In this document: piece by piece, positions 1 to 64,000 of the stretch
Position numbering within the stretch: the first letter of the stretch is position 1
Layout: each line of letters opens with the position of its first letter
Assembly (NCBI RefSeq): GCF_000382145.1
Contig: NZ_KB907625.1
Coordinates: forward strand, 1 to 64,000
Direction of reading: 5' to 3'
DNA from: Psychrobacter lutiphocae DSM 21542
GTDB lineage: Bacteria; Pseudomonadota; Gammaproteobacteria; Pseudomonadales; Moraxellaceae
DNA length: 64,000 bases
The notes under the pieces: generated by a model
What the model was told of the DNA's origin: nothing
The model's database searches: none
What the model saw: only the letters and a program-made list of their open reading frames with translations
Position numbers and translations under genes: made by a program

Positions 1-264
1 GCTGTGGTTGTTATGGATGGTGCTCTATGGCATCAACCAAGTTTAAACCTACATAATGTGACGATGCTTAAATTACCCCCTTATTCACCTGAGTTAAATC
101 CATCTGAACAGGTGTGGTCGTATTTGAAACAACATTGGTTATCCAATAGGTGTTTTGATGGTTATGAGGCTATTGTTGATGCTGCTTGCAAGGCTTGGAA
201 TAGACTTTGTTCCAAGCCCGAGCTCATTCAGTCTATAACTTCTCGTGATTGGATTGGTTTATAG
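1..264 (+). CDS. IS630-family transposase, C-terminal part, 5' end outside the window
   Basis: The frame is open from base 1 and ends at a stop at 262-264, giving about 87 residues of the C-terminus of a DDE transposase. The sequence VVMDGALWH matches the region of the second catalytic Asp, and PPYSPELNPSEQVW matches the signature around the catalytic Glu of the IS630/Tc1 superfamily. The gene converges on the truncated tnsA gene, with stops only 6 bp apart. IS630-family elements insert at TA dinucleotides; the exact IS terminus between about 265 and 290 cannot be fixed without another copy. Activity cannot be judged because the N-terminal half is not in the window. Confidence 0.85.
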   Translation, partial: AVVVMDGALWHQPSLNLHNVTMLKLPPYSPELNPSEQVWSYLKQHWLSNRCFDGYEAIVDAACKAWNRLCSKPELIQSITSRDWIGL

Positions 265-270
265 GTTTAT

Positions 271-870
271 TTATGGAATTGGTATAAGCTCATGAGCATA
301 AAAACTTAAACTGTCATAAGCATCTAAAGAGCTATCTTCTCTAGCCTCTGGATAAAGCCATTTAATGTTATTCTGAATATCTATAGGTATATCTTTTTCA
401 GTAACTAACTGCCACGGAATACCTTTAGAGTTCCAGTATCGTCGTTCTATTTCTAATTTCTCTATGACTCTAGGCTTCATTAGCTCTTCTGAGTACTTAG
501 CTTGCAAAACAAATTGGCTAACCTCTTTATTAGAGCTTACAACATAAAAGTCTGAGGTCATGACATGTATTTGGCCTCTCATAGCAGGATGCTTTACTTG
601 CATGCTTTCTGCAATTTTAAGCGTCTCATCAAATTTAAGAGGAAATTGCTCTCGAATATCGGTAATTTCAGGACTCCACTCAAGAAATAGAAATGTTGCT
701 AACTCTAAATCTGACATCAAATGATGAATGCGTCTTGTCTTATGACCAAAGACTCTGTGTGATCGACCCGAGGAGGATATATCAGAAATTTTTATCCAAG
801 GTTTATAGTCAGCTAACTCTCCGTGACCTCTACCTTCTTTAATCCACTTTTCTTGTTTTTTTGAGAGCAT
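271..870 (-). pseudogene. tnsA: TnsA-like Tn7 transposition endonuclease, C-terminally truncated
   Basis: TnsA cuts the 5' ends of the transposon while TnsB acts on the 3' ends. This 199-residue product has the TnsA endonuclease domain: YKPW near 22-25, SSGRSHRVFGHKT around 33-45, SDLELA at 53-58, DIREQFPL at 71-78. Putative catalytic residues E56, D107 and K125 have the same spacing as E63, D114 and K132 of Tn7 TnsA (51 and 18 residues). Tn7 TnsA has 273 residues; here the reading ends after YAHELIPIP, directly beside the convergent IS630-type gene. The C-terminal domain known in Tn7 for TnsC interaction is therefore missing. I infer that the IS insertion truncated the gene. Expression also looks restricted, because a hairpin abuts the start codon. 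The TnsA family assignment is strong; loss of function is inferred. Confidence 0.85.
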
Positions 871-911
871 AAAAAAACCCCTGCTAAAGTTACATCAACT
901 TTAGCAAGGGG
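871..911 (-). terminator. Terminator-like hairpin overlapping the tnsA ribosome-binding region
   Basis: On the minus strand CCCC, one unpaired T and TGCTAAAGTT pair with AACTTTAGCA and GGGG, separated by the loop GATGT. Seven T residues follow, and then directly the tnsA ATG. This is a near-perfect 14-bp stem with a U-run, in the same direction as glmS and tnsA, so read-through from glmS should stop here. The only Shine-Dalgarno-like bases, AGGGG, lie in the 3' arm of the stem, so the same fold would also hide the ribosome-binding site. Both functions are inferred from the sequence. Confidence 0.75.
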
Positions 912-927
912 TCGTATCGGAGTCAAC

Positions 928-987
928 AGTATGATACTTTATTACTCAGTATGAATCTTTATTACTCAGTATGATACTTTATTACTC
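928..987 (-). repeat. Three contiguous 20-bp repeats, probable TnsB-binding sites
   Basis: Read on the minus strand from the transposon end, three direct repeats of GAGTAATAAAGTATCATACT lie head to tail at 987-968, 967-948 and 947-928. Copies 1 and 3 are identical; copy 2 differs at the central TA/AT. In Tn7 the right end holds several closely packed 22-bp TnsB sites, so position, spacing and number all fit. Binding by a TnsB homologue is inferred. Confidence 0.8.
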
Positions 988-1019
988 GCTGACATTAAGA
1001 GTTATAGAGAGAAATAAAG
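988..1019 (-). other. Tn7-like terminus and attTn7 insertion site
   Basis: The candidate transposon terminus is TGTCAGC on the minus strand, starting at 994. Exactly 25 bp (1019-995) separate it from the last base of the glmS stop codon, matching the classical Tn7 target point. The 5 bp at 999-995 (CTTAA on the minus strand) are the predicted copy of the target-site duplication. The second copy would lie at the far transposon end, outside the window. Confidence 0.75.
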
Positions 1020-2867
1020 TTATTCCACCGTAACTGATTTAGCCAAGTTACGTGGCTGATCCACATCGGTGCCACGCATCACTGCCACATGATACGACAA
1101 GAACTGAATCGGAATACTATACACAATCGGCGCTAGGTACTCGCATACTTCAGGTACATGAATCACATGCATTCGCTCATCGGACTCAAGCTCACTGTTC
1201 TCACTGGCAAACACAAACAGCTCGCCATGACGGGCATGCACCTCTTGCATATTGGCTTTTAACTTATCAAGCATACTGTCTCTTGGTGCCAATACCACAA
1301 TCGGCATGTCCTTATCGACTAAGGCCAATGGACCATGTTTTAGCTCACCAGCAGCATAGCCTTCTGCATGGATATAAGAGATTTCTTTTAATTTCAGTGC
1401 ACCTTCTAAGGCAATAGGGAATTGCATCCCCCGCCCTAAAAATAAAGTGCTCTTTTTGGCCTCAAACATCTGACTTAAGTTTGCAATCGACTGATCTAAT
1501 GCCAAGCTTCTGTCCAGATAGCCTTTTAACTGATGCATGTCAGTCACAATGCTGCTTAAAACGTCTGAATCAATGCGATGTTGTACTTTACCCACTTTTA
1601 ACACCAACAACATTAACGCAGCCAACTGCGTGGTGAAGGCTTTGGTCGATGCCACACCAACTTCAACACCGGCTAGAGTTGGGATAAAGATTTCAGTTTC
1701 ACGTACTAATGATGAGGTGGCCACGTTACAGATACTCAAAGTCGTCATGCCCTTGATTTCACCCGATTTAGCACGGCGCTGAGTTTCTCGTAATGCTGAT
1801 AAAGTATCCGCTGTCTCACCTGATTGAGAAAGACATACCACCAAGGTATCATCGACAACCACAGGATTGCGATAGCGGAATTCACTAGCTACTTCTACCG
1901 AGCAAGGCAGTTTTGTTAAGCTTTCAAACCAATATTTGGCAACCATACCGGCATGATAGCTGGTACCACAGGCCAATACTTGAATGTGCTTCACTTTCGC
2001 CAACTCTGCTTCGTGCGAAGCTAGAAAGTCTGCTTTTAAATCTGTGGCATCAATACCCATCGCCAAGGTGCGTGCAACCGCATCAGGCTGCTCATAGATT
2101 TCTTTAAGCATATAATGTTTAAACTCACCTTTATCGGCATTATGATGCTTGGCATCTAGCTCAGTAATGGCTCTTTCCACAGGCTGACCATCTGCAAACA
2201 CTTCAATACTGTCCCGCTTAACCATCGCAATATCCCCTTCTTCTAGGTACATAAAGCGATTGGTTACAGGTAATAATGCCAACTGGTCAGAAGCAATAAA
2301 GTTTTCACCAATACCAACGCCTATGACCAAAGGTGATCCTAAGCGTACTGTGATGAGCTCATCTGGATTGTCCACATGTACCACACCAAGCGCAAACGCA
2401 CCATGTAAGCGAGGCACTATAAGCTCAACTGCTTTTAACAGATCCTTGGTGTCTTTGTAGGCTTCAGCTATTAAATGGGCGACCACTTCCGTATCGGTTT
2501 GTGATGTAAAGGTATAGCCTTTTTTAATGAGCTCATCTTTTAATGGTTTATAGTTTTCTACAATGCCATTATGCACCACAGCCACTTTACCTGACACATG
2601 AGGGTGGGCGTTATGTTGTGCTGGCTCACCATGAGTGGCCCAGCGGGTGTGGGCAATGCCTATGTTTCCTTTGAAGTTTTCAGCATCATTATTTACAGCA
2701 TCAACCAAGGCTTGCACTTTGCCCACTTGACGTTCACGATGCAACTGACCGTCTCGGATAACTGTCAATCCTGCTGAATCATAACCTCGATACTCTAGAC
2801 GCTTTAAGCCCTCAAGCAATACATTAGAGATATTACGCTCAGCTATTGCACCTACTATTCCACACAT
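1020..2867 (-). CDS. glmS: Glutamine-fructose-6-phosphate aminotransferase (isomerizing)
   Basis: GlmS makes glucosamine-6-phosphate from fructose-6-phosphate and glutamine, the first step towards UDP-GlcNAc for peptidoglycan and LPS. The 615 residues are close to the usual ~609. Residues 2-240 form the class II glutamine amidotransferase domain, with the nucleophile Cys2 in MCGIVGA and HTRWATHG. Two SIS sugar-isomerase domains follow, including CGTSYHA and SQSGETADT, and the C-terminus ends DQPRNLAKSVTVE as usual. AAGGAAA lies just before the ATG. The gene is 82 bp downstream of glmU on the same strand, so cotranscription is likely. Its 3' end is the recognition region for TnsD-type proteins and has been used by the adjacent Tn7-like element. 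Confidence 0.98.
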   Translation of the reverse strand: MCGIVGAIAERNISNVLLEGLKRLEYRGYDSAGLTVIRDGQLHRERQVGKVQALVDAVNNDAENFKGNIGIAHTRWATHGEPAQHNAHPHVSGKVAVVHNGIVENYKPLKDELIKKGYTFTSQTDTEVVAHLIAEAYKDTKDLLKAVELIVPRLHGAFALGVVHVDNPDELITVRLGSPLVIGVGIGENFIASDQLALLPVTNRFMYLEEGDIAMVKRDSIEVFADGQPVERAITELDAKHHNADKGEFKHYMLKEIYEQPDAVARTLAMGIDATDLKADFLASHEAELAKVKHIQVLACGTSYHAGMVAKYWFESLTKLPCSVEVASEFRYRNPVVVDDTLVVCLSQSGETADTLSALRETQRRAKSGEIKGMTTLSICNVATSSLVRETEIFIPTLAGVEVGVASTKAFTTQLAALMLLVLKVGKVQHRIDSDVLSSIVTDMHQLKGYLDRSLALDQSIANLSQMFEAKKSTLFLGRGMQFPIALEGALKLKEISYIHAEGYAAGELKHGPLALVDKDMPIVVLAPRDSMLDKLKANMQEVHARHGELFVFASENSELESDERMHVIHVPEVCEYLAPIVYSIPIQFLSYHVAVMRGTDVDQPRNLAKSVTVE

Positions 2868-2949
2868 AACGTTTCCTTAAATTTCCCTTACCAACATAAC
2901 AAAATATTCACTGAATGTAATTTTGTTACAGGCATTCAAATTCGATGAT

Positions 2950-4317
2950 TTATTTCTTTTTTTCTGGACGTTTATAATTTGATTTTTGTACCTGACGGCC
3001 ACGACCGATAGCCAAGGCATTTTCCTCTACATTTTTTGTAATGACTGAGCCTGCACCAACAGTAGCGGCACTGCCAATTGTAACTGGGGCAACCAAGCAG
3101 GCATTGGTGCCAATAAAGGCATGGTCAGCAACCGTAGTCTGATGCTTATTTACACCATCATAGTTGCAGGTAATAGCACCAGCCCCAAAGTTCACATTGG
3201 CTCCAATTTGTGCATCACCAACATAGCTGAGGTGGTTGACCTTGCTACCCTCACCAATTGTTGATTTTTTGATTTCAACGAAGTTGCCTAATTTGGTGTT
3301 GTTTGCCAATACAGTTTTTGGACGCAGGTGTGCAAAGGGTCCGATTGTGGCTTCGTTACCCACTTCTGCTTCATCAAAGACACAGTAAGGTTTGATATGC
3401 ACATCATCGCCAATTTGGCTATCTTTGATAATACAGCCTGCTTCAATAGTGACCTTGTTACCCAAGGTTACTTTGCCCTTGAACACCACGTTTACATCGA
3501 CAAAGACATCTTGGCCAACTGTGACTTCACCACGGATATCAACACGAGTTGGGTCTGCAAACTGAACGCCTTTAACCTGTAAATCTTCGACAAGTTTTGT
3601 TTGCCATTGACGCTCAAGGCTGGCCAACTGCTGACGATTATTGACCCCTTCAATTTCAAACTCATGCTCAGGCTCGATGGCACTAATCACGATCCCATCG
3701 GCTACTGCCATTTTGACAATGTCCGTCAAGTAATACTCTTGCTGCGCATTGTCATTGGACAAATTCGGCAAGTATTTGTGCAATAAGGCATTATCGACAC
3801 AATAAATACCACTGTTGATTTCACGAATGGCTTGCTCTTGCTCATCGGCATCTTTTTGCTCAACAATGGCAAGGATATTGCCCTGCTCGTCACGTTTAAT
3901 ACGACCTAAGCCAAAAGGATTATCTACGGTCAAGGTTAACATCGACATGCCGCTGACATTGGCCTGCTTTAAACGAGTTAAAGTTTCGGCACTGACCAGA
4001 GGCACGTCGCCGTACAAAATCAGGCTTTTGCCTTCGACTGGTAACTCATTCAAGGTCACTTTAACGGCATGGCCTGTGCCTAGTTGCTCAGTTTGTTCAA
4101 CCCAAGTTAGCTGATAGTCTGCCATTGCGTTTTTGACTTGCTCACCACCAAACCCATAGACTACGATAGTTTTATCGACATTAACACTATGGCAGGTATC
4201 TAACACATGAGCCAACAAGGGTTTATCTGCCAAGGTTTGTAAAACTTTAGGTTTTGCAGATTGCATGCGCGTGCCTTTACCGGCAGCCAGAATGATGGTG
4301 GTGAGGGTATTATTCAT
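2950..4317 (-). CDS. glmU: Bifunctional GlcN-1-P acetyltransferase / GlcNAc-1-P uridyltransferase
   Basis: GlmU carries out the last two cytoplasmic steps to UDP-GlcNAc: acetylation of glucosamine-1-phosphate and uridylylation. The N-terminal nucleotidyltransferase domain starts with ILAAGKGTRM and contains LYGDVPLV. The C-terminal half is a left-handed beta-helix of hexapeptide repeats, with LRPKTVLANNTKLGNFVEIK and NYDGVNKH, and ends in a basic tail (KRPEKKK). The ATG at 4317 gives 455 residues, the usual size. An in-frame GTG at 4326 would add three residues, but neither start has a good Shine-Dalgarno. It is followed by glmS, a common pairing. About 230 bp of AT-rich DNA with short direct repeats separates it from pgpA. 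Confidence 0.98.
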   Translation of the reverse strand: MNNTLTTIILAAGKGTRMQSAKPKVLQTLADKPLLAHVLDTCHSVNVDKTIVVYGFGGEQVKNAMADYQLTWVEQTEQLGTGHAVKVTLNELPVEGKSLILYGDVPLVSAETLTRLKQANVSGMSMLTLTVDNPFGLGRIKRDEQGNILAIVEQKDADEQEQAIREINSGIYCVDNALLHKYLPNLSNDNAQQEYYLTDIVKMAVADGIVISAIEPEHEFEIEGVNNRQQLASLERQWQTKLVEDLQVKGVQFADPTRVDIRGEVTVGQDVFVDVNVVFKGKVTLGNKVTIEAGCIIKDSQIGDDVHIKPYCVFDEAEVGNEATIGPFAHLRPKTVLANNTKLGNFVEIKKSTIGEGSKVNHLSYVGDAQIGANVNFGAGAITCNYDGVNKHQTTVADHAFIGTNACLVAPVTIGSAATVGAGSVITKNVEENALAIGRGRQVQKSNYKRPEKKK

Positions 4318-4550
4318 AAAAATCACTATTAGTAATGGTGTGTTAAATTTAAGTATTCAGTAAACTGTTTCGCAAATGATTGGTTATTCAATCAGTGGTT
4401 CGTTCAGTAGCTCGATGAACCAGTCAAAAATTCACAAGACTGTTAGTTTCACAAGCCTGTTAGTTTAGTAAAGCCAGTTAAAACAAATCATCAATCTAAA
4501 TAAACCAACAATCTAAATAAACCAACAGTCAAAACAAATCATCAGGCGCA

Positions 4551-5186
4551 TTAAGCAGCAGGATAAAACATCACAATACTGGCAACAATCATCATCCAAG
4601 CTACCAGTGATATTATTCCTGCTAAAATATCATCCATCATGATACCAAGTCCGCCCGTCAGCTTCTCATCTGCCCACTTAATGGGGTTGGGTTTGGCGAT
4701 ATCAAAGATGCGAAATAAAATAAAGGCTAAGACCACAGCCAACCAGTAATATTCTGGTGTTAAATACTCAGGTGTATAACTGATTATAAAGGATAGCGGC
4801 AATAAACTTAACCACATTCCAGCCCACTCATCCCACACGATATGCGGATCATCATGGACTTGCATTAAGTTGGAAGTACGCTCACAAATGGCAATGCCAA
4901 TGACACTGGCTATCATAGTAATGCTAAAAAAGGCGATGAATCCCAATTGCATCAAAGGCAGTGCTACAATCACACCACCCAGCGTACCCCAAGTACCTGG
5001 TGCACGCTTAGGCAAGCCACTTCCCAAGCCAATACCTAACCAATAGACCACTTTGTCCAATAGGCTGGCTTGTGCTGGTAACGGAGGACAAGCATTGGAT
5101 TTGCGAATATCAGGCTTAGCGGAATGACCCGTGCTCTGATCTGATAACGGATCTGGTGACTGCTTCGGAGAAGAGTGAGGTGACAT
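4551..5186 (-). CDS. pgpA: Phosphatidylglycerophosphatase A
   Basis: PgpA dephosphorylates phosphatidylglycerophosphate to phosphatidylglycerol at the inner membrane. The 211 residues start with a polar, Pro/Ser-rich segment of about 40 residues that E. coli PgpA (~172 residues) lacks. The family core follows with GLGSGLPKRAPGTWGT, then DPHIVWDEWAGMW with its conserved acidic residues, and KLTGGLGIMMDDILAG near the C-terminus. Several hydrophobic segments are visible. The start codon lies 2 bp after the thiL stop, so the two are translationally coupled in the ribH-nusB-thiL-pgpA group. Confidence 0.95.
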   Translation of the reverse strand: MSPHSSPKQSPDPLSDQSTGHSAKPDIRKSNACPPLPAQASLLDKVVYWLGIGLGSGLPKRAPGTWGTLGGVIVALPLMQLGFIAFFSITMIASVIGIAICERTSNLMQVHDDPHIVWDEWAGMWLSLLPLSFIISYTPEYLTPEYYWLAVVLAFILFRIFDIAKPNPIKWADEKLTGGLGIMMDDILAGIISLVAWMMIVASIVMFYPAA

Positions 5187-5188
5187 CG

Positions 5189-6247
5189 CTACTCCTTGCT
5201 AAAGTGCTGATAACCACCGAAATCTGGTAGCTGTGAAAAAGGGTATGGATGCGCTGCTGTTAACGGCTGACCATCATATAACAAAGCAATGGCGCCGGAT
5301 TCAGCCAAATCACCTGCCACAGAGGTAGCGGCTGCGACTACTTCGCCAATACAAGTGACTTTGTGTCCTGCATCCAAATAAGCCTGTGGCACACTGGCAG
5401 AAGCCGGTAAGGTAAACGCCAATTCATAATCATCGCCGCCAGTAAGCTGACACAGCGCCCGAGTAGGTAACTCCACCTGTTGCAACTCAGCACTGGCTGG
5501 TAACTGGCTTAATTCAAGCTGCATCGCCACCTTGCTTTGTTGGCAGATGTGACCCAAGTCTTGTACCAGACCATCGGAGATATCGATCATTGATGTGACC
5601 AAGCCTTGAGCCGCTAGTGCTGTACCTAGTGTGATTCTTGGTGTTGGCATATGCAGTCGGTGTGCCAACTGCTGACCTAGCTGAGTTTCAGCATGTTGCA
5701 GCGCATAATTGGCATCGCCTAGGGTGCCAGATACATAGACTTTATCACCTACTTGCGCACCATGACGATAAACAGGTTGCGTCTGTTTTGCCATCACACC
5801 ATTGGCAGTGACACTAATAATTAAACTGTCATGACGTGTGGTATCGCCGCCGATTAAGCGCACCCCATACTGAGTGCAGGCATGGAACAGACCTTTGGCA
5901 AACTCTGCTAACCACTTATCTTTTGCAAGGCGCTTCGGCAAGGCTAGCGCCAATAAAATACTGTGTGGTTGCGCGCCCATGGCTGCCAAATCTGACACAT
6001 TAACCACCACAGATTTATAACCAATAGCAAAAGCAAGCGCCTCAACTTGCGACCACTCAGCGCTAAAGTGGCGACCTTGTACCAGAGTATCGACACAGGT
6101 TACCCACTTAGATTCAGCAGCCAGTGCTACCACAGCAGCATCATCACCCAGACTTTTTAACACAGAGGCTTGCTGCTGAGCATCAGTGGCAACAAACGAC
6201 TGCATTTGCTGCTTAAAATAATCATAAATTAGCTCAAATTCAGTCAT
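5189..6247 (-). CDS. thiL: Thiamine-monophosphate kinase
   Basis: ThiL phosphorylates thiamine monophosphate to the active cofactor thiamine diphosphate. The 352-residue protein belongs to the PurM/AIR-synthase-like fold family. It has GDDAAVV near 30-36, a conserved region around 86-93 (VVVNVSDLAAMGA), RLIGGDTTR, SMIDISDGLVQDL and LTGGDDYELAFTLP, which bind Mg-ATP and substrate in the family. It sits between nusB and pgpA in the usual proteobacterial order and runs almost directly into pgpA. The 118 bp between nusB and thiL leave room for a separate promoter. Confidence 0.97.
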   Translation of the reverse strand: MTEFELIYDYFKQQMQSFVATDAQQQASVLKSLGDDAAVVALAAESKWVTCVDTLVQGRHFSAEWSQVEALAFAIGYKSVVVNVSDLAAMGAQPHSILLALALPKRLAKDKWLAEFAKGLFHACTQYGVRLIGGDTTRHDSLIISVTANGVMAKQTQPVYRHGAQVGDKVYVSGTLGDANYALQHAETQLGQQLAHRLHMPTPRITLGTALAAQGLVTSMIDISDGLVQDLGHICQQSKVAMQLELSQLPASAELQQVELPTRALCQLTGGDDYELAFTLPASASVPQAYLDAGHKVTCIGEVVAAATSVAGDLAESGAIALLYDGQPLTAAHPYPFSQLPDFGGYQHFSKE

Positions 6248-6365
6248 CCATCTGTATCCTAAATCATCCTATCAGGGGTTCTAGCTGTATTGTGATGCTA
6301 TTTATACCCGTATTAATCTGCCTTATTTTTGTTTTTATGCTACCGTATTCGTATTGGCTGACATT

Positions 6366-7100
6366 TTATTTGTCTTTTTTTGATTTAAGACTAATTCTGG
6401 TCCTTGACGATACGGCTTGATCTATTGGTTTTTCTGTACGTTCTGCTGATGGGTCAACTGTTGGCGTTGCTACTGTGTCAGTAGCATGTTGTGGTGATTG
6501 TGCGTCTTGTTCGACAACCTGTTGTTGTTGCTGCTGTTGCTTACTTCGTTTATAGCCACTGTTGTTATCCGCATTAACTTCAACTTCTCGCAGCTGAGCC
6601 GCCAGTTTATCCATCACCGCATTAATCAGCTTATGCGCATCAGTTGCACCAAAGTGGGTATTCAGCTTCATCGCCTCATCCAGCACTACCTTGTAAGGAA
6701 TATGCAAGCTGTGCTGTAACTCATAAGCACCAATCAGTAGCACCGCATGCTCAACCATGTCGATCTTACTGATATCACGATCTAAATATGGACGAATTAA
6801 TGCTTCAAGCTCGTCAATCTGCTGAGGAATATCACGCATCAAGGTGTGATAATAGCCCAAATGCACGGTATGCATTGCATTGGTGGCACGAGTACGTGCT
6901 GCGATATCATGAGGTGCATTGGCTTTCCACTGCGCTTCGCCCATTTGTTCAAAGCGGTGATCCGTCATCAACCATTCATACAAGCCTTGAAGCGCAAAGC
7001 GACGGGCTTTACGCACAGCGGTATGACTGGTTTTATAACTGGATTCATTGATATCGAACTGATTGTTATCTTCAGTTTTTTCCGGGTTTTGGTTGCTCAT
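6366..7100 (-). CDS. nusB: Transcription antitermination factor NusB with terminal extensions
   Basis: NusB binds boxA RNA with NusE (S10) and supports processive transcription of rRNA operons. The helical core spans roughly residues 25-175, with [19 protein letters not shown]-like [38 protein letters not shown] and [10 protein letters not shown]-like [14 protein letters not shown]. Typical NusB proteins are about 140-160 residues, but this one has 244. There is an N-terminal polar extension of about 25 residues and a C-terminal tail of about 65, which begins with a run of seven Gln and ends with basic [12 protein letters not shown]. The Gln run is a CAA/CAG repeat, so its length may vary between strains. 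The tail's role is unknown. Confidence 0.95.
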
Positions 7101-7183
7101 GTATATAAATACCTATCATCAAAACAAGCGCTTTGACTTTTACTATAAATTATTAAATAAACGATTCACGATGAATAGCAGAA

Positions 7184-7708
7184 CTAGTCTTCATCCTCGT
7201 AATCGTAGTCAACATCAAGCTGTGATAAGACAGAGATCATTTCTAAAGCGACTAATGCTGCCTCAGCACCTTTATTGCCTGCTTTGGTGCCTGATCGCTC
7301 AATGGCTTGCTCAATGGTGTCGGTAGTGATAATACCGTTAATCACTGGAATATTGTAATCCATAGACACACTCGCCAAACCACTCGCCGAGCTATTTGCC
7401 ACTACATCAAAATGAGGCGTACTACCACGGATCACAGCACCTAATGCCACAACAGCATCAAAGTGATCGGACTCAGCGGCACGCTGTGCAGCTAGTGGTA
7501 ACTCAAAGGCACCAGGCACACGGATCACACTGATATTGCTACCAGATACGCCATGACGCAATAAGGCATCAATTGCGCCTTCGACTAACGACTCGACAAC
7601 AAAAGCATTAAAACGACCAACAACGATGCCAATCCGAGCCTCTGAATTTTGATATAGGTTGCCTTCAAGGTGTGTGATGGCGTCACGTTCTTTTTGTAAA
7701 TCTTGCAT
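7184..7708 (-). CDS. ribH: 6,7-dimethyl-8-ribityllumazine synthase
   Basis: Lumazine synthase condenses 5-amino-6-ribitylamino-uracil with 3,4-dihydroxy-2-butanone-4-phosphate, the penultimate riboflavin step. The 174 residues contain the family pattern: [11 protein letters not shown] near the N-terminus, [27 protein letters not shown] with the catalytic His, [18 protein letters not shown], and [13 protein letters not shown]. The acidic tail [10 protein letters not shown] is a little longer than in E. coli. AGGAT lies at Shine-Dalgarno distance. It precedes nusB, the typical gammaproteobacterial neighbour. Confidence 0.97.
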
Positions 7709-7890
7709 AATAAAATCCTAATCTGAAGAAGAAAATAAAATTATTTCTATAATAACATTTTTTAAGGATGGATTTAGCTTTTAAGGATGGATTTAGCAAT
7801 GTTTCGTTGCTATCACTGACGTTTTTCATTAATCTCTAGTAGGATCTGTATAGAGTTTACTTATTAAGACTGCTGATAGCTAAAATCATG
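7709..7890. repeat. ribH-hisF gap with a short tandem duplication and a repeat fragment
   Basis: TTTTAAGGATGGATTTAGC occurs twice in tandem near 7760-7798. At 7868-7886, GACTGCTGATAGCTAAAAT is identical to a segment inside the MITE-like element at 33992-34260. No gene was recognised. Confidence 0.6.
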
Positions 7891-8664
7891 CTAGATTAGG
7901 CGTACTTCGATACCCTGTTCTGCCATAAACTGCTTTGCTTCACGCACTGTATATTCACCAAAGTGAAAAATACTAGCTGCCAGTACCGCATCTGCTCCGC
8001 CTTCAAGCACACCATCGGCTAGATGCTGTAAGTTGCCAACACCACCTGAGGCAATCACTGGCACATTGACACGACTAGTAATGGCTTTCATTAAGGCCAA
8101 ATCATAACCCTGCTTGGTACCATCACCATCCATAGAAGTCACAAGTAGCTCGCCTGCGCCTAATTCAGCCATTTTTTCAGCCCATGCCACAGCATCTATG
8201 CCTGTTGGCTTACGACCACCGTGCGTAAATATTTCCCATCTGGGCTCACCCTCCACATCTTCCACTCTTTTGGCATCAATAGCGACCACAATACACTGAC
8301 TACCAAATTTAGCCGCCGCTTCACCTACAAACTCTGGGGTAAATACCGCTGCTGAATTAATCGCCACTTTGTCTGCACCCGCATTAAGCAAGTTGCGAAT
8401 GTCTTCAATCTTACGGACGCCACCACCCACAGTTAAGGGGACAAAAACGGCTTCAGCAATCCGCTCAACCATATCATACGTGGTGTCACGCCCATGGTGG
8501 GTCGCTGTAATGTCTAAAAAGGTGATTTCATCAGCGCCTTGTTCATTATAACGCTTAGCAACTTCAACAGGATCTCCGGCATCTTTAATATCGACAAATT
8601 TTACGCCTTTCACCACTCGACCATTATCTACGTCCAAACAGGGGATGATTCGTTTTGCTAACAT
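7891..8664 (-). CDS. hisF: Imidazole glycerol phosphate synthase, cyclase subunit
   Basis: HisF, with the glutaminase HisH, turns PRFAR into imidazole-glycerol phosphate and AICAR. The 257 residues form a (beta/alpha)8 barrel: [18 protein letters not shown] at the N-terminus with catalytic Asp11, [21 protein letters not shown] with the second catalytic Asp, [16 protein letters not shown] and [10 protein letters not shown]. The partner hisH lies about 18 kb away, as does hisB, so the pathway is dispersed here rather than in one operon. The last four codons and the following 22 bp resemble the inside of a MITE-like element at 33992-34260 (19 bp identical). Confidence 0.97.
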
Positions 8665-9183
8665 GGACTTTACCTTATTTTTTATGTCACGTTGTTGTTT
8701 GAGTTATGTTGTCTTGTACGAGACAAGATAGTTGAAGGGTTAAGTTTATTGTATTATATCGTGTTTATTTTGCCATCGGCATTTTTGTTTAGCGCCAGTT
8801 TTACAGTACTCTCTAAGCGCTTGTGTTAAGCTAACTCGATATGTCTTAAAAAAAGTGCATCTGTATAAGGTTGTATTTGCTTACCTAATTCTCAACTCTT
8901 TACGTTGCTGTGGCTTTAGCCCAGCATATTTGGTGAAAAAATACGTTTTGCTGGGCTAAAAGCACTAGCCTGCATTGGATTGTAATAAGTTGAGAGTAGG
9001 GTATTTGCTCAATAAACATCACTGACAGAGATTGTTTTTAGAAAAAAATCGTGACAATAGTCCCTGTCAATTTTGTAAATGAATTCTATACAACCCTCTA
9101 TTGACCCATCATAAAAAATCCTCTAGTTTAATTGCTTTGATCACTGCCAATTTTCACTCCTATTGTTTTTATTACTGCTCTAT
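8665..9183. other. Intergenic region between divergent hisF and the Na/Pi symporter gene
   Basis: About 520 bp without a credible gene. It must hold the promoters of both divergent genes, but I could not fix a convincing -35/-10 pair. Its main feature is the palindromic repeat at 8890-8995. Confidence 0.6.
8890..8995 (+). repeat. Palindromic dispersed repeat, family A, copy 1
   Basis: The element is bounded by TCTCAACT and its complement AGTTGAGA. Inside, TTTAGCCCAGCA faces TGCTGGGCTAAAA, so it can form a long hairpin or cruciform. A second copy at 26934-27040 is clearly homologous but inverted. No ORF or transposase is present, so it is MITE-like or REP-like. Confidence 0.85.
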
Positions 9184-11067
9184 ATGAAAAACAGATACTT
9201 AAATAGTATGGTGCCTACTTTTATTATTAGGCACATACACAAAATAAAATACCTAGGGCTGGCTGTACTGCTCATCGCTCTGGTGTATTCTTTTGTCATG
9301 CATGCCGCTTGGCTAGTCTTATGCTATGGCTTGGCGCTGTTTTTATTTGGGATGCAGTGTATCGAAGAAGGTCTAAACAATGCTGCTGGCGGTACATTAG
9401 AACAGTTACTGACCAAAAGCACTGAAACACCAACTAAAGGGTTTTTATTCGGTATCGGCTCAACATTTATATTGCAGTCCACCACGTTAGTATCACTATT
9501 GACCATTGCTTTTTTAAGCACAGGTATGATCACGCTAGCAGGTGGCTTGTCTGTCATTTTAGGCACCAACTTAGGGGCAACAAGTGGCGCTTGGTTATTG
9601 GCTTTAGCTGGTCAAAGTATCAGCTTAAGTCCTGCTGCTATTCCGATGCTAGTCGTGGGGGTGTTAATTGGGTTTCTTGATAAACGTTTAAAGTTTTTTG
9701 GTCAGGTACTTATCGGTATCTCACTAATCTTCTTAGGCATTGATGCGATCAAAGAAGGGTTTGATGCATTTGGCAATAATATTGAGCTTCAAAGTATCGA
9801 TGCCAGTAGCATGACCCAAGTCCTGCTATTTACACTTCTTGGGTTTTTGTTAACCTGTGTCTTACAATCATCGCATGCCACCTTGATTTTGATACTGGCA
9901 GCTTTGTCTTCTGGGCAAGTGACGCTTATCCAAGGCTTTGCCATTGCATTAGGTTCAAACTTGGGCAGTAGCTTTACGACCGCCTTGGTAGGAATGCTAA
10001 GTGGTGATAGAAATGGACAACGCCTGGCGCTGGCACATCTAATTTATAATTGGGTGACCGCCCTACTTGCTTTGATACTCTGGGTACCACTGACCTTTGC
10101 GGTACATTGGATAGCAAAAATAGCAGGTATGAGTTCGCCACTGTTACAACTAGCGCTATTTCATACCTTATTTAACGTTTTAGGTGTCAGTGTATTTTGG
10201 GGTATTCAAGATAAATTTGTCCAAAAGCTCAAACTATTTTTACCTGACAGAAAACCTTCAAAAAGACTGCCCGATGATTCAGAGGCCGTCCTGCCCATCT
10301 ACCTGCATGGCAATATGCTAAAAGCCTCTGATACCGCTATCGAGGCAGTAAACCAAGAAATGGAGCACCTGACAACACTAGGTCTAGAAGTGATTTGTCA
10401 TGCTATCTATGTGCCCAATGATGCGCTGTACTACCCTTCAGAAAACCTACCTCCCCCTAAACCGCCATTAAACCTCAATGTCCGTAGTCTGTACGAGTGG
10501 CAGATTAAGCCTCTATACAGTGAAATATTAAGCTTTACTAGCAATATTGATATTCACAATGACCGCAAACTACAAAAAAGACTGACAGAAGCGCATATGG
10601 TGGCATTTCAAGTTGTAGAGATGGTAAAGCAAAGTAAACAACTCCAAAACAATATGCAACACTTTTTAAGTGATTCAAGCACCGAAATTTATCAAGAATA
10701 TATGGCACTGCGCAACAATGTCTATGAAATGCTACTGTACTTTAATAGAGTTCGACAGCTACCCGCAGATAGCTTAGAAAGTGAACAAGCCATTAAAAAC
10801 TTTACCCATTATATTGAAACGTCTGCTCCCCCACATTTAAATGTCATTGACAGATTAAGAGAGCATACCATTGATAAGATGCAAGCCTCGTCGCTGATGA
10901 ATGATTTAAACTATGCCCATCGTATAGGTACTGCGCTTTCAGAGATATTAATCAGCCTATACAACATTAGTACAAAACCGAAGAAAAAGAAAAAGAAAAA
11001 AAGGAAGTCAAAAAAAGAAGCCCGTACAACAGCTGATGCCCATATCATTACAACCAAAGAAGTTTAG
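9184..11067 (+). CDS. Na+/phosphate cotransporter-family membrane protein
   Basis: The N-terminal half carries the two inverted Na/Pi cotransporter repeats, each with its Gln-Ser motif: LQSTTLVSLL in the first and LQSSHATLIL in the second. Each is followed by a GTNLGAT or GSNLGSSFTT segment. About eight hydrophobic segments end near residue 350. The rest is a soluble, helical, PhoU-like region that probably faces the cytoplasm. The C-terminus is a poly-lysine run (KPKKKKKKKRKSKKE) before a short polar end. The ATG at 9184 gives 627 residues; an in-frame TTG (9163) and ATG (9208) are alternatives, and none has a clear Shine-Dalgarno. The likely substrate is phosphate, but homologues of this type have not all been tested. 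Confidence 0.88.
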   Translation: MKNRYLNSMVPTFIIRHIHKIKYLGLAVLLIALVYSFVMHAAWLVLCYGLALFLFGMQCIEEGLNNAAGGTLEQLLTKSTETPTKGFLFGIGSTFILQSTTLVSLLTIAFLSTGMITLAGGLSVILGTNLGATSGAWLLALAGQSISLSPAAIPMLVVGVLIGFLDKRLKFFGQVLIGISLIFLGIDAIKEGFDAFGNNIELQSIDASSMTQVLLFTLLGFLLTCVLQSSHATLILILAALSSGQVTLIQGFAIALGSNLGSSFTTALVGMLSGDRNGQRLALAHLIYNWVTALLALILWVPLTFAVHWIAKIAGMSSPLLQLALFHTLFNVLGVSVFWGIQDKFVQKLKLFLPDRKPSKRLPDDSEAVLPIYLHGNMLKASDTAIEAVNQEMEHLTTLGLEVICHAIYVPNDALYYPSENLPPPKPPLNLNVRSLYEWQIKPLYSEILSFTSNIDIHNDRKLQKRLTEAHMVAFQVVEMVKQSKQLQNNMQHFLSDSSTEIYQEYMALRNNVYEMLLYFNRVRQLPADSLESEQAIKNFTHYIETSAPPHLNVIDRLREHTIDKMQASSLMNDLNYAHRIGTALSEILISLYNISTKPKKKKKKKRKSKKEARTTADAHIITTKEV

Positions 11068-11222
11068 CAAATGCTACTTGTCTGCTGTTGTGTATAATGA
11101 GAATATAGAGGTATTAGGCGTATGCTAATTTGGCCTTAATATCCACCCTTAACAATGACTTATAAACAAGGGTTTATATTTAACCCATTATTAATTAATA
11201 TTTTATTTAAATAGAGAGTCTC

Positions 11223-12245
11223 ATGTCTGTTTACACTCAACTTTTAGATAGCCAATTTACTGATTTTTGTCAAGCTTTTGGCGTACCCTTTGCCAAAGCC
11301 ATTCCTATTACCCAAGGCATCAAAAACTCTAACTGGTTTATCCAAACAACCGACGATGCGCAAGGTGAGTACTCTTATGTATTTACCTTATTTGAAGAGC
11401 GCCCACCAGAAGACATTGCAAAAATGGCAACCATCTTAAATCGACTCAAAGGCTCTTTGCCTGTGGCTGCACCACTTGCTCGAACAGATGCGCAATCAAC
11501 AGACCCGAACTCCAAAACTGACGAACTCTATTTAATTAAATATCAAAATAAAGCCATCACCCTAGTCCCCTGTCTACCTGGTGTTCATCCCAAACAGACA
11601 ACGACTGATATGTGCCACAATATGGGGCAAGCTTTAGCTACACTGCATAATACATTACAAAGTCTGACACCAGCAGAAGAATATGGCGTCCCTTTATACC
11701 CTTGGAATCAGGTGCGAGATCGTGAAATTCAGTTTATGCCTGCTGATGAGGCCAAGCTGATGCAAGATATCTGGCAACGCTATGAGGCCTTACCACTTGC
11801 TAGCCTACCAAAAGGCTTATGCCACCTTGACATGTTTGCAGACAATACCTTATGGGATCTAAGTGATGACAAACAAACTCTGACAGGTTTGCTCGATTTT
11901 ACAGAGGTCAGTGTTGAGCACTATGTAATGGATATTGCCATTACTATTAATGACTTTTGTACCACATGGGGCGATGCAGAAGACGGGGAAACCGTCAACT
12001 TTAACACCCAAAAAATGCAAGCATTTATCACAGGTTACCAAAGTATCCGACCCCTAACACCCGCTGAACAACAAGCACTCCCTGTCATGTTGGCTATGGC
12101 AGCCGTTACTTTTTGGCTACTACGGTTAAATGTAATTTACTATAATCGTGAGCAAGGACGTATGGGAGATAATATCATGGTCAAAAATCCAGACTTAATG
12201 AAACGCCTTGCAGCTTATCATTGGAGTCAAGTGACTGATATCTAG
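11223..12245 (+). CDS. thrB: Homoserine kinase, aminoglycoside-phosphotransferase-like (type II)
   Basis: This enzyme phosphorylates homoserine on the way to threonine. It is the type with a protein-kinase/APH fold found in pseudomonads and relatives, not the GHMP-type ThrB of E. coli. In 340 residues the N-terminal ITQGIKNSNWFI binds nucleotide phosphates. CHLDMFADNTLW near 200-211 holds the catalytic Asp and the metal-binding Asn, and LLDFTEVSVEHYVMDIA near 222 holds the second metal ligand. AGAG precedes the ATG. It seems to be transcribed alone; no other thr gene is nearby. Confidence 0.93.
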   Translation: MSVYTQLLDSQFTDFCQAFGVPFAKAIPITQGIKNSNWFIQTTDDAQGEYSYVFTLFEERPPEDIAKMATILNRLKGSLPVAAPLARTDAQSTDPNSKTDELYLIKYQNKAITLVPCLPGVHPKQTTTDMCHNMGQALATLHNTLQSLTPAEEYGVPLYPWNQVRDREIQFMPADEAKLMQDIWQRYEALPLASLPKGLCHLDMFADNTLWDLSDDKQTLTGLLDFTEVSVEHYVMDIAITINDFCTTWGDAEDGETVNFNTQKMQAFITGYQSIRPLTPAEQQALPVMLAMAAVTFWLLRLNVIYYNREQGRMGDNIMVKNPDLMKRLAAYHWSQVTDI

Positions 12246-12398
12246 GTCTAGCTACCTGTTTTAAATAGATGTTTTTAAATAGATGGCTTTAAGTTGACGG
12301 TATCCAACCACCTATTAAAAGTATATTGTTAGAGCCTGTTTCACGTGAAACAGTACTTCCCAAAGTATAATTCCTAACAAGGTAGCAAGGAGCAAATT

Positions 12399-12653
12399 AT
12401 GAGTAAACCCATCGATAAGCAACTCGATAACTGGCAAAAGTTAGCAAGTTATAGTACTAACCTACAAGCTGAAATGTTTGCAAACTTGTTGAGAAACAAT
12501 GGAATTAATGTTTCACTACAAACCCTGAGTGCCATACCTGGTATGAACTCAGGGAGTATATTGTGGGTGCAACAAGATGATTTACAAAAAGCACAATCAA
12601 TTTTAGATAGCATTGACAGCCACACACTTGATGATAGCAACAACGAAGGATAA
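12399..12653 (+). CDS. DUF2007-type small protein
   Basis: This 84-residue protein has the DUF2007 pattern: WQKLASYSTNLQAEMFANLLRNNGI, then a conserved patch ending in LWVQQDDLQKAQSIL. The fold is related to the signal-transducer-like ferredoxin folds, but no function is established. The AAGGAG 7 bp before the ATG is one of the best ribosome-binding sites in the window. It ends 15 bp before the glutamine amidotransferase gene, so the two are probably cotranscribed. Confidence 0.85.
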   Translation: MSKPIDKQLDNWQKLASYSTNLQAEMFANLLRNNGINVSLQTLSAIPGMNSGSILWVQQDDLQKAQSILDSIDSHTLDDSNNEG

Positions 12654-12668
12654 GGCGGTAGATAACAG

Positions 12669-13601
12669 ATGTGTCAATTATTAGGGATGAATGCCAATAC
12701 TCCAACCGATATTGGCTTTAGCTTTACTGGATTCCATAATCGTGGTGGTAAAACTGACCATCACAATGATGGCTTTGGCATTGCCTTTTTTGAACCCAAT
12801 GCCTGTGACCTCAATAATCCAACCCTTAGTGAAGCACAAAGCATTGCTCGTAATTCTAGTCGTGGACTGAGGGTGTTTCACGATGACAAACCCAGCTCAC
12901 AATCACCAGTGGCAGAGCTGGTAAAAAACTACCCTATCAAGGCACTCAACGTGGTAGCTCATATTCGCAAAGCCACCCAAGGTAGCAACTGCCTAGCCAA
13001 CACCCATCCCTTTGTGCGTGAAGTTTGGGGCGAACAATGGGTGTTTGCGCATAATGGTCAAATGAATCAAAGCTTTATCCAACGCTGCCAGCGCCTGCAA
13101 AAAAATGGCAATAGTGAGCACTGCCGCCCGGTCGGTACCACCGACTCTGAAGCGGCCTTTTGTTATTTAATTAATCGCCTCAAATCAACCTACAAAGACC
13201 GCCCCTCTGACCAAGAATTGTTTCGCTTCTTAACCACTCAGTGTCGTTATTTGGCAGCCAATGGGTTATTCAACTGTTTGCTATCTAATGGTGATTGGCA
13301 ATTGGCTTATGCCAACTCACTGCTGTTTTATTTAACCCGCAAAGCGCCTTTTGGTGAAGCAAAGCTGGCTGATGACGACTTATCAATTAATTTCAAAGAT
13401 GTCACCACAGAAAATGACAAAGTAACTATCTTAGTCACTGTGCCTTTGACCGAAAATGAAGACTGGCAACAGCTAGCGATTAATGAGTGCTTGGTATTCC
13501 AAGATGGCGATATTATCTTCCAAGACACACCAAGTCTGCGCAAATACTTAACCATTGAAGAAGGGATTGCTATTGCTCGAGAGGTGGGTGCCAGTATATA
13601 G
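12669..13601 (+). CDS. Class II glutamine amidotransferase (YafJ-like)
   Basis: After removal of Met1, Cys2 (MCQLLGMN) would be the N-terminal nucleophile of an Ntn-type glutamine amidotransferase. HIRKATQG, THPFVRE, WVFAHNGQM and GTTDSEAAF are the conserved glutamine-binding and oxyanion segments. The 310 residues contain only the amidotransferase domain, with no synthase domain. This is the YafJ-like group, whose acceptor is unknown. It follows the DUF2007 gene and is followed within 6 bp by the ceramidase-like gene, so the three may form one transcript. Confidence 0.93.
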   Translation: MCQLLGMNANTPTDIGFSFTGFHNRGGKTDHHNDGFGIAFFEPNACDLNNPTLSEAQSIARNSSRGLRVFHDDKPSSQSPVAELVKNYPIKALNVVAHIRKATQGSNCLANTHPFVREVWGEQWVFAHNGQMNQSFIQRCQRLQKNGNSEHCRPVGTTDSEAAFCYLINRLKSTYKDRPSDQELFRFLTTQCRYLAANGLFNCLLSNGDWQLAYANSLLFYLTRKAPFGEAKLADDDLSINFKDVTTENDKVTILVTVPLTENEDWQQLAINECLVFQDGDIIFQDTPSLRKYLTIEEGIAIAREVGASI

Positions 13602-13607
13602 ACCTTA

Positions 13608-15779
13608 ATGAGATTTTCTATTATGACTTGTTCGACATCCTTGTCTACGGTATTTGCCACAGCTTGCTTTTCTACACTGCTCGCTGTGCTATCCCTTACG
13701 ACCAGTACAACATCAATTGCATCAGAGCTATCACAGTCAATACCGTCAACAACTCACCTGACTACCAGCCACTCTGCTACTGGCAACTTACTGGATACAG
13801 GCTACTTAATCGGAGTTGGACGAGCTGACATCACAGGCGCAGCCGCAGAAACTGGTATGTTTGGCTATGCCGCCAGGCAAGTGGTGGAAGGGATCAATGA
13901 CCGCCTGTATGCACATGCCTTTATAGTCGCCAATGCTGGTACAGATACTGATAATAATCGTATTATCTATGTCTCAGCAGATATGGGTGCGATGTTCACT
14001 GCCGTCAAACTGGCAGTGCTTAAAAAATTACAGACCAAATACGGCAACTTATATAACGATACCAACGTGATGCTCACTGCAACTCACACCCATGTCGGTA
14101 ACGCTGGCTATTCGCATCAACGCTTATATCAAATTGCCAGTATGGACGACACCCAAGCTGGTTATAGCAGCCAAAACTTTAATGCCATTGTTGATGGCAT
14201 CGTCCGTGCTATTGCACAAGCACATAACAGCCTTGCTCCAGGTTATTTATCTCTTGCACAAGGAAGCCTATCAGGTGCTACCCGCAACCGATCTGAGCCA
14301 GCTTACAATAATAATATAGATATCGATAACTATACTAGCTCTGTCAATGAGCGTATGACGCAACTGCGTTTTGATAGCGCAGATGGTACACCGCTGGGCT
14401 TAATTAACTGGTTTGCGATACATCCTACCAGCTTTAGCAATAAATTTACCTATCTTAGTGCCGATAATAAAGGCTATGCACAGCTCGGCTTTGCGGATTA
14501 TATCAGCAAGCAAACTGGCAAACCTTTTGTCGCCGCCTTTGCCAATGCCGACTCAGGTGATGTAGTCGCTACTGGTGGTAATGCTAACTCTGCCTCTGGT
14601 TTTGAAGGTAGTCCCAATGAATGGGAAAATGTCATTCGTGATGGGTCGTTACAGCTGGATAAAGCCTTAGAGCTATGGGACAAAGGACACCCAGTATCAG
14701 GTGCTGTGGACACAAGGGCACGTTGGATAGACCTAAATGGCTATCAAATAGAGGCTAACTACACCCAAGGTGCTGGAATGAAAACCCTATGCGCCCCTGC
14801 TAGAGGATATTCTTTTGCCGCTGGTGCAGAGAATGGGCCATCAAATATTTCAGGCATCTATGAAGGCATGACTAAGACTGGGCAGGCAAAGAGTACCAAC
14901 CAAGTGAATACCTCACTTCTTGGCAATCTAACCCGAAGCGCCTTTAGTATCATCTCATCATTTCATACAGATGAGTGTCATGCCGAAAAGCCTGTTCTTC
15001 TCCCCACTGGCAAATGGGGCTGGGTCAATAGTGAACAGCCAGTACAAATTATGCGCATCGGCAACCTTGCTATTGTTGCCGTACCTGGCGAGCCAACTAC
15101 TATGGTCGGACGGCGGATACGTACCGCCGTACTCGATAAACTTAGTCCTTTAGGGGTTGATACGGTCGTTATCAATGGTCTTGCCAACAATTATAGTGGC
15201 TACATCACCACTCGTGAAGAGTATGCCTTGCAACACTATGAGGGTGCATCCACTGAATTTGGCCCTTATCAAAGCAATGCCTACTTGCAAGAGTACACAC
15301 AACTGGCACAAGCTCTACGAGACAACCTCCCAGTCAGCAACAGTATCACACCACCTCAGTTATCAAATCATCAATTTGCTGAGCGTCCAGGCGTTAGCTT
15401 TGATGACACCCCACCACATCAATACTGGGGACAGGTCTTGACCCAGCCTGCCGATAGCTATCACAAAGGTGATACTGCTACTACCGTATTTCGTGGGGCG
15501 CACCCAAAAAACAACTTGCGTACTGATGATACCTTCTTAAAGATACAGCGCCTAATCTCCGATCAATGGATAGATTACCTAACCGATAAAGACTTTGATA
15601 CCACCTACGGCTGGCAACGTGAAGGTATCAGCTACAGCAAAGTCACTATAAACTGGCGTATCAGTGCAGACACACCAGCTGGCACTTATCGCATCGTACA
15701 TCAGGGTGACTGGAAAAATGGTGCGGATCACAGTATTACCCCATATACAGGCATCTCACGCCCCTTCCTCGTACAATAA
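13608..15779 (+). CDS. Secreted neutral/alkaline ceramidase homologue with an altered active-site motif
   Basis: Neutral ceramidases hydrolyse ceramide to sphingosine and a fatty acid. This 723-residue protein starts with a signal-peptide-like segment (hydrophobic 12-30, candidate cleavage near ASE at 38-40). GYLIGVGRADITG starts the catalytic domain. ATHTH (158-162) and NWFAIHPTS (H272) match known zinc ligands. PGEPTT and NGLANNYSGYITTREEY match the Glu and Tyr regions, and YEGASTEFGPYQSNAY is strongly family-like. The C-terminal part fits the Ig-like domain. The hexapeptide GDVSPN, whose Ser is the reported nucleophile in human neutral ceramidase, reads GDVVAT here (317-322). Catalytic competence is therefore uncertain. 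An ATG at 13623 is an alternative start. It overlaps no neighbour and follows the amidotransferase by 6 bp. Confidence 0.9.
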   Translation: MRFSIMTCSTSLSTVFATACFSTLLAVLSLTTSTTSIASELSQSIPSTTHLTTSHSATGNLLDTGYLIGVGRADITGAAAETGMFGYAARQVVEGINDRLYAHAFIVANAGTDTDNNRIIYVSADMGAMFTAVKLAVLKKLQTKYGNLYNDTNVMLTATHTHVGNAGYSHQRLYQIASMDDTQAGYSSQNFNAIVDGIVRAIAQAHNSLAPGYLSLAQGSLSGATRNRSEPAYNNNIDIDNYTSSVNERMTQLRFDSADGTPLGLINWFAIHPTSFSNKFTYLSADNKGYAQLGFADYISKQTGKPFVAAFANADSGDVVATGGNANSASGFEGSPNEWENVIRDGSLQLDKALELWDKGHPVSGAVDTRARWIDLNGYQIEANYTQGAGMKTLCAPARGYSFAAGAENGPSNISGIYEGMTKTGQAKSTNQVNTSLLGNLTRSAFSIISSFHTDECHAEKPVLLPTGKWGWVNSEQPVQIMRIGNLAIVAVPGEPTTMVGRRIRTAVLDKLSPLGVDTVVINGLANNYSGYITTREEYALQHYEGASTEFGPYQSNAYLQEYTQLAQALRDNLPVSNSITPPQLSNHQFAERPGVSFDDTPPHQYWGQVLTQPADSYHKGDTATTVFRGAHPKNNLRTDDTFLKIQRLISDQWIDYLTDKDFDTTYGWQREGISYSKVTINWRISADTPAGTYRIVHQGDWKNGADHSITPYTGISRPFLVQ

Positions 15780-15917
15780 CTATAACCAAACTACTGGATA
15801 ACCAAATAACTCGCTCTTTGACACCGTATGACAGCGTTAGCTTTTTAAGCTCATTTAAAGCACTTGTTAAAAGTCACTGTACGAGTTGAGCACATACGCT
15901 AATAGCATTGCATTGCA
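15780..15917. repeat. Fragment of dispersed repeat family C, right half
   Basis: From about 15808 to 15902, TTTGACACCGTATGACA, a TTAGCTTTTTAAGCTCATTT stretch and CACTGTACGAGTTGAGCACATACGCT match, in the same order, the right halves of elements at about 55390-55490 and 63110-63215. It lies between two converging genes. Confidence 0.65.
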
Positions 15918-16298
15918 TTAATGCAGGTCACTATCGGCATAAGGCTTTGAGTCTAAAGCTGGCGCAGAAGGTAAAACAACCTCTTCTTTAAAAAAGCGAG
16001 ACTTTCCTTCTAAAATTTTATTAACATCATCAATTAAGTTTTCAATCACATCATCATAAATACCTAACTGCAACTCTCTGTCAAAGCCTGTGTAAGCATG
16101 CTTACGAGAAGCTGAACGCACATCCGTAATCCCATGCTTCTGGAAAAAAATATCCACACGTCCATCACTGTTTAGTACACAACTTAATACCCCGTCATCA
16201 ATTTCTAAATCATAGCGCTCAGGGATAAAGATATAGTCATCAACATCGATTAATTCTTTTTCGACAGTTCTTGTTAGTAATGATTTGATATCGAACAT
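15918..16298 (-). CDS. Uncharacterised 126-residue protein
   Basis: I do not recognise the family. The product is acidic and soluble, with no signal peptide or membrane segment. It starts MFDIKSLLTRTVEKELID, has a likely mixed alpha/beta core with YDLEIDDGVLSCVLNSDGRVDIFF, a helix LGIYDDVIENLIDDVNKILEG, and a low-complexity tail. GAGGAG 7 bp before the ATG supports real translation. It lies downstream of lplA on the same strand with a gap of about 100 bp, so it may share lplA's transcript. No function is proposed. Confidence 0.75.
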   Translation of the reverse strand: MFDIKSLLTRTVEKELIDVDDYIFIPERYDLEIDDGVLSCVLNSDGRVDIFFQKHGITDVRSASRKHAYTGFDRELQLGIYDDVIENLIDDVNKILEGKSRFFKEEVVLPSAPALDSKPYADSDLH

Positions 16299-16406
16299 CT
16301 CGGTCTCCTCAATTAAAAACAGATAAAATGCTTTTTAGCTTCCAATCATTAAGTTGAATACAATTAATGGTATATACTAAAAGACTTACAACCATTAAAT
16401 CAACAG

Positions 16407-17411
16407 CTAAGTCGTCATCTCAGCAACAAGCCACTGCTCAAAGTCACTCACCTGAGAGGCTAACTCTGGCTGTTGGTTTTTTAATATTTCAAGCTTAGCT
16501 TTTACGTCCTCAATGGTATATTTAGTATCTACTAAGGCTTGTCTTAACGCATCAATCAAATCAACATTGAGCGCATCAGAGAAAATGACGACCTCTTGAA
16601 TAATGGCGTGTTGCACATCTAAATGCAGATCAATAATACCCCAATCAAACCGAGTCTCGATGTGATGGCTAAACTGTGGCGTCTTGCCAAAGCGCCAGTC
16701 CCAATCTGCCATTTGCTCATAGTATTTATTAAGATGAGGCTGTTGTTTTAATGAGGCTTCATCGAGCTCTTCAACCTCAACGCTCTGTCCATAATACTCA
16801 CAAAACGCCTCGATAATCGCTTGAGACAGGCTGTCGTGAGTGATACTGTCATTGAATTCAACCAGATTTGCCACTCTTGAGCGTACCGACTTTATCCCCT
16901 TAGCTTTTAGCTTTAATGGGTGCGGATGTAAATAGTCGCCAAGCTTTTGCATATTAGCATTCACCAATAGCGTGCCGTGATGGAAACTGCGGTCAGAGGC
17001 ATGCTTAAACGCACTGCCCGATATTTTACGCTCACCAACCTGCATATCATTTCGACCCGATTGTGTGGCAGCGATACCTAAATTTTTTAGGGCATTGATA
17101 ATGATTTGAAAATTGGCATCTTGGTTGTAGTCTTCTTTTGGTGACAAAAAGGTAAAGTTGGTGTTACCCAAGTCATGAAACACTGCCCCACCTCCACTTT
17201 GACGGCGGGCGAGGTAAACCCCATCTTGTTCCATCTTATCGGTTTTGCACTCGACCCAAGGATTTTGTGAGCGACCGATGACCACTGTTTCGCTATTTCG
17301 CCACAAAAACAAGATATGAGTATCTGGTTCTAACTCTTGAAATATCCAGTCTTCTGTCGCCAGATTAAACCAAGGGTTGGTGACTTCTGATTTTAAGATA
17401 CGAAGCTTCAT
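16407..17411 (-). CDS. lplA: Lipoate-protein ligase A
   Basis: LplA activates lipoate (or octanoate) with ATP and attaches it to the lipoyl domains of 2-oxoacid dehydrogenases and GcvH. The N-terminal domain carries the biotin/lipoate ligase fold: RNSETVVIGRSQNPW, LARRQSGGGAVFHDLGNTNFTF with the lipoate-binding Gly-rich loop, GRNDMQVGERKISGSAF with the catalytic Lys, and HHGTLLVNANM. The C-terminal accessory domain (about 250-334) is present, so this is the full two-domain E. coli type (337 residues). AAGGAA precedes the ATG. It allows lipoate scavenging; no lipA or lipB is seen here. Confidence 0.96.
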   Translation of the reverse strand: MKLRILKSEVTNPWFNLATEDWIFQELEPDTHILFLWRNSETVVIGRSQNPWVECKTDKMEQDGVYLARRQSGGGAVFHDLGNTNFTFLSPKEDYNQDANFQIIINALKNLGIAATQSGRNDMQVGERKISGSAFKHASDRSFHHGTLLVNANMQKLGDYLHPHPLKLKAKGIKSVRSRVANLVEFNDSITHDSLSQAIIEAFCEYYGQSVEVEELDEASLKQQPHLNKYYEQMADWDWRFGKTPQFSHHIETRFDWGIIDLHLDVQHAIIQEVVIFSDALNVDLIDALRQALVDTKYTIEDVKAKLEILKNQQPELASQVSDFEQWLVAEMTT

Positions 17412-17975
17412 TTTGGATTCCTTTTTTGTTTTTATCTTATATTTTTATTATATATCCTGTTTATCGGGACGGTGTGGTGAGGATGCAACCAAACCAACAA
17501 AGTTCAGCGCAACAACGACTACTCTATAACAATCACCCCACAAACCCAAGTCATCCCTCGACAAGTAGAGGGAAAAAATATAAACCCAAGTAAGTTAAGG
17601 TGTGTAGGGTGGTGTTAGTGAGCGTAAAGGCTCGTAGGCATTTTAAGCGAGCGTAACCCACCGAAATAAACGATTCTGTTTGTGTTAGGCGGACGTACGG
17701 CAGATTTATGTTTGCTGTATTGAGGGTAAACTGGAGGTGCGGTTTAGCCTCGACAGTAGCGGTATCCTGCTGACGGCAATGGCGTTGCGGACGGTGACTA
17801 GAGGGGGTGTCGAGGTAACAGCAACACCTCTGGTCACGATAGTCCGCACGCCATTGACAAGGCAGATACAAGCGGATGGCGAGATTAGCTCCCTCTGCTC
17901 AATCTCTTACCTCTTAGCTATTTGCAGCTTCTGCGCTTTTTTATGAGCTGGTTTTTTAAAGAAGTGGCTCAATTG
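17412..17975. other. GC-richer intergenic island with strong inverted repeats
   Basis: The 560 bp between lplA and the GMC oxidoreductase gene look less AT-rich than their surroundings. At about 17608-17661 GGGTGGTGTTAGTGAGCG faces CGAGCGTAACCCACC. At 17778-17853 AATGGCGTTGCGGAC faces GTCCGCACGCCATT and a second inner stem (GGGTGT with ACACCTCT) lies inside. Short ORFs on both strands here are by-products of the palindrome and resemble no protein family I know. The lplA promoter must also lie in this region. Confidence 0.6.
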
Positions 17976-19601
17976 TTAGCCAAAATCTTGTTGCAAGATA
18001 TAATTCATATTGCGCTCGGCAAGCCCGGTGATAAATACGTAGGGATTAACGCCAGCACTGCCCGGTATCAAGGCGCTGTCTTGTACGTAAATATTGGGGT
18101 GACCCTTGACTCGTCCGAATTCATCGGTCGCTTTGCCTAATACGCAGCCACCTAAAGGATGGTAGCAAAAATCGTCGCCAAAACCTTTGTTGAAGAGCAA
18201 GCTTGACGTACGCCCCCCATTGGCTTTGCCCAGCTTTTCAAGTAGCTCTTTGGCGGCATTGACTGAATATTCATTTTGTGAGCGTTTCCAGTTTAGTTTG
18301 ACCGCTTGAGTGGCTTTATCATAGTAATAATTGCCACGTTCAGGGTTGTCTGTAATGGCAAGATACAAGGTGGTCCAAGTCTCAAGCCCCATGGGCAGTG
18401 GCGCAATCTCGGCAAATATTTTGTAGTTAGAGCCGTCTCTATCGCCATCCCACATGTTGATGCCTTTGACGGGGATACAGGATTGAGCCTCCCCCGCTGC
18501 ATGGACGAAGTTGCGACCCGTCATGATATTGCCATTGGGTCCCCAGTGTTGACCCACATGTTCATTGAGATTATTGAGCGTGCCAGCGGCTTGGCTTTTG
18601 AGTAGTAGCTCTGATGTACCTGTGCTGCCTGCATTTAAAAACAGCTTGTCACAGGTGTAGTGTTCGATAACATCGATACCGCCTTCTTTATTTAACACCT
18701 GTACTTCAAGCTTTATCTGACCATTTGTGATCTGTTCAATGTTATTGACTTTACGCAAGGTTTTGACGCTAACATTGCCTGTCGCCTCAGCGTCTTTTAA
18801 GTAAGTTAAATCTAATGAAAACTTGCCAGCATTGTTGCCATAGATGACCTCGCCATCTAAGGCGGAAGCATAGACTTCGCCTGTGGCTTCTTTTTTCATA
18901 TATTCAAAATCGTAGCTGTTACTAAAAAATTCTGTTTTCAAGCCTGCTTTGTCAGCTTGACGTTCGGCAGCGCGAGTATATTCGTAATATTCAGTGCTAT
19001 TAAAGAAGTCCTCTGGTATTTGGCTAACTTTAAGCGCTGTCATGGCCTTTGGAAAAAAGGTGTCATACATCTCATCGCTATCTATCCAAGGAAAGGTCTC
19101 TTCAAAATGTGAGCGCCTTGGCTTAATAGCAATAGCTCCGTTGACGATAGAGCCACCACCATAAGCACGCCCTGCATAGACCTTCATCTCGTCATATTCA
19201 ATCAGATCGAGAACGCCTGGGTACTTTTTGATATGGCGTGGAATCGGAATTGGGGCGTTCGGCCAGTTTTTAAACCAGCTTGAACGCTCATCAGCGCTGA
19301 TCATTTTGCAAAAGGTATCATGCTCAGGCGTTCTATCCCAACGCATACCCATCTCTAGTATCAGTACCTGATGTCCCTGCTCGCTAAGACGTAAGGCACA
19401 GACAGCACCGCCATAGCCACTGCCCACGACAATATTACTAAAATGACCCACGTTTTTGATCTGTTGTGGGGATGTCATGGTATCTGCGGTCGCACCTGAT
19501 ACCTCTGCGATCGAAGTGGATAAAGTATGACAGCCCGTCATTGTCGCTGAAGCACTAATAGCGCTTAGCCCCATAGATTTGATAAATTGACGTCGTTGCA
19601 T
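17976..19601 (-). CDS. Tat-exported GMC oxidoreductase, cholesterol-oxidase-like
   Basis: The product has 541 residues. It begins with a twin-arginine signal (QRRQFIKSMGLS) and a lipobox-like MTGC with Cys24, so it may be an exported lipoprotein. The FAD-binding Rossmann motif GSGYGG is at 60-65, and AGRAYGGGSIVNGA contacts FAD in the family. At the C-terminus YHPLGGCVLGKATDEFGRV (H481) and GSAGVNPYV (N519) match the catalytic His and Asn of class I cholesterol oxidases, which oxidise and isomerise 3-beta-hydroxysterols. The true substrate could be another sterol or hydrophobic alcohol. AGGAG precedes the ATG. It lies in a stretch with other exported lipid-active enzymes. Confidence 0.88.
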   Translation of the reverse strand: MQRRQFIKSMGLSAISASATMTGCHTLSTSIAEVSGATADTMTSPQQIKNVGHFSNIVVGSGYGGAVCALRLSEQGHQVLILEMGMRWDRTPEHDTFCKMISADERSSWFKNWPNAPIPIPRHIKKYPGVLDLIEYDEMKVYAGRAYGGGSIVNGAIAIKPRRSHFEETFPWIDSDEMYDTFFPKAMTALKVSQIPEDFFNSTEYYEYTRAAERQADKAGLKTEFFSNSYDFEYMKKEATGEVYASALDGEVIYGNNAGKFSLDLTYLKDAEATGNVSVKTLRKVNNIEQITNGQIKLEVQVLNKEGGIDVIEHYTCDKLFLNAGSTGTSELLLKSQAAGTLNNLNEHVGQHWGPNGNIMTGRNFVHAAGEAQSCIPVKGINMWDGDRDGSNYKIFAEIAPLPMGLETWTTLYLAITDNPERGNYYYDKATQAVKLNWKRSQNEYSVNAAKELLEKLGKANGGRTSSLLFNKGFGDDFCYHPLGGCVLGKATDEFGRVKGHPNIYVQDSALIPGSAGVNPYVFITGLAERNMNYILQQDFG

Positions 19602-20123
19602 TTTACTCCTAGCGGTAATAAGCTATTTTGTTAACTATGTGGGAGGTTAGTAGTGGGATGTTAGTATTCTTGAGCGTATAACAATTGCTTAGCGGTTTCA
19701 ATTGTACTTGCACTTACTGACTGTACTTGCACTTACTGACTGTACTTGCACTTGCTGATTGCACTTGCACTTACTGACTGTACTTGTACTTGCTGACAGT
19801 TGCTCGCTTTATATCATAGCACCCTATGATATCACTGAAAATAGTTAGATTATCTTTATTAAAAAATCTTAAATATTAATTTAAGTTAATAATGTTTCTT
19901 TTTGTTTCTAGTGTTTTAATAAGTTTACAGGATAGTTTCGCTGTCTGGCTTTTATGCTACATTATGATTGTATTTTTCTTTGGACTGTCTGGAGAGTAGT
20001 CCAGTTTTTTTATGTGTATTTTTTATATTTATTATTTATCTTTTTTCCATTACTTTTTTCCATTACTTTATTACTTTATTACTTTCTTAATCCACTATAA
20101 CTCATTGATATTGAGAAGAAACC
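19602..20123. other. Intergenic region between divergent GMC oxidoreductase and amidohydrolase genes
   Basis: About 520 bp, strongly AT-rich near the amidohydrolase gene. It contains the 19-bp tandem array at 19703-19797 and a short dyad at about 19979-20007 (GGACTGTC facing GTAGTCC, followed by T-rich DNA). No gene is seen. Promoters for both divergent genes are expected but not pinned down. Confidence 0.55.
19703..19797. repeat. Five tandem 19-bp repeats
   Basis: The unit TGTACTTGCACTTACTGAC occurs five times head to tail; units 1 and 2 are identical and units 3-5 carry one to three changes. Within each unit ACTTGC/ACTTAC is itself a six-base repeat. There are no spacers, so this is not CRISPR. 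Slippage-type expansion is likely. Confidence 0.9.
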
Positions 20124-21980
20124 ATGAAACATTTTAAACAGAAAAAAAATCTGATTTTATTGGCTGGGGTGGCCAGTATTTTATCTGCTTGTGCTACTCA
20201 AAGTAGCTCGCAAGGAACTTATAACACACTACAATCAGCTGACATGATCGTCACTAATGCCAAAGTTGCAGTGATGGATGATAAGCGCACCACAGCTGAG
20301 GCCATCGCTATTAAAGATGGTAAAGTGCTACGTACGGGTACTGATGAGGATATCTTGCGCTTACGTGATGCCAATACACAAGTGATTAACGGTAATGGCA
20401 GAACCCTTATTCCAGGTTTAAATGATTCACACTTACACATCACTCGTGGCGGTCGCTTTTATAACCAAGAGCTACGCTGGGATGGCGTTACCTCACTGAA
20501 AGAAGCGTTACGCATGCTAAAAGAGCAAGCGGAGCGAACTCCTGAGGGTCAGTGGGTACGTGTCATTGGGGGTTGGTCACCTTATCAGTTTGAAGAAAAA
20601 CGTATGCCAACAATCGAAGAGATCAATGAGGCAACAGGCGATACACCAGCATTCGTATTGTACTTATACAGCCGTGGTTGGTTAAATAAAGCAGGTATGG
20701 AAGCGCTAGGCATCGACCGCAATACGCAGCCACCCAATGATCAAAGTCGCTATGAAAAAGATGCTAATGGCGATCCAACTGGGGTGCTATTGGCTGAGCC
20801 TAATGCGATGATTTTGTATCAAGTTATCGGTAGTATGCCTAAGCTATCTGATGAAGAGATGGTAAACTCTACCAAGCACTTCCATCGTGAGTTAAACCGC
20901 TTTGGCTTAACCAGTGCCGTTGACGCTGGCGGTGGCGGCCATACCTTCCCAGAAGATTATGACGCCTCTAAAGAGCTGGCAACCACTGGCACCTCTTCAC
21001 TGCGTATCTCTTATTACTTATTCCCACAAAAAGCTGGTGAAGAAAAACAAGCCTTTGAAACATGGATGGCTAACCATACCGCATCAGTCAATGAGGACAT
21101 CGCTCATGATCATGGCTATGAGCTAAAAGGTGGTGGTGAATATATGACCTGGGCAGCAGGTGACTTTGAGAACTTCTTAGCAGATAAGCCTTTGATCAAA
21201 AACAATAAAGGCTGGCGTGAAAGCACCAAAGAAATTATTCAAATGCACGTTGATCAAGGCTGGCCTTTTAGACAGCATTCAACTTATGGCGAAAATACCG
21301 CACTAATCGTTGACTTAGTCGATGAGATTGACCGTGAAAACAACCACAAAATTAGAGATGAAATGCGCTGGGCAATTGATCATGGTGAAACCATCACTGA
21401 TGAGACGCTGCGTGAGATCAAGCGCTTAAATGGTGGTGTCTCAGTACAAGACCGTATGGCCTATGCCGGTGAATTCTTTATTGATCGCTATGGCGCAGAA
21501 GCGGCTAAAACTACCCCGCCTTTCAAAAAAATCTATGACATGGGCATCCCATTAGGCTCAGGTACTGATGGTACACGTGTCGCCAGTTATAACCCGTGGA
21601 TTTCACTATATTGGATGACAACGGGTAAAACGGTGGGTGGTACTCAGCTGTATGACAAAGACAATATTTTAGATAGAGATGATGCGCTTGAGGTTTATAC
21701 CAGCGGTAGTGCATGGTTCTCAAATGAAGAACATGTAAAAGGTACACTTGAGCCAGGTAAATATGCTGACTTTGTCTTATTGTCTGATGATTACTTCACT
21801 GTGCCTGATGAAAAAATTAAAACCATCGAATCGGTGCTAACGGTTGTCGGCGGTGATGTGGTTTATGGTGCAGGTGAATACAGCAAGCTAAATCCTCAAT
21901 TACCAGAGATTATTCCAAGCTGGTCTCCAGTGAAATACTATGGTGGTTATCACAACCCAACCAAGCCAGCAGCAAGATAA
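20124..21980 (+). CDS. YtcJ-type amidohydrolase lipoprotein
   Basis: A metal-dependent amidohydrolase of the YtcJ/N-acyl-amino-acid-deacylase-like group, 618 residues. A lipoprotein signal peptide ends at the lipobox LSAC (Cys23), so the enzyme is probably anchored to a membrane outside the cytoplasm. The metal-binding HLH is at 103-105 (GLNDSHLHITRGG). The barrel continues with GGWSPYQFEEKRMPT, TSAVDAGGGGH, WPFRQHSTYGENTALIVDLVDEID, MRWAIDHGETI and GSGTDGTRVASYNPW, which holds the late catalytic Asp. YTSGSAWFSNEE and GTLEPGKYADFVLLS close the domain. The substrate is unknown. GAGAAG lies before the ATG. It is divergent from the GMC oxidoreductase gene. Confidence 0.88.
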   Translation: MKHFKQKKNLILLAGVASILSACATQSSSQGTYNTLQSADMIVTNAKVAVMDDKRTTAEAIAIKDGKVLRTGTDEDILRLRDANTQVINGNGRTLIPGLNDSHLHITRGGRFYNQELRWDGVTSLKEALRMLKEQAERTPEGQWVRVIGGWSPYQFEEKRMPTIEEINEATGDTPAFVLYLYSRGWLNKAGMEALGIDRNTQPPNDQSRYEKDANGDPTGVLLAEPNAMILYQVIGSMPKLSDEEMVNSTKHFHRELNRFGLTSAVDAGGGGHTFPEDYDASKELATTGTSSLRISYYLFPQKAGEEKQAFETWMANHTASVNEDIAHDHGYELKGGGEYMTWAAGDFENFLADKPLIKNNKGWRESTKEIIQMHVDQGWPFRQHSTYGENTALIVDLVDEIDRENNHKIRDEMRWAIDHGETITDETLREIKRLNGGVSVQDRMAYAGEFFIDRYGAEAAKTTPPFKKIYDMGIPLGSGTDGTRVASYNPWISLYWMTTGKTVGGTQLYDKDNILDRDDALEVYTSGSAWFSNEEHVKGTLEPGKYADFVLLSDDYFTVPDEKIKTIESVLTVVGGDVVYGAGEYSKLNPQLPEIIPSWSPVKYYGGYHNPTKPAAR

Positions 21981-22034
21981 TCCCTACACCTTTGACAGTG
22001 TCATATAGTTTGGACAGTGTCATGTTAAAGAGCT

Positions 22035-22105
22035 CTAAAATGGTGACAAGGCAATCGAGTACAAATACTACTCATGTAGGCTTAGCGATACACCACTTTT
22101 AGTAG
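22035..22105 (+). repeat. Structured repeat family D, copy 1
   Basis: GTGACAAGGCAATCGAGTACAAATACTACTCATGTAGGCTTAGCGATAC is related to copies at about 27065-27145, 47738-47812 and 53648-53735. ATCG pairs with CGAT where other copies have different but complementary bases, and CTAC/GTAG form the inner stem region. Confidence 0.6.
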
Positions 22106-22129
22106 CTCGCTGACTATAAAAGTGTTAAC

Positions 22130-22159
22130 AGTCGGTCTGGTCTCAGGCCGACTTTTTTT
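22130..22159 (+). terminator. Intrinsic terminator after the amidohydrolase gene
   Basis: AGTCGG-TCT pairs with AGG-CCGACT around a short loop, followed by seven T residues. Confidence 0.85.
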
Positions 22160-22614
22160 ATTCTTCTATTTACTATTCTTCTATAACTTTAAGCTTGTTT
22201 TTGGTGCTTACTGTTTAGTAATTGTTATTTAATAACTGCTATTTGGTAATGGTTACTTAGCAAGTATTATTTAAGTCGTTGAAAATATTTGATAGAAAAG
22301 TTAAGTCACAAATTAAAATCTATACCAGCCTAATTTTGGTAACGATTGTTACGATTTCACCACGATGTGATACCGTCTTAACCTTAATATAGCGTTAAAT
22401 ATTTGCTATCGTATTAACTACGATAAGGCGTGTAAGCCCTCTCTTATTTATCAACACACCTTATTGACAACCCTCTTATTCACAAGGTATACCTCAAGAT
22501 AAGTACAACCCAAAGATGAGTACCATACTATCACCATTGTGAGTAAGCCATTAGCCACCTACATTAAAATAACTTGTTACACATAGAAGTTAATAAATAA
22601 AAAAGGAAGCCATT

Positions 22615-25395
22615 ATGAGTGATATATTCAATGTAAAAGACAGCTTAACTGTTGCTGGTAAAAAACACGCCTATTATAGCCTACCAAAGCTTGCTGACAA
22701 ATACTCAAATATTAATAGCCTACCTTATAGCATGAAAATCGTGCTAGAAAACTTATTGCGTAACGAAGACGGCGGACAAACTGTGGGAGAAAACCACATT
22801 GAAGCTGTTGCTAATTGGGATGCAAAGGCCAAACCTTCAAAAGAAATTGCTTTTATGCCAGCTCGTGTTGTTTTACAAGACTTCACGGGTGTGCCATCCG
22901 TCGTTGACTTAGCAGCCATGCGTGATGCTATCGTCAAGCTAGGCGGTGATGCCAAACAAATTAACCCCTTTATTCCAAGTGAGCTGGTTGTTGACCACTC
23001 GGTACAAGTAGATACCTACGGTCGTAAAGATGCGCTAGACTTAAACGAAAAAATCGAATTCAAACGCAACAATGAGCGCTATGAGTTCCTGCATTGGGGT
23101 AAGAGCGCCTTCGAAAACTTCGTCGTTGTACCACCAGCTACTGGTATTGTTCACCAAGTCAACTTAGAATATTTAGCCCGTGTTGTGATGGCTAACGACC
23201 AAGACGGTGAACTGGTCGCTTATCCAGATACTGTATTTGGTACCGACAGTCACACTACAATGATTAACGGTATTGGTGTACTTGGTTGGGGTGTTGGCGG
23301 TATTGAAGCTGAAGCTGCCATGCTAGGTCAGCCATCATCTATGCTTATCCCACAAGTGGTTGGCTTTGAGATGACCGGTAAATTACAAGAAGGCGTTACC
23401 GCCACTGACCTAGTGTTACGTGTGGTACAAATGCTACGTGAGCATGGCGTGGTCGGTAAATTTGTAGAGTTCTATGGTGAAGGTCTACACAACATGCCAC
23501 TTGCTGACCGAGCAACCATTGCTAATATGTCTCCAGAGTATGGTGCTACGTGTGGTATCTTCCCAATTGACCAAATGGCAATCGATTACTTACGTTTGTC
23601 TGGCCGTGAAGAATCACAGATTGAACTGGTTGAAAAATACGCTAAAGCGCAAGGCTTGTGGCATGATGAAAACACGCCAGCGGCAACCTATTCAAGCAAC
23701 TTACACTTAGATTTATCAACGGTACAACCTGCACTTGCTGGTCCTAACCTACCACAGCAGCATATTAATTTATCCGATATGCATCAGAAATTTAATGAAA
23801 CGCTAGAAGTAATGACCAAAGACCGTAAATCGGAAGTTGAAGGTAAAGAGCGTTTTGATGAAGAAGGTGGCGAACAAGAGCAAGCTGATCGTTTATCTGC
23901 TAAGCCAGAAGTATTCTCAACAGTAAACATCAACGATAAAAGCCACAAACTGCGTGATGGTTCGGTCGTTATTGCAGCGATTACATCCTGTACTAACACC
24001 TCAAACCCTGCGGTTATGATTGGTGCTGGTTTGGTTGCTAAAAAAGCAGCTGAAAAAGGGTTAAAAGCCAAACCTTGGGTTAAGACATCTTTAGCACCTG
24101 GCTCTAAGGTAGTCACAGACTATCTTGAAAAAAGCAACCTAATGGATGCGCTTGAAGAGACAGGCTTCTATCTAGTGGGTTATGGGTGTACCACATGTAT
24201 CGGTAACTCAGGTCCACTGCTAGAAAGCATCGAAAAAGGTATTGAAGAAAATGACCTTGTTGCTTCAGCAGTACTATCAGGTAACCGTAACTTTGAAGGT
24301 CGTATTCACTCCCACGTGAAAGCAAGCTACCTAGCATCACCACCACTGGTTGTCGCTTATGCGCTTGCGGGCACGGTTAATATCGACTTAACCAAAGACC
24401 CTATTGGTCAAGACCAAGATGGTAATGATGTTTTCTTAAAAGACATCTGGCCAACCTCAGAAGAGATTAATGAGTTAATTGCAAATAACATCAATGCTGA
24501 AATGTTCCGTAAGAACTATGGTGAAGTCTTTGATGGCAGCTCAGCGTGGAACTCAATTAGTTCAGCTGATAGCCAGCTATACCCATGGGATGAAGCATCT
24601 ACTTACATCAAGAACCCACCATTCTTTGATGGTATGACCATGGAACCTGAAGGTATTAAAGACATTGAAAATGCGCGTATTTTAGGTCTTTTCGGGGACT
24701 CAATAACTACTGACCACATCTCACCAGCAGGTAAAATAGATCCAAACTCGCCAGCAGGTAAATACCTGCAAGAACGAGGGGTATTAGAAGCTGACTTTAA
24801 CAGCTATGGATCACGACGTGGTAACGATGCGGTTATGACCCGTGGTACTTTCGCTAACATCCGTATTAAAAACAAAATGATGGGTGGTAAAGAAGGGGGT
24901 TATACTTACTACTTCAAAGGCGATAAAGCAACGCTTGCAGATGGCGAAGAAATGGCCATCTATGATGCAGCGATGAAGTATAAAGAAGACAACCGTCCAT
25001 TGGTGGTGTTAGGCGGTGAGCAATATGGTTCCGGCTCAAGCCGTGACTGGGCTGCTAAGGGTACTATCTTGCTCGGCGTAAAAGCGGTATTAACCAGCTC
25101 ATTTGAGCGTATTCACCGCTCTAACCTAGTGGGTATGGGTGTGTTACCATTGACCTTTAAGAAAGATGAAAATGCGGATACTTACAACCTAGATGGTTCA
25201 GAAGTACTGAGCATCACTGGTCTTGAAAATGGTGAAAGTGAAACAGCCACTGTAACTGCAACTCGTGCTGATGGTAGTACTGAAACCTTTGAGGTGAATG
25301 TCATGCTACAAACACCAAAAGAGCGTGAATATGTGCGTCATGGTGGTGTATTACATTATGTATTACGTGAGTTGGCAGCAGAGAATAAAGCTTAA
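22615..25395 (+). CDS. acnA: Aconitate hydratase A
   Basis: AcnA interconverts citrate and isocitrate through a [4Fe-4S] cluster in the TCA cycle. The 926 residues are longer than E. coli AcnA (891). The difference includes a charged insertion around 395-430 (KSEVEGKERFDEEGGEQEQ). The cluster cysteines are visible in ITSCTNTSNP and GYGCTTCIGNSGPL. Substrate-binding segments include VFGTDSHTTMINGIGVLGWGVGG and GGEQYGSGSSRDWAAKG in the swivelling C-terminal domain. AAGGA precedes the ATG. It is a single-gene unit with its own terminator at 25429-25458. Confidence 0.97.
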   Translation: MSDIFNVKDSLTVAGKKHAYYSLPKLADKYSNINSLPYSMKIVLENLLRNEDGGQTVGENHIEAVANWDAKAKPSKEIAFMPARVVLQDFTGVPSVVDLAAMRDAIVKLGGDAKQINPFIPSELVVDHSVQVDTYGRKDALDLNEKIEFKRNNERYEFLHWGKSAFENFVVVPPATGIVHQVNLEYLARVVMANDQDGELVAYPDTVFGTDSHTTMINGIGVLGWGVGGIEAEAAMLGQPSSMLIPQVVGFEMTGKLQEGVTATDLVLRVVQMLREHGVVGKFVEFYGEGLHNMPLADRATIANMSPEYGATCGIFPIDQMAIDYLRLSGREESQIELVEKYAKAQGLWHDENTPAATYSSNLHLDLSTVQPALAGPNLPQQHINLSDMHQKFNETLEVMTKDRKSEVEGKERFDEEGGEQEQADRLSAKPEVFSTVNINDKSHKLRDGSVVIAAITSCTNTSNPAVMIGAGLVAKKAAEKGLKAKPWVKTSLAPGSKVVTDYLEKSNLMDALEETGFYLVGYGCTTCIGNSGPLLESIEKGIEENDLVASAVLSGNRNFEGRIHSHVKASYLASPPLVVAYALAGTVNIDLTKDPIGQDQDGNDVFLKDIWPTSEEINELIANNINAEMFRKNYGEVFDGSSAWNSISSADSQLYPWDEASTYIKNPPFFDGMTMEPEGIKDIENARILGLFGDSITTDHISPAGKIDPNSPAGKYLQERGVLEADFNSYGSRRGNDAVMTRGTFANIRIKNKMMGGKEGGYTYYFKGDKATLADGEEMAIYDAAMKYKEDNRPLVVLGGEQYGSGSSRDWAAKGTILLGVKAVLTSSFERIHRSNLVGMGVLPLTFKKDENADTYNLDGSEVLSITGLENGESETATVTATRADGSTETFEVNVMLQTPKEREYVRHGGVLHYVLRELAAENKA

Positions 25396-25428
25396 ACTAT
25401 CGCATAGTTAATTTAGTCAAATAAAAAT

Positions 25429-25458
25429 GCCCGGCTCTATTGGTCGGGCGTTTTTTTT
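25429..25458 (+). terminator. acnA intrinsic terminator
   Basis: GCCCGGC pairs with the GTCGGGC region around CTCTATTG, followed by eight T residues. Confidence 0.9.
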
Positions 25459-25555
25459 GCTGTGCTTATTAAGCAGTATTTGAATAATAAAAGAAGCTCC
25501 ACTTAAAGTATAGGATTTAGCACTTAAATTAAACCGCTATTTTTAGGTACTTACT

Positions 25556-25604
25556 ATGCTTAGCTAATTATGCTTAGCTAATTATGCTTAGCTAATTATG
25601 CTTA
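25556..25604. repeat. Tandem 14-bp repeats overlapping the 3' end of a gene
   Basis: ATGCTTAGCTAATT occurs three times plus a 7-base partial copy. The array runs into the minus-strand gene at 25592-25927, so its last codons (His-Asn-stop) are made of repeat sequence. Confidence 0.9.
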
Positions 25605-25927
25605 TCAAACAAGGAGGTCCAGCGGTTCACTGCATATAGCACATACGGCCAAAAGCAGGTATTAATAATATCGTGAATACTCAGCCTTAAATGTTCACCA
25701 GTGATATGAGGGTAATTGTGGCTTAGGTCTAGATATTCACCCAAAAATGCAAAAAACGTAGCCACTAATAGCGCAATATTAAGCCGTGTTAAGTGGCGTT
25801 TTACCAAGGGTCGAGTCACCAGTAGGCTAAATAAAAACACACCTACTCCAACATAGATATGCAGAGAATCTCTGTCTAAGCCTGTAAAATCAGCAACATA
25901 AATCTTAAATTGTTGAAAGCCCACCAC
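25592..25927 (-). CDS. Uncharacterised small membrane protein
   Basis: 111 residues with three to four likely hydrophobic helices: IYVGVGVFLFSLLVTRPLV, LNIALLVATFFAFLGEYLDL and DIINTCFWPYVLYAVNRW. The family is not recognised. The apparent start is GTG at 25927 (or 25924), with a weak GGAAA upstream. The spread of His, Asp and Arg residues between helices (DLSHNYPHITGEHLRLSIHD) looks conserved-protein-like rather than random. It stands alone between acnA and hisH. No function is proposed. Confidence 0.6.
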   Translation of the reverse strand: MVGFQQFKIYVADFTGLDRDSLHIYVGVGVFLFSLLVTRPLVKRHLTRLNIALLVATFFAFLGEYLDLSHNYPHITGEHLRLSIHDIINTCFWPYVLYAVNRWTSLFDKHN

Positions 25928-26165
25928 GTTATATCATTTCCATTGGTATAGTTAATTTGCAAACATGACAGCATCTGATTAGGTCATATTGACATCATCA
26001 GGCAAACGAAACAGTATAATAGGCAAATCAACAAAGATGGGTTATGATTTGTTGATGTTTTCTTTATGAAATCTAAGTCTTTTAACAAGATACCTGGGCA
26101 ACTTATCTTTTAATCCTCAAGATTAATACTCAAAACTCTTAAATCTTGGTAATAAACCACCCTAT

Positions 26166-26801
26166 TTAAACACGCCACTCAACGAAGTTTTTGAGTAGTT
26201 GTAAACCGTCTTTATGGCTCTTTTCAGGGTGGAATTGGGTCGCAAATAGATTGTCTTTGAGCACACTGGCACAAAATGGCTGACCATAATCGCAAACGGC
26301 GGCGGTTACGGAGGTGTCTTCTGGTGCGCAATAATAGCTGTGTACAAAGTAAAAGTGCGCGTGCTCATCTATGTTGCGCCATAGCGGATGCGATAAATCC
26401 ATGCCCTCGATGGTGTTCCAGCCCATGTGGGGAATCTTGATGGTGTTGCCGTCGCTGTCTGTCCAGCTTGGGTTAAAGGGTTTGACCTGACCGTGCAAGA
26501 TATCTAGGCACTGAGTGAGTTCAAACTCTAGCGACTCTGTAAATAGCGCCTGCATGCCGACACAAATCGCCATTACAGGCTTGTTAAATACCGCCTCATG
26601 TACCGCTTCATCAATACCCTCTGCACGCATCTGTGCCATGCAATCACGCATGGCACCGACGCCAGGAAAGACAATCTTATCTGCTGCACGTATCAGCTTG
26701 GGGTCGTTGGTGATAGACACATCTGCGCCTACTGTGGCCAGCGCTTTGCTGGCAGAGTGTAGGTTGCCCATGCCGTAATCTAAAAGTGCAATTTTGGTCA
26801 T
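26166..26801 (-). CDS. hisH: Imidazole glycerol phosphate synthase, glutaminase subunit
   Basis: HisH releases ammonia from glutamine and channels it into HisF. The 211 residues form a class I glutamine amidotransferase: [16 protein letters not shown] at the N-terminus, [21 protein letters not shown] with the nucleophile Cys80, and ATQFHPEKS with His191 and Glu193 of the triad. HMGWNTI and YFVHSYY are typical of HisH. It is on the same strand as hisB 355 bp upstream, with a palindromic repeat and a structured repeat between them. hisF is far away at 7891-8664. Confidence 0.97.
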
Positions 26802-26933
26802 AATTTATATCTTATAAGGTCTTATGTGATGTGTCTTAAATGGGTTATACAGGCTCGATACTGACTATATAATTTAAAGCTTTTGTATGCGACTATCAAA
26901 ATTTAATGCTTAACAACATAATAAACCCCCCAC

Positions 26934-27040
26934 TCTCAACTTATTACAATCTATTGTAGGCTGGTGCTTTTAGCCCAGCAAAACCTAATTTTTAGCCAAA
27001 TATGCTGGGCTAAAGCCACAGCCTACGCAAAGAGTTGAGA
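26934..27040 (-). repeat. Palindromic dispersed repeat, family A, copy 2
   Basis: TCTCAACT at one end and AGTTGAGA at the other, with TTTTAGCCCAGCA facing TGCTGGGCTAAAG inside. Its reverse complement aligns along its whole length with 8890-8995, including CAGCATATTTGG and GATTGTAATAAGTTGAGAGT. The flanks add CCCCA and TGGGG to the inverted repeat. Confidence 0.85.
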
Positions 27041-27064
27041 TTGGGGTAATAAATCATAATGAGT

Positions 27065-27145
27065 AGTTAGGCTTTCTCTACGCGGAAGTCGAGTGCAGGT
27101 AGTACAAGTAGTACGCCAAGCTCGACTGACAAAGTAGAGGAAGAC
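27065..27145 (+). repeat. Structured repeat family D, copy 2
   Basis: CTCTAC faces GTAGAG, GTCGAG faces CTCGAC, and GTAGTAC occurs twice around the centre. CGAGTGCAGGTAGTAC matches CGAGTGCAAGTACTAC of the copy at 53648-53735, while the flanking stem bases differ and remain complementary. Confidence 0.65.
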
Positions 27146-27155
27146 TAAATGCTTA

Positions 27156-27782
27156 TTATAAAGCTTCTTTGGTAGAAGGAAGCGTATTTAACGCCCTCTC
27201 ATCATATTCACACGCCATACGTAGTGCACGGGCAAATGCTTTAAAAGCACTTTCAATCTGGTGATGGCTGTTTTTACCCTTGAGATTGTCCAAATGTACG
27301 GTCATCCACGCATGATTGACAAAACCAAAGAAAAATTCACTGAATAAGTCAACATCGAAGCTACCAACATGTGAACGGGTAAAGGGGATATCCATGTGTA
27401 AACCTGGGCGACCTGAGATATCCACCACAGCACGGGTTAATGACTCATCAAGTGGCGCATAAAAGTGACCATAACGACGGATGCCTTTTTTATCACCCAA
27501 CGCTTTTGCAAAGGCTTGGCCTAGTGTAATGCCTGTATCTTCCACGCTATGATGATCGTCAATATAGGTATCGCCTGTACATTTGATATCTAAGTCAAAC
27601 AAACCGTGACGCTTTATTTGGTCTAGCATATGGTCCAAAAATGGCACACCTGTATCAATCGTACCTTGCCCAGTGCCGTCAAGGTTTACGGTGACGCTGA
27701 CCTGAGTTTCAGCAGTATTGCGCTCAACACTGGCAATACGATTTGGACGCTCGGCTGAGTTTACATTATTTACAGTAGTCAT
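27156..27782 (-). CDS. hisB: Imidazoleglycerol-phosphate dehydratase
   Basis: This monofunctional dehydratase catalyses the sixth step of histidine synthesis; there is no histidinol-phosphatase domain. From the ATG at 27782 it has 208 residues. An in-frame GTG at 27797 would add five, and the GTGAG there could instead serve as the Shine-Dalgarno for the ATG. Diagnostic segments are [34 protein letters not shown] with clustered metal-binding His, [13 protein letters not shown] and [20 protein letters not shown]. It lies upstream of hisH on the same strand. Confidence 0.96.
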
Positions 27783-28016
27783 GGTAAATTGGCTCACAAA
27801 TAAATTTGGCTGATAAATAAAAAACTATCGTTTATTGCTACAATACAAGCATGATAATAGCAAACGTACTGGCTTTAAGCTATATTCCTACCATACCGAT
27901 GAGTAATGTTTGTTAAAATACTGTCATTCATTTTACTCATTAATGAGAGTATGTTAGTCACACTTTATCATCCATTTATCCATAATCTATTTATCCATAA
28001 TGTTTGAGATCATAAA

Positions 28017-28454
28017 ATGCCACTAGAAGCCGTTGCGATTAACTCATTTGATGCACCAATTATGCGTGAAACTACCCACAAAGATGACCTGCGTGAACGT
28101 ATTGCCAAGCTGTATGATGCTAACGACAATGCCGATATAGGCAACTTAGCAGGTAGTGATGCCATTATGCCACTATTTGAGTCTGCCTTTAAGCGAGGTC
28201 ATCTGATGTATGTGGGTATGTTTAACGACAAGCCTATTGCCGTAGTAGGCTGCTTTGATGACGGTCAAACCGATACCAAGCGACTACAATACCTTGCCAT
28301 ACATCCTGAAAATGTAAATCGTGGTATTGATGCAAAATTTATAAAATTAGTGTATGATGCCGAAGTGAAAAAAGGGGTGCGCCAGTTTATGCCCATAGAT
28401 GCTCTTATTCATCAAATTATGAATGAATATGAGCTAATTCAGGTAAAATCCTAA
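28017..28454 (+). CDS. GNAT-like protein, possibly of the PanZ/PanM group
   Basis: 145 residues. The middle (LMYVGMFNDKPIAVVGCFDD) and following part (LQYLAIHPENVNRGIDAKFIKLVYDAEVKKG) follow the beta4-alpha3 pattern of GNAT acetyltransferases. They resemble PanZ, the acetyl-CoA-sensing activator of PanD maturation, more than ordinary acetyltransferases. This is recognition from memory only. The acetyl-CoA pyrophosphate-binding loop is not the standard Q/RxxGxG/A. GAGAT precedes the ATG. It is a single gene upstream of tRNA-Phe. A function in coenzyme A synthesis is a guess. Confidence 0.5.
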   Translation: MPLEAVAINSFDAPIMRETTHKDDLRERIAKLYDANDNADIGNLAGSDAIMPLFESAFKRGHLMYVGMFNDKPIAVVGCFDDGQTDTKRLQYLAIHPENVNRGIDAKFIKLVYDAEVKKGVRQFMPIDALIHQIMNEYELIQVKS

Positions 28455-28492
28455 TAAAAATCATCTAATTTGATTTATTTTCAAAAAAAGGG

Positions 28493-28521
28493 TTGACAGA
28501 CTCGTAAATATTTAGTTTAAT
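28493..28521 (+). promoter_or_regulatory. Sigma-70-type promoter for tRNA-Phe
   Basis: TTGACA at 28493-28498 and TTTAAT at 28516-28521 with 17 bp between them. The tRNA begins 18 bp after the -10 box. Confidence 0.8.
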
Positions 28522-28538
28522 AGCGACCTCATAAGGAC

Positions 28539-28614
28539 GGCTCGATAGCTCAGTTGGTAGAGCAAAGGATTGAAAATCCTTGTGTCGGCAGTTCGATTCT
28601 GCCTCGAGCCACCA
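28539..28614 (+). tRNA. tRNA-Phe (anticodon GAA)
   Basis: 76 bases including an encoded CCA. The acceptor stem GGCTCGA pairs with TCGAGCC, the D arm is GCTC-AGTTGGTA-GAGC, the anticodon arm AAGGA-TTGAAAA-TCCTT places GAA at 28572-28574, and the T arm carries GTTCGATTC. It has its own promoter and terminator, so it is a single-tRNA unit. Confidence 0.98.
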
Positions 28615-28643
28615 TCTTTATACCGAATTCTGCTTTATTGATT

Positions 28644-28681
28644 AAAAAACCCTCAAGCTATATTAGTTTGAGGGTTTTTTT
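28644..28681 (+). terminator. Terminator after tRNA-Phe
   Basis: AAAAAACCCTCAA faces TTGAGGGTTTTTTT around a 10-11 base loop. It could act in both directions, also ending transcription of the KilA-N remnant on the minus strand. Confidence 0.88.
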
Positions 28682-28710
28682 GTTGCTAATTTAAAGAATA
28701 TCTGATACTT

Positions 28711-29493
28711 TTACTTTTTATCTAACCTTTTTATCGTTGGGCTATTTTCAAGTGTCTTTTTCATTTGTTCAGCTTGTTGCTTTAGTATAAACAATCTTTT
28801 ATCTTGGTTTATTCCTTGCTGTATTAAGGTTGAATTAAGCATTTCAATATTAGCAATAAGTGCATTTTCTAAATAAGAAGCATAATCACGTTGATTACCT
28901 TGTTTTTCAGGGTTTTCCTTCTTCCACTCTGAAGCAGTTTTTCCAAAAACGATGATGTTAAGCATATCTGCCTCAGAAGTGTAATGTTTCCAATGTTCAC
29001 TATCACTAATACCAAATAATAAATTTTGCTGAATGGCATCCGTATGTAATCTATAATTAATTTTAGCTAACTCACGATTTGCTTGCCATTCAACAGAGTT
29101 AAACTGTGCTTCCTGCTCTTTTAAACGCTGAAACTCTTAAATTAAATAAAGCTTAAACTCAGGACTCAGCCATGCTCCAAACTCGAAAGCTATGTCTTTG
29201 TGAGCATAAGTACCACCATAGCGCCCAGCTTTAGCTCTAATCCCTATCGCATTCGTGCGTTCAATAAGCTCTTTAACACTAACTTTAAAACTATTCAGAC
29301 CTGAGTTCATTTTAATTCTTTCCTAAACCCCAATAAATTCAAGTGTGTTTCGATTTCTAAGCCAATCAGAAATAAAAAAATCTCCATCTTTAGCTTTTAA
29401 CATATCTGTTAAGCTTATAAAATCATCATCTTCAATTCTAGATACCGTTATTACAATGTTATTAACTGTAATTTTTCTATTAGCCTTATTCAT
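28711..29493 (-). pseudogene. KilA-N domain protein gene with two in-frame stop codons
   Basis: One frame runs unbroken from ATG at 29493 to the stop at 28711 (260 codons), except for TAG at 29325-29323 (codon 57) and TAA at 29139-29137 (codon 119). The parts read together as a KilA-N protein: FISLTDMLKAKDGDFFISDWLRNRNTLEFIGV-stop-ERIKMNSG, then AGRYGGTYAHKDIAFEFGAW and LSPEFKLYLI-stop-EFQRLKEQE, and a C-terminal part with FGKTASEWKKENPEKQGNQRDYASYLENALIAN. KilA-N proteins are DNA-binding proteins of phages and mobile elements, some taken over by chromosomes. Neither stop fits a known recoding signal, so decay by two point mutations (for example Trp to TAG, Lys to TAA) is likely. Only the last 84 codons remain an intact ORF with a Met start. 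Confidence 0.85.
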
Positions 29494-29639
29494 TAACCTG
29501 CCCTTAATCCATTAAATTATTAATAACTTTAACTCTAGTGTTATCATATCAATAAACTTACATAAAAGATTGTTAATTACTTAGTTCATATATTTCATAT
29601 TTAACTCTTAATAACGACATCATTAATTTAGAGAATCCT

Positions 29640-30335
29640 ATGACTACCCTAAAAAAACAACTGCTTATTTTTGACTTTGATGGGACTTTAATTGACAGTG
29701 TGCCCGATCTAGCTGATGCAGTGAATGATATGCTCAGCACGCTTGGTAAAGAGACCTATCCCATAGCAACTATCCGTAATTGGGTAGGTAATGGCTCAAG
29801 AAAGCTTGTAGAAAGAGCGCTAGTGGGTAATATAGAGGTCAAGGTAGGTCAATTGAGTAAAGAGGAAGCTGACCATGCCGAACACATTTTCTTCGATGCC
29901 TACGCCAAAACTAGTGGTGCCAAAACCGTTGCCTACCCTGGTGTTAAAGACGGTCTTAAACAGCTAAAACTAGCTGGCTTCACCTTAGCTTTAGTTACCA
30001 ACAAACCCATGCGCTTTGTGCCTAAGATTTTGGAGTCATTTGGATGGCAAGACTTATTTGCAGAGGTTTTGGGTGGAGATAGTCTAGCGACTAAAAAACC
30101 TGATCCTGCTCCATTATTGCAGGTGTGTCAGGTTTTGAATATCAGTGCTGAACACGCAGTAATGATAGGTGACTCCAAAAATGATATTGTCGCAGGTCAA
30201 AATGCCAATATGGATACTTTAGGTCTGTCTTACGGGTATAATTACGGCCAAGATATTCGTGATTTGAATCCAACTAAGGCTTTCGATGACTTTCAAAGCT
30301 TGGTGGACTGGATAATGACAAACTATAATACTTAA
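29640..30335 (+). CDS. gph: Phosphoglycolate phosphatase, HAD superfamily
   Basis: A 231-residue HAD hydrolase that probably removes 2-phosphoglycolate from DNA repair or oxygenase side reactions. Motif I is IFDFDGTLIDS, the helical cap follows (DMLSTLGKETYP, WVGNGSRKLVERAL), motif II is LVTNKP, motif III includes KKPDPAPLL, and motif IV is VMIGDSKNDI. Length and cap type match Gph, although other HAD phosphatases of the same class cannot be excluded. The rsmC-like methyltransferase gene follows 54 bp later on the same strand. Confidence 0.88.
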   Translation: MTTLKKQLLIFDFDGTLIDSVPDLADAVNDMLSTLGKETYPIATIRNWVGNGSRKLVERALVGNIEVKVGQLSKEEADHAEHIFFDAYAKTSGAKTVAYPGVKDGLKQLKLAGFTLALVTNKPMRFVPKILESFGWQDLFAEVLGGDSLATKKPDPAPLLQVCQVLNISAEHAVMIGDSKNDIVAGQNANMDTLGLSYGYNYGQDIRDLNPTKAFDDFQSLVDWIMTNYNT

Positions 30336-30389
30336 CGCAACAAATTAACCCTGCTCCAATCAAGCCTATTTAATGTTTAAGGTAATACC

Positions 30390-30998
30390 ATGACCCATAC
30401 TCCTCCCGCTGATTTATTACAAAAAGCTGAACAGTGGCGCAAAGACATCTCCTTCACACAAGAAGTACTCGGCACTCCAATGCAGTTCACCACCACTTGG
30501 GGCATTTTTTCTCCTGAAAAGCTAGATGCTGGCAGTTTAATGCTTCTTGATTATGTGGATTTTCAGCTCGATGACGATTCGATTGATTTGGGCTGTGGCT
30601 ATGGGGTACTTGGCATGACGGCCGCTCGTGAGTGCTCACAAGGTCAACACACCTTAATCGACAAAGACTTTATGGCCGTAGAGTACGCCCGTCGTAACTG
30701 TGCAAAAAACGGCTTAACCAATGTTGATGTGCATTTATCCAATGGCTTTAACCACGTTGATCCAAACAAAGACTTTAGTCTAGTCATGTCTAACTTGCCC
30801 GCCAAAGTGGGTAAAGAGCAGCATTATCTATACTTGCTTGATGCGTATAGCAAGTTACGTACTGGTGGCCGCTTTTATGTGGTGACTATTAATGGATTAC
30901 GTCAGTTTATGAAACGAGCGTTTACCGAAGTCTTTGGAAATGCTGACAAAGTAAAACAAGGTAAAACTTATACCATTACCCGCGCGATAAAAGAATAA
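30390..30998 (+). CDS. RsmC-like class I methyltransferase
   Basis: 202 residues with only the C-terminal, catalytic half of the RsmC/RlmG type. There is a SAM-binding motif DLGCGYGVLGMTAA, an acidic motif II in TLIDKDFMAVEYARRN, and SNLPAKVGKEQHY in place of the N-P-P-F motif of N2-guanine methyltransferases. FTTTWGIFSPEKLDAGS before motif I is typical of the group. E. coli RsmC is about 340 residues because of a second, degenerate domain. The likely substrate is rRNA guanine, but it is untested. AAGG precedes the ATG. Probably cotranscribed with gph. Confidence 0.8.
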   Translation: MTHTPPADLLQKAEQWRKDISFTQEVLGTPMQFTTTWGIFSPEKLDAGSLMLLDYVDFQLDDDSIDLGCGYGVLGMTAARECSQGQHTLIDKDFMAVEYARRNCAKNGLTNVDVHLSNGFNHVDPNKDFSLVMSNLPAKVGKEQHYLYLLDAYSKLRTGGRFYVVTINGLRQFMKRAFTEVFGNADKVKQGKTYTITRAIKE

Positions 30999-31052
30999 TA
31001 AACTTTGTTAAACAGGGTTTAAAAAGCTTTAAAAACTAGCCTGTAATCAGCA

Positions 31053-31096
31053 CAAAAAAAAGAGCAGCCAATATCATGCATTAGCTGCTCTTTTTT
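31053..31096. terminator. Bidirectional terminator between rsmC-like and lptG genes
   Basis: AAAAAAAAGAGCAGC faces GCTGCTCTTTTTT around a ~15-base loop, between two converging genes. TTATATGGCTGTGACTATA directly after it recurs exactly at 53716-53734. Confidence 0.88.
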
Positions 31097-31131
31097 ATAT
31101 GGCTGTGACTATATTTCTTAAAAAACAAGTC

Positions 31132-32412
31132 CTAACCCTGACGCTTAATCAAATATAAACCAAATGCCGTACTGCCTATAATCGGTAATAACACCATTAG
31201 CAAAGGTGATGCTCCTGTCGCAAGAGAGATATAGCCGACCAAATCTTGAAAATAACTAAATAATAAGCCAAAGATTAAAGCGACCACGATACGTAAGCCC
31301 AAACTGTGGGTGCGTAATGAGCCAAACACAAAGGAACCTGCCACCACTACTAACGATAAAATAGCAAGTGGGGACAGTAGCTTTTCCCAAAATGCTACTT
31401 CATGCTCTAATGAGCGTGTGCCTTGAGAAGCGTTAAAGCGCTTGTGTTCATACAACTGAGTTAATGACAAATCATCAGGATGACGGGTCAGCAAATATAC
31501 CGAGCTTGGTGAAATAGGTAAACTGATAATGTCACTTGATTCAGTTTGTGCTGCCACTAATGGCTCATTACCTTGCAGTAAGTCAATAGAGGCATCTTCT
31601 TGATCTACATTTACACTAACTACCTTATCTGCAAGCTTTAAGGTTGTCACATTTTGTAGCTGCCATTGGTAATTAGCAAAATCTTGGCTGGTATTACCCA
31701 ACTGTCTAAAACCAGCTTCTTGTTGCACATTGGCTTGTGGCAAATAAATACCGCCTGTTGCCCTCGATACTGCCGTTAAATTATTGTCTGCATCCAAATA
31801 CCAGCGCTTAACCTCACCAATATTGCCATTAGCATCAGCATAACCAATAAAAATGATGTTGTGGTCAGAGTTAACACCTGATCCATCACCACTTCTGGTG
31901 TCTGGTGTTTTTTGTATCGTCCAATAGCCATGAACAGAGGATAATAAAGCAGTGGCTTCAGGCTTACGAATTTGACTGGCTTTTAAATTGGTTTCTGGCA
32001 ATACATATTGGTTAATAGCCAACGCTAATACCACAAACAAAATCGCAGGCTGTAACACCCAACCAATAATACGGTAGATACTCATCCCTACCGCACGCAT
32101 AACAATCAGCTCAGAGTTATTCGCTAGTAGCCCTAAGCCTATAACAGCTCCAAGCAATGCCCCAGTCGGTGTAAACTGCTCCAAAAAGTAAGGTGAACGG
32201 TAGGCAATATAAGTTAAGGCATCGACATAAGTATAACTATCAGTGATGTTATCAAGCTCAGACAGATAAGAAAAAATTATCTGTAATGCACTTAGCCCAA
32301 TAACTGAAAATAGCATGGCATATAGCGCATTTTTTTTGACATAGCGTGACAGTAATTTACCGGCATTCACTTGTTTCAATGTGGTGGCACGGCCAGATTT
32401 AAGCTGCTTCAT
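31132..32412 (-). CDS. lptG: LPS export ABC transporter permease LptG
   Basis: LptG pairs with LptF and the ATPase LptB to extract lipopolysaccharide from the inner membrane. It has 426 residues, against about 360 in E. coli. Transmembrane helices 1-3 (ALYAMLFSVIGLSALQIIF, YRSPYFLEQFTPTGALLGAVIGLG) and the coupling segment NNSELIVMRAVGMSIYRI are followed by a periplasmic jellyroll domain, enlarged here with Asn/Asp-rich stretches, and by three C-terminal helices. Its start overlaps the lptF stop by 4 bp, so the two are translationally coupled. lptB is not nearby. Confidence 0.95.
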   Translation of the reverse strand: MKQLKSGRATTLKQVNAGKLLSRYVKKNALYAMLFSVIGLSALQIIFSYLSELDNITDSYTYVDALTYIAYRSPYFLEQFTPTGALLGAVIGLGLLANNSELIVMRAVGMSIYRIIGWVLQPAILFVVLALAINQYVLPETNLKASQIRKPEATALLSSVHGYWTIQKTPDTRSGDGSGVNSDHNIIFIGYADANGNIGEVKRWYLDADNNLTAVSRATGGIYLPQANVQQEAGFRQLGNTSQDFANYQWQLQNVTTLKLADKVVSVNVDQEDASIDLLQGNEPLVAAQTESSDIISLPISPSSVYLLTRHPDDLSLTQLYEHKRFNASQGTRSLEHEVAFWEKLLSPLAILSLVVVAGSFVFGSLRTHSLGLRIVVALIFGLLFSYFQDLVGYISLATGASPLLMVLLPIIGSTAFGLYLIKRQG

Positions 32413-33872
32413 GACCGACCTCCTGTATGTGTTTTATCATGTGGTGTATTATTTTGAATACTGCGCTGTCCCAATCTAAAGCGAACTCTATGATGAATAC
32501 GGCTCGCCCAGTTGAAATATAGTGCCAACACCATAAAGGCAACAATGACCAGTGGATAACTAACCACTGAGACACTGCCTTTTGTCACCGCATTTTTTAA
32601 AGAAATAATGACCAGCGCACAGCTGGCAAAAATCATAATAGCTGGCAATAGCCTTAACCAGCGTCCTTGTCTTGGACGCACTTGCGCCAAAGGCACTGCC
32701 AACATAGGCGCAATAATCATCAACCAAGGTAGCGATAAGCGATAACCTAGCTCAGCTTGTGCCGCCAATATTTGTTGTTGAGCCTGCACTGGCATCTGGT
32801 TACTACCAGCATCTCTTGCTTGATCTGTTGCAGCTAATGACAGTTGCTGCCCCGTTGCCGCTTGCCATAAGATAGGTAGTGATAAAGTGGCAACATTATC
32901 CTCAGTAATAACATCTTTGGGTGGTTGATGCAGGCTGATACGATAGCGCTCAAAGCTAATCTGATTATAGACCAGACTATCAGCACCTACTTCATAACGC
33001 CGACCTTGATACAAGTCTAGCTGGATGCTACTGCTGGTTTCTCTATCACCCACTTGCACTGCACGCTTGGCTAATACAATCACATCTCGTGCTTTCGGAC
33101 CATCAACCGTTATTCCTTGTTGCTCTTTTTGGACGGTAGCGACTGGATTGGTCAATGCTGTGATGGCTTTATCTTCTAATGACAGCAGCTGTTCGCCATC
33201 ATCCCGCTCAGCCTTTGTCTGTATTTCTCCTGTATTTTGTGTCTGTACAGCTACCTCTGGAGTCTCAGTTTCTGGCTCCGATAGAATATCTGACAAGTCA
33301 GGATTATTCTGCACCTCTTTTTCACTGGCCGTTTGGATTAAGATCACATCTTCTAACTCAGTTCTATCCTCATTCATACTACCAACATATAAATGATAAT
33401 CATCACTGCTGATAAAAGACTGTGGACGAATCAGATCAAAAGCACTACTGACTGACTGCTGTTGCCAGATGTTATCTGCACTTCTAACTCCCCAAGGCTT
33501 GCCGTACAGAGACAACCCAGCTTCAACAACGAACAGCAAGAAGATTAACGGAGTAATTAACCGTGCCAATCGACCACGGGAGATACCACTACTATTTAGC
33601 ACAGCCATCTCATGATCTACATATAAGCGCCCAAATACCAACATTAGGCCAATAAAAAATGACAGAGGCAGTACCAGCTCTAAAAAGTAAGGCAGGTTAT
33701 AACCAATAATAGTAAACAGCAGTCCCACATCTAAGCGACCTTCAGCGGCCAAACCAAAATAGCGGATCATGCGCCCGCCCAAAAGTAATACCACCAAAAA
33801 CCCCAACACCAAAGCGGTAGTTGAAGCAACTTGTCGGGTCATGTATCGGCGTAGAATCACAGGCAAACTCAA
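32409..33872 (-). CDS. lptF: LPS export ABC transporter permease LptF
   Basis: 487 residues, well above the ~366 of E. coli. The N-terminal membrane half is standard: RRYMTRQVASTTALVLGFLV, YNLPYFLELVLPLSFFIGLMLVFGRLY and a coupling helix MAVLNSSGISRGRLARLI. The extra length lies in the periplasmic domain around residues 185-245, which is Glu/Thr/Gln-rich (SEPETETPEVAVQTQ). The C-terminal helices (LSLPWLMIIAPMLAVPLAQV and others) close the protein. It is divergent from pepA, the usual neighbour in gammaproteobacteria, but 935 bp of repeat-rich DNA now separate them. Confidence 0.95.
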   Translation of the reverse strand: MSLPVILRRYMTRQVASTTALVLGFLVVLLLGGRMIRYFGLAAEGRLDVGLLFTIIGYNLPYFLELVLPLSFFIGLMLVFGRLYVDHEMAVLNSSGISRGRLARLITPLIFLLFVVEAGLSLYGKPWGVRSADNIWQQQSVSSAFDLIRPQSFISSDDYHLYVGSMNEDRTELEDVILIQTASEKEVQNNPDLSDILSEPETETPEVAVQTQNTGEIQTKAERDDGEQLLSLEDKAITALTNPVATVQKEQQGITVDGPKARDVIVLAKRAVQVGDRETSSSIQLDLYQGRRYEVGADSLVYNQISFERYRISLHQPPKDVITEDNVATLSLPILWQAATGQQLSLAATDQARDAGSNQMPVQAQQQILAAQAELGYRLSLPWLMIIAPMLAVPLAQVRPRQGRWLRLLPAIMIFASCALVIISLKNAVTKGSVSVVSYPLVIVAFMVLALYFNWASRIHHRVRFRLGQRSIQNNTPHDKTHTGGRS

Positions 33873-33991
33873 ATTATAAGCGGGTTAAATCGACACGATT
33901 GAATATAATAAACATATATCAACTCAAGACGATAATTTTAACAAAGACTATACAGCAAATCATTACAGATTATCTATTTGACATCACTGAC

Positions 33992-34260
33992 TAGGGTCTG
34001 TTGAACTTTCAAACATTAGGACTGCTGATAGCTAAAATTGTTCTAAACTAGGCGCAAATCGACGATAATGTCTAGACCTTAGCTAGATTTGTAACGCCGT
34101 TTAGGGCAATTTTAGCATCAGCCCTGCGGGGCGGGACTCTTTTTTGCCAATAGTTTGTGAAATTTTCTAACTTAGAATGACTAAGTATCCAAAATTTCAC
34201 TGCATATTGACTAAAAAATAGTCACCGCCAGTTACATATTTGAATGTTCAACAGACCCTA
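33992..34260. mobile_element. MITE-like element, TAGGGTCTGTTGAAC ends, copy 1
   Basis: 269 bp with inverted ends TAGGGTCTGTTGAACTTTCA and, inverted at the right, TAGGGTCTGTTGAACATTCA. TA at each outer edge could be the target duplication. No transposase is encoded. Ends and TA target recall IS5/IS427-group elements, as an inference only. Inside, GACTGCTGATAGCTAAAAT recurs exactly beyond the hisF stop at 7868-7886. Confidence 0.85.
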
Positions 34261-34374
34261 ATCAACGCGTATTATAATCGTAAGCAGGCTCACGATGATA
34301 GTCATATTCAGTGTAAGATATCCTAGCATGTTTTAATACTAGCATGTTCTGATAAGGTCAAGTGTTTATGACAA

Positions 34375-34446
34375 ACGATTGGTTTAAGACATACGATAGG
34401 TTTAAGACACACGATTGGTTTAAGACACACGATAGTTGAAAGACAC
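34375..34446. repeat. Four tandem 18-bp repeats
   Basis: ACGATTGGTTTAAGACAC and close variants occur four times head to tail; the last copy is the most divergent. Confidence 0.9.
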
Positions 34447-34559
34447 TATTATTGCAGCCATATAAAGTATTGCAGCCATCTAAAGTGGCATAAGTAATAA
34501 ATAACGTACATGGCTAATGCACCTACTCTTATCTGAGTGCTTGCGTCACTACATTTTTA

Positions 34560-34619
34560 TAGGTAACGAGTCTTTGTTTGTAGGTAACGAGTCTTTGTTT
34601 GTAGGTAACGAGTCTTTGC
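34560..34619. repeat. Three tandem 21-bp repeats
   Basis: The unit begins TAGGTAACGAGTCTTTG and ends TTTG. Copies 1 and 2 are identical and copy 3 is cut after 18 bases. Confidence 0.9.
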
Positions 34620-34807
34620 AAACCTGAACCTTTACACATATCGACAGCCGACAGCTTAGACCAATGCGCCCACAGCTTAATCCAATATGTTAGACTATAA
34701 GCCATCCCAAAAGAATATAACAGGCAAGATGCAACAAAACGCAATCCTGCCAAACTTAATGTTTAACTTACTAGTTTTCATTTTTTCATTCTAATAAAGG
34801 AATAATT

Positions 34808-36436
34808 ATGAGCTTAACTCTTTCTGTTAGCAAAAAACTACCAAAACTGACTTCAAAAAAAAGACTTAAAAAGAACCAATCTCAAAATATCAGCACACAG
34901 TGCCTTGCCGTTTTTGTTGATGACAATGCAAACGTGCTAGGCAACACAAAAGAGCTTGCACCCTACCAGCAGCGTATTGACGCCCTAATTGAAGCCTCCA
35001 ACTTTGAAGGTAAAGTGGGGCAAATCGTTGCCGACTATGCACTGGCAGTTGATAACAAAAAAGCGCCATTACAACTATTATTAGTCGGTGTCGGCACAGT
35101 TACTAAACTAAACGCAAGTAACCTTCAAAAAATAGCCACTGCACTTTGCAAAGCCACTCAACAGCGTGTCAGCGACCTAGTGGTGGTTATCGGCGATACA
35201 CTGACAGATGACAGCACACAACAGTTTGCGCTTAGTCTATTAAATGCCAGCTACCGTTTTGATAAATATAAATCAGAAAGTACAAAAGTGACCTTAAACC
35301 AAGTAACCTTGGTTGCCAACATCGAGCAAGCGGTCATTGACTATGTTACGGCTATTTATAGTGGTCAATCACTGGCTCGTGATGTCGCTAATGAGCCTGG
35401 TAATATCTGCTTTCCAGAATATATGGCAGAGCAAGCCAAAGCATTACAACAAGCCTATCCAGAGCTATTGAAAGTAACGGTAATTGGTGAAAGTGAAATG
35501 CAAGAGCTAGGCATGAACTGCTTCTTGGCAGTATCTCGTGGCTCTGAACGTGAAGGTCAATTAGTTATCCTTGAGTATCAAGGTAAAAATCGACTTGCCG
35601 AAAGCAAAGCGCAAACATCAGGACTGGCAGACACACTTGCTAGCAACCTAAAAGTAGTGGCCGACAAGTTACCAAAAAAACCTGCCAAAACAAAATCAAC
35701 TACGCAAAATACAGATAGCGATGCCCCTATTGTCCTAGTTGGTAAAGGCGTGACCTTTGATACTGGTGGTATCTCGCTAAAACCAGCTGCCGCAATGGAT
35801 GAGATGAAGTTTGATATGGGAGGATCAGCATCTGTATTAGGTACAATCAAAGCTTTATGTGAAGCCCGTCTGCCCATCAACGTTGTTGGTGCGCTAGCCT
35901 GTGCCGAAAATATGCCATCAGGTAATGCCACACGTCCAGGAGACATTGTGACCGCCATGAATGGTAAAAGCGTAGAAATTCTAAATACAGATGCTGAGGG
36001 TCGCTTGGTATTAGCAGACACCCTTTGCTATGTACAACGCTACAACCCAAGCGCCATTATAGATGTCGCAACACTCACTGGTGCCTGTGTTGTTGCTCTA
36101 GGACACGTTCGCTCTGGTGTATTTAGTAACGATGAGGACTTGTTATTTGAGCTTGAAAATGCCAGTTCTCAATCAGGTGACTTGATCTGGCACATGCCAT
36201 TAGATGATGACTATCAAAGCCAACTTGACTCATCAGTTGCAGATATGCAGAACATCGGTGGCCGTGATGCTGGTGCAGTTACTGCTGCTTGCTTCTTATC
36301 ACGCTTCATTGAAGAAGGTCAGGCGTGGGCACACTTAGATATTGCTGGTACTGCTTGGAAGTCAGGTAAAGAAAAAGGCGCCACAGGCCGTCCTGTACCA
36401 CTGTTTTTACAGTATCTTAAAAACAACATCGCTTAA
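34808..36436 (+). CDS. pepA: Leucyl aminopeptidase (cytosol aminopeptidase)
   Basis: PepA is a hexameric two-metal M17 aminopeptidase; in E. coli it also binds DNA in Xer recombination and carAB control. The 542 residues have the N-terminal macro-like domain and the catalytic domain from about 190. Active-site segments are VLVGKGVTFDTGGISLKPAAA, MKFDMGGSAS and the signature NTDAEGRLVLAD near 393-404. GGRDAGAVTAACFLSRF and HLDIAGTAWK complete the pattern. An insertion at about 275-300 is Lys/Thr/Ser-rich (KKPAKTKSTTQNTDSD). AAGGA precedes the ATG. It is followed by holC after 15 bp, the usual pair. Confidence 0.97.
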   Translation: MSLTLSVSKKLPKLTSKKRLKKNQSQNISTQCLAVFVDDNANVLGNTKELAPYQQRIDALIEASNFEGKVGQIVADYALAVDNKKAPLQLLLVGVGTVTKLNASNLQKIATALCKATQQRVSDLVVVIGDTLTDDSTQQFALSLLNASYRFDKYKSESTKVTLNQVTLVANIEQAVIDYVTAIYSGQSLARDVANEPGNICFPEYMAEQAKALQQAYPELLKVTVIGESEMQELGMNCFLAVSRGSEREGQLVILEYQGKNRLAESKAQTSGLADTLASNLKVVADKLPKKPAKTKSTTQNTDSDAPIVLVGKGVTFDTGGISLKPAAAMDEMKFDMGGSASVLGTIKALCEARLPINVVGALACAENMPSGNATRPGDIVTAMNGKSVEILNTDAEGRLVLADTLCYVQRYNPSAIIDVATLTGACVVALGHVRSGVFSNDEDLLFELENASSQSGDLIWHMPLDDDYQSQLDSSVADMQNIGGRDAGAVTAACFLSRFIEEGQAWAHLDIAGTAWKSGKEKGATGRPVPLFLQYLKNNIA

Positions 36437-36451
36437 TGACTACTCTCATTA

Positions 36452-36997
36452 ATGATGCAAATTAACTTTTATATATTAGGTGAGCGTTATGCACTAAATA
36501 GCGCCAACACCGACACCGCTTCAGATCCCCAGCTATCGCAGGCGGATTCTGAAGCGGTGCTTCTATTTGTGTGCAAACTTATCCAAACAGCTGTTAAAAA
36601 AAGTGAGCACAGCTTAGTGGTAGTCGATGACCAACCAGAGCGCTTACAGCTATTAGATACCCTGTTATGGACTTTTGATACCACCAGCTTTATCCCTCAT
36701 GAGCTTATCGTGGCAAACACCACAAGCACTGCCTTATTGTCTGCTCCCGTCACTCTACTGTCACAAATGCCTCATGGCTTTGATGGCGTAATCCTTAATC
36801 TTGGGAGCAGTCCCTTGCCTATATTCACTCAACAATCCTCATCCACTCCAGCCTTAAATGCTAAAAAAACAGCCATCCTTCCTGAACGAGTATTAGAAAT
36901 TATTTCACCTGATTCAGTGAGCAAAGAGCAAGGACGACAAAAATACCGCACTTATCGAGATTTGGGCTTTACCCTAATGCACTACAAAATCGACTAG
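36452..36997 (+). CDS. holC: DNA polymerase III subunit chi
   Basis: HolC links the clamp loader to single-stranded DNA-binding protein. Recognised by the N-terminal INFYILG, VCKLIQTAVKKSEHSLVVVDDQPERLQLLDTLLW with the chi pattern, DTTSFIPHEL, and the C-terminal YRTYRDLGFTLMHYKI. It has 181 residues (E. coli 147); the extra length lies in Ser/Thr-rich segments at about 20-30 and 125-135. The start could be either of two consecutive ATGs. It follows pepA by 15 bp. The stop codon TAG is the first three bases of a 15-bp tandem array. Confidence 0.88.
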   Translation: MMQINFYILGERYALNSANTDTASDPQLSQADSEAVLLFVCKLIQTAVKKSEHSLVVVDDQPERLQLLDTLLWTFDTTSFIPHELIVANTTSTALLSAPVTLLSQMPHGFDGVILNLGSSPLPIFTQQSSSTPALNAKKTAILPERVLEIISPDSVSKEQGRQKYRTYRDLGFTLMHYKID

Positions 36998-37069
36998 ATA
37001 CAATACTTATAAATACAATACTTATAAATACAACACTTATAGATACAACACTTATAGATACAACACTTA
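36995..37069. repeat. Five tandem 15-bp repeats starting at the holC stop codon
   Basis: TAGATACAACACTTA and variants (TAAATACAATACTTA) occur five times. The first unit begins with the TAG stop of holC, and every later unit also begins TAG or TAA in the same frame. Confidence 0.92.
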
Positions 37070-37407
37070 AACGATAAATATAGTAATATGTTGCAGATGA
37101 GTTTAAGTTTTGTATAATTATCTCATTTATTTAAGGGCTGTTGAACATTGATATTTGTAGGTAAAATGGGTATTTGTAGATAAAACGTAAGGAAATTTGT
37201 TTTAATCAAGGCGATAAGTGCCGCTAATATCTAGATAATAACAAGCCTATCAGTGCAGAGTAAGATAAATCTAACCCGCTTTGACACAAAAGTTACTTGT
37301 TGCAAGTTGTCACATATATAAGTTTGCGTTATCACTGGAGCCCATCCTGAATTCTGTGCAACAGGCCTTATTTATAGTGTTTATTACTTAACCCACATGG
37401 AGTGCTT
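37070..37407. other. holC-sstT intergenic region
   Basis: About 340 bp made up mainly of a MITE-like element (37132-37371). The sstT ribosome-binding site GGAG lies at 37399-37402. No gene is seen. Confidence 0.65.
37132..37371. mobile_element. MITE-like element, GGGCTGTTGAAC ends, copy 2
   Basis: The left end is TAAGGGCTGTTGAAC and the right end, inverted, is ATAAGGCCTGTTGCAC. Its inside aligns with the element at 42500-42703: GATAAGTGCCGCTAATATCTAGATA matches AATAAATGCAGCTAATAAATAGATA, followed by matching AGAGTAAGATAAATCTA and AGAATAAGGCAAATTTA. No ORF is present. Confidence 0.75.
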
Positions 37408-38649
37408 ATGAGAGCCTTTATCGATATGTATCAACGCACCGGCTTAGTCCCTTTAATTATCATCGGACTAATCATAGGTGTTTTAATAGGCTGGCTACTA
37501 CCTTCTGCTGGTATTGCTTTAGGGCTATTAGGCACTTTATTTGTTGGTGCGTTAAAGGCAGTAGCCCCTATCTTAGTATTTGCTTTGGTAATGTCAGCTA
37601 TCAGCCAGCATCAAACTGGGAGTAAAGTCCACGTTAAGCCTGTCATTATCATGTATATATTTGGTACTTTTTTGGCGGCATTAACAGCTGTCACTGCCAG
37701 TTTTTTATTCCCAACAGAGCTTATTGGCTTAACCAGTATTGAAGCAGTGGCTGATCAGGCACCGCCTTCTGGTCTAAAAGAAGTACTAACGACGCTACTC
37801 ATGAACTTGGTTGACAACCCAATTAGTGCGCTTGCAAACGCTAACTATATGGGCATCTTAGCTTGGGCTCTTATTATCGGCTTTGCCTTGCGTCAGGCTT
37901 CTGAATCAACTCGTGTTATGGTCGGTGATATGGCTGAAGCCATATCAGATGTGGTTCGTTTTGTAATTTCATTTGCACCGATTGGCATCTTGGGTCTCGT
38001 TGCCAATACAGTTGCCGAAACTGGCTTTGTAGCACTCAAAGGTTATGCTCAGCTGCTCACTGTATTGGTTGGCAGTATGCTGTTTATTGCCTTGGTAATT
38101 AACCCGATTATCGTTGCTATTAAAAAGAAAGAGAACCCCTACCCCTTAGTATTTAAATGCCTACGTGAATCAGGTATTACTGCTTTTTTCACTCGTTCCT
38201 CTGCGGCCAATATTCCAGTTAACATGAACCTAGCGGCTAAGCTTGGTCTGCACGAAGACACTTACTCAGTAACCTTACCACTTGGTGCGACCATTAACAT
38301 GGCTGGTGCTGCAATTACCATTAACGTCTTGACCTTAGCAGCAGCACACACCCTGGGTATTCATGTTGACTTCGGTTCAGCATTGCTACTTAGCGTCATT
38401 GCAACTGTGAGTGCCTGTGGTGCTTCAGGTGTTGCTGGTGGCTCATTATTATTAATTCCTCTGGCATGTAGCCTATTTAACATTCCAAACGATATTGCAA
38501 TGCAGGTCGTTGCTATCGGATTTATCATTGGTGTGGTTCAAGACTCAGCTGAAACAGCACTTAACTCATCCACTGATGTACTATTCACTGCAACTGCTGA
38601 TCCAAAATCAATTCGAGAGATGCTTAGCACCAGTCAGGCTGCTATCTAA
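37408..38649 (+). CDS. sstT: Serine/threonine:Na+ symporter SstT
   Basis: SstT takes up serine and threonine with sodium. The ATG at 37408 is set by GGAG 6 bp upstream and gives 413 residues, the usual length. It belongs to the dicarboxylate/amino-acid:cation symporter fold, with a first hairpin ([20 protein letters not shown]), [58 protein letters not shown] with the cation-binding segment, and [18 protein letters not shown]. It is a single gene ending at a bidirectional terminator. Confidence 0.95.
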
Positions 38650-38726
38650 AGCACTTTTGTAGCGTTTGGATGGTATGGCATAAACGTTTGGGTTTATCCC
38701 ATAGCGACACTCAAGCTAGCTTGAAC

Positions 38727-38760
38727 AAAAAAGCCTTATCTATCCTAGATAAGGCTTTTT
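38727..38760. terminator. Bidirectional terminator between sstT and cbpM
   Basis: AAAAAAGCCTTATC faces GATAAGGCTTTTT around TATCCTA, between converging genes. Confidence 0.92.
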
Positions 38761-38782
38761 AGAACAACAAGCTCGATAGCTC

Positions 38783-39112
38783 TTAATCCACATCAATATT
38801 AATTTCAATAACCTGAGTATTACTGCCTTGTGACTCCCACTGACGTTTGAACTGACGCAACTGCTCCACTTCTTCTAAAAGCTCTAGTATCAATCCAATA
38901 GCTGGGACACTGGCTTCAAAGTCACGACTTAGACGTGAGGCACGACGTACAGTAGCCAACTGATAGCCGGTGAACTGTTTAGTTTCTGGTACATCATATT
39001 CGATAACGTTTTCTTCAATCAACGCCATGACCCAACTTGGCTCTGCACCACAGGCAGTGATAAGCTCATCTAGCGTCATGATAATATCGTTAAATTCATT
39101 TGAATGCTGCAT
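38783..39112 (-). CDS. cbpM: Chaperone modulator CbpM
   Basis: CbpM binds the J-domain of CbpA and inhibits it. The 109 residues show the MerR-like pattern of the family: MTLDELITACGAEPSWVMALIEENVIEY, TGYQLATVRRASRLSRDFEASVPAIGLILELLEEVEQLR and a polar C-terminus. AGGGAAAG precedes the ATG. It lies 38 bp downstream of cbpA on the same strand, the standard arrangement. Confidence 0.92.
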   Translation of the reverse strand: MQHSNEFNDIIMTLDELITACGAEPSWVMALIEENVIEYDVPETKQFTGYQLATVRRASRLSRDFEASVPAIGLILELLEEVEQLRQFKRQWESQGSNTQVIEINIDVD

Positions 39113-39150
39113 GATAACTTTCCCTTATTATTCTACTTTGATTGGCGTCA

Positions 39151-40152
39151 TTAGCGTGTAATCTGAGTATCCGCAAATACTTCTTTTAAAGTAGCATAGG
39201 CTTGTTGCTGAGCCTCTGTCATCACTTCTGGACTGACGATGTTCAAAGTAAGATACAGATCGCCTGCTTTTTTAGCAGGAATACCCTTACCCTTAATGCG
39301 TAAATGACTACCAGATTTACTATTTTTTGGTATATTCACTCCAAATTTACCCGCTGGTGTACTGACATTGATCTTATCACCTAGAGCTGCTTCCCAAGGG
39401 GTGATATTAACTGTCTGATACACATCTGCACCTTCTAAGCGAATATTATCAGGATGGTTGATGGTCACTTTTAAAAACAAATCACCATTTTTCCCACCAC
39501 CCATGCTGGCAGCCCCTTGGCCACTTAGTCGGATTTGCTTGCCTTCAGTAATCCCTTTGGGTATCTTAATTTTCAGTGTTTTTTGCTCATGGCTGACGCT
39601 GCCATCTGCCTGACGAGTTGGGACATTTAGCTTAATGCTATAATCATCACCCCTATATACTGAGTCTAATGACACACTGATTTCTGCATGCTGATCTTGC
39701 CCTGGTACTGGCCCTGTATCTCTAAAAGCATTTCCAAAGTGATCATAGCCCTCAAACCCTGAACCTGATTGACGCGATGAGGATTGATTACGGCCACCAA
39801 ATGCAGAAAAGATGTCATCAAAACGGAAGCTGCCACTACCAAAAGGCGCACCTTCACCAAATTGATCTTTGACATCTTCCCATCTAAAGCCCCCTTGCCC
39901 CCTATATCCTTCCGCACCACCAAAGCCACCTGCAAAAGGATTGGCTTGCATCGCATCATATTCAGCCCGCTTTTCTTTGTCTCTTAGGGTTTCGTAGGCG
40001 TTATTGATTTCTGCAATTTTTTGATCAGCTTGCGGATCATCGCTGACATCTGGATGGTATTTACGTACCAGCTTACGATAGGCTTTTTTAATATCTTTTT
40101 CGGTGGCGTCTTTACTGACCCCTAATACATCGTAATAACTTTTTTCTGCCAT
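39151..40152 (-). CDS. cbpA: Curved-DNA-binding J-domain protein CbpA
   Basis: A DnaJ-type cochaperone for DnaK, without the zinc-binding cysteine repeats of DnaJ. The 333 residues have a J-domain with HPD at 33-35 (KYHPDVSDDP), a Gly/Phe-rich linker at about 70-140 (FAGGFGGAEGYRGQGGF, FAFGGRNQSSS-like), and two C-terminal beta domains (LKIKIPKGITEGKQIRL, LRIKGKGIPAKKAGDLYL). AGGA precedes the ATG. cbpM follows, which supports CbpA over a second DnaJ. Confidence 0.93.
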   Translation of the reverse strand: MAEKSYYDVLGVSKDATEKDIKKAYRKLVRKYHPDVSDDPQADQKIAEINNAYETLRDKEKRAEYDAMQANPFAGGFGGAEGYRGQGGFRWEDVKDQFGEGAPFGSGSFRFDDIFSAFGGRNQSSSRQSGSGFEGYDHFGNAFRDTGPVPGQDQHAEISVSLDSVYRGDDYSIKLNVPTRQADGSVSHEQKTLKIKIPKGITEGKQIRLSGQGAASMGGGKNGDLFLKVTINHPDNIRLEGADVYQTVNITPWEAALGDKINVSTPAGKFGVNIPKNSKSGSHLRIKGKGIPAKKAGDLYLTLNIVSPEVMTEAQQQAYATLKEVFADTQITR

Positions 40153-40467
40153 TATTATTATCCTATTTGAGTATTGTCATATTTAAAAATGAGAAGCTTA
40201 ACCTATGCTCTAAGGCTATTTATTCAGCTTTATTAATGTTAATGAGTTAATTATTAATATGGGGGCAATCGCGTAACTTTTCATATCCTTTTTTGTTACA
40301 GTACAGCGCAAAAAAGAATACAGCCTAAAAAATCGCAAAAAAAAAGAGCGTATAAAATTTATACCCTCTTTTTGACTTATACCTTTTGCCCCACTTTCAA
40401 CTTAAAAATCCGATATAAACTGGATTTTATATTCCAGCTAAACGTACTTATTAATAAAAATACTAGG
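40153..40467. other. Gap between the ABC-F gene and cbpA
   Basis: 315 bp, AT-rich. It holds the ABC-F terminator (40337-40373) and should hold the cbpA promoter. Nothing else is seen. Confidence 0.6.
40337..40373 (-). terminator. Terminator of the ABC-F gene
   Basis: AAAAAGAGCGTATAAA faces TTTATACCCTCTTTTT with one mismatched pair (C:C) and a tiny loop. A-runs and T-runs on both sides mean it could work in both directions. Confidence 0.75.
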
Positions 40468-42456
40468 CTAATGAGAAAAACCTGCTTCTGCCTGCTCAAG
40501 CTCAGTCATTGATTCTAACAACAAATCTTCCTGATGAGCCTCCTGCTGCTGTAATCTGGCCTGTTCATCTAACAGCTTCAATAGCTCATCTTTACGATCT
40601 TCATTGTACAAGCCAGTATCTGCTAGCTTCTCCTCTAACTGTGTCAAAACCGTTGTAATTTTATCTAGTTGTTTTTCAGCTTGCTCAATACGTTTACGAA
40701 TCGGCGCGGTTAATTGACGCTGTTCTGCAGCAAGCCTACGGCGCTCCTCTTTTGTCAATTGCGGTATTGACTCAGATATGACAGTGCTCGTATTCTTGAC
40801 TATCAGACTTGATTCTTGGTCATCTTGTGTGCTTACCATCTCTGCCTCATCTTTGGCATCAGACTTGCGCTGCTCTGACAGCCACTTGCCATAGTCAGCC
40901 ACATCACCTTCAAACTCTTGTAACTTACCATCATGCACAAGATATAGCTCATCACAGACATTGGCAATCAGTTCTCTGTCATGTGACACCAACACCACCG
41001 CACCAGCAAAGCCTTGTAACGCCATGGTCAACGCCTGACGCATTTGTAAGTCCAGATGGTTGGTAGGCTCATCGAGTATCAATACATTTGGTCTTTGCCA
41101 AACAATTAATGCCAAGGTTAAGCGCGCACGCTCACCTCCCGAAAACAGCTTACTTGGGGTATCAATGCGATCACCACGAAAGTCAAAACTACCCAAAAAT
41201 GAACGCAATTCTGCATCGGACGTCTTACCCGCCAAACGGCGTAGCATTAACAATGGTGTGGCTTCAGGATCTAAGCTATCCATCTGATGCTGATTAAAGT
41301 AGCCAATATGTAACGTATCCGATACTTTATAGCTACCCGATAAAGGCTGAAGCTCACCAACGAGCGCCTTGATCAAAGTTGACTTGCCAGCCCCATTCAT
41401 CCCTAGCAGACCTATACGCGTATCTGGCGTAATCTGTAAGCTAACCTGGGTCAAAACAGGTAGATCACCATAACCAATACTCGCCTCTTTTAGCGAAATC
41501 AAAGGCGAGCTCATGTGGCTGGGTTCATAGAACTTAAAGGTGAATGGATTATCTGCCATCACAGGCGATAAGTCAGCCATACGCTCAAGCTGCTTGAGAC
41601 GGCTTTGTGCCTGCTTTGCTTTAGTAGCCTTGGCTCGAAAGCGGCGCACAAAGTCCTCAAGGTGTGCACGTGTTTGTTGCTGCTTTTCATAAGCTTGTTG
41701 CTGCTGTGCTAGACGCTCACTACGGGTGCGTACAAACTGTGAATAGTTGCCAGAATATAGGGTTAACCTTTGGTTTTCGATATGCAAAATGAAGCCTACG
41801 GTAGCATCCAAAAAGGTTTGGTCATGCGAGATTAATAATACGGTACCATCAAACTTAGCAATCCATTCTTCTAGCCACAAAATTGCATCCAAATCCAAGT
41901 GGTTGGTCGGCTCATCTAGTAGCAACAAATCGGCTCGGCTCATCAAGGTTTTAGCAAGGTTTAAGCGCATACGCCAACCACCAGAAAAATCAGTCACTGG
42001 GAGTTGATGCTGGCTGGTTTTAAACCCAAGGCCTGCCATCACTTGCGCCGCTCTGGTTGGTGTACGATAACCATCGATGTCATCAAAGCGTTGATGTAGA
42101 TGAGCAATATCATTATCACTTAGACTCTCAAGTGTCATTAATTGTTGGTTAAGCTGATACCACTCTTTGTCACCACTGAGCACATAATCAATGGCTGGCT
42201 GACTGCTACCTGCAACCTCTTGTGCCATGTGTGCTACTTCCCAGCTACTAGGAATACTAATGCTGCCAGCGTCAAGAGTCAGTTCATCACCGCTTTGCTC
42301 ACCCATCTGGGTCAATAGCACCCCAAACAAGGTTGATTTGCCCGTACCATTATTGCCCGTCAAACCAACCTTTTGACCTGGATGTATTTGGAAGGTAGCC
42401 TCTGAAAATAATACTCTACCATCACGACGTATGCTGACTTTATTAAATTCAATCAT
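40468..42456 (-). CDS. ABC-F family ATPase (YheS-like)
   Basis: Two ABC ATPase domains without membrane segments. The first Walker A is GNNGTGKST, with signature FSGGWRMRLNLAK, Walker B LLLLDEPTNHLD. The linker helix pair carries AKATKAKQAQSRLKQLERM, and the second Walker A is GMNGAGKST, with FSGGERARLTLAL and VLILDEPTNHLD. A C-terminal coiled coil (about 540-660) is rich in Glu/Gln. These proteins act on ribosomes; size and tail suggest the YheS branch. The ATG at 42456 gives 662 residues; an in-frame GTG at 42468 is less likely. It is a single gene. Confidence 0.93.
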   Translation of the reverse strand: MIEFNKVSIRRDGRVLFSEATFQIHPGQKVGLTGNNGTGKSTLFGVLLTQMGEQSGDELTLDAGSISIPSSWEVAHMAQEVAGSSQPAIDYVLSGDKEWYQLNQQLMTLESLSDNDIAHLHQRFDDIDGYRTPTRAAQVMAGLGFKTSQHQLPVTDFSGGWRMRLNLAKTLMSRADLLLLDEPTNHLDLDAILWLEEWIAKFDGTVLLISHDQTFLDATVGFILHIENQRLTLYSGNYSQFVRTRSERLAQQQQAYEKQQQTRAHLEDFVRRFRAKATKAKQAQSRLKQLERMADLSPVMADNPFTFKFYEPSHMSSPLISLKEASIGYGDLPVLTQVSLQITPDTRIGLLGMNGAGKSTLIKALVGELQPLSGSYKVSDTLHIGYFNQHQMDSLDPEATPLLMLRRLAGKTSDAELRSFLGSFDFRGDRIDTPSKLFSGGERARLTLALIVWQRPNVLILDEPTNHLDLQMRQALTMALQGFAGAVVLVSHDRELIANVCDELYLVHDGKLQEFEGDVADYGKWLSEQRKSDAKDEAEMVSTQDDQESSLIVKNTSTVISESIPQLTKEERRRLAAEQRQLTAPIRKRIEQAEKQLDKITTVLTQLEEKLADTGLYNEDRKDELLKLLDEQARLQQQEAHQEDLLLESMTELEQAEAGFSH

Positions 42457-42970
42457 GGGAATTATCACTTTTGGTTATTTCTTTTTTATTAACAGTATTT
42501 AGGGGCTGTTGAACCTTCACCTTCGTAGGAAAAAATGAGATAAATCTGTCTTAATGAAAGCAATAAATGCAGCTAATAAATAGATATTGACCGATTCATC
42601 AACAAAGAATAAGGCAAATTTAGCCTGTTTTAAACAAAAATGAAATTTTCATTAAAACCTAGATTACTATTGAACACATGTGGTGAGTGTTCAATAGCCC
42701 CTAATAAAACAAAATATGGCTACAAAAAAAGAACAGTTAGCAGGGGATAGTACATTGAAAATCAAGCATTATGCCTCATTATGCTATAATGAATGGCAAC
42801 TATTTAAAACACCCTTCATTGGTGTTATCAATAACTAGTGGTAAGACCAACACGGTTGGTATAAACCATTAGCCAAAGCTAAACCATAACACAAACCTTT
42901 AATGCAACAATTATAAGCGGTCGATATATCTATGGCCGTTAAGTGAAGTTTGACACTTTACGAGGATACT
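42457..42970. other. Divergent region between the ABC-F gene and erpA
   Basis: About 510 bp with a MITE-like element (42500-42703) and then 250 bp of AT-rich DNA, where the erpA promoter is expected. GAGG for erpA lies at 42961-42964. No gene is seen. Confidence 0.6.
42500..42703. mobile_element. MITE-like element, TAGGGGCTGTTGAAC ends, copy 3
   Basis: 204 bp with ends TAGGGGCTGTTGAAC and, inverted at the right, TAGGGGCTATTGAAC (14 of 15 identical). TA stands at both outer edges. The inside aligns with 37132-37371. No ORF is present. Confidence 0.87.
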
Positions 42971-43300
42971 ATGACAACTATTACTCTAACTGACAGTGCA
43001 GCAAATAAAGTCCGTAAACTCCGTGAAGAAGAAGGTGACAACAGTCTAATGCTACGAGTGTATGTCACTGGTGGTGGCTGCTCAGGCTTTTCATACGGCT
43101 TTAATTTTGCTGATGAAGTAGGCGAAGATGATGCCAATTTCAAAAATGATGATGTCACTTTGCTCGTGGACTCATTAAGCTACCAGTATTTACAAGGCTC
43201 TACTGTTGACTATACAGAGGGCTTAGAAGGTGCTCGCTTTGTAGTGACCAATCCTAATGCAACCACAACTTGTGGCTGTGGATCATCCTTTTCTATTTAG
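42971..43300 (+). CDS. erpA: Iron-sulfur cluster insertion protein ErpA
   Basis: ErpA is an A-type carrier that delivers Fe-S clusters to target enzymes. From the ATG at 42971, set by GAGG upstream, it has 109 residues. The three conserved cysteines are C37 in [11 protein letters not shown] and C101/C103 in CGCGSSFSI. The family-typical [32 protein letters not shown] precedes them. The stop codon TAG directly abuts a family C repeat fragment. Confidence 0.96.
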
Positions 43301-43690
43301 AGCGTGTCTTCATTTTGAAAATGGTGATAAAAATAACATAAATCTCAATCAGACATCACAGTCAAACAACAAAAATAATGCAGATAGCTAAAAGACAACT
43401 GCAAAACATCATATCGTGGCACTGTTATTTATCAATGCACATGATTTTTTAATCACTTTAAGCTACACTAATTTGATATTCATTAATCAAAGATACAGCT
43501 ATCAGACAATAGGGGCTATTCAACAGAACCTAATAAAAAAATACTTGTAATTCAAGCATCTTGCAACTCATGCATACAGCTAAAATTAGATCTTTGTAAA
43601 CCTAGCCTGTATTAGAATGCAACATACAAACAATAGATAATGATGCGCCTGATTAACTTTGAGATTTTTAATTGATTTTGAGACAATAGT
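43301..43690. repeat. erpA-gshA region made of mixed repeat fragments
   Basis: From 43301 the sequence matches the left half of the element at 63010-63215 (GTGTCTTCA, ATGGTGATAAAAATAA, CAGACATCACAGTCAAACAA). Around 43508-43541 it changes to GGGGCTATTCAACAGAACCTAAT, which resembles MITE ends at 34246-34260. The two parts suggest nested or recombined insertions. No gene is seen; the gshA promoter should lie near the end. Confidence 0.6.
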
Positions 43691-45271
43691 ATGACTAACG
43701 TAACTACCCAAAGCCAGCACCCGCTAATACCCTCTTGGTTAACCAGCAAGCACTTATCTGGTATGTTGCGTGGCATCGAAAAAGAAGGATTGCGCATGCA
43801 GTCGGATGGCTACTTAGCGCAGACTCCACATCCAAAGTCTTTGGGCTCCAAGCTAACTCATCCATATATCACCACAGATTACTCTGAAAGCCTGCTAGAA
43901 CTAATTACCTCACCAAAACCAACCGTAGCAGAGACCTTAAATATGCTACGTGAGCTACATGTTTTGGTACATCAGTCACTAGATGAAAATGGCGAGCTGA
44001 TGTGGCCACTGTCTATGCCTTGCTTGCTCTCCGATGATGACAATGACATCCCTTTAGCAGACTATGGCACCTCTAATGTGGGACGCTTAAAGACCCTATA
44101 TCGCAGTGGCTTGGGCATCCGCTATGGCCGCCGTATGCAAACCATTGCTGGGTTGCATTACAACCTATCCTTTGGTGACAATCTATTTAACGCTTGGCGT
44201 GATAGCTTGCCAACAGCCGAGCAATTAGACTCTCTCACAGAATTTAAAAATACCAAATATCTTGGCCTGATTCGTAACTTTAAGCGCATGAGCAGCTTGG
44301 TTCTGTATTTAACTGGTGCCAGCCCGACAGTGTGTCCTTGCTTCTTGACAGGTCGTAAGCATGATCTTGAGCTAATGAATCAGACCACCTACTTTAAACC
44401 AAATGCTACCAGTTTGCGTATGAGTAAGCTTGGCTATACCAATAGCGTGCAAGATCAGCTTGACATACGCTACAACAACTTACCGGAGTATGTTGACGGT
44501 CTGCGCCGAGCCATTAACACCCCATTTTTAGGCTTTAGTAAACTTGGTCTTGATGACAAAGATGGCAGTCCAATCCAAATCAATGATCATATCTTACAAA
44601 TTGAAAACGAATATTACAGTCCAATTCGTCCCAAACAAATTGCAGAATCTGAAGAAACACCAAGTCATGCGCTTGAAGCCAGAGGTATCGCCTATGTTGA
44701 ATTTAGAGCGGTTGACTTAGACCCTTATAGCGACATCGGTATTCGTTTATCGACTGCTTGCTTCTTGGAGGTGTTGGCATTATATTGCTTACTCACTGAC
44801 TCACCAGACCTATTACCTGAAGAAGATGCTCTATTGGCTGAAAATCTTGAGCGAGTGGTCAACAATGGTCGTCAACCAGGGCTAACTGTTAAGACGCCGT
44901 CTGGCGAAGTGCCACTTAAACAATGGATGCAACAGCATTTGGAAGCTATGATGCCTATGGCTACTTTGTTAGATGAGCAATATGGCGGTAACAACTACCG
45001 AGTGGCATTGACCTTAATGCTAGGCAAAGCTGTCTATCCAGATGCGACCTTGTCCGCGCAAGTATTGGCAGATACCGAAAAGTATGGTAGTACTTGGAAG
45101 CTTGGCTACGCCTTAGCACAACAACACCGTGACTCTATCATGCGTAATACATTAAGTCCGAAAACACAAGCAAACTATGAAGTTTTGGCGGAGAAGTCAT
45201 GGATACAGCAGCATGATTTAGAACAAAGTGATACTCAAAGCTTTTATGACTATATCCAGCAGTATCGCTAA
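43691..45271 (+). CDS. gshA: Glutamate-cysteine ligase
   Basis: GshA makes gamma-glutamylcysteine, the first step to glutathione. The 526 residues match the proteobacterial type (E. coli 518). LRGIEKEGLRM near 27-37 carries the metal-binding Glu pair, and TTDYSESLLELITSP, LSMPCLL, QTIAGLHYNLSF and ALEARGIAYVEFRAVDLDPYSDIG follow. The last part, with EEDALLAENLERVVNNGRQPGL, is family-typical. The Shine-Dalgarno (GAGAC) is weak. gshB is not in the window. Confidence 0.96.
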   Translation: MTNVTTQSQHPLIPSWLTSKHLSGMLRGIEKEGLRMQSDGYLAQTPHPKSLGSKLTHPYITTDYSESLLELITSPKPTVAETLNMLRELHVLVHQSLDENGELMWPLSMPCLLSDDDNDIPLADYGTSNVGRLKTLYRSGLGIRYGRRMQTIAGLHYNLSFGDNLFNAWRDSLPTAEQLDSLTEFKNTKYLGLIRNFKRMSSLVLYLTGASPTVCPCFLTGRKHDLELMNQTTYFKPNATSLRMSKLGYTNSVQDQLDIRYNNLPEYVDGLRRAINTPFLGFSKLGLDDKDGSPIQINDHILQIENEYYSPIRPKQIAESEETPSHALEARGIAYVEFRAVDLDPYSDIGIRLSTACFLEVLALYCLLTDSPDLLPEEDALLAENLERVVNNGRQPGLTVKTPSGEVPLKQWMQQHLEAMMPMATLLDEQYGGNNYRVALTLMLGKAVYPDATLSAQVLADTEKYGSTWKLGYALAQQHRDSIMRNTLSPKTQANYEVLAEKSWIQQHDLEQSDTQSFYDYIQQYR

Positions 45272-45425
45272 GATCAGCCATACTGCAAGGTTAGGTTAAC
45301 GCCAATTAAAGAACAAACCAATCATTGCCGTAAAAATAATACAACAAAGCATAAAAAAAACAGCAAAACTTGTCGATTATAAAATAGCATACTCAAGATG
45401 ACTATCCGTTGCCAAGGAGCAACCC

Positions 45426-45941
45426 ATGCAGCGTCTATTAACTTATCGCACTTTAAATTTAATTTTGGTGTTTTTTTCTATTATTGGAATGGCCTTTGCT
45501 ATTTTTTATTTACAAGTGTACAAAGGGCTTGAGCCTTGCCCACTCTGCATATTCCAGCGTGTTGGCCTAATGGTTATGGGCATCTTTGCCTTTATTTCTT
45601 TTGCATTTAACCCAAAAAACATAGTGGTTCGAGCGATATTATGGATTGGCTCGATGGCAGGTATTGTCTGGTCAGCAGGGGTAGCTGCGCGCCACGTATG
45701 GCTACAAAACCTACCACCTGATCAAGTACCTTCTTGTGGTCCAGGTCTAGATTACTGGCTTGAAGCCTTACCAATGCAACAAGTAATTAACCAAGTTTTA
45801 GCGGGCTCTGGTGAATGTGCTGAAATCAGTTGGAAGTTTTTGGGTTTGACCATCCCTGAACAAGGACTTATTTTCTTTAGCGCTTTAATTTTGGTAAATT
45901 TAGCAGTATTTTGGCGTATGCTCAAAGATCACCGTTCCTAG
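45426..45941 (+). CDS. dsbB: Disulfide bond formation protein B
   Basis: DsbB reoxidises periplasmic DsbA and passes electrons to ubiquinone. The 171 residues form four membrane helices. The first redox pair is C38-P-L-C41 in EPCPLCIFQR, and the second pair C104 and C131 lies in the second periplasmic loop (VPSCGPG, GECAEISW). Spacing matches E. coli DsbB (41/44, 104/130). AAGGAG lies 6 bp before the ATG. It is probably an independent gene. Confidence 0.96.
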   Translation: MQRLLTYRTLNLILVFFSIIGMAFAIFYLQVYKGLEPCPLCIFQRVGLMVMGIFAFISFAFNPKNIVVRAILWIGSMAGIVWSAGVAARHVWLQNLPPDQVPSCGPGLDYWLEALPMQQVINQVLAGSGECAEISWKFLGLTIPEQGLIFFSALILVNLAVFWRMLKDHRS

Positions 45942-46077
45942 CTCATATTTCATAGTTTTATCATGTTTAGCTTTTTACGCGTTTTTAGCTTTTTACGTGT
46001 TTAATGTTTCATGCGTTTAGCTGTTTATCACATTTAACATTTAGTTTTTATCACATATAGATAGTATCAGAGGTTTC

Positions 46078-47565
46078 ATGCACGTTCATATTTTAGGTAT
46101 TTGTGGCACCTTTATGGGCTCACTGGCATTATTGGCTCGTGACCTAGGTCATACAGTTACTGGTTCTGATACTGGTATTTATCCGCCCATGTCAACTCAA
46201 CTAGAGCGTGCTGGGGTCGAAATTCAAGAAGGCTATCACGCCAGTCATCTAAAGCCTGCGCCTGATTTAGTCATCGTAGGCAATGCCATGAAGCGCGGTA
46301 TTGAAGCGGTTGAATATATGCTCGATGCAGGTATTCCTTATACCTCAGGGCCACAGTTTTTATCCGAGCAAGTATTACAACACCGTCATGTGTTGGCAGT
46401 TGCTGGTACACATGGTAAAACCACCACCACCACTATGCTGGCTTGGATTTTACAATACTGCAGGATTGATACTGGGTTTTTAATCGGTGGTGTGCCCTTG
46501 GTGGATAGTAATGATGACCGACTCAATAAAACCTTTGCTCATAGCAGCTACTTAGGCGCTGACACCAATAATGACGGTGATCGTGGCTACTTTGTCATTG
46601 AAGCAGATGAGTATGACTCTGCCTTTTTTGATAAACGTTCGAAGTTTGTCCACTATCGCCCACGCACTGCTATCTTAAACAACCTTGAGTTTGATCATGC
46701 TGACATTTTTAAAGATTTGGATGCCATTCAGACTCAATTCCACCATCTAATCCGTATGATTCCAAGTAATGGGCAAATCATTATGCCAGCCCATACCCCG
46801 AGTTTAGAAGCCACTATTGATAAGGGCTGCTGGACACCAATTTGGCGCACTCAAATAGCAGATACAGATACTAGTAGCATAGAAGTGCCTTGGCGTGCTG
46901 AGCTTATCAGTGAGGATGGTGGCCATTTTCGCATCCACTTTAATGATGTCAACAACCACCTCGCCACTACTGCCGAGGTCAACTGGGACCTAAGTGGCCG
47001 TCATAATGTCGAGAATGCGATGGTTGCGGTAGCTGCAGCTTATAACATCGGCATCGATATGGCTGACGCTTGTGCTGCTCTCTCCAAGTTTTCGGGTATT
47101 AAGCGCCGGATGGAGCTTATTGCAGATACCACCTATACCCAAAATGGTGTCAGCGGTCATGTCCAAGTATTTGATGACTTTGCGCATCATCCAACCGCCA
47201 TTACTACAACACTTGATGGCGCTAAAAAGAAACTAAAAGATAGTAAAATCTGGGCCATTATCGAACCACGTAGTAACACCATGAAACTTGGCATCCACAA
47301 GGACAATCTAGCCGCATCGGCACAGCTTGCTGACGAGGTGATTTGGTATGAGCCAGCAGGATTAGAGTGGGGGCTTAGTGACGTAATCGATCAAACCAAA
47401 AAAGCTGTTGGCAACACCCAAACTGTGATAAATGACACTCAAAAAATCATTGATTATGTGCTATCACAGCTTGGAAAAACCGACCAAAATGATGCGATTA
47501 TTATTATGTCTAATGGTGGGTTTGAAAACATCCATCAACGCTTATTAGCCGCAATTAACGCCTAA
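46078..47565 (+). CDS. mpl: UDP-MurNAc:tripeptide ligase Mpl
   Basis: Mpl recycles murein tripeptide by joining L-Ala-gamma-D-Glu-meso-DAP to UDP-MurNAc. The 495 residues have the Mur ligase layout: Rossmann domain with HILGICGTFMGSLALLARDLGH and GSDTGIYPPMS; ATP domain with AGTHGKTTTTTML, FVIEADEYDSAFFDKRSKF and LNNLEFDHADIF; C-terminal domain with SGIKRRME, DDFAHHPTAI and IIEPRSNTMKLG. SGIKRR and IEPRSNTMK distinguish Mpl from MurC. AGAGG precedes the ATG. Confidence 0.96.
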   Translation: MHVHILGICGTFMGSLALLARDLGHTVTGSDTGIYPPMSTQLERAGVEIQEGYHASHLKPAPDLVIVGNAMKRGIEAVEYMLDAGIPYTSGPQFLSEQVLQHRHVLAVAGTHGKTTTTTMLAWILQYCRIDTGFLIGGVPLVDSNDDRLNKTFAHSSYLGADTNNDGDRGYFVIEADEYDSAFFDKRSKFVHYRPRTAILNNLEFDHADIFKDLDAIQTQFHHLIRMIPSNGQIIMPAHTPSLEATIDKGCWTPIWRTQIADTDTSSIEVPWRAELISEDGGHFRIHFNDVNNHLATTAEVNWDLSGRHNVENAMVAVAAAYNIGIDMADACAALSKFSGIKRRMELIADTTYTQNGVSGHVQVFDDFAHHPTAITTTLDGAKKKLKDSKIWAIIEPRSNTMKLGIHKDNLAASAQLADEVIWYEPAGLEWGLSDVIDQTKKAVGNTQTVINDTQKIIDYVLSQLGKTDQNDAIIIMSNGGFENIHQRLLAAINA

Positions 47566-48203
47566 AGCTTAACAACGGCTTCCATCATATAATCGAAGCC
47601 AACAAACTGATAGTCGTATTCAACAAACTAATAGCAAATCTGAAAATTAAGATATCGAGGAAAACGAGTACAAACGCTATAAGTAAGAGGTTTATCGAAT
47701 TTGACAAAGATAGGTTGTTTTTCAGAAAAGGTATAAAACACAAAGCAACCGAGTGAAAATACTACTATGGTAGGCTAAATGAGGTTAACGCTGCCACTCT
47801 TTTGTTTGATTATACCAATAGACTGTTATCACAGAGATTTCAATGTCATAAGTACACTATCTATTGCTATCTGACTATTGCTGTCTGACAGTAGTGGACT
47901 TTTTGATATTACTGACAATATATTAAAACAGCACAAACTTAATATTTTCTAAACACAAATGTTAATAGAAAAATTACAAACTATAAACTCTATCATGTGA
48001 AGACTATAAAAATATCTGTAACGCTCACAGAGCTTGTACACACTTAACAAATCATCCTTATCACTTCTGATACTTATTGACTAAAATCCAATTTGCATAT
48101 TCATGTACGGCTAGTTGTGTACATGAACAACCGTTGTGCAAGAAACTCTTTTATTCAAACATTAAAAACATTAAATAAAAAGTAAAGAAAAAGGATGACA
48201 AAC
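47566..48203. other. mpl-glsB intergenic region
   Basis: About 640 bp of AT-rich DNA. A copy of structured repeat family D lies at 47738-47812, and a short duplication (GACTATTGCT, GACAGTAGT-type) near 47870. The promoter of the small membrane-protein gene is expected near 48150. No gene or RNA was recognised otherwise. Confidence 0.55.
47738..47812 (+). repeat. Structured repeat family D, copy 3
   Basis: CACAAAGCAACCGAGTGAAAATACTACTATGGTAGGCTAAATGAGGTTAACG closely matches 53651-53702. AACC faces GGTT, CTAC faces GTAG, and a CTCTTTTGT run follows. Confidence 0.7.
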
Positions 48204-48458
48204 ATGGGTATTATTTCGACAATTATCGTTGGTTTTATTGCTGGATTATTAGCACGTGCCATTAAGCCAGGTAATGATGCGATGGGTTGGATTATGACCA
48301 TTATTTTGGGTATCGCTGGTGCTTTTGTCGGTGGTTTTTTATCTGGCGCTTTAGGTATCAGTGCTGACGGTGGCTTTATTAGATTGGCATTTTCTGTCAT
48401 TGGTGCTGTTATTTTACTCTTTATTTACGAGCTCTTAGCTAACAAAACTTCTGCTTAA
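48204..48458 (+). CDS. GlsB/YeaQ/YmgE-type membrane protein
   Basis: A small Gly-rich inner-membrane protein of about 84 residues from the ATG at 48204. It has three hydrophobic segments: IISTIIVGFIAGLLARAIKPG, GWIMTIILGIAGAFVGGFLSG and LAFSVIGAVILLFIYELL. The motif GLLARAIKPG and the following glycine helices are typical of the 'transglycosylase-associated' GlsB family, often stress-induced. An ATG at 48195 is too close to the AAAGG for initiation. Function is unknown. Confidence 0.9.
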   Translation: MGIISTIIVGFIAGLLARAIKPGNDAMGWIMTIILGIAGAFVGGFLSGALGISADGGFIRLAFSVIGAVILLFIYELLANKTSA

Positions 48459-48570
48459 TAAGCTGTTATTTGCTTAGCCTTAACTTTTGTCTGGCTCAAG
48501 TTATTGTCTGACTGTCTGAATAGTTAGCTTATGGCTGTATAGTTAGTTGTGAGGTTTAGTCTATATACTC

Positions 48571-49674
48571 CTACGGCAGTGTCATATCACCAGCTTCAAT
48601 CCAGCCAAGACGCTGCATAAGCCAAGCTACTAAACCAGCTATAATCGCTGGTAACATAAACATTAATAGCACAATGGCCAACCAAATCTGCGAGGTACTC
48701 AACGTACCTGCAGAGGCCTCCAATACACCAAACACTCCGACAAATCCTGCCGTACCCATGCCAGCACCGCTGGCAGTACTCATAAGACCAAAACCGACAG
48801 TAGCAATCGGTCCGACCACAGCACTGGCGATAATCACAGGCAACAGAATGATTGGTTTTTTGAAAACATTAGGAATCTGCAACATACTGGTACCAATACC
48901 TTGAGCAATGGCACCACTGATACCGTTGTCTTTATAACTGGCAACGGCAAAACCTATCATGTGTGCAGCGCAGCCAACCACAGCGGCACCACCAGCTAAC
49001 CCATCAAGACCAATAGCTATACAGATAGCAGCGCTTGAGGTGGGCATGGTTAGTAGTAGCCCAACCACTACTGCAATCACTATCCCCATCATAAATGGCT
49101 GTAATTGGGTGGCGAGCTCAATACCAGCTCCTATGCTATTGACTAGGCTCACCACAGGCGGATTAAGCCATGCACAGACAGCTAAGACAACCAGACTCAC
49201 TGTCCAAGGCACTAAGATAATGTCAAGCTTGGTTTTGCCTTGAATCCAGCTACCAGCCCGATAAGCAAATACAGTTGCCAAATAAGAACCTATTGGGTTG
49301 CCTGGTACTGCTAAGAAAGTCGCTGGTGCATCTGCTTGCGGGGTAAATAGCTGACCTGCCATCAAGGCTTCAGAATGTGCGCCCATCATGCCTGCTACCA
49401 AGCAGGCAAATACCACCAAGGTTGGCGCATGTAGATAATAGGCGATGCCAACACCAATACCTGCACCCATCAAGAGCGAAGCCAGCTTGCCCAAGTCCAT
49501 CAGTAGTGGCATATCTAGTGCCAAACCCACTTGTGAAAAAATAAGTCCTGCAATTAGAGTAACAAATAGACCAAGTGCCATGCCAGTAAAGGCATCGATG
49601 AAATAGGTGTTAAAAAAAGCACGTAACCGGGGTGGCTGTGCCAGTGTTGCGTTATGGGGTGTCGAGGCGCTCAT
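48571..49674 (-). CDS. EIIC-like PTS-type membrane protein (PTS_EIIC_2, PfoR-like)
   Basis: A 367-residue integral membrane protein with about ten hydrophobic segments. Motifs such as DMPLLMDLGKLASLLMGAGIGVGIAY, VPGNPIGSYLATVFAYRAG, LTMPTSSAAICIAIGLDGLAGGAAVVGCAAHMIGFA and GTSMLQIPNVFKKPII match the second EIIC family. That family includes PfoR-like proteins with no attached EIIA/EIIB domains. The ATG at 49674 follows GGGAG; a TTG at 49689 is an alternative. No sugar-PTS genes are nearby, so the transported compound is unknown. Confidence 0.8.
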   Translation of the reverse strand: MSASTPHNATLAQPPRLRAFFNTYFIDAFTGMALGLFVTLIAGLIFSQVGLALDMPLLMDLGKLASLLMGAGIGVGIAYYLHAPTLVVFACLVAGMMGAHSEALMAGQLFTPQADAPATFLAVPGNPIGSYLATVFAYRAGSWIQGKTKLDIILVPWTVSLVVLAVCAWLNPPVVSLVNSIGAGIELATQLQPFMMGIVIAVVVGLLLTMPTSSAAICIAIGLDGLAGGAAVVGCAAHMIGFAVASYKDNGISGAIAQGIGTSMLQIPNVFKKPIILLPVIIASAVVGPIATVGFGLMSTASGAGMGTAGFVGVFGVLEASAGTLSTSQIWLAIVLLMFMLPAIIAGLVAWLMQRLGWIEAGDMTLP

Positions 49675-49819
49675 CGGTGCTGCTCCCAAGGCTAGCTATA
49701 AGGGCAATTTTGATTTGGTTTAGCTTTAGTTTTTAGCAATACAAAACAAAGTTTTTGGTTAAGCTGAGTTAACTGAATCGCTATAATTTAGTCACTTTAA
49801 TTTAGCTGGCTATTTAGTA

Positions 49820-50383
49820 CTACTTGCTCCACTTTGGCTTCGGTGGCGTATATTCTTGTAGTTTCGTTAGTAGCTTATTTATGTCATTAGATACCACCAG
49901 CATATCCAAATAAGTCTGACGCATAAAGCCAGATTTCACCATACTCTCTAAGAAACTTAGCATTTCATCATAATAACCATTGATATTTAAAAATCCGCAC
50001 GGCTTATTATGCAACCCCAACTGTGCCCAGGTCCATGCCTCAAAAATCTCCTCTAATGTACCTGCACCACCTGGCAAGGCCACAAAGGCATCGGCATATT
50101 CTGCCATTTTTTGTTTACGCTCATGCATATCATTCACAACGATTAGCTCACTAATACCACCATGCGCCAACTCTTTGTCCGCCAAATGCTTAGGGATTAC
50201 CCCTATCACATTTGAACCATAGGCCATTGCGGTATCCGCTAAGGCACCCATCAGTCCAACTTTACCACCACCATATACCACATCAATACCTTGCTCACCC
50301 AAGGCTTCGGCAAACTGATAGGTCTGCTTTAAATATACCGCTTCTAACCCTTCGCTTGAGCCACAATATACCGCTATTCGCAT
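49820..50383 (-). CDS. LOG-family phosphoribohydrolase-like protein (TIGR00730)
   Basis: 187 residues with a Rossmann-like fold. The N-terminal MRIAVYCGSSEG, VVYGGGKVGLMGALADTAM and the hallmark PGGAGTLEEIFEAWTWAQLG identify the Lonely-Guy family. These cleave nucleoside 5'-monophosphates to base and ribose phosphate. In bacteria without cytokinin signalling the role is probably nucleotide turnover. The first two motifs and the Arg/Glu of MHERKQKMAEYADAFVALPGG are intact. GAGGA precedes the ATG. Confidence 0.93.
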   Translation of the reverse strand: MRIAVYCGSSEGLEAVYLKQTYQFAEALGEQGIDVVYGGGKVGLMGALADTAMAYGSNVIGVIPKHLADKELAHGGISELIVVNDMHERKQKMAEYADAFVALPGGAGTLEEIFEAWTWAQLGLHNKPCGFLNINGYYDEMLSFLESMVKSGFMRQTYLDMLVVSNDINKLLTKLQEYTPPKPKWSK

Positions 50384-50449
50384 GATATGTTATTCCTCTT
50401 TTTTAACGTTTAAACACTTTTAAGATAACTGTTTAATGAGCAACAAATA

Positions 50450-50535
50450 CTAAGGGGTGTCTGTATTTTAGAGACTGTATACATTAGAGACTGTATACAT
50501 TAGAGACTGTATACAATTGAAGACGCACCTTAAAA
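50450..50535. repeat. Three tandem 16-bp repeats inside a family C-like pair of ends
   Basis: TAGAGACTGTATACAT occurs three times at 50469-50516 (last copy with one change). The flanks AAGGGGTGTCTGTATTTTA and TACAATTGAAGACGCACCTTA are roughly inverted repeats resembling the GGTGCGTCCTCA-type ends of family C, so this may be an internally deleted copy. Confidence 0.6.
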
Positions 50536-50581
50536 TGTCGCATAATATATATCTACAATGGTCAAAAAGGAACCGTTAACT

Positions 50582-51193
50582 ATGCCTCATTTAAATATTG
50601 ACAACTTATCGCCACTAGCGCAGGTCACGCTCAATCTTGCGCAGACAGACACTCGACTCTCGGTTATTCAAGCCGACATCACCACCTTAGCGGTAGACGC
50701 CATTGTCAATGCTGCAAACTCAAGCCTACTCGGTGGTGGTGGTGTCGATGGTGCTATTCACCAAGCGGCTGGCCCACAACTACTCACCTATTGCCGTACC
50801 TTAAAAGGATGCCACGCTGGCGAAGCCAAAATTAGCCCTGGCTTTGACTTGCCAGCCCGTTATGTAATCCATACCGTTGGACCGATTTGGCGAGGCGGTA
50901 ACCACCATGAGTCCGAGCTATTAGCTAGTTGCTATCAGCAATCGCTACAACTGGCGATAGATCAGCAACTAAACAGCATTGCATTTCCCGCCATTAGCAC
51001 AGGCGTTTATAGTTATCCATTAATACCAGCGACCAAGATTGCTATCGAAACTGTTGTTGAGTATTTAAAGGATACCTCATCAAACGATCACTCATGCAAC
51101 GAAACTATGCCGTTGCGTGATGTCATATTCTGCTGCTTTTCAGTGGATGATGCCAACGTTTATAAGCAACTATTGGCACAGCTTAACGCTTAG
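50582..51193 (+). CDS. Macro-domain O-acetyl-ADP-ribose deacetylase (YmdB-like)
   Basis: About 203 residues from the ATG at 50582, which has AAGGAA upstream; an earlier ATG (50558) is less likely. The macro domain motifs are complete: [61 protein letters not shown] and [13 protein letters not shown]. The catalytic Asn and Asp/Gly-rich loops ([17 protein letters not shown]) are those of the MacroD/YmdB deacetylases. These remove ADP-ribose from acidic residues or deacetylate O-acetyl-ADP-ribose. A short tail follows. No toxin partner or sirtuin lies next to it. Confidence 0.93.
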
Positions 51194-51313
51194 TTCAGCT
51201 TGGCTGAGTGTATAGAGTCTGATTGAGAGCCGAGCTTAAAATTAGAATTAACTTTAAATGCAACTCTCAACTTTTAACTTTCAACTCTTAGCCCTCGACC
51301 CTCAAACCTGAGC

Positions 51314-52720
51314 CTAAGCCTGAGGCCAAATTTTTCCTGGATTTAAGATGTTATTTGGGTCTAATGCCTGCTTAATTGCCTGCATCATAACCACTGCCTC
51401 GCCATGCTCATAAGTCATATATTTACGCTTACCTTGCCCAATACCATGCTCACCGGTACAGGTGCCTTCCATATCGATGGCTCGTTTCGCTAGGCGACCA
51501 ACCAAATCTTCCGCTGTCTTCACCTCGTCAGGGTTGTCGGTATCCACTAGTAATAGCACATGGAAGTTGCCATCACCAACATGACCAACGATCGGGCCAA
51601 TCATACCCGAAGCTTCAATATCTTTCGCCGTTTCGCTAACACACGCCGCCAAACGTGAAATAGGAACGCAGGCATCCGTTGACAGCGCCTTAGCCTCAGG
51701 GCGTAGTGCACAGCTTGCAAGATAGGCGTTATGACGCGCATGCCATAGCTTTTTGCGCTCTGTCTCATTGGTATCCCAAGCAAAGTCAGAGCCACCACAC
51801 TCCTCAATAATATCGCTAAAGACTTGTGCTTGCTCACGTACGCCAGCCTCACTGCCGTGAAATTCAACAAATAAGGTCGGAGTTTCTTTTAAATTCAAGT
51901 TTGAGTACTGGTTACAGGCTTTGACTTGTAGCGCATCCAGTAGTTCAATACGAGCAATAGGCAGACACATTTGAATGGTCATCATGGTCGCTTCACAAGC
52001 AGCCTCGACACTTGGGAAATGACAAATACCACTGGCAATACACTCACTTATACCAAATAGTTTAAGCGTAATCTCAGTAACTATCCCTAAAGTACCTTCA
52101 GAGCCTATAATTAAACGGGTTAAATCATAGCCTGCTGCAGACTTTTTGGCGCGTGTACCTGTTCGAATAATCTTACCCTCAGCAGTAATCACTTCTAAGG
52201 CCAGTACCACATCTTTCATCGTGCCATAGCGTACCGCATTAGTTCCTGAAGCTCGAGTCGCTACCATACCACCAATCGTAGCATTGGCACCAGGGTCTAT
52301 CGGGAAAAACAACCCTGTATCACGCAAGTAGTGATTTAACTGCTCACGGGTAACTCCTGGTTGCACCGTTACGGTCAAGTCTTCATTATTGACCTGTAAG
52401 ATTTCATTCATCTCACTCATATCAATGCACAGACCACCATAAGGTGCATTTAACTGACCTTCTAATGAAGATCCTATACCAAAAGCAATCACTGGCATCT
52501 TGTACTGGTTACAGATAGCAACCGCTTGCGCTACATCTTGTTTGCTTTGTGCTATCAGTACTGCATCGGCTGGTTGATTTTCTAACCATGTCATGGTGTG
52601 CGCATGTTGCTGACGCGTGGTTAAGTTAACACTAAGCTTATCGCCAAATACATCTTGTAACTTGGCAATCGCCTCACTAAAGCGTGAGTCTTGTTGCAGG
52701 GAGTTGGCTAATTGCGTCAT
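51314..52720 (-). CDS. FAD-linked D-lactate dehydrogenase-type oxidase
   Basis: 468 residues with an N-terminal FAD-binding PCMH domain and a C-terminal FAD-oxidase domain. Visible motifs are VIAFGIGSSLEGQLNAPYGG, VTVQPGVTREQLNHYLRDTGLFFPIDPGANATIGGMVAT and IGSEGTLGIVTEITL in the first. The second has GPIVGHVGDGNFHVLLLVD with the metal-binding His pair, and GEHGIGQGKRKYM. This is the cytochrome-linked DLD/GlcD class; D-lactate is the most likely substrate, glycolate or D-2-hydroxyglutarate cannot be excluded. AAGGAG precedes the ATG, but the RE of the broken tnpB element lies only about 40 bp upstream, so the promoter region may be altered. Confidence 0.88.
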   Translation of the reverse strand: MTQLANSLQQDSRFSEAIAKLQDVFGDKLSVNLTTRQQHAHTMTWLENQPADAVLIAQSKQDVAQAVAICNQYKMPVIAFGIGSSLEGQLNAPYGGLCIDMSEMNEILQVNNEDLTVTVQPGVTREQLNHYLRDTGLFFPIDPGANATIGGMVATRASGTNAVRYGTMKDVVLALEVITAEGKIIRTGTRAKKSAAGYDLTRLIIGSEGTLGIVTEITLKLFGISECIASGICHFPSVEAACEATMMTIQMCLPIARIELLDALQVKACNQYSNLNLKETPTLFVEFHGSEAGVREQAQVFSDIIEECGGSDFAWDTNETERKKLWHARHNAYLASCALRPEAKALSTDACVPISRLAACVSETAKDIEASGMIGPIVGHVGDGNFHVLLLVDTDNPDEVKTAEDLVGRLAKRAIDMEGTCTGEHGIGQGKRKYMTYEHGEAVVMMQAIKQALDPNNILNPGKIWPQA

Positions 52721-52757
52721 AGTAGCTCCTTATAGGGTGTTGATTCTGGGCTATATC

Positions 52758-53591
52758 GTTGACTTCCTCCCCTCACTAAACCGAAGGGATTCCTACATCT
52801 AGACGGTCAAGCCCGACCGCAAGAATGTTCTTACTGGCGTTGATATCCCTATCATGCCATGTGCCACACTCAGCACACCTCCATTCTCTTATTCCAAGAC
52901 CTGCTCTACCTTTCGGACTACTGGACATATCGCCACAGTGTGAGCTAGTCTGGGTAGTGTAACTCTCATTTACTATCTCAAACTGACAACCTGCATACTT
53001 ACATACTTGCATTTATATTCCAGTTGTCGCTTAAATTCAAACCATGCTGCATCGTATGTTGATTTAGCCAGTTTGGTCATCGAATTTGTAAGTGAGCGTG
53101 ATTTAACATCACCAACCACAATTAAGGCATTGTCCTTAACTAATTGGGTGGTGAATTTGTGTATTGCATCTAATCTTGTGTTTTTTACCTTTGGCCAGTG
53201 ACAGCTGAATGGTTGATTTAAGTGCCTTTTTGCCTGTTTGGTGTGTGGCAATATGCTTGATGGCGGATTTTTTAAAGGGTATCCAGCCAAGTGCTTTGCG
53301 TTTGATATCGGCACGATTGGTACGCCAGTTCAGTTTGGCTTTTTTAAACTGCTTACGGCTTTTGGCGTGGGTTTCATTAATGGCTTGAATGGTTTGAGAG
53401 TGTAAGCCAAGTAATTCACCGCTACCTTTGATGTATTCGTTTAGGTCATAGGCTAAAAACAACTTGCCTGTTCGCCTTAGGTGTTTGTAACTTAGGTCAT
53501 TGACATAGTTCCACGCATAGTTGACACTCCCAGCTATTTTGTTTAGCTGGTTTGCGTGTTTGTCTTTGATGCGTAGCTTGAGTGTTTTCAT
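52758..53591 (-). mobile_element. Remnant of an IS200/IS605 (IS1341-type) element with broken tnpB
   Basis: The tnpB remnant is followed by GGAATCCCTTCGG and GTGAGGGGAGGAAGTCAAC, a pattern typical of the right ends of these elements, which also form the 3' end of the omega RNA. The right terminus falls near 52758. No tnpA is present. The left terminus is probably just upstream of 53591 but could not be fixed. Confidence 0.7.
52776..53591 (-). pseudogene. tnpB: TnpB (IS1341-type RNA-guided nuclease) pseudogene
   Basis: Three overlapping reading frames together give an incomplete TnpB. The first (from 53591) has VNYAWNYVNDLSYKHLRRTGKLF and AKLNWRTNRADIKRKALGWIPFKK. The second carries DAIHKFTTQLVKDNALIVVGDVKS. 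The third has YTTQTSSHCG, SPKGRAGLGIREWRCAECG and HDRDINASKNIL. The total (~270 codons) is about 100 short of a normal TnpB, and the segment with the first RuvC Asp (GIDLG-type) is missing. One frameshift is an 8-bp duplication (CATACTTA at 52994-53001, then CATACTTG). The first zinc-finger Cys is Ser (TSSHCG). The nuclease must be inactive. Confidence 0.88.
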
Positions 53592-54314
53592 AGGGTTAGT
53601 GTGTCAAATTTACTGTTTGGCTGCAAGTATAGTTGTAGTCGAATAAATGAGTTACAAGGCAACCGAGTGCAAGTACTACTGAAGTAGGCTAAACGAGGTT
53701 AACACTGTAACTCTTTTATATGGCTGTGACTATAATTATGCGATAGTCTGTGTTGCCTTATATCTACCGACTTTAGGCGATATATCCACCGACTTTAGGC
53801 GATAGTTTTACGGCAACCTTGGATAAACAGCAATATACTTTCATCGCTGTTGCTTGCTACTTACCTACTTCTGTTGGCTTTTATAGCATAAGTTTTATCT
53901 AAATTGTTTTATAAATCAAATTTATACGATAGCGATTGACTATCGTGTATATTTTTTCTAGAATGAAGACAACATTAAAACATTTGTTACGAAGCTGACA
54001 CAGGATAACAACATAGCTTTGCTTAAAACCTTTGTTATAAATAAGGAATAACAAGCGGCTTATCTAGTCACTACCAATTTATCCATATTATCAGTTTTAT
54101 GGCTGTGTTTTAACAAGCTTGATGATACTCTACAAGGAAGTTGCAGATTATAACCTTTAACTTTCTGCTAAGTTAACTATCTTTTGATACTAACTGTCTT
54201 TTGATACTAACTGCTGGCCTTCTATAAGCTGGACTTATCAAGCGCTAACTCAACATAGATATGTTGCAATAACGTAATTACGCAACATTATTTTACCTTA
54301 TACAAGGACGTATC
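53592..54314. other. Intergenic region before ompW
   Basis: About 720 bp with structured repeat D (53648-53735), a duplicated CCGACTTTAGGCGATA near 53767-53804, a duplicated CTTTTGATACTAACTG near 54181-54213, and AT-rich DNA that should include the ompW promoter. No gene is seen. Confidence 0.6.
53648..53735 (+). repeat. Structured repeat family D, copy 4
   Basis: GAGTTACA faces TGTAACTC as the outer stem, AACC faces GGTT, CTAC faces GTAG, and CTTTTATATGGCTGTGACTATA follows. The last 19 bases are also found at 31095-31113. Confidence 0.7.
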
Positions 54315-55265
54315 ATGAAAAAAGTACTCTCTCTTACTTGCGCAATTGCCGCTCCTTTGTTATTTAGCCAAACGGCCATGGCACAAATTGACTTTCTTAA
54401 ATTTTTAGATACCGATGGCAGTCATAAACGCTTCTCAGTCTCTGCAGGCTGGTTACATGCCAAAACTGAGGATAAACCAACACCACTACAAAACTCAACC
54501 TCTATTTATAACGGTTACCAGTCTGGCCCAGCACAAATTTATGGTTTACAAGAGTGGAGTAGCCCAAGGACTGGTCTAACCTCAGATAACGTCAATACTG
54601 CCGGTATGCTATTTACTACTTATATTGACGATCACTGGTCGGTAGAAATGAAAGCGGGTATTCCGCCTAAAGTTGACATCTTGGGTAAGGGCTTTGTTCA
54701 AGCACCCGGTCATGCTTTTGTTGGCGGTAATATGTTGCCTGCCACAACAGACGTCACCCATATGGCTCAAGGCAATGGTGTTGCATCAACAGCACGTGCT
54801 TGGTTACCTGCAGCTTTAGTTCAATATCAATTTGGCAAGTCTGGTGTTAACAAATTCCGTCCCTACGTCGGTGTTGGTATGATGTATGCTTATTTTAGTG
54901 ACATCAAGCTAAACCGTGGTATTGGTCAAGACTTATCTGTTGCAGCAGGTCGTATTCAGTTAATTGAAGATGGCAATCCTATCGCAGCTTTAGGTAGTAA
55001 AGAAGACGTCATGAAGGCAGTTAATACTGGTGCCATGTCAGTTAAAGTTAGTGGCTCTAGCGCTGTTGCTCCGATTATAAACTTAGGTGCTACCTATGAT
55101 ATTGATGATCGTTGGTATGCGGTTGGCTCTGTGAGCTATGCTAAACTTGACAATGATACTACCATTTCAGTACGTAATGCAGAAGGCAAAGAGTTAATCT
55201 ACTCAAAAGCCAACATTGATATCGACCCTATTATCACTTATCTTGGTCTAGGCTACCGCTTCTAG
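54315..55265 (+). CDS. ompW: OmpW-family outer membrane protein
   Basis: A 316-residue precursor with a signal peptide ending AMA-Q near residue 23. The mature part is an eight-strand beta-barrel of the OmpW type. It has FSVSAGWLHAK at the first strand, TTYIDDHWSVEMKAGIPPKVDILGKG, FRPYVGVGMMYAYFSD and ATYDIDDRWYAVGSVSYAKL. It ends TYLGLGYRF with the terminal Phe recognised by BAM. It is longer than E. coli OmpW (212), chiefly through loops at about 40-60 and 190-245. AAGGA precedes the ATG. Such porins carry small hydrophobic molecules. Confidence 0.92.
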   Translation: MKKVLSLTCAIAAPLLFSQTAMAQIDFLKFLDTDGSHKRFSVSAGWLHAKTEDKPTPLQNSTSIYNGYQSGPAQIYGLQEWSSPRTGLTSDNVNTAGMLFTTYIDDHWSVEMKAGIPPKVDILGKGFVQAPGHAFVGGNMLPATTDVTHMAQGNGVASTARAWLPAALVQYQFGKSGVNKFRPYVGVGMMYAYFSDIKLNRGIGQDLSVAAGRIQLIEDGNPIAALGSKEDVMKAVNTGAMSVKVSGSSAVAPIINLGATYDIDDRWYAVGSVSYAKLDNDTTISVRNAEGKELIYSKANIDIDPIITYLGLGYRF

Positions 55266-55334
55266 TTAATCAGTCTCAAATAAGCTGATAGAATGTAAAA
55301 CATGCGGTAAATATTAGCTCAACGTCCAAAAAAT

Positions 55335-55370
55335 AAAAAAACGTACATTTTAAGAATGTGCGTTTTTTTT
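55335..55370 (+). terminator. ompW terminator
   Basis: AAAAAACGTACATT faces AATGTGCGTTTTTTTT with one G:T-type pair and a short loop. Confidence 0.85.
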
Positions 55371-55379
55371 ATTATGATG

Positions 55380-55510
55380 TATATTGGGGTTCAGCATCAT
55401 GATGCTAACCGTTATTTGACACCGTACACCAAAGTTTAGCTATTTTTAGCCCATTTCAAAATAACTGTACAAATTGAAGGCACAATACGAATCAAGGATA
55501 CACCCTAAAA
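55380..55510. repeat. Family C repeat, right half, between ompW and the MOSC gene
   Basis: ATCATGATGCTAACCGTTATTTGACACC, AGCTATTTTTAGCCCATTT and TGTACAAATTGAAGGCAC follow the order seen at 63106-63208. The 302-bp gap contains nothing else apart from the ompW terminator. Confidence 0.6.
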
Positions 55511-55567
55511 ACTATATGCCTAAATCACAAAATCAAACATCTGCAAACAACCCAAAGTGACAGTTCC

Positions 55568-56317
55568 ATGAATCAATCCAACTTAACCCCCAACTCACCA
55601 TTCATAGATGCAGACAACAGTGCCTCACAGCTACCACTACATGTAGCCACCTTATACGATGTACGTGCTGGCAAAGCCATGCCATTTACCCGAGATGAGA
55701 TGAGCGCCATTAATAAAGTGCCAGTTAATGCGCCTGTGGCTGTCAACTATCTAGGGCTTGTCAGCGATGAACAGGCAGATAGACGACATCACGGTGGGCA
55801 TTTAAAAGCAGTGCATCAAATAGCAACCGCTACTTATACCAAACTCAATGCAGAGTTTAAGCTAAAACTAACTGCTGGGCTATTGGGTGAAAATCTAATT
55901 ACCACCCCAGTGGCTGGCGTAAAAGATCTAGACGAGGCCACAGTCTGTATTGGCGATGTGTTCCAATATGGTGACGGTGACGACTGTGTTCAGCTACGCA
56001 TCGTACAACCTAGGCGACCTTGCTATAAAATTAATGATCAAATCGGCCCTATGGCAAGTCAGCGCAATATTGCCTCTTGGATTACCAGTCAAGGCATTGC
56101 CGGCTGGTACTTTCAAGTGGTCAAAGAGGGCATGATTGAGCATGGGATGCCAGTTTATTTAATTGAGCGCCCCTATCCCTTTGCCAACTTACAGACCTTG
56201 TGGCAGCTTGCCAATCAAAAGCAAAAAGTTGCCGCTGCCATCATTGAACCTTGGCTGGCAATCGACTGCTTAGAAGACAGCTGGAAAAAAGTATTAACCA
56301 AAAAAATAAAACCTTAA
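55568..56317 (+). CDS. MOSC-domain protein (YiiM-like)
   Basis: A 249-residue protein with a MOSC domain, the beta-barrel sulfur-carrier domain related to the C-terminus of molybdenum-cofactor sulfurase. The N-terminal part starts TLYDVRAGKAMPF, the central part has ADRRHHGGHLKAVHQ and GLLGENLITT, and the catalytic Cys is in QPRRPCYKIN. The C-terminal part resembles the YiiM 3-alpha domain (WLAIDCLEDSWKKVL). E. coli YiiM reduces toxic N-hydroxylated bases; here the function is inferred. It is 17 bp before the RND adaptor start. Confidence 0.9.
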   Translation: MNQSNLTPNSPFIDADNSASQLPLHVATLYDVRAGKAMPFTRDEMSAINKVPVNAPVAVNYLGLVSDEQADRRHHGGHLKAVHQIATATYTKLNAEFKLKLTAGLLGENLITTPVAGVKDLDEATVCIGDVFQYGDGDDCVQLRIVQPRRPCYKINDQIGPMASQRNIASWITSQGIAGWYFQVVKEGMIEHGMPVYLIERPYPFANLQTLWQLANQKQKVAAAIIEPWLAIDCLEDSWKKVLTKKIKP

Positions 56318-56334
56318 CTGGTTGCGAGACGATT

Positions 56335-57723
56335 ATGACTTCTTCAGATCCAAATAACAAACTGCCCATCGAGGCAAATAATCAGGCTACTGATAAAGCC
56401 GACAAGTCAAGCACAACAACAAGCACTAATAAAAACACGGCTGACAATAGCCATAACTATCCAGCTTATTCAGCACCTAGTACCAGCACATCTAAACCAA
56501 GCTGGCTATGGCTACTACCCTTAGTATTGGTTGCCTTAGTAATCGGTATCTTTGCTGGACGCTTATGGACTCAAAAACAGCTTGAAGCAGATGCTTTAGA
56601 AACAAAAAAATCTGTATCACCACAAATAGCCACCACTACTGGTGTCACTGAAATTGAAAAAGAAGTTATTCAAAAGCCAGTGTTAACCGTAGAAACTATT
56701 CAGCCAGAACCAGCAGAGATGAATAATGACTTGGTCGCCGATGGCACTATTAGCCCCGAAAATACCTCCTCAGTTAGTGGCAAGGTAAATGGTGTCTCAC
56801 TGGAGCAAGTACTGGTGAAAGAAGGCAGTGAGGTTAAAAAAGGTCAAGTACTAGCTGTATTTGATACCGATGCTATTCAGCAACAAATTATCCAAGCACA
56901 GGCCGAACTGGCTGAAGCTGAATCTAACTATGATCTGGCCAAAAAGGATGCCGAGCGAGTACTGCCATTATTAGAAATACACGCCATTAGTCAACAAGAG
57001 GCGGATCGCTACGTAGCTACTGCCAATCAGGCAGCTGCCTCTGTCGCAGCAGCTAAGGCACGTCTGAATAATCAAAACTTAACCCTAAAGAATGCCAAAG
57101 TCACCGCCCCAGTTAGCGGCATTATTAGTCAAAAAAATGCCGATGTCGGTAACGTACCAGGCCCTGAGCCTTTGTTTACCATCATCGAAAATGGTCAATT
57201 AGAGTGGCAAGCACAAGTCAATCCTGACAAAGTAGGCAACATAAAGGTTGGCAGCTTAGTTGAAGTCAGTCTGCCAAATAACCGCAGTGTCAGTGGTAAG
57301 GTTACCCGTATCTCGCCAACCGCCGAAGAAGGTAGTCGTCAAATCACCATCTTTGCTGCTTTAAACAAAAGCCCTTATGCCAAAGCTGGGATGTATCAAC
57401 GTGGCACCTTTAAACTTGGCAGTCAAAATAAGCTTACCATTCCTGTCAGTGCGGTTGTCACGGAAGATGGCTACGATTATGTGATGCAAGTAGAGGCAAT
57501 AGAGACCGAAGATAATGAGGAACCAACCTATCGTGTCAGCCGTGTCAAAGTGGTGCTCGGCGAGCGTCAAGGTGATCGTGTTGAACTTGTTGAGCCGCTA
57601 AAAAGCAACAACCCTATTGTCCGTCAAGGTGGCAACTTCTTAACCGATGGTGATGTGGTGCGCATTGCTAACTCACAAGACGCTAATATTAGCTCTAACT
57701 CTAGCACTAATACCAAAATTTAA
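56335..57723 (+). CDS. RND efflux periplasmic adaptor (membrane fusion protein)
   Basis: 462 residues from the ATG at 56335. A Ser/Thr/Asn-rich cytoplasmic segment of about 55 residues precedes one membrane anchor (WLLPLVLVALVIGIFAGRLW), so it is anchored by a helix rather than a lipid. The lipoyl half-motifs flank a hairpin (VSLEQVLVKEGSEVKKGQVLAVFD and NAKVTAPVSGIISQKNADVG), with a helical hairpin between (QAQAELAEAESNYDLAKKDAERVLPLL). Beta-barrel and membrane-proximal domains follow. It lies 92 bp before the RND pump gene, its partner. No outer-membrane channel gene follows, so a TolC-like protein from elsewhere is implied. Confidence 0.93.
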   Translation: MTSSDPNNKLPIEANNQATDKADKSSTTTSTNKNTADNSHNYPAYSAPSTSTSKPSWLWLLPLVLVALVIGIFAGRLWTQKQLEADALETKKSVSPQIATTTGVTEIEKEVIQKPVLTVETIQPEPAEMNNDLVADGTISPENTSSVSGKVNGVSLEQVLVKEGSEVKKGQVLAVFDTDAIQQQIIQAQAELAEAESNYDLAKKDAERVLPLLEIHAISQQEADRYVATANQAAASVAAAKARLNNQNLTLKNAKVTAPVSGIISQKNADVGNVPGPEPLFTIIENGQLEWQAQVNPDKVGNIKVGSLVEVSLPNNRSVSGKVTRISPTAEEGSRQITIFAALNKSPYAKAGMYQRGTFKLGSQNKLTIPVSAVVTEDGYDYVMQVEAIETEDNEEPTYRVSRVKVVLGERQGDRVELVEPLKSNNPIVRQGGNFLTDGDVVRIANSQDANISSNSSTNTKI

Positions 57724-57815
57724 TATTGTCATTAGCACTTAGCTTAATTTAGCACTTAGCTTAATATTGTCGTTACCACGTCATACCGTCATCACCATCA
57801 TGCAGGACTGCCTCT

Positions 57816-60800
57816 ATGAGCCTTAATGTCTCAGCCTACTCTATCAGAAACCCTCTGGTTGCCATCTTATTATTTGTACTCATTACTTTAGGCGGTATTT
57901 TGGGTTTTATGCAAATGAAAGTGCAACAATTCCCTGATATTGACCTGCCTGCTGTCGTGGTTACGGTAGCTCTGCCTGGTGCAGCACCAAATCAGCTAGA
58001 AAATGACATTGCCAAAAAAGTCGAAAATAAAATTTCTAGTATCGAAGGTATCAAGCACATACGCACCACCTTACAAACCGGTGTGGCCACCATATCTTCT
58101 GAGTTTGTATTAGAAAAGGACATTCAAGAAGCTGTTGATGACGTGCGCTCTGCTGTCAATGAGGTGCAAAGCGATCTACCTGCTGCTGCCGAAGATCCTA
58201 TCATTACCAAGGTCACCACAGCAGGATTGCCTGCGGCCACTTATACGGTTAGCGCACCTGGAGTAAGCGTTGAGGATTTATCTTGGTTTGTCGATGATAC
58301 TATCGACAAACGCCTATCTGATATCAAAGGCGTAAGCACTGTTAGCCGTGTTGGTGGGCTTGATAGAGAGGTACGTGTTGCAGTTGATCCTATTAGTCTA
58401 AACTCGTTAAAATTGCCTATTACCCAGTTATCCGAACAGGTAGCTGGCATTCAACAAGACAACTCAGGTGGTGAGGCCAAAATTGGCAGTAGCAAACAAA
58501 CCATCCGTGTTCTTGGTGCTGTCAATCACGCCCGTGAGTTAAACGAGTTACAAGTAGCTTTGCCCACAGGCGGTACCCAGCGTTTAGGTGAGATTGCTCG
58601 TATAACCGATGCCGCAGCAGAACCAAAGTCACTTACCATACTTGATGGCGATACGGTGGTCGCCTTTAACGTATCACGCTCTCGTGGTGCTAGTGAAGTA
58701 GAGATCATCAAGCGGGTAGACGCTGAATTGGCACAATTGCAACAAGATATGCCAGGCTATACCATCACCAAAGTCTTTGATAGAGCCACCCCTATTGATG
58801 AAGACTACCAAGCTTCGCTTAGAATGCTAATCGAGGGCGGTATTTTGGCAGTGGTGGTGGTTTTTTTATTCTTACGTAATGTGCGTGCTACTATTGTTAC
58901 CGCCGTTGCCCTACCTTTATCAGTTATCCCTACCTTCTTGGGAATGTATCTATTCGATTTTAGCTTAAACTTAATCAGTCTGCTGGCACTGTCATTGGTG
59001 GTCGGGGTCTTGGTGGATGATGCCATTGTTGAAGTCGAAAATATCATGCGCCATTTGCGTATGGGAAAGACGCCCTATCAAGCAGCCATGGAAGCCGCTG
59101 ATGAGATTGGCTTGGCGGTGGTAGCGACCACTTTTACCTTGATTGCTGTCTTCCTACCCACTGCCTTTATGAGTGGTATTGTCGGTCAGTTTTTCCGTCA
59201 GTTTGGTTGGACAGCAGCGATTGCTATTTTTGTATCCTTGATGGTTGCTCGTCTGATTACCCCTATGATGGCAGCCTATGTGCTGCGCCCTGAAAAAAAT
59301 CACCAACCTAAAAACAGCCGAGTCATGCAGCTGTATCTAAAAGCTGTCGGATGGACACTTCAGCACCGCTGGATAACCATGGGTGCTACCTTAATCTTAT
59401 TTGCAGGCTCTTTGACCTTAATTAAGTTACTACCGACCACCTTTATTCCTGAAAACGATATTGACCAATCTCGTATCGGTATTGAGCTCACCCCAGATGC
59501 CAGCTTGGCAGAAACCACACGCATTGCCAAAATGGTTGAGCAAGAAGTATCGCAAATTGATGGAGTCAAAAGTATTTTAAGTGTCATCGGTGATCCACAA
59601 GCGGCCAGTCTCGATGCCGCCTCTGGAGGTGGTGGTGAAAATGAAGCCAGTATGGATATTGTCCTTGAGCCACGTGGTACACGTCCAAGCAAGATTGATA
59701 TTGAACGTGATATTACCGCTGCATTAACACAGGTACCCAGTGCCCGCTTTGATGTTGGTTTATCCAGTGGTGGTGAAGCAGGTTATAGCTTTGCGCTAAC
59801 CAGCACCAATCCTAATTTATTGGAACAAACTGCACAGCAGGTAATGAGTGAAATTCGAGCACTACCGATGGCAGGTAGTGTTACTAGTGACCGTAGTTTA
59901 CCCAGACAAGAGTTATCCATTATTCCAAATCGTATCGCTATGGCAGATCTTGGTACTACTACTCAAGGAGTGGCAGATACCTTACGGGTTGCAACTTTAG
60001 GAGATTATGAGCAGCGATTATCTAAATTAAACTTGGATACCCGTCAAGTACCTATTGTGGTTCGCCTACCAGATAGTGTCAAAAACAATGTCAGTCAGTT
60101 GGGTGATCTATATGTACCGAGCACCAATGCGTCTGGAGCACGAGTTAGTGAGATTGCACAACTAAAATTTGGTACTGGTCCCTCTGAAATTCGCCGCTTT
60201 GATCGCGAGCGTGCCATTACCATCACTACCCAAGTTGGTGATGGTGAGTTAGGAGAGCTGATCAATGAGGTGAAAGCCTTACCCAGCTTACAGCCTGAGC
60301 AACTACCCGCTAATATTCGCTTAATAGATCAAGGTCAGGCAGAGAGTATGAAGGAGTTATTTAGCGGTTTTGTTATTGCCATGAGCATTGGTATTATCTG
60401 TATTTTTGGAGTATTGGTTTTACTATTTGGCAAAGTATTACAGCCACTGACTATTTTAATGGCATTGCCCTTATCTATTGGTGGCGCCTTTGTTGGCTTG
60501 GTTCTCAGTGATAGTAGCTTATCCATGCCCTCAATGATTGGCTTTATTATGCTGATGGGTATTGCCACCAAAAACTCTATTTTGTTGGTAGATTATGCTA
60601 TCTTAGCCGAGCGTGAACATGGCTTAAGCCGATTTGATGCGCTACTCGATGCCTGTCGCAAACGAGCCCAGCCCATCATTATGACCACAGTAGCGATGGC
60701 TGCTGGTATGTTGCCTTTAATCTTTGGCTTAGGGGATGTCGATGCTACTTTCCGCCGTCCTATGGCTGCTGCAGTCTTAGGCGGACTGGTGACCTCAACT

Positions 60801-60899
60801 TTGTTAAGCTTAATTGTAATTCCTATGGTCTATACCTTTATGGATGATATTTCTAGCTGGTTTGCTAAATGGTTACAACCACATGGAAAAACCGACTAA
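57816..60899 (+). CDS. RND efflux pump, HAE1-like inner-membrane subunit
   Basis: 1027 residues, the usual size of AcrB/MexB-like pumps. The first membrane helix is in SIRNPLVAILLFVLITLGGILG, and FPDIDLPAVVVTVALPGAAPNQLE is typical. Helix 4 carries the proton-relay Asp pair (GVLVDDAIVEVENIMRH, about residue 400) and helix 10 the Lys in IATKNSILLVDYAIL (about 918). GERREFDRERAITITTQ-like FDRERAITITTQ matches the second porter domain. It is predicted to form a proton-driven tripartite pump with the adaptor upstream. Substrates cannot be told from sequence. No regulator is adjacent. Confidence 0.95.
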   Translation: MSLNVSAYSIRNPLVAILLFVLITLGGILGFMQMKVQQFPDIDLPAVVVTVALPGAAPNQLENDIAKKVENKISSIEGIKHIRTTLQTGVATISSEFVLEKDIQEAVDDVRSAVNEVQSDLPAAAEDPIITKVTTAGLPAATYTVSAPGVSVEDLSWFVDDTIDKRLSDIKGVSTVSRVGGLDREVRVAVDPISLNSLKLPITQLSEQVAGIQQDNSGGEAKIGSSKQTIRVLGAVNHARELNELQVALPTGGTQRLGEIARITDAAAEPKSLTILDGDTVVAFNVSRSRGASEVEIIKRVDAELAQLQQDMPGYTITKVFDRATPIDEDYQASLRMLIEGGILAVVVVFLFLRNVRATIVTAVALPLSVIPTFLGMYLFDFSLNLISLLALSLVVGVLVDDAIVEVENIMRHLRMGKTPYQAAMEAADEIGLAVVATTFTLIAVFLPTAFMSGIVGQFFRQFGWTAAIAIFVSLMVARLITPMMAAYVLRPEKNHQPKNSRVMQLYLKAVGWTLQHRWITMGATLILFAGSLTLIKLLPTTFIPENDIDQSRIGIELTPDASLAETTRIAKMVEQEVSQIDGVKSILSVIGDPQAASLDAASGGGGENEASMDIVLEPRGTRPSKIDIERDITAALTQVPSARFDVGLSSGGEAGYSFALTSTNPNLLEQTAQQVMSEIRALPMAGSVTSDRSLPRQELSIIPNRIAMADLGTTTQGVADTLRVATLGDYEQRLSKLNLDTRQVPIVVRLPDSVKNNVSQLGDLYVPSTNASGARVSEIAQLKFGTGPSEIRRFDRERAITITTQVGDGELGELINEVKALPSLQPEQLPANIRLIDQGQAESMKELFSGFVIAMSIGIICIFGVLVLLFGKVLQPLTILMALPLSIGGAFVGLVLSDSSLSMPSMIGFIMLMGIATKNSILLVDYAILAEREHGLSRFDALLDACRKRAQPIIMTTVAMAAGMLPLIFGLGDVDATFRRPMAAAVLGGLVTSTLLSLIVIPMVYTFMDDISSWFAKWLQPHGKTD

Positions 60900-61148
60900 T
60901 TCAGTAGCAATCTGGACAACCTAGTGGTGGCAGAGGCTAACTTTGCTTAAGGTAAGTGTTTTGGGCTAGATGTCTTGAGATAAACTCCCTGGGTTAAATT
61001 AACGAGCAAGTTAGCCTTTTAAATGCACTATTTTAGAGTTGGTATTTGAACCGACAAATGGGTCTGTGATATAACACTCTTACTCATTTTAATCATTGCC
61101 AATTTAACCAAAATTAATTCCGTACCACCCCAACTTAAGGCACTCTTT

Positions 61149-62858
61149 ATGACACACTCTAGTGATATTGCCATTGCCCAAAGCGCCACCTTACAACCCA
61201 TTAGCGCCATTGCCGACAAGATAGAGTTAAGCGCAGACAAGATCGAACCTTATGGCCACTATAAAGCGAAAATCAACCCTATTGATGTGTTTGCAATGCC
61301 CGCCAAATCAAGCAAAAGTAAGCTGGTACTGGTCACTGCTATCAATCCTACCCCAGCTGGCGAAGGCAAAACCACAGTCACCATTGGTCTGGCCGATGCG
61401 CTAAACCGAGTGCACCAACAGCAAGGCGATGGCAAACGCACCATAGTCGCTTTACGTGAGCCCTCATTAGGCCCCGTATTTGGTATTAAAGGTGGCGCTG
61501 CCGGTGGCGGTTATGCACAAGTATTGCCGATGGAAGACATCAACCTACATTTCACTGGTGACTTCCATGCCATTGGTGCTGCCAATAACCTACTGGCCGC
61601 CATGCTCGACAACCACATTTTCCAAGGTAATGAGCTAGGTATTGACCCCAAGCAAATCCTGTGGCGCAGAGCCGTTGACATGAACGACCGCCAATTACGT
61701 CAAATTGTGAGCGGTCTTGGCAAGCGCACCGACGGTGTCACTCGTGAAGGTGGCTTTGATATTACCGTTGCTTCAGAAGTCATGGCTATCTTCTGTCTGG
61801 CAAAGGATTTAATAGATTTAAAGCAGCGTTTGGGTAACATCTTAGTCGCTTATAGCTATGACAAAAAACCCATTTATGCCCGTGATTTAAAAGCACATGG
61901 CGCCATGGCTGCTCTACTCAAAGAAGCCATTAAGCCAAACCTAGTCCAGACTATTGAAGGCACGCCAGCCATCGTCCACGGCGGACCTTTTGCCAATATC
62001 GCCCACGGCTGTAACTCTGTTATTGCCACCCGCACCGCCATGCATTTAGCAGATTACACCCTAACCGAGGCTGGATTTGGCGCTGATTTGGGCGCTGAGA
62101 AGTTTTGCGATATCAAGTGTAATTTGGCTGGCCTAACCCCAGATGCAGCCGTGGTTGTCGCAACCATTAAAGCGTTAAAATACAATGGCGGCGTCGCTAA
62201 AGACGAGCTGAAACAAGAAAACCTAACCGCCCTAGAGCAAGGCTTACCTAACTTGCTTAAACACATCGACAACCTAAAGCAAGTCTTTGGACTGCCAGTA
62301 GTTGTTGCTATTAATCACTTCGTTACCGATACTGACGCAGAAATCGAGCTGGTACGCCAAGCCTGTGCCGACAAAGGCGTGGAAGTGGCGTTAACTCAAG
62401 TTTGGGAAAAAGGCGGTGCTGGCGGTGAAGACTTAGCTAACAAGCTATTGGACTTATTGGCGCAGCACGACGGCCAACCCAGCAACTTTAAGCTGGCCTA
62501 TCACAATGAAGACAGCATCGAGGACAAAATCCGTGCCGTCGCCCAGCGCATCTATGGCGCAGACGACATTGACATTAGCCAAGCCGCCAAAACCAAAATC
62601 CGTCGCTTAACGGAACAAGGCTTAGACAAAATGCCAATTTGTATCGCCAAAACTCAATACTCACTGAGCGACGATGCCAAGCTATTAGGACGCCCAACCG
62701 GATTTAACATCCATGTGCGTGACATCAGCGTCTCTGCTGGCGCTGGCTTTATCGTGGTCATTTGCGGCAACATCATGCGCATGCCTGGCCTACCCAAAGT
62801 ACCGGCTGCCGAGCACATCGACATTGATATCGAAGGCAATATTACTGGACTGTCCTAA
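61149..62858 (+). CDS. fhs: Formate-tetrahydrofolate ligase
   Basis: Fhs makes 10-formyl-THF from formate, THF and ATP for purine synthesis and fMet-tRNA. The 569 residues have the P-loop [18 protein letters not shown] near 72-89, [67 protein letters not shown] and [21 protein letters not shown]. The C-terminal part ([13 protein letters not shown]) is typical. It is not clearly linked to neighbours; def follows after about 400 bp. Together they touch one-carbon and formyl metabolism. Confidence 0.96.
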
Positions 62859-63257
62859 TTGACGGGACTTGATATTTAAGGGCTTATCCCTCATTTTAGT
62901 AATAGTGAGTATTTAGATCTATTGCACTTGTATGTTTGGATACTTGACGATAAGGCTAAAGAAAACTTATCTTTATCAGAGTGCTAAGTGCAGATAACCA
63001 GATAATATACTAGGGTGCGTCCTCACTTTAGAAATAGTGATAAAAATAAGATACCTCCTAGTTAGGCATCGCAACCAGACAAGAAAAATAACGAGATTAA
63101 TATCATGATGCCAACCCGTTATTTAATGCTTATGACAGGATCTAACTATTTTTAGCCTATTAGCTATTTTTAGCCTATTTAAAAGGTCAATGTACGACTT
63201 GAGGACACGTCTTAGATGCTTAAATTCATCCCAAATTAACTAACAATGTGAACTGCT
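62859..63257. other. fhs-def intergenic region
   Basis: About 400 bp. The second half is a nearly complete family C element (63010-63215). The rest is AT-rich, with no gene seen; the def promoter should lie near or inside the element's right end. Confidence 0.6.
63010..63215. mobile_element. MITE-like family C element, most complete copy
   Basis: 206 bp with left end CTAGGGTGCGTCCTCA and, inverted at the right, CTAAGACGTGTCCTCA (12 of 16 identical). Parts recur at 15808-15902, 43301-43400 and 55390-55490, and possibly 50450-50535. There is an internal duplication, CTATTTTTAGCCTATT, at about 63148-63180. No transposase is encoded. Confidence 0.7.
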
Positions 63258-63788
63258 ATGGCCATTTTACCTATTTTAAGTTATCCAGACCCACGCCTGC
63301 GTACCATCGCTGAGCCGGTCAAAACTGTCGATGCTGAGATTAAACAACTAATCGAGGATATGATCGAAACCATGTACGATGCAAAAGGCATTGGATTGGC
63401 TGCCACCCAGGTTGACCGTCATATCCAATTGATTGTAATGGATTTGTCAGAAAATAATGACAATCCAAGGGTGTTTATTAATCCGAAAGTGACGCCTTTG
63501 GTTGAGGATAAAAAGCCGTATGAGGAAGGCTGTTTGTCTGTTCCGGATGTGTATGATTCGGTCGAGCGTCCGACGCGGGTGAAGATTGAGGCGCTTGATG
63601 GTGAGGGTAAGCCGTTTGTGGAAGAGGCGGAAGGCTTGCTTGCGGTGTGTATCCAGCATGAAATGGACCATTTAAATGGGGTGCTATTTGTCGATTATTT
63701 GTCACGCTTAAAACAAACGCGAGCCCGTGATAAAGTGAAGAAGTATCTTAAAGTGCGTGAAAGACAGATGCAGCAAAATAAAGCTTAA
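63258..63788 (+). CDS. def: Peptide deformylase
   Basis: Deformylase removes the formyl group from nascent proteins, using Fe2+ or another metal. The 176 residues contain the three family motifs: GIGLAATQ (44-51), EGCLSVP (90-96, metal ligand Cys92) and QHEMDHLNG (133-141, ligands His134 and His138, catalytic Glu135). The C-terminus is a basic helix. The usual partner fmt is not seen before the terminator. The start has no strong Shine-Dalgarno, and the upstream region contains a MITE-like element, which may affect expression. Confidence 0.97.
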
Positions 63789-63905
63789 GCGTTAAACTAT
63801 AAGTGTTAAATTTTAAAAATTAAGCTTTAAGAGTTAAGCGCTTACAGTAAAAAAGCTGAGCTGAATAGCAAAAACTCTAACCTAATCTAAAACACCTAAC
63901 ACCAT

Positions 63906-63949
63906 AAAAAAAGCCTAGAGGCAGTTCAATTGCGCTCTAGGCTTTTTTT
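63906..63949. terminator. Bidirectional terminator after def
   Basis: AAAAAAAGCCTAGAG faces CTCTAGGCTTTTTTT around a ~14-base loop, which fits a convergent gene beyond. Confidence 0.9.
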
Positions 63950-63966
63950 GGTTTGTTAAAACAAGG

Positions 63967-64000
63967 CTATTTTAAGCCCAACACATCCTGCATATCATAA
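63967..64000 (-). CDS. C-terminal codons of a convergent gene, truncated by the window
   Basis: On the minus strand the last bases read Tyr-Asp-Met-Gln-Asp-Val-Leu-Gly-Leu-Lys-stop (TAG at 63969-63967). Its position just past a bidirectional terminator supports a real gene end, but ten residues are too few to name a product. Confidence 0.45.
   Translation of the reverse strand, partial: YDMQDVLGLK

Follow-up and report, generated by a model that had tools for sequence, protein, structure and literature searches.

The 64,000-nucleotide stretch of Psychrobacter lutiphocae DNA analyzed here (the window) carried, with very little doubt, the right end of a Tn7-family transposon of the TnsABCDE type, decayed, akin to Tn6171 and inserted at attTn7 beside glmS. 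The element itself is an ordinary, broken member of a known family, and the less expected part is the leader between its terminal sites and tnsA, together with the putative fossils of that leader. The window corresponds to bases 1-64000 of contig C4, which starts at base 1, in a genome of 3.17 Mb and 78 contigs. The features considered were the following:

1-284, plus strand: 3' part of an IS630-type insertion that interrupts tnsA (transposase ORF 1-264, DDE_3)
287-870, minus strand: first ~194 codons of tnsA, endonuclease domain kept and C-terminal part cut off (PF08722, E 1.7e-20)
871-910, minus strand: hairpin (878-910) and then T7 directly before the tnsA ATG, a predicted terminator of glmS read-through and candidate lock on tnsA
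898-926, minus strand: predicted tnsA promoter, with -35 TTGACT (921-926), a 17-nt spacer and extended -10 TGC-TAAAGT (898-903)
927-987, plus strand: three overlapping, predicted TnsB-type binding sites of the right end (repeat comparison, genome and genus searches)
988-994, plus strand: transposon terminus GCTGACA (TGTCAGC when read inward), the same as at the left end on contig C54
995-999, no strand: 5-bp target duplication TTAAG, also flanking the left end on C54
1020-2867, minus strand: glmS (615 aa), the attachment gene, transcribed toward the element, stop codon at 1020-1022
Contig C54 (L006), 9245-12542, beside the left end: Pycsar cassette PycC-E2-PycTIR

Three direct 21-nt copies (927-947, 947-967 and 967-987; identity 100, 90 and 100%) were found at spacings of 20 and 20, the outermost beginning 7 bp inside the terminus, as the initial annotation had described for three head-to-tail 20-bp repeats. 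The TGT terminus that it had placed 25 bp after the glmS stop was also recovered, since the terminal ACA ended at 994 and was followed by TTAAG (995-999) and by 20 bases before the stop codon. The range then given, 928-1019, took in the sites and left out tnsA (to 287), the leader (871-926) and the IS630-type piece (1-284). The end had moreover been singled out as a compact one with three sites; the three sites are there and are nothing special, as 3 or 4 sites occurred at 18 of 101 glmS loci of the genus. The repeat pattern is more than chance: AGTATGATACTTTATTACTC was present at ≤2 mismatches in 42 of 105 genomes of the genus, and the same pattern read backwards gave 2 matches in total. Within the genome, the 18-nt core at ≤2 mismatches was restricted to C4 (928-987), C54 and C50 (8 places); allowing 3 mismatches added 3 scattered matches, and the backwards control gave 5 matches at ≤3 mismatches.

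The tnsA gene was contained in a minus-strand ORF at 271-870, with its start inside the transposon end. Residues 8-195 of its product matched residues 15-202 of the 273 residues of Tn7 TnsA (1f1z), and the ~194 codons left here compare with 271 aa in the full-length TnsA of a congeneric element (L045:11745-12560). The boundary of the IS630-type insertion in tnsA and the TA duplication at 285-286 were set by eye. The same IS630-type end begins contigs C54 and C62, and its 5' end, recognized by eye, lies at the close of C60. This separate contig carried tnsC (PF11426), tnsD (TniQ and PF15978) and tnsE (PF18623), all as open frames, in addition to the truncated tnsA of C4; its TnsD was of the attTn7 type and matched the solved Tn7 TnsD 8glu (E 2e-68). 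Searches for TnsC and TniQ each returned one place in the genome.

The transposase gene tnsB was the incomplete part of the set. A profile search of the genome for Mu-transpos_C (PF09299) gave no match, but the controls also matched nowhere, so tnsB was traced with the protein of a relative instead. Only residues 586-701 were found in the assembly, behind an rve-type transposase at the start of C60, which was called IS3-like from its rve/HTH domains and by eye. Of the tns genes expected to accompany the end, tnsC and tnsD were recovered, and tnsB only as this remnant. The missing part could be unassembled and not deleted; as no complete tnsB was found, the element was classified as a decayed member of its family. 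In its assembled form it cannot move by itself, both tnsA and tnsB having been broken by insertion sequences. No match was obtained when tnsA and the IS piece were scanned with PADLOC. The short terminal IS fragments of C50 and C60 matched no Pfam family, and the names IS4-like and IS630 5' end therefore rest on reading by eye.

The matching end, which had been predicted together with a TTAAG duplication, was found on C54 in the same genome: its three sites lie apart, at 12651, 12706 and 12773, and TTAAG adjoins its terminus. The element thus combined TGT...ACA ends, multiple TnsB sites that were close-packed at the right and separated at the left, and insertion 25 bp past glmS with a 5-bp duplication. 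With this second end, the tns genes, the equal TTAAG and the 25-bp spacing, the original proposal of a Tn7-like element at attTn7 was upheld. By analogy with Tn7, the insertion 25 bp beyond the stop codon would be the work of TnsABC, guided there by TnsD bound at the end of glmS. As IS copies interrupt the assembly, the parts of the element are spread over at least three contigs. Joining C4, C60 and C54 in one element rests on the single places of tnsC and TniQ, the IS630 junctions and TTAAG, the last being weak proof of one insertion because every insertion at the att site copies the same 5 bp. In eight congeneric elements in which both ends were compared, the 5-bp flanks were equal in six (G084, G051, G048, G006, G091 and G070) and unequal in two (G099 and G086). 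The order of tnsA, C, D and E was shared by four genomes (G084, G051, G006 and G014), their TnsC being 77-82% identical to the one described here, and a full-length tnsB lay between tnsA and tnsC in both relatives that were read (G084 and G006).

Beyond the 5 bp of the C54 left end, another right end was observed (site at 12813), which by eye ran into an IS4-like element. Contig C50 opened with the apparent remainder of such an IS; behind it came two further sites, at 442 (4 mismatches) and 462 (3 mismatches), then the degraded remains of a leader and, finally, chromosomal genes. Three of these C50 genes (TSUP, FMN-reductase-like and MetE-like) also flank attTn7 on the far side in four relatives (L047, L054, L058 and L059); the MFS and orf92 genes, which lie nearer the sites, were not found at the attTn7 flank of these four. 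At the time of insertion, the site apparently already contained the right-end relic of an older relative. The head-to-tail junction on C54, R|TTAAG|L, had a counterpart in G077, R|AACAT|L.

Other arrangements were recorded at these loci. Where the left end and the older right end abut (L006 12771-12835), a perfect 30-bp inverted repeat surrounded CTTAA, its two arms deviating identically from the site consensus, which hairpin-templated repair might explain. In the chromosomal flank (L005 9080-16248), two adjacent long genes, autotransporter-like by eye, contained proline-rich repeats, and one of them a masked or gap stretch. A remnant at attTn7 in G011 (L061, ~2492-2593) showed two oppositely oriented sites ~80 bp apart, one with 4 mismatches and the other with 1, and a remnant of ~1 kb in G086 (L054 9272-10357) retained both kinds of end with unequal 5-bp flanks.

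Two other explanations of the ends were weighed. The repeats might be a regulatory region of glmS unrelated to transposition, and one or two copies were indeed seen at 28 of the 101 glmS loci. The initial annotation had itself named repeats downstream of glmS without a transposon as evidence against its reading. These loci look like degraded right ends and not like a host feature, because one of them (G039) retained an intact tnsA start and three others (G031, G070 and G099) tnsA relics. Moreover, 55 of the 101 loci had no site at all, and a regulatory role leaves the matching left end, its identical 5-bp flank and the tns genes unaccounted for; the second end and the tns genes refute it, and we give it practically no weight. 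Alternatively, two stacked Tn7-like elements may have been fused by deletion, one contributing the C4 right end and tnsABCDE and the other the Pycsar block and the C54 left end, with the tnsA of the second surviving as a relic at L006:8946-9120. A broken second tnsA does lie there, between NurA and PycC and in the same orientation, and the junctions on C54 and in G077 show that stacking happens. Yet no end site was detected between NurA and PycC at ≤5 mismatches of 21, and a single right end and a single left end remain in the unit, so that we regard a fusion as rather doubtful, while crediting it with a substantial minority of the probability.

The nearest described Moraxellaceae element among those compared was Tn6171 of Acinetobacter baumannii, which, in the portion of the source available, shares the TnsABCDE type, the position 25 bp from glmS, the 5-bp target duplication and TGT...ACA ends in which the TnsB sites overlap at the tns side and are separated, three in number, at the opposite side (PMC8190619). 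It differs in its four tns-side sites and siderophore cargo, compared with three sites, defense-type cargo and broken tnsA and tnsB here (PMC8190619). The assumption that few such elements had been described in Moraxellaceae was not supported, since the parts consulted of two reports already name Tn6171 and Tn6552 (PMC8190619) and Tn6553 (PMC9605922). A literature search combining Tn7-like elements, Psychrobacter and glmS gave no match. Tn7 is likewise targeted to attTn7 by TnsD and encodes TnsABCDE, and its cargo is different from that of the present element.

The cargo was read from C54, where, toward the left end, genes were found for a DNA methyltransferase, a HerA-type ATPase, a NurA-domain protein, PycC, an E2-like protein and PycTIR. 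The suggestion that defense genes might be carried was borne out, defense-type genes being among them; the companion suggestion of a guide-RNA system found no support on C54 or C60. The two contigs, searched for CRISPR arrays, contained no direct repeats (≥22 nt, within 200 nt), and no cas family was among the families listed for 10 C54 ORFs. A CRISPR-associated transposon, expected to carry cas genes and an array, was not supported by either scan.

PycC was recognized by PADLOC (E 2.5e-175), as was PycTIR (E 5.9e-98; PF10137), a TIR protein with a cyclic-nucleotide-binding domain, and the gene between them encodes an E2-like and cysteine-rich protein (PF20298 and PF20272). By profile, a PycC cyclase and a putative cyclic-nucleotide-gated effector, the two components of Pycsar, are both present. 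In the part of the Pycsar literature available (PMC11224242), a PycC-type cyclase and a CNBD-TIR effector likewise share one cassette, the difference being the E2-like cysteine-rich gene that lies here in between and overlaps the end of PycC. The E2-containing loci compared were L006, L082, L084, L088 and L089. PycC-E2-PycTIR lay near left-type sites in G093 (three sites, the nearest 1.4 kb away), on the Moraxella osloensis plasmid pMOXF1 (three sites, the nearest at 87 bp) and in G059 (87 bp from a single site). A second, divergent Pycsar set on pMOXF1 adjoined two weak sites (4 and 5 mismatches of 21), and PycTIR fragments adjoined left ends in G099 and G070. The Acinetobacter plasmid pMsp65 also has PycC-E2-PycTIR, with no end site in the 16.7 kb read. 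Of the 105 genomes searched in the genus, four contained PycC, with end sites nearby on the same contig in three (G000, G059 and G093), the fourth being G019. Plasmid pMOXF1 (CP040258.1) carries two tnsA places behind right-end-like sites, its two Pycsar-E2 sets, a type I restriction system and macrolide-resistance genes. The main text of PMC8649781 mentions neither Pycsar nor HerA nor glmS.

The remaining three cargo genes were assigned to PF01555 (methyltransferase), PF01935 (HerA-type ATPase) and PF09376 (NurA, weakly, E 3.5e-6). Two separate cassettes of this kind, with different gene orders, were present in the genome, on C54 (L006, 4151-8653) and on C62 (L080, 957-5598). HerA and NurA were neighbors at all ten loci opened, including these two, a count that leaves out two further plasmid matches (H16 and H18). 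By Pfam or tblastn, a DNA methyltransferase was the next gene at nine of the ten (C54, C62, L066, L067, L069, L070, L077, L078 and L079), and none adjoined the Nostoc locus. The triad recurred in Cycloclasticus, Methylococcales, Deferribacter, where the HerA gene is split by an IS, and Halorarius. A scan with NurA returned two relatives among the genome contigs and matches in 4 of 369 genomes of the class, this one included. In Thermus, the accessible part of one report describes a DNA-donation operon of ICEth1 formed by a type IIG enzyme, a NurA-like nuclease, TdtA and an N4/N6 methylase (PMC5365140). The tdtA operon of Thermus thermophilus resembles the triad in placing a HerA-superfamily ATPase, a NurA-like nuclease and an N4/N6 methylase on a mobile element, TdtA being compared by description and not by sequence; ICEth1 differs in being tRNA-integrated, in also encoding the type IIG enzyme and in driving DNA donation, whereas the triad here is Tn7 cargo (PMC5365140). 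Because of this likeness, both defense and DNA donation were considered, and by analogy the triad possibly serves one or the other.

The leader lies between the sites and tnsA, and the predicted -10 of the tnsA promoter falls inside the 5' arm of its hairpin. Between 700 and 1100, the terminator scan gave 1 hit against 0.2 in shuffles and the promoter scan 2 sites against 1.2. Across 15 leaders the 14-bp stem was 95% paired, with 5 of 14 pairs changed on both sides, a level reached by 8 of 500 shuffles; the covariation score was 0.287 against ≤0.112 for slid pairings and was reached by no shuffle of 500, in a set of related sequences with the structure taken from one row. The -35 match averaged 4.12 of 6 at a spacer of 17 in 24 leaders, against ≤1.96 at the other spacers from 13 to 21; 25 leaders had entered this test, that of V. 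halioticoli being dropped for want of a -10 pick and the poor picks of canonical Tn7 and C. freundii being counted. The read-through RNA folded at -24 kcal/mol (z -4.8), and RNA starting from base 893, near the predicted start, at -3.8 kcal/mol (z -0.15). At all 18 loci with ≥3 sites, the terminator stem started 108-128 nt after the glmS stop.

Similar leaders were observed outside the genus. In canonical Tn7 on a Proteus mirabilis plasmid (L168), the letters differ and the layout is alike, comprising a hairpin, a T-rich run and the ATG; by eye, a promoter-like arrangement was read as TTGTAA, 17 nt and TATGCT, the last (the -10) lying within the 5' arm of this leader's own hairpin, where the automatic -10 pick had failed. 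The identity of this leader as Tn7R rests on a primer sequence in the part of PMC4328036 consulted. In ten tnsA leaders outside the genus, a hairpin ending near the start codon was seen by eye in seven (canonical Tn7, A. baumannii, A. johnsonii, two on pMOXF1, and K. pneumoniae and C. freundii with one shared leader). A clear T-run was lacking in A. johnsonii and one pMOXF1 copy, the V. halioticoli leader had a hairpin without a T-run, and no hairpin was seen by eye in two Klebsiella leaders (L169 and L171).

From these patterns a mechanism can be proposed. Transcription of glmS would read into the right end, and the run-on RNA would fold into the 878-910 hairpin, terminate at the T-run and hide the presumed ribosome site of tnsA. 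With a predicted start in the loop or close by, RNA from the nested tnsA promoter would be without the 5' arm and would remain open. The right end would thus replace the displaced terminator of glmS. We consider it about an even chance that read-through is terminated at the hairpin with the tnsA ribosome site hidden while RNA from the nested promoter escapes. Work by Gay in 1986 on Tn7 and the glmS terminator is said to bear on this and may already report glmS RNA ending inside Tn7; given that work, no priority is claimed for a replacement glmS terminator. The leader was not described in the portions available of PMC2918618, PMC12823268 and PMC4328036, and nothing on it appeared in those of PMC10293859 or PMC8649781.

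If right ends act as glmS terminators, this may be why their leaders persist after the elements die, and a census of the genus bears on the point. The glmS 3' end was obtained in 101 of 105 genomes, and sites were sought within 140 nt at a threshold of 5 mismatches of 21, at which some single sites may be chance. At least three sites were present at 18 loci, two at 11, one at 17 and none at 55; in loci with fewer than three, the terminator stem, where detected, was mostly closer to the glmS stop. Two leader profiles were then applied at E up to 1e-3, profile A from 17 sequences of the type found here and profile B from 2 of a second type. Among the 55 site-less loci, 13 matched A and 29 matched B, 42 different loci in all, which are not independent events since species share ancestry. 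The one- and two-site loci (27, leaving out the training sequence G039) gave 11 matches to A and 9 to B, and the reversed and shuffled controls 0 of 82 each. Within the 64-kb window, only the attTn7 leader passed the threshold, with profile A. The leader core TAGCAGGGGTTTTTTATG had 12 exact matches in the 105 genomes, all 12 at glmS and three of them in site-less loci (G047, G059 and G094). Some one-mismatch core matches lay just outside left ends (G084, G048 and G099), where an older terminator would come to lie once a new insertion had displaced it, and many others elsewhere in the genomes, away from glmS.

On these sequence comparisons, the simplest reading would be that right ends supply a terminator to glmS and are kept for it. 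More broadly, the leader of glmS-targeting Tn7 right ends may be of dual use, combining a replacement terminator, a tnsA promoter in the 5' arm and a tnsA ribosome site in the 3' arm; it would outlive the transposon because it serves glmS, and most glmS terminators of the genus would be fossils of two Tn7-like lineages. We put this forward tentatively, at somewhat below even probability. The leader-like terminators of site-less genomes might instead be ancestral host terminators captured by the transposon, and no fossils at all. In many species a hairpin of such shape lies downstream of glmS, and terminators are prone to convergence; the shared ancestry of the 42 loci and the one-mismatch cores at many places away from glmS also fit a capture. 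However, several site-less matches to profile B span the region from the -35 to past the start codon, tnsA coding relics follow the hairpin in site-less G036 and G041 (E about 1e-12) and weakly in G038 (E 6e-4), and the exact cores occurred only at glmS, so that capture seems unlikely, though still worth serious consideration.

In the dual-use reading, the comparative data would offer a testable account of how Tn7-type elements live beside glmS without harm, covering both the shielding of the transposase from glmS read-through and the persistence of relict ends. The cargo adds a recurrent methyltransferase-HerA-NurA cassette tied to mobile cargo and a three-gene, E2-containing Pycsar cassette tied to the left ends of Moraxellaceae Tn7 elements.
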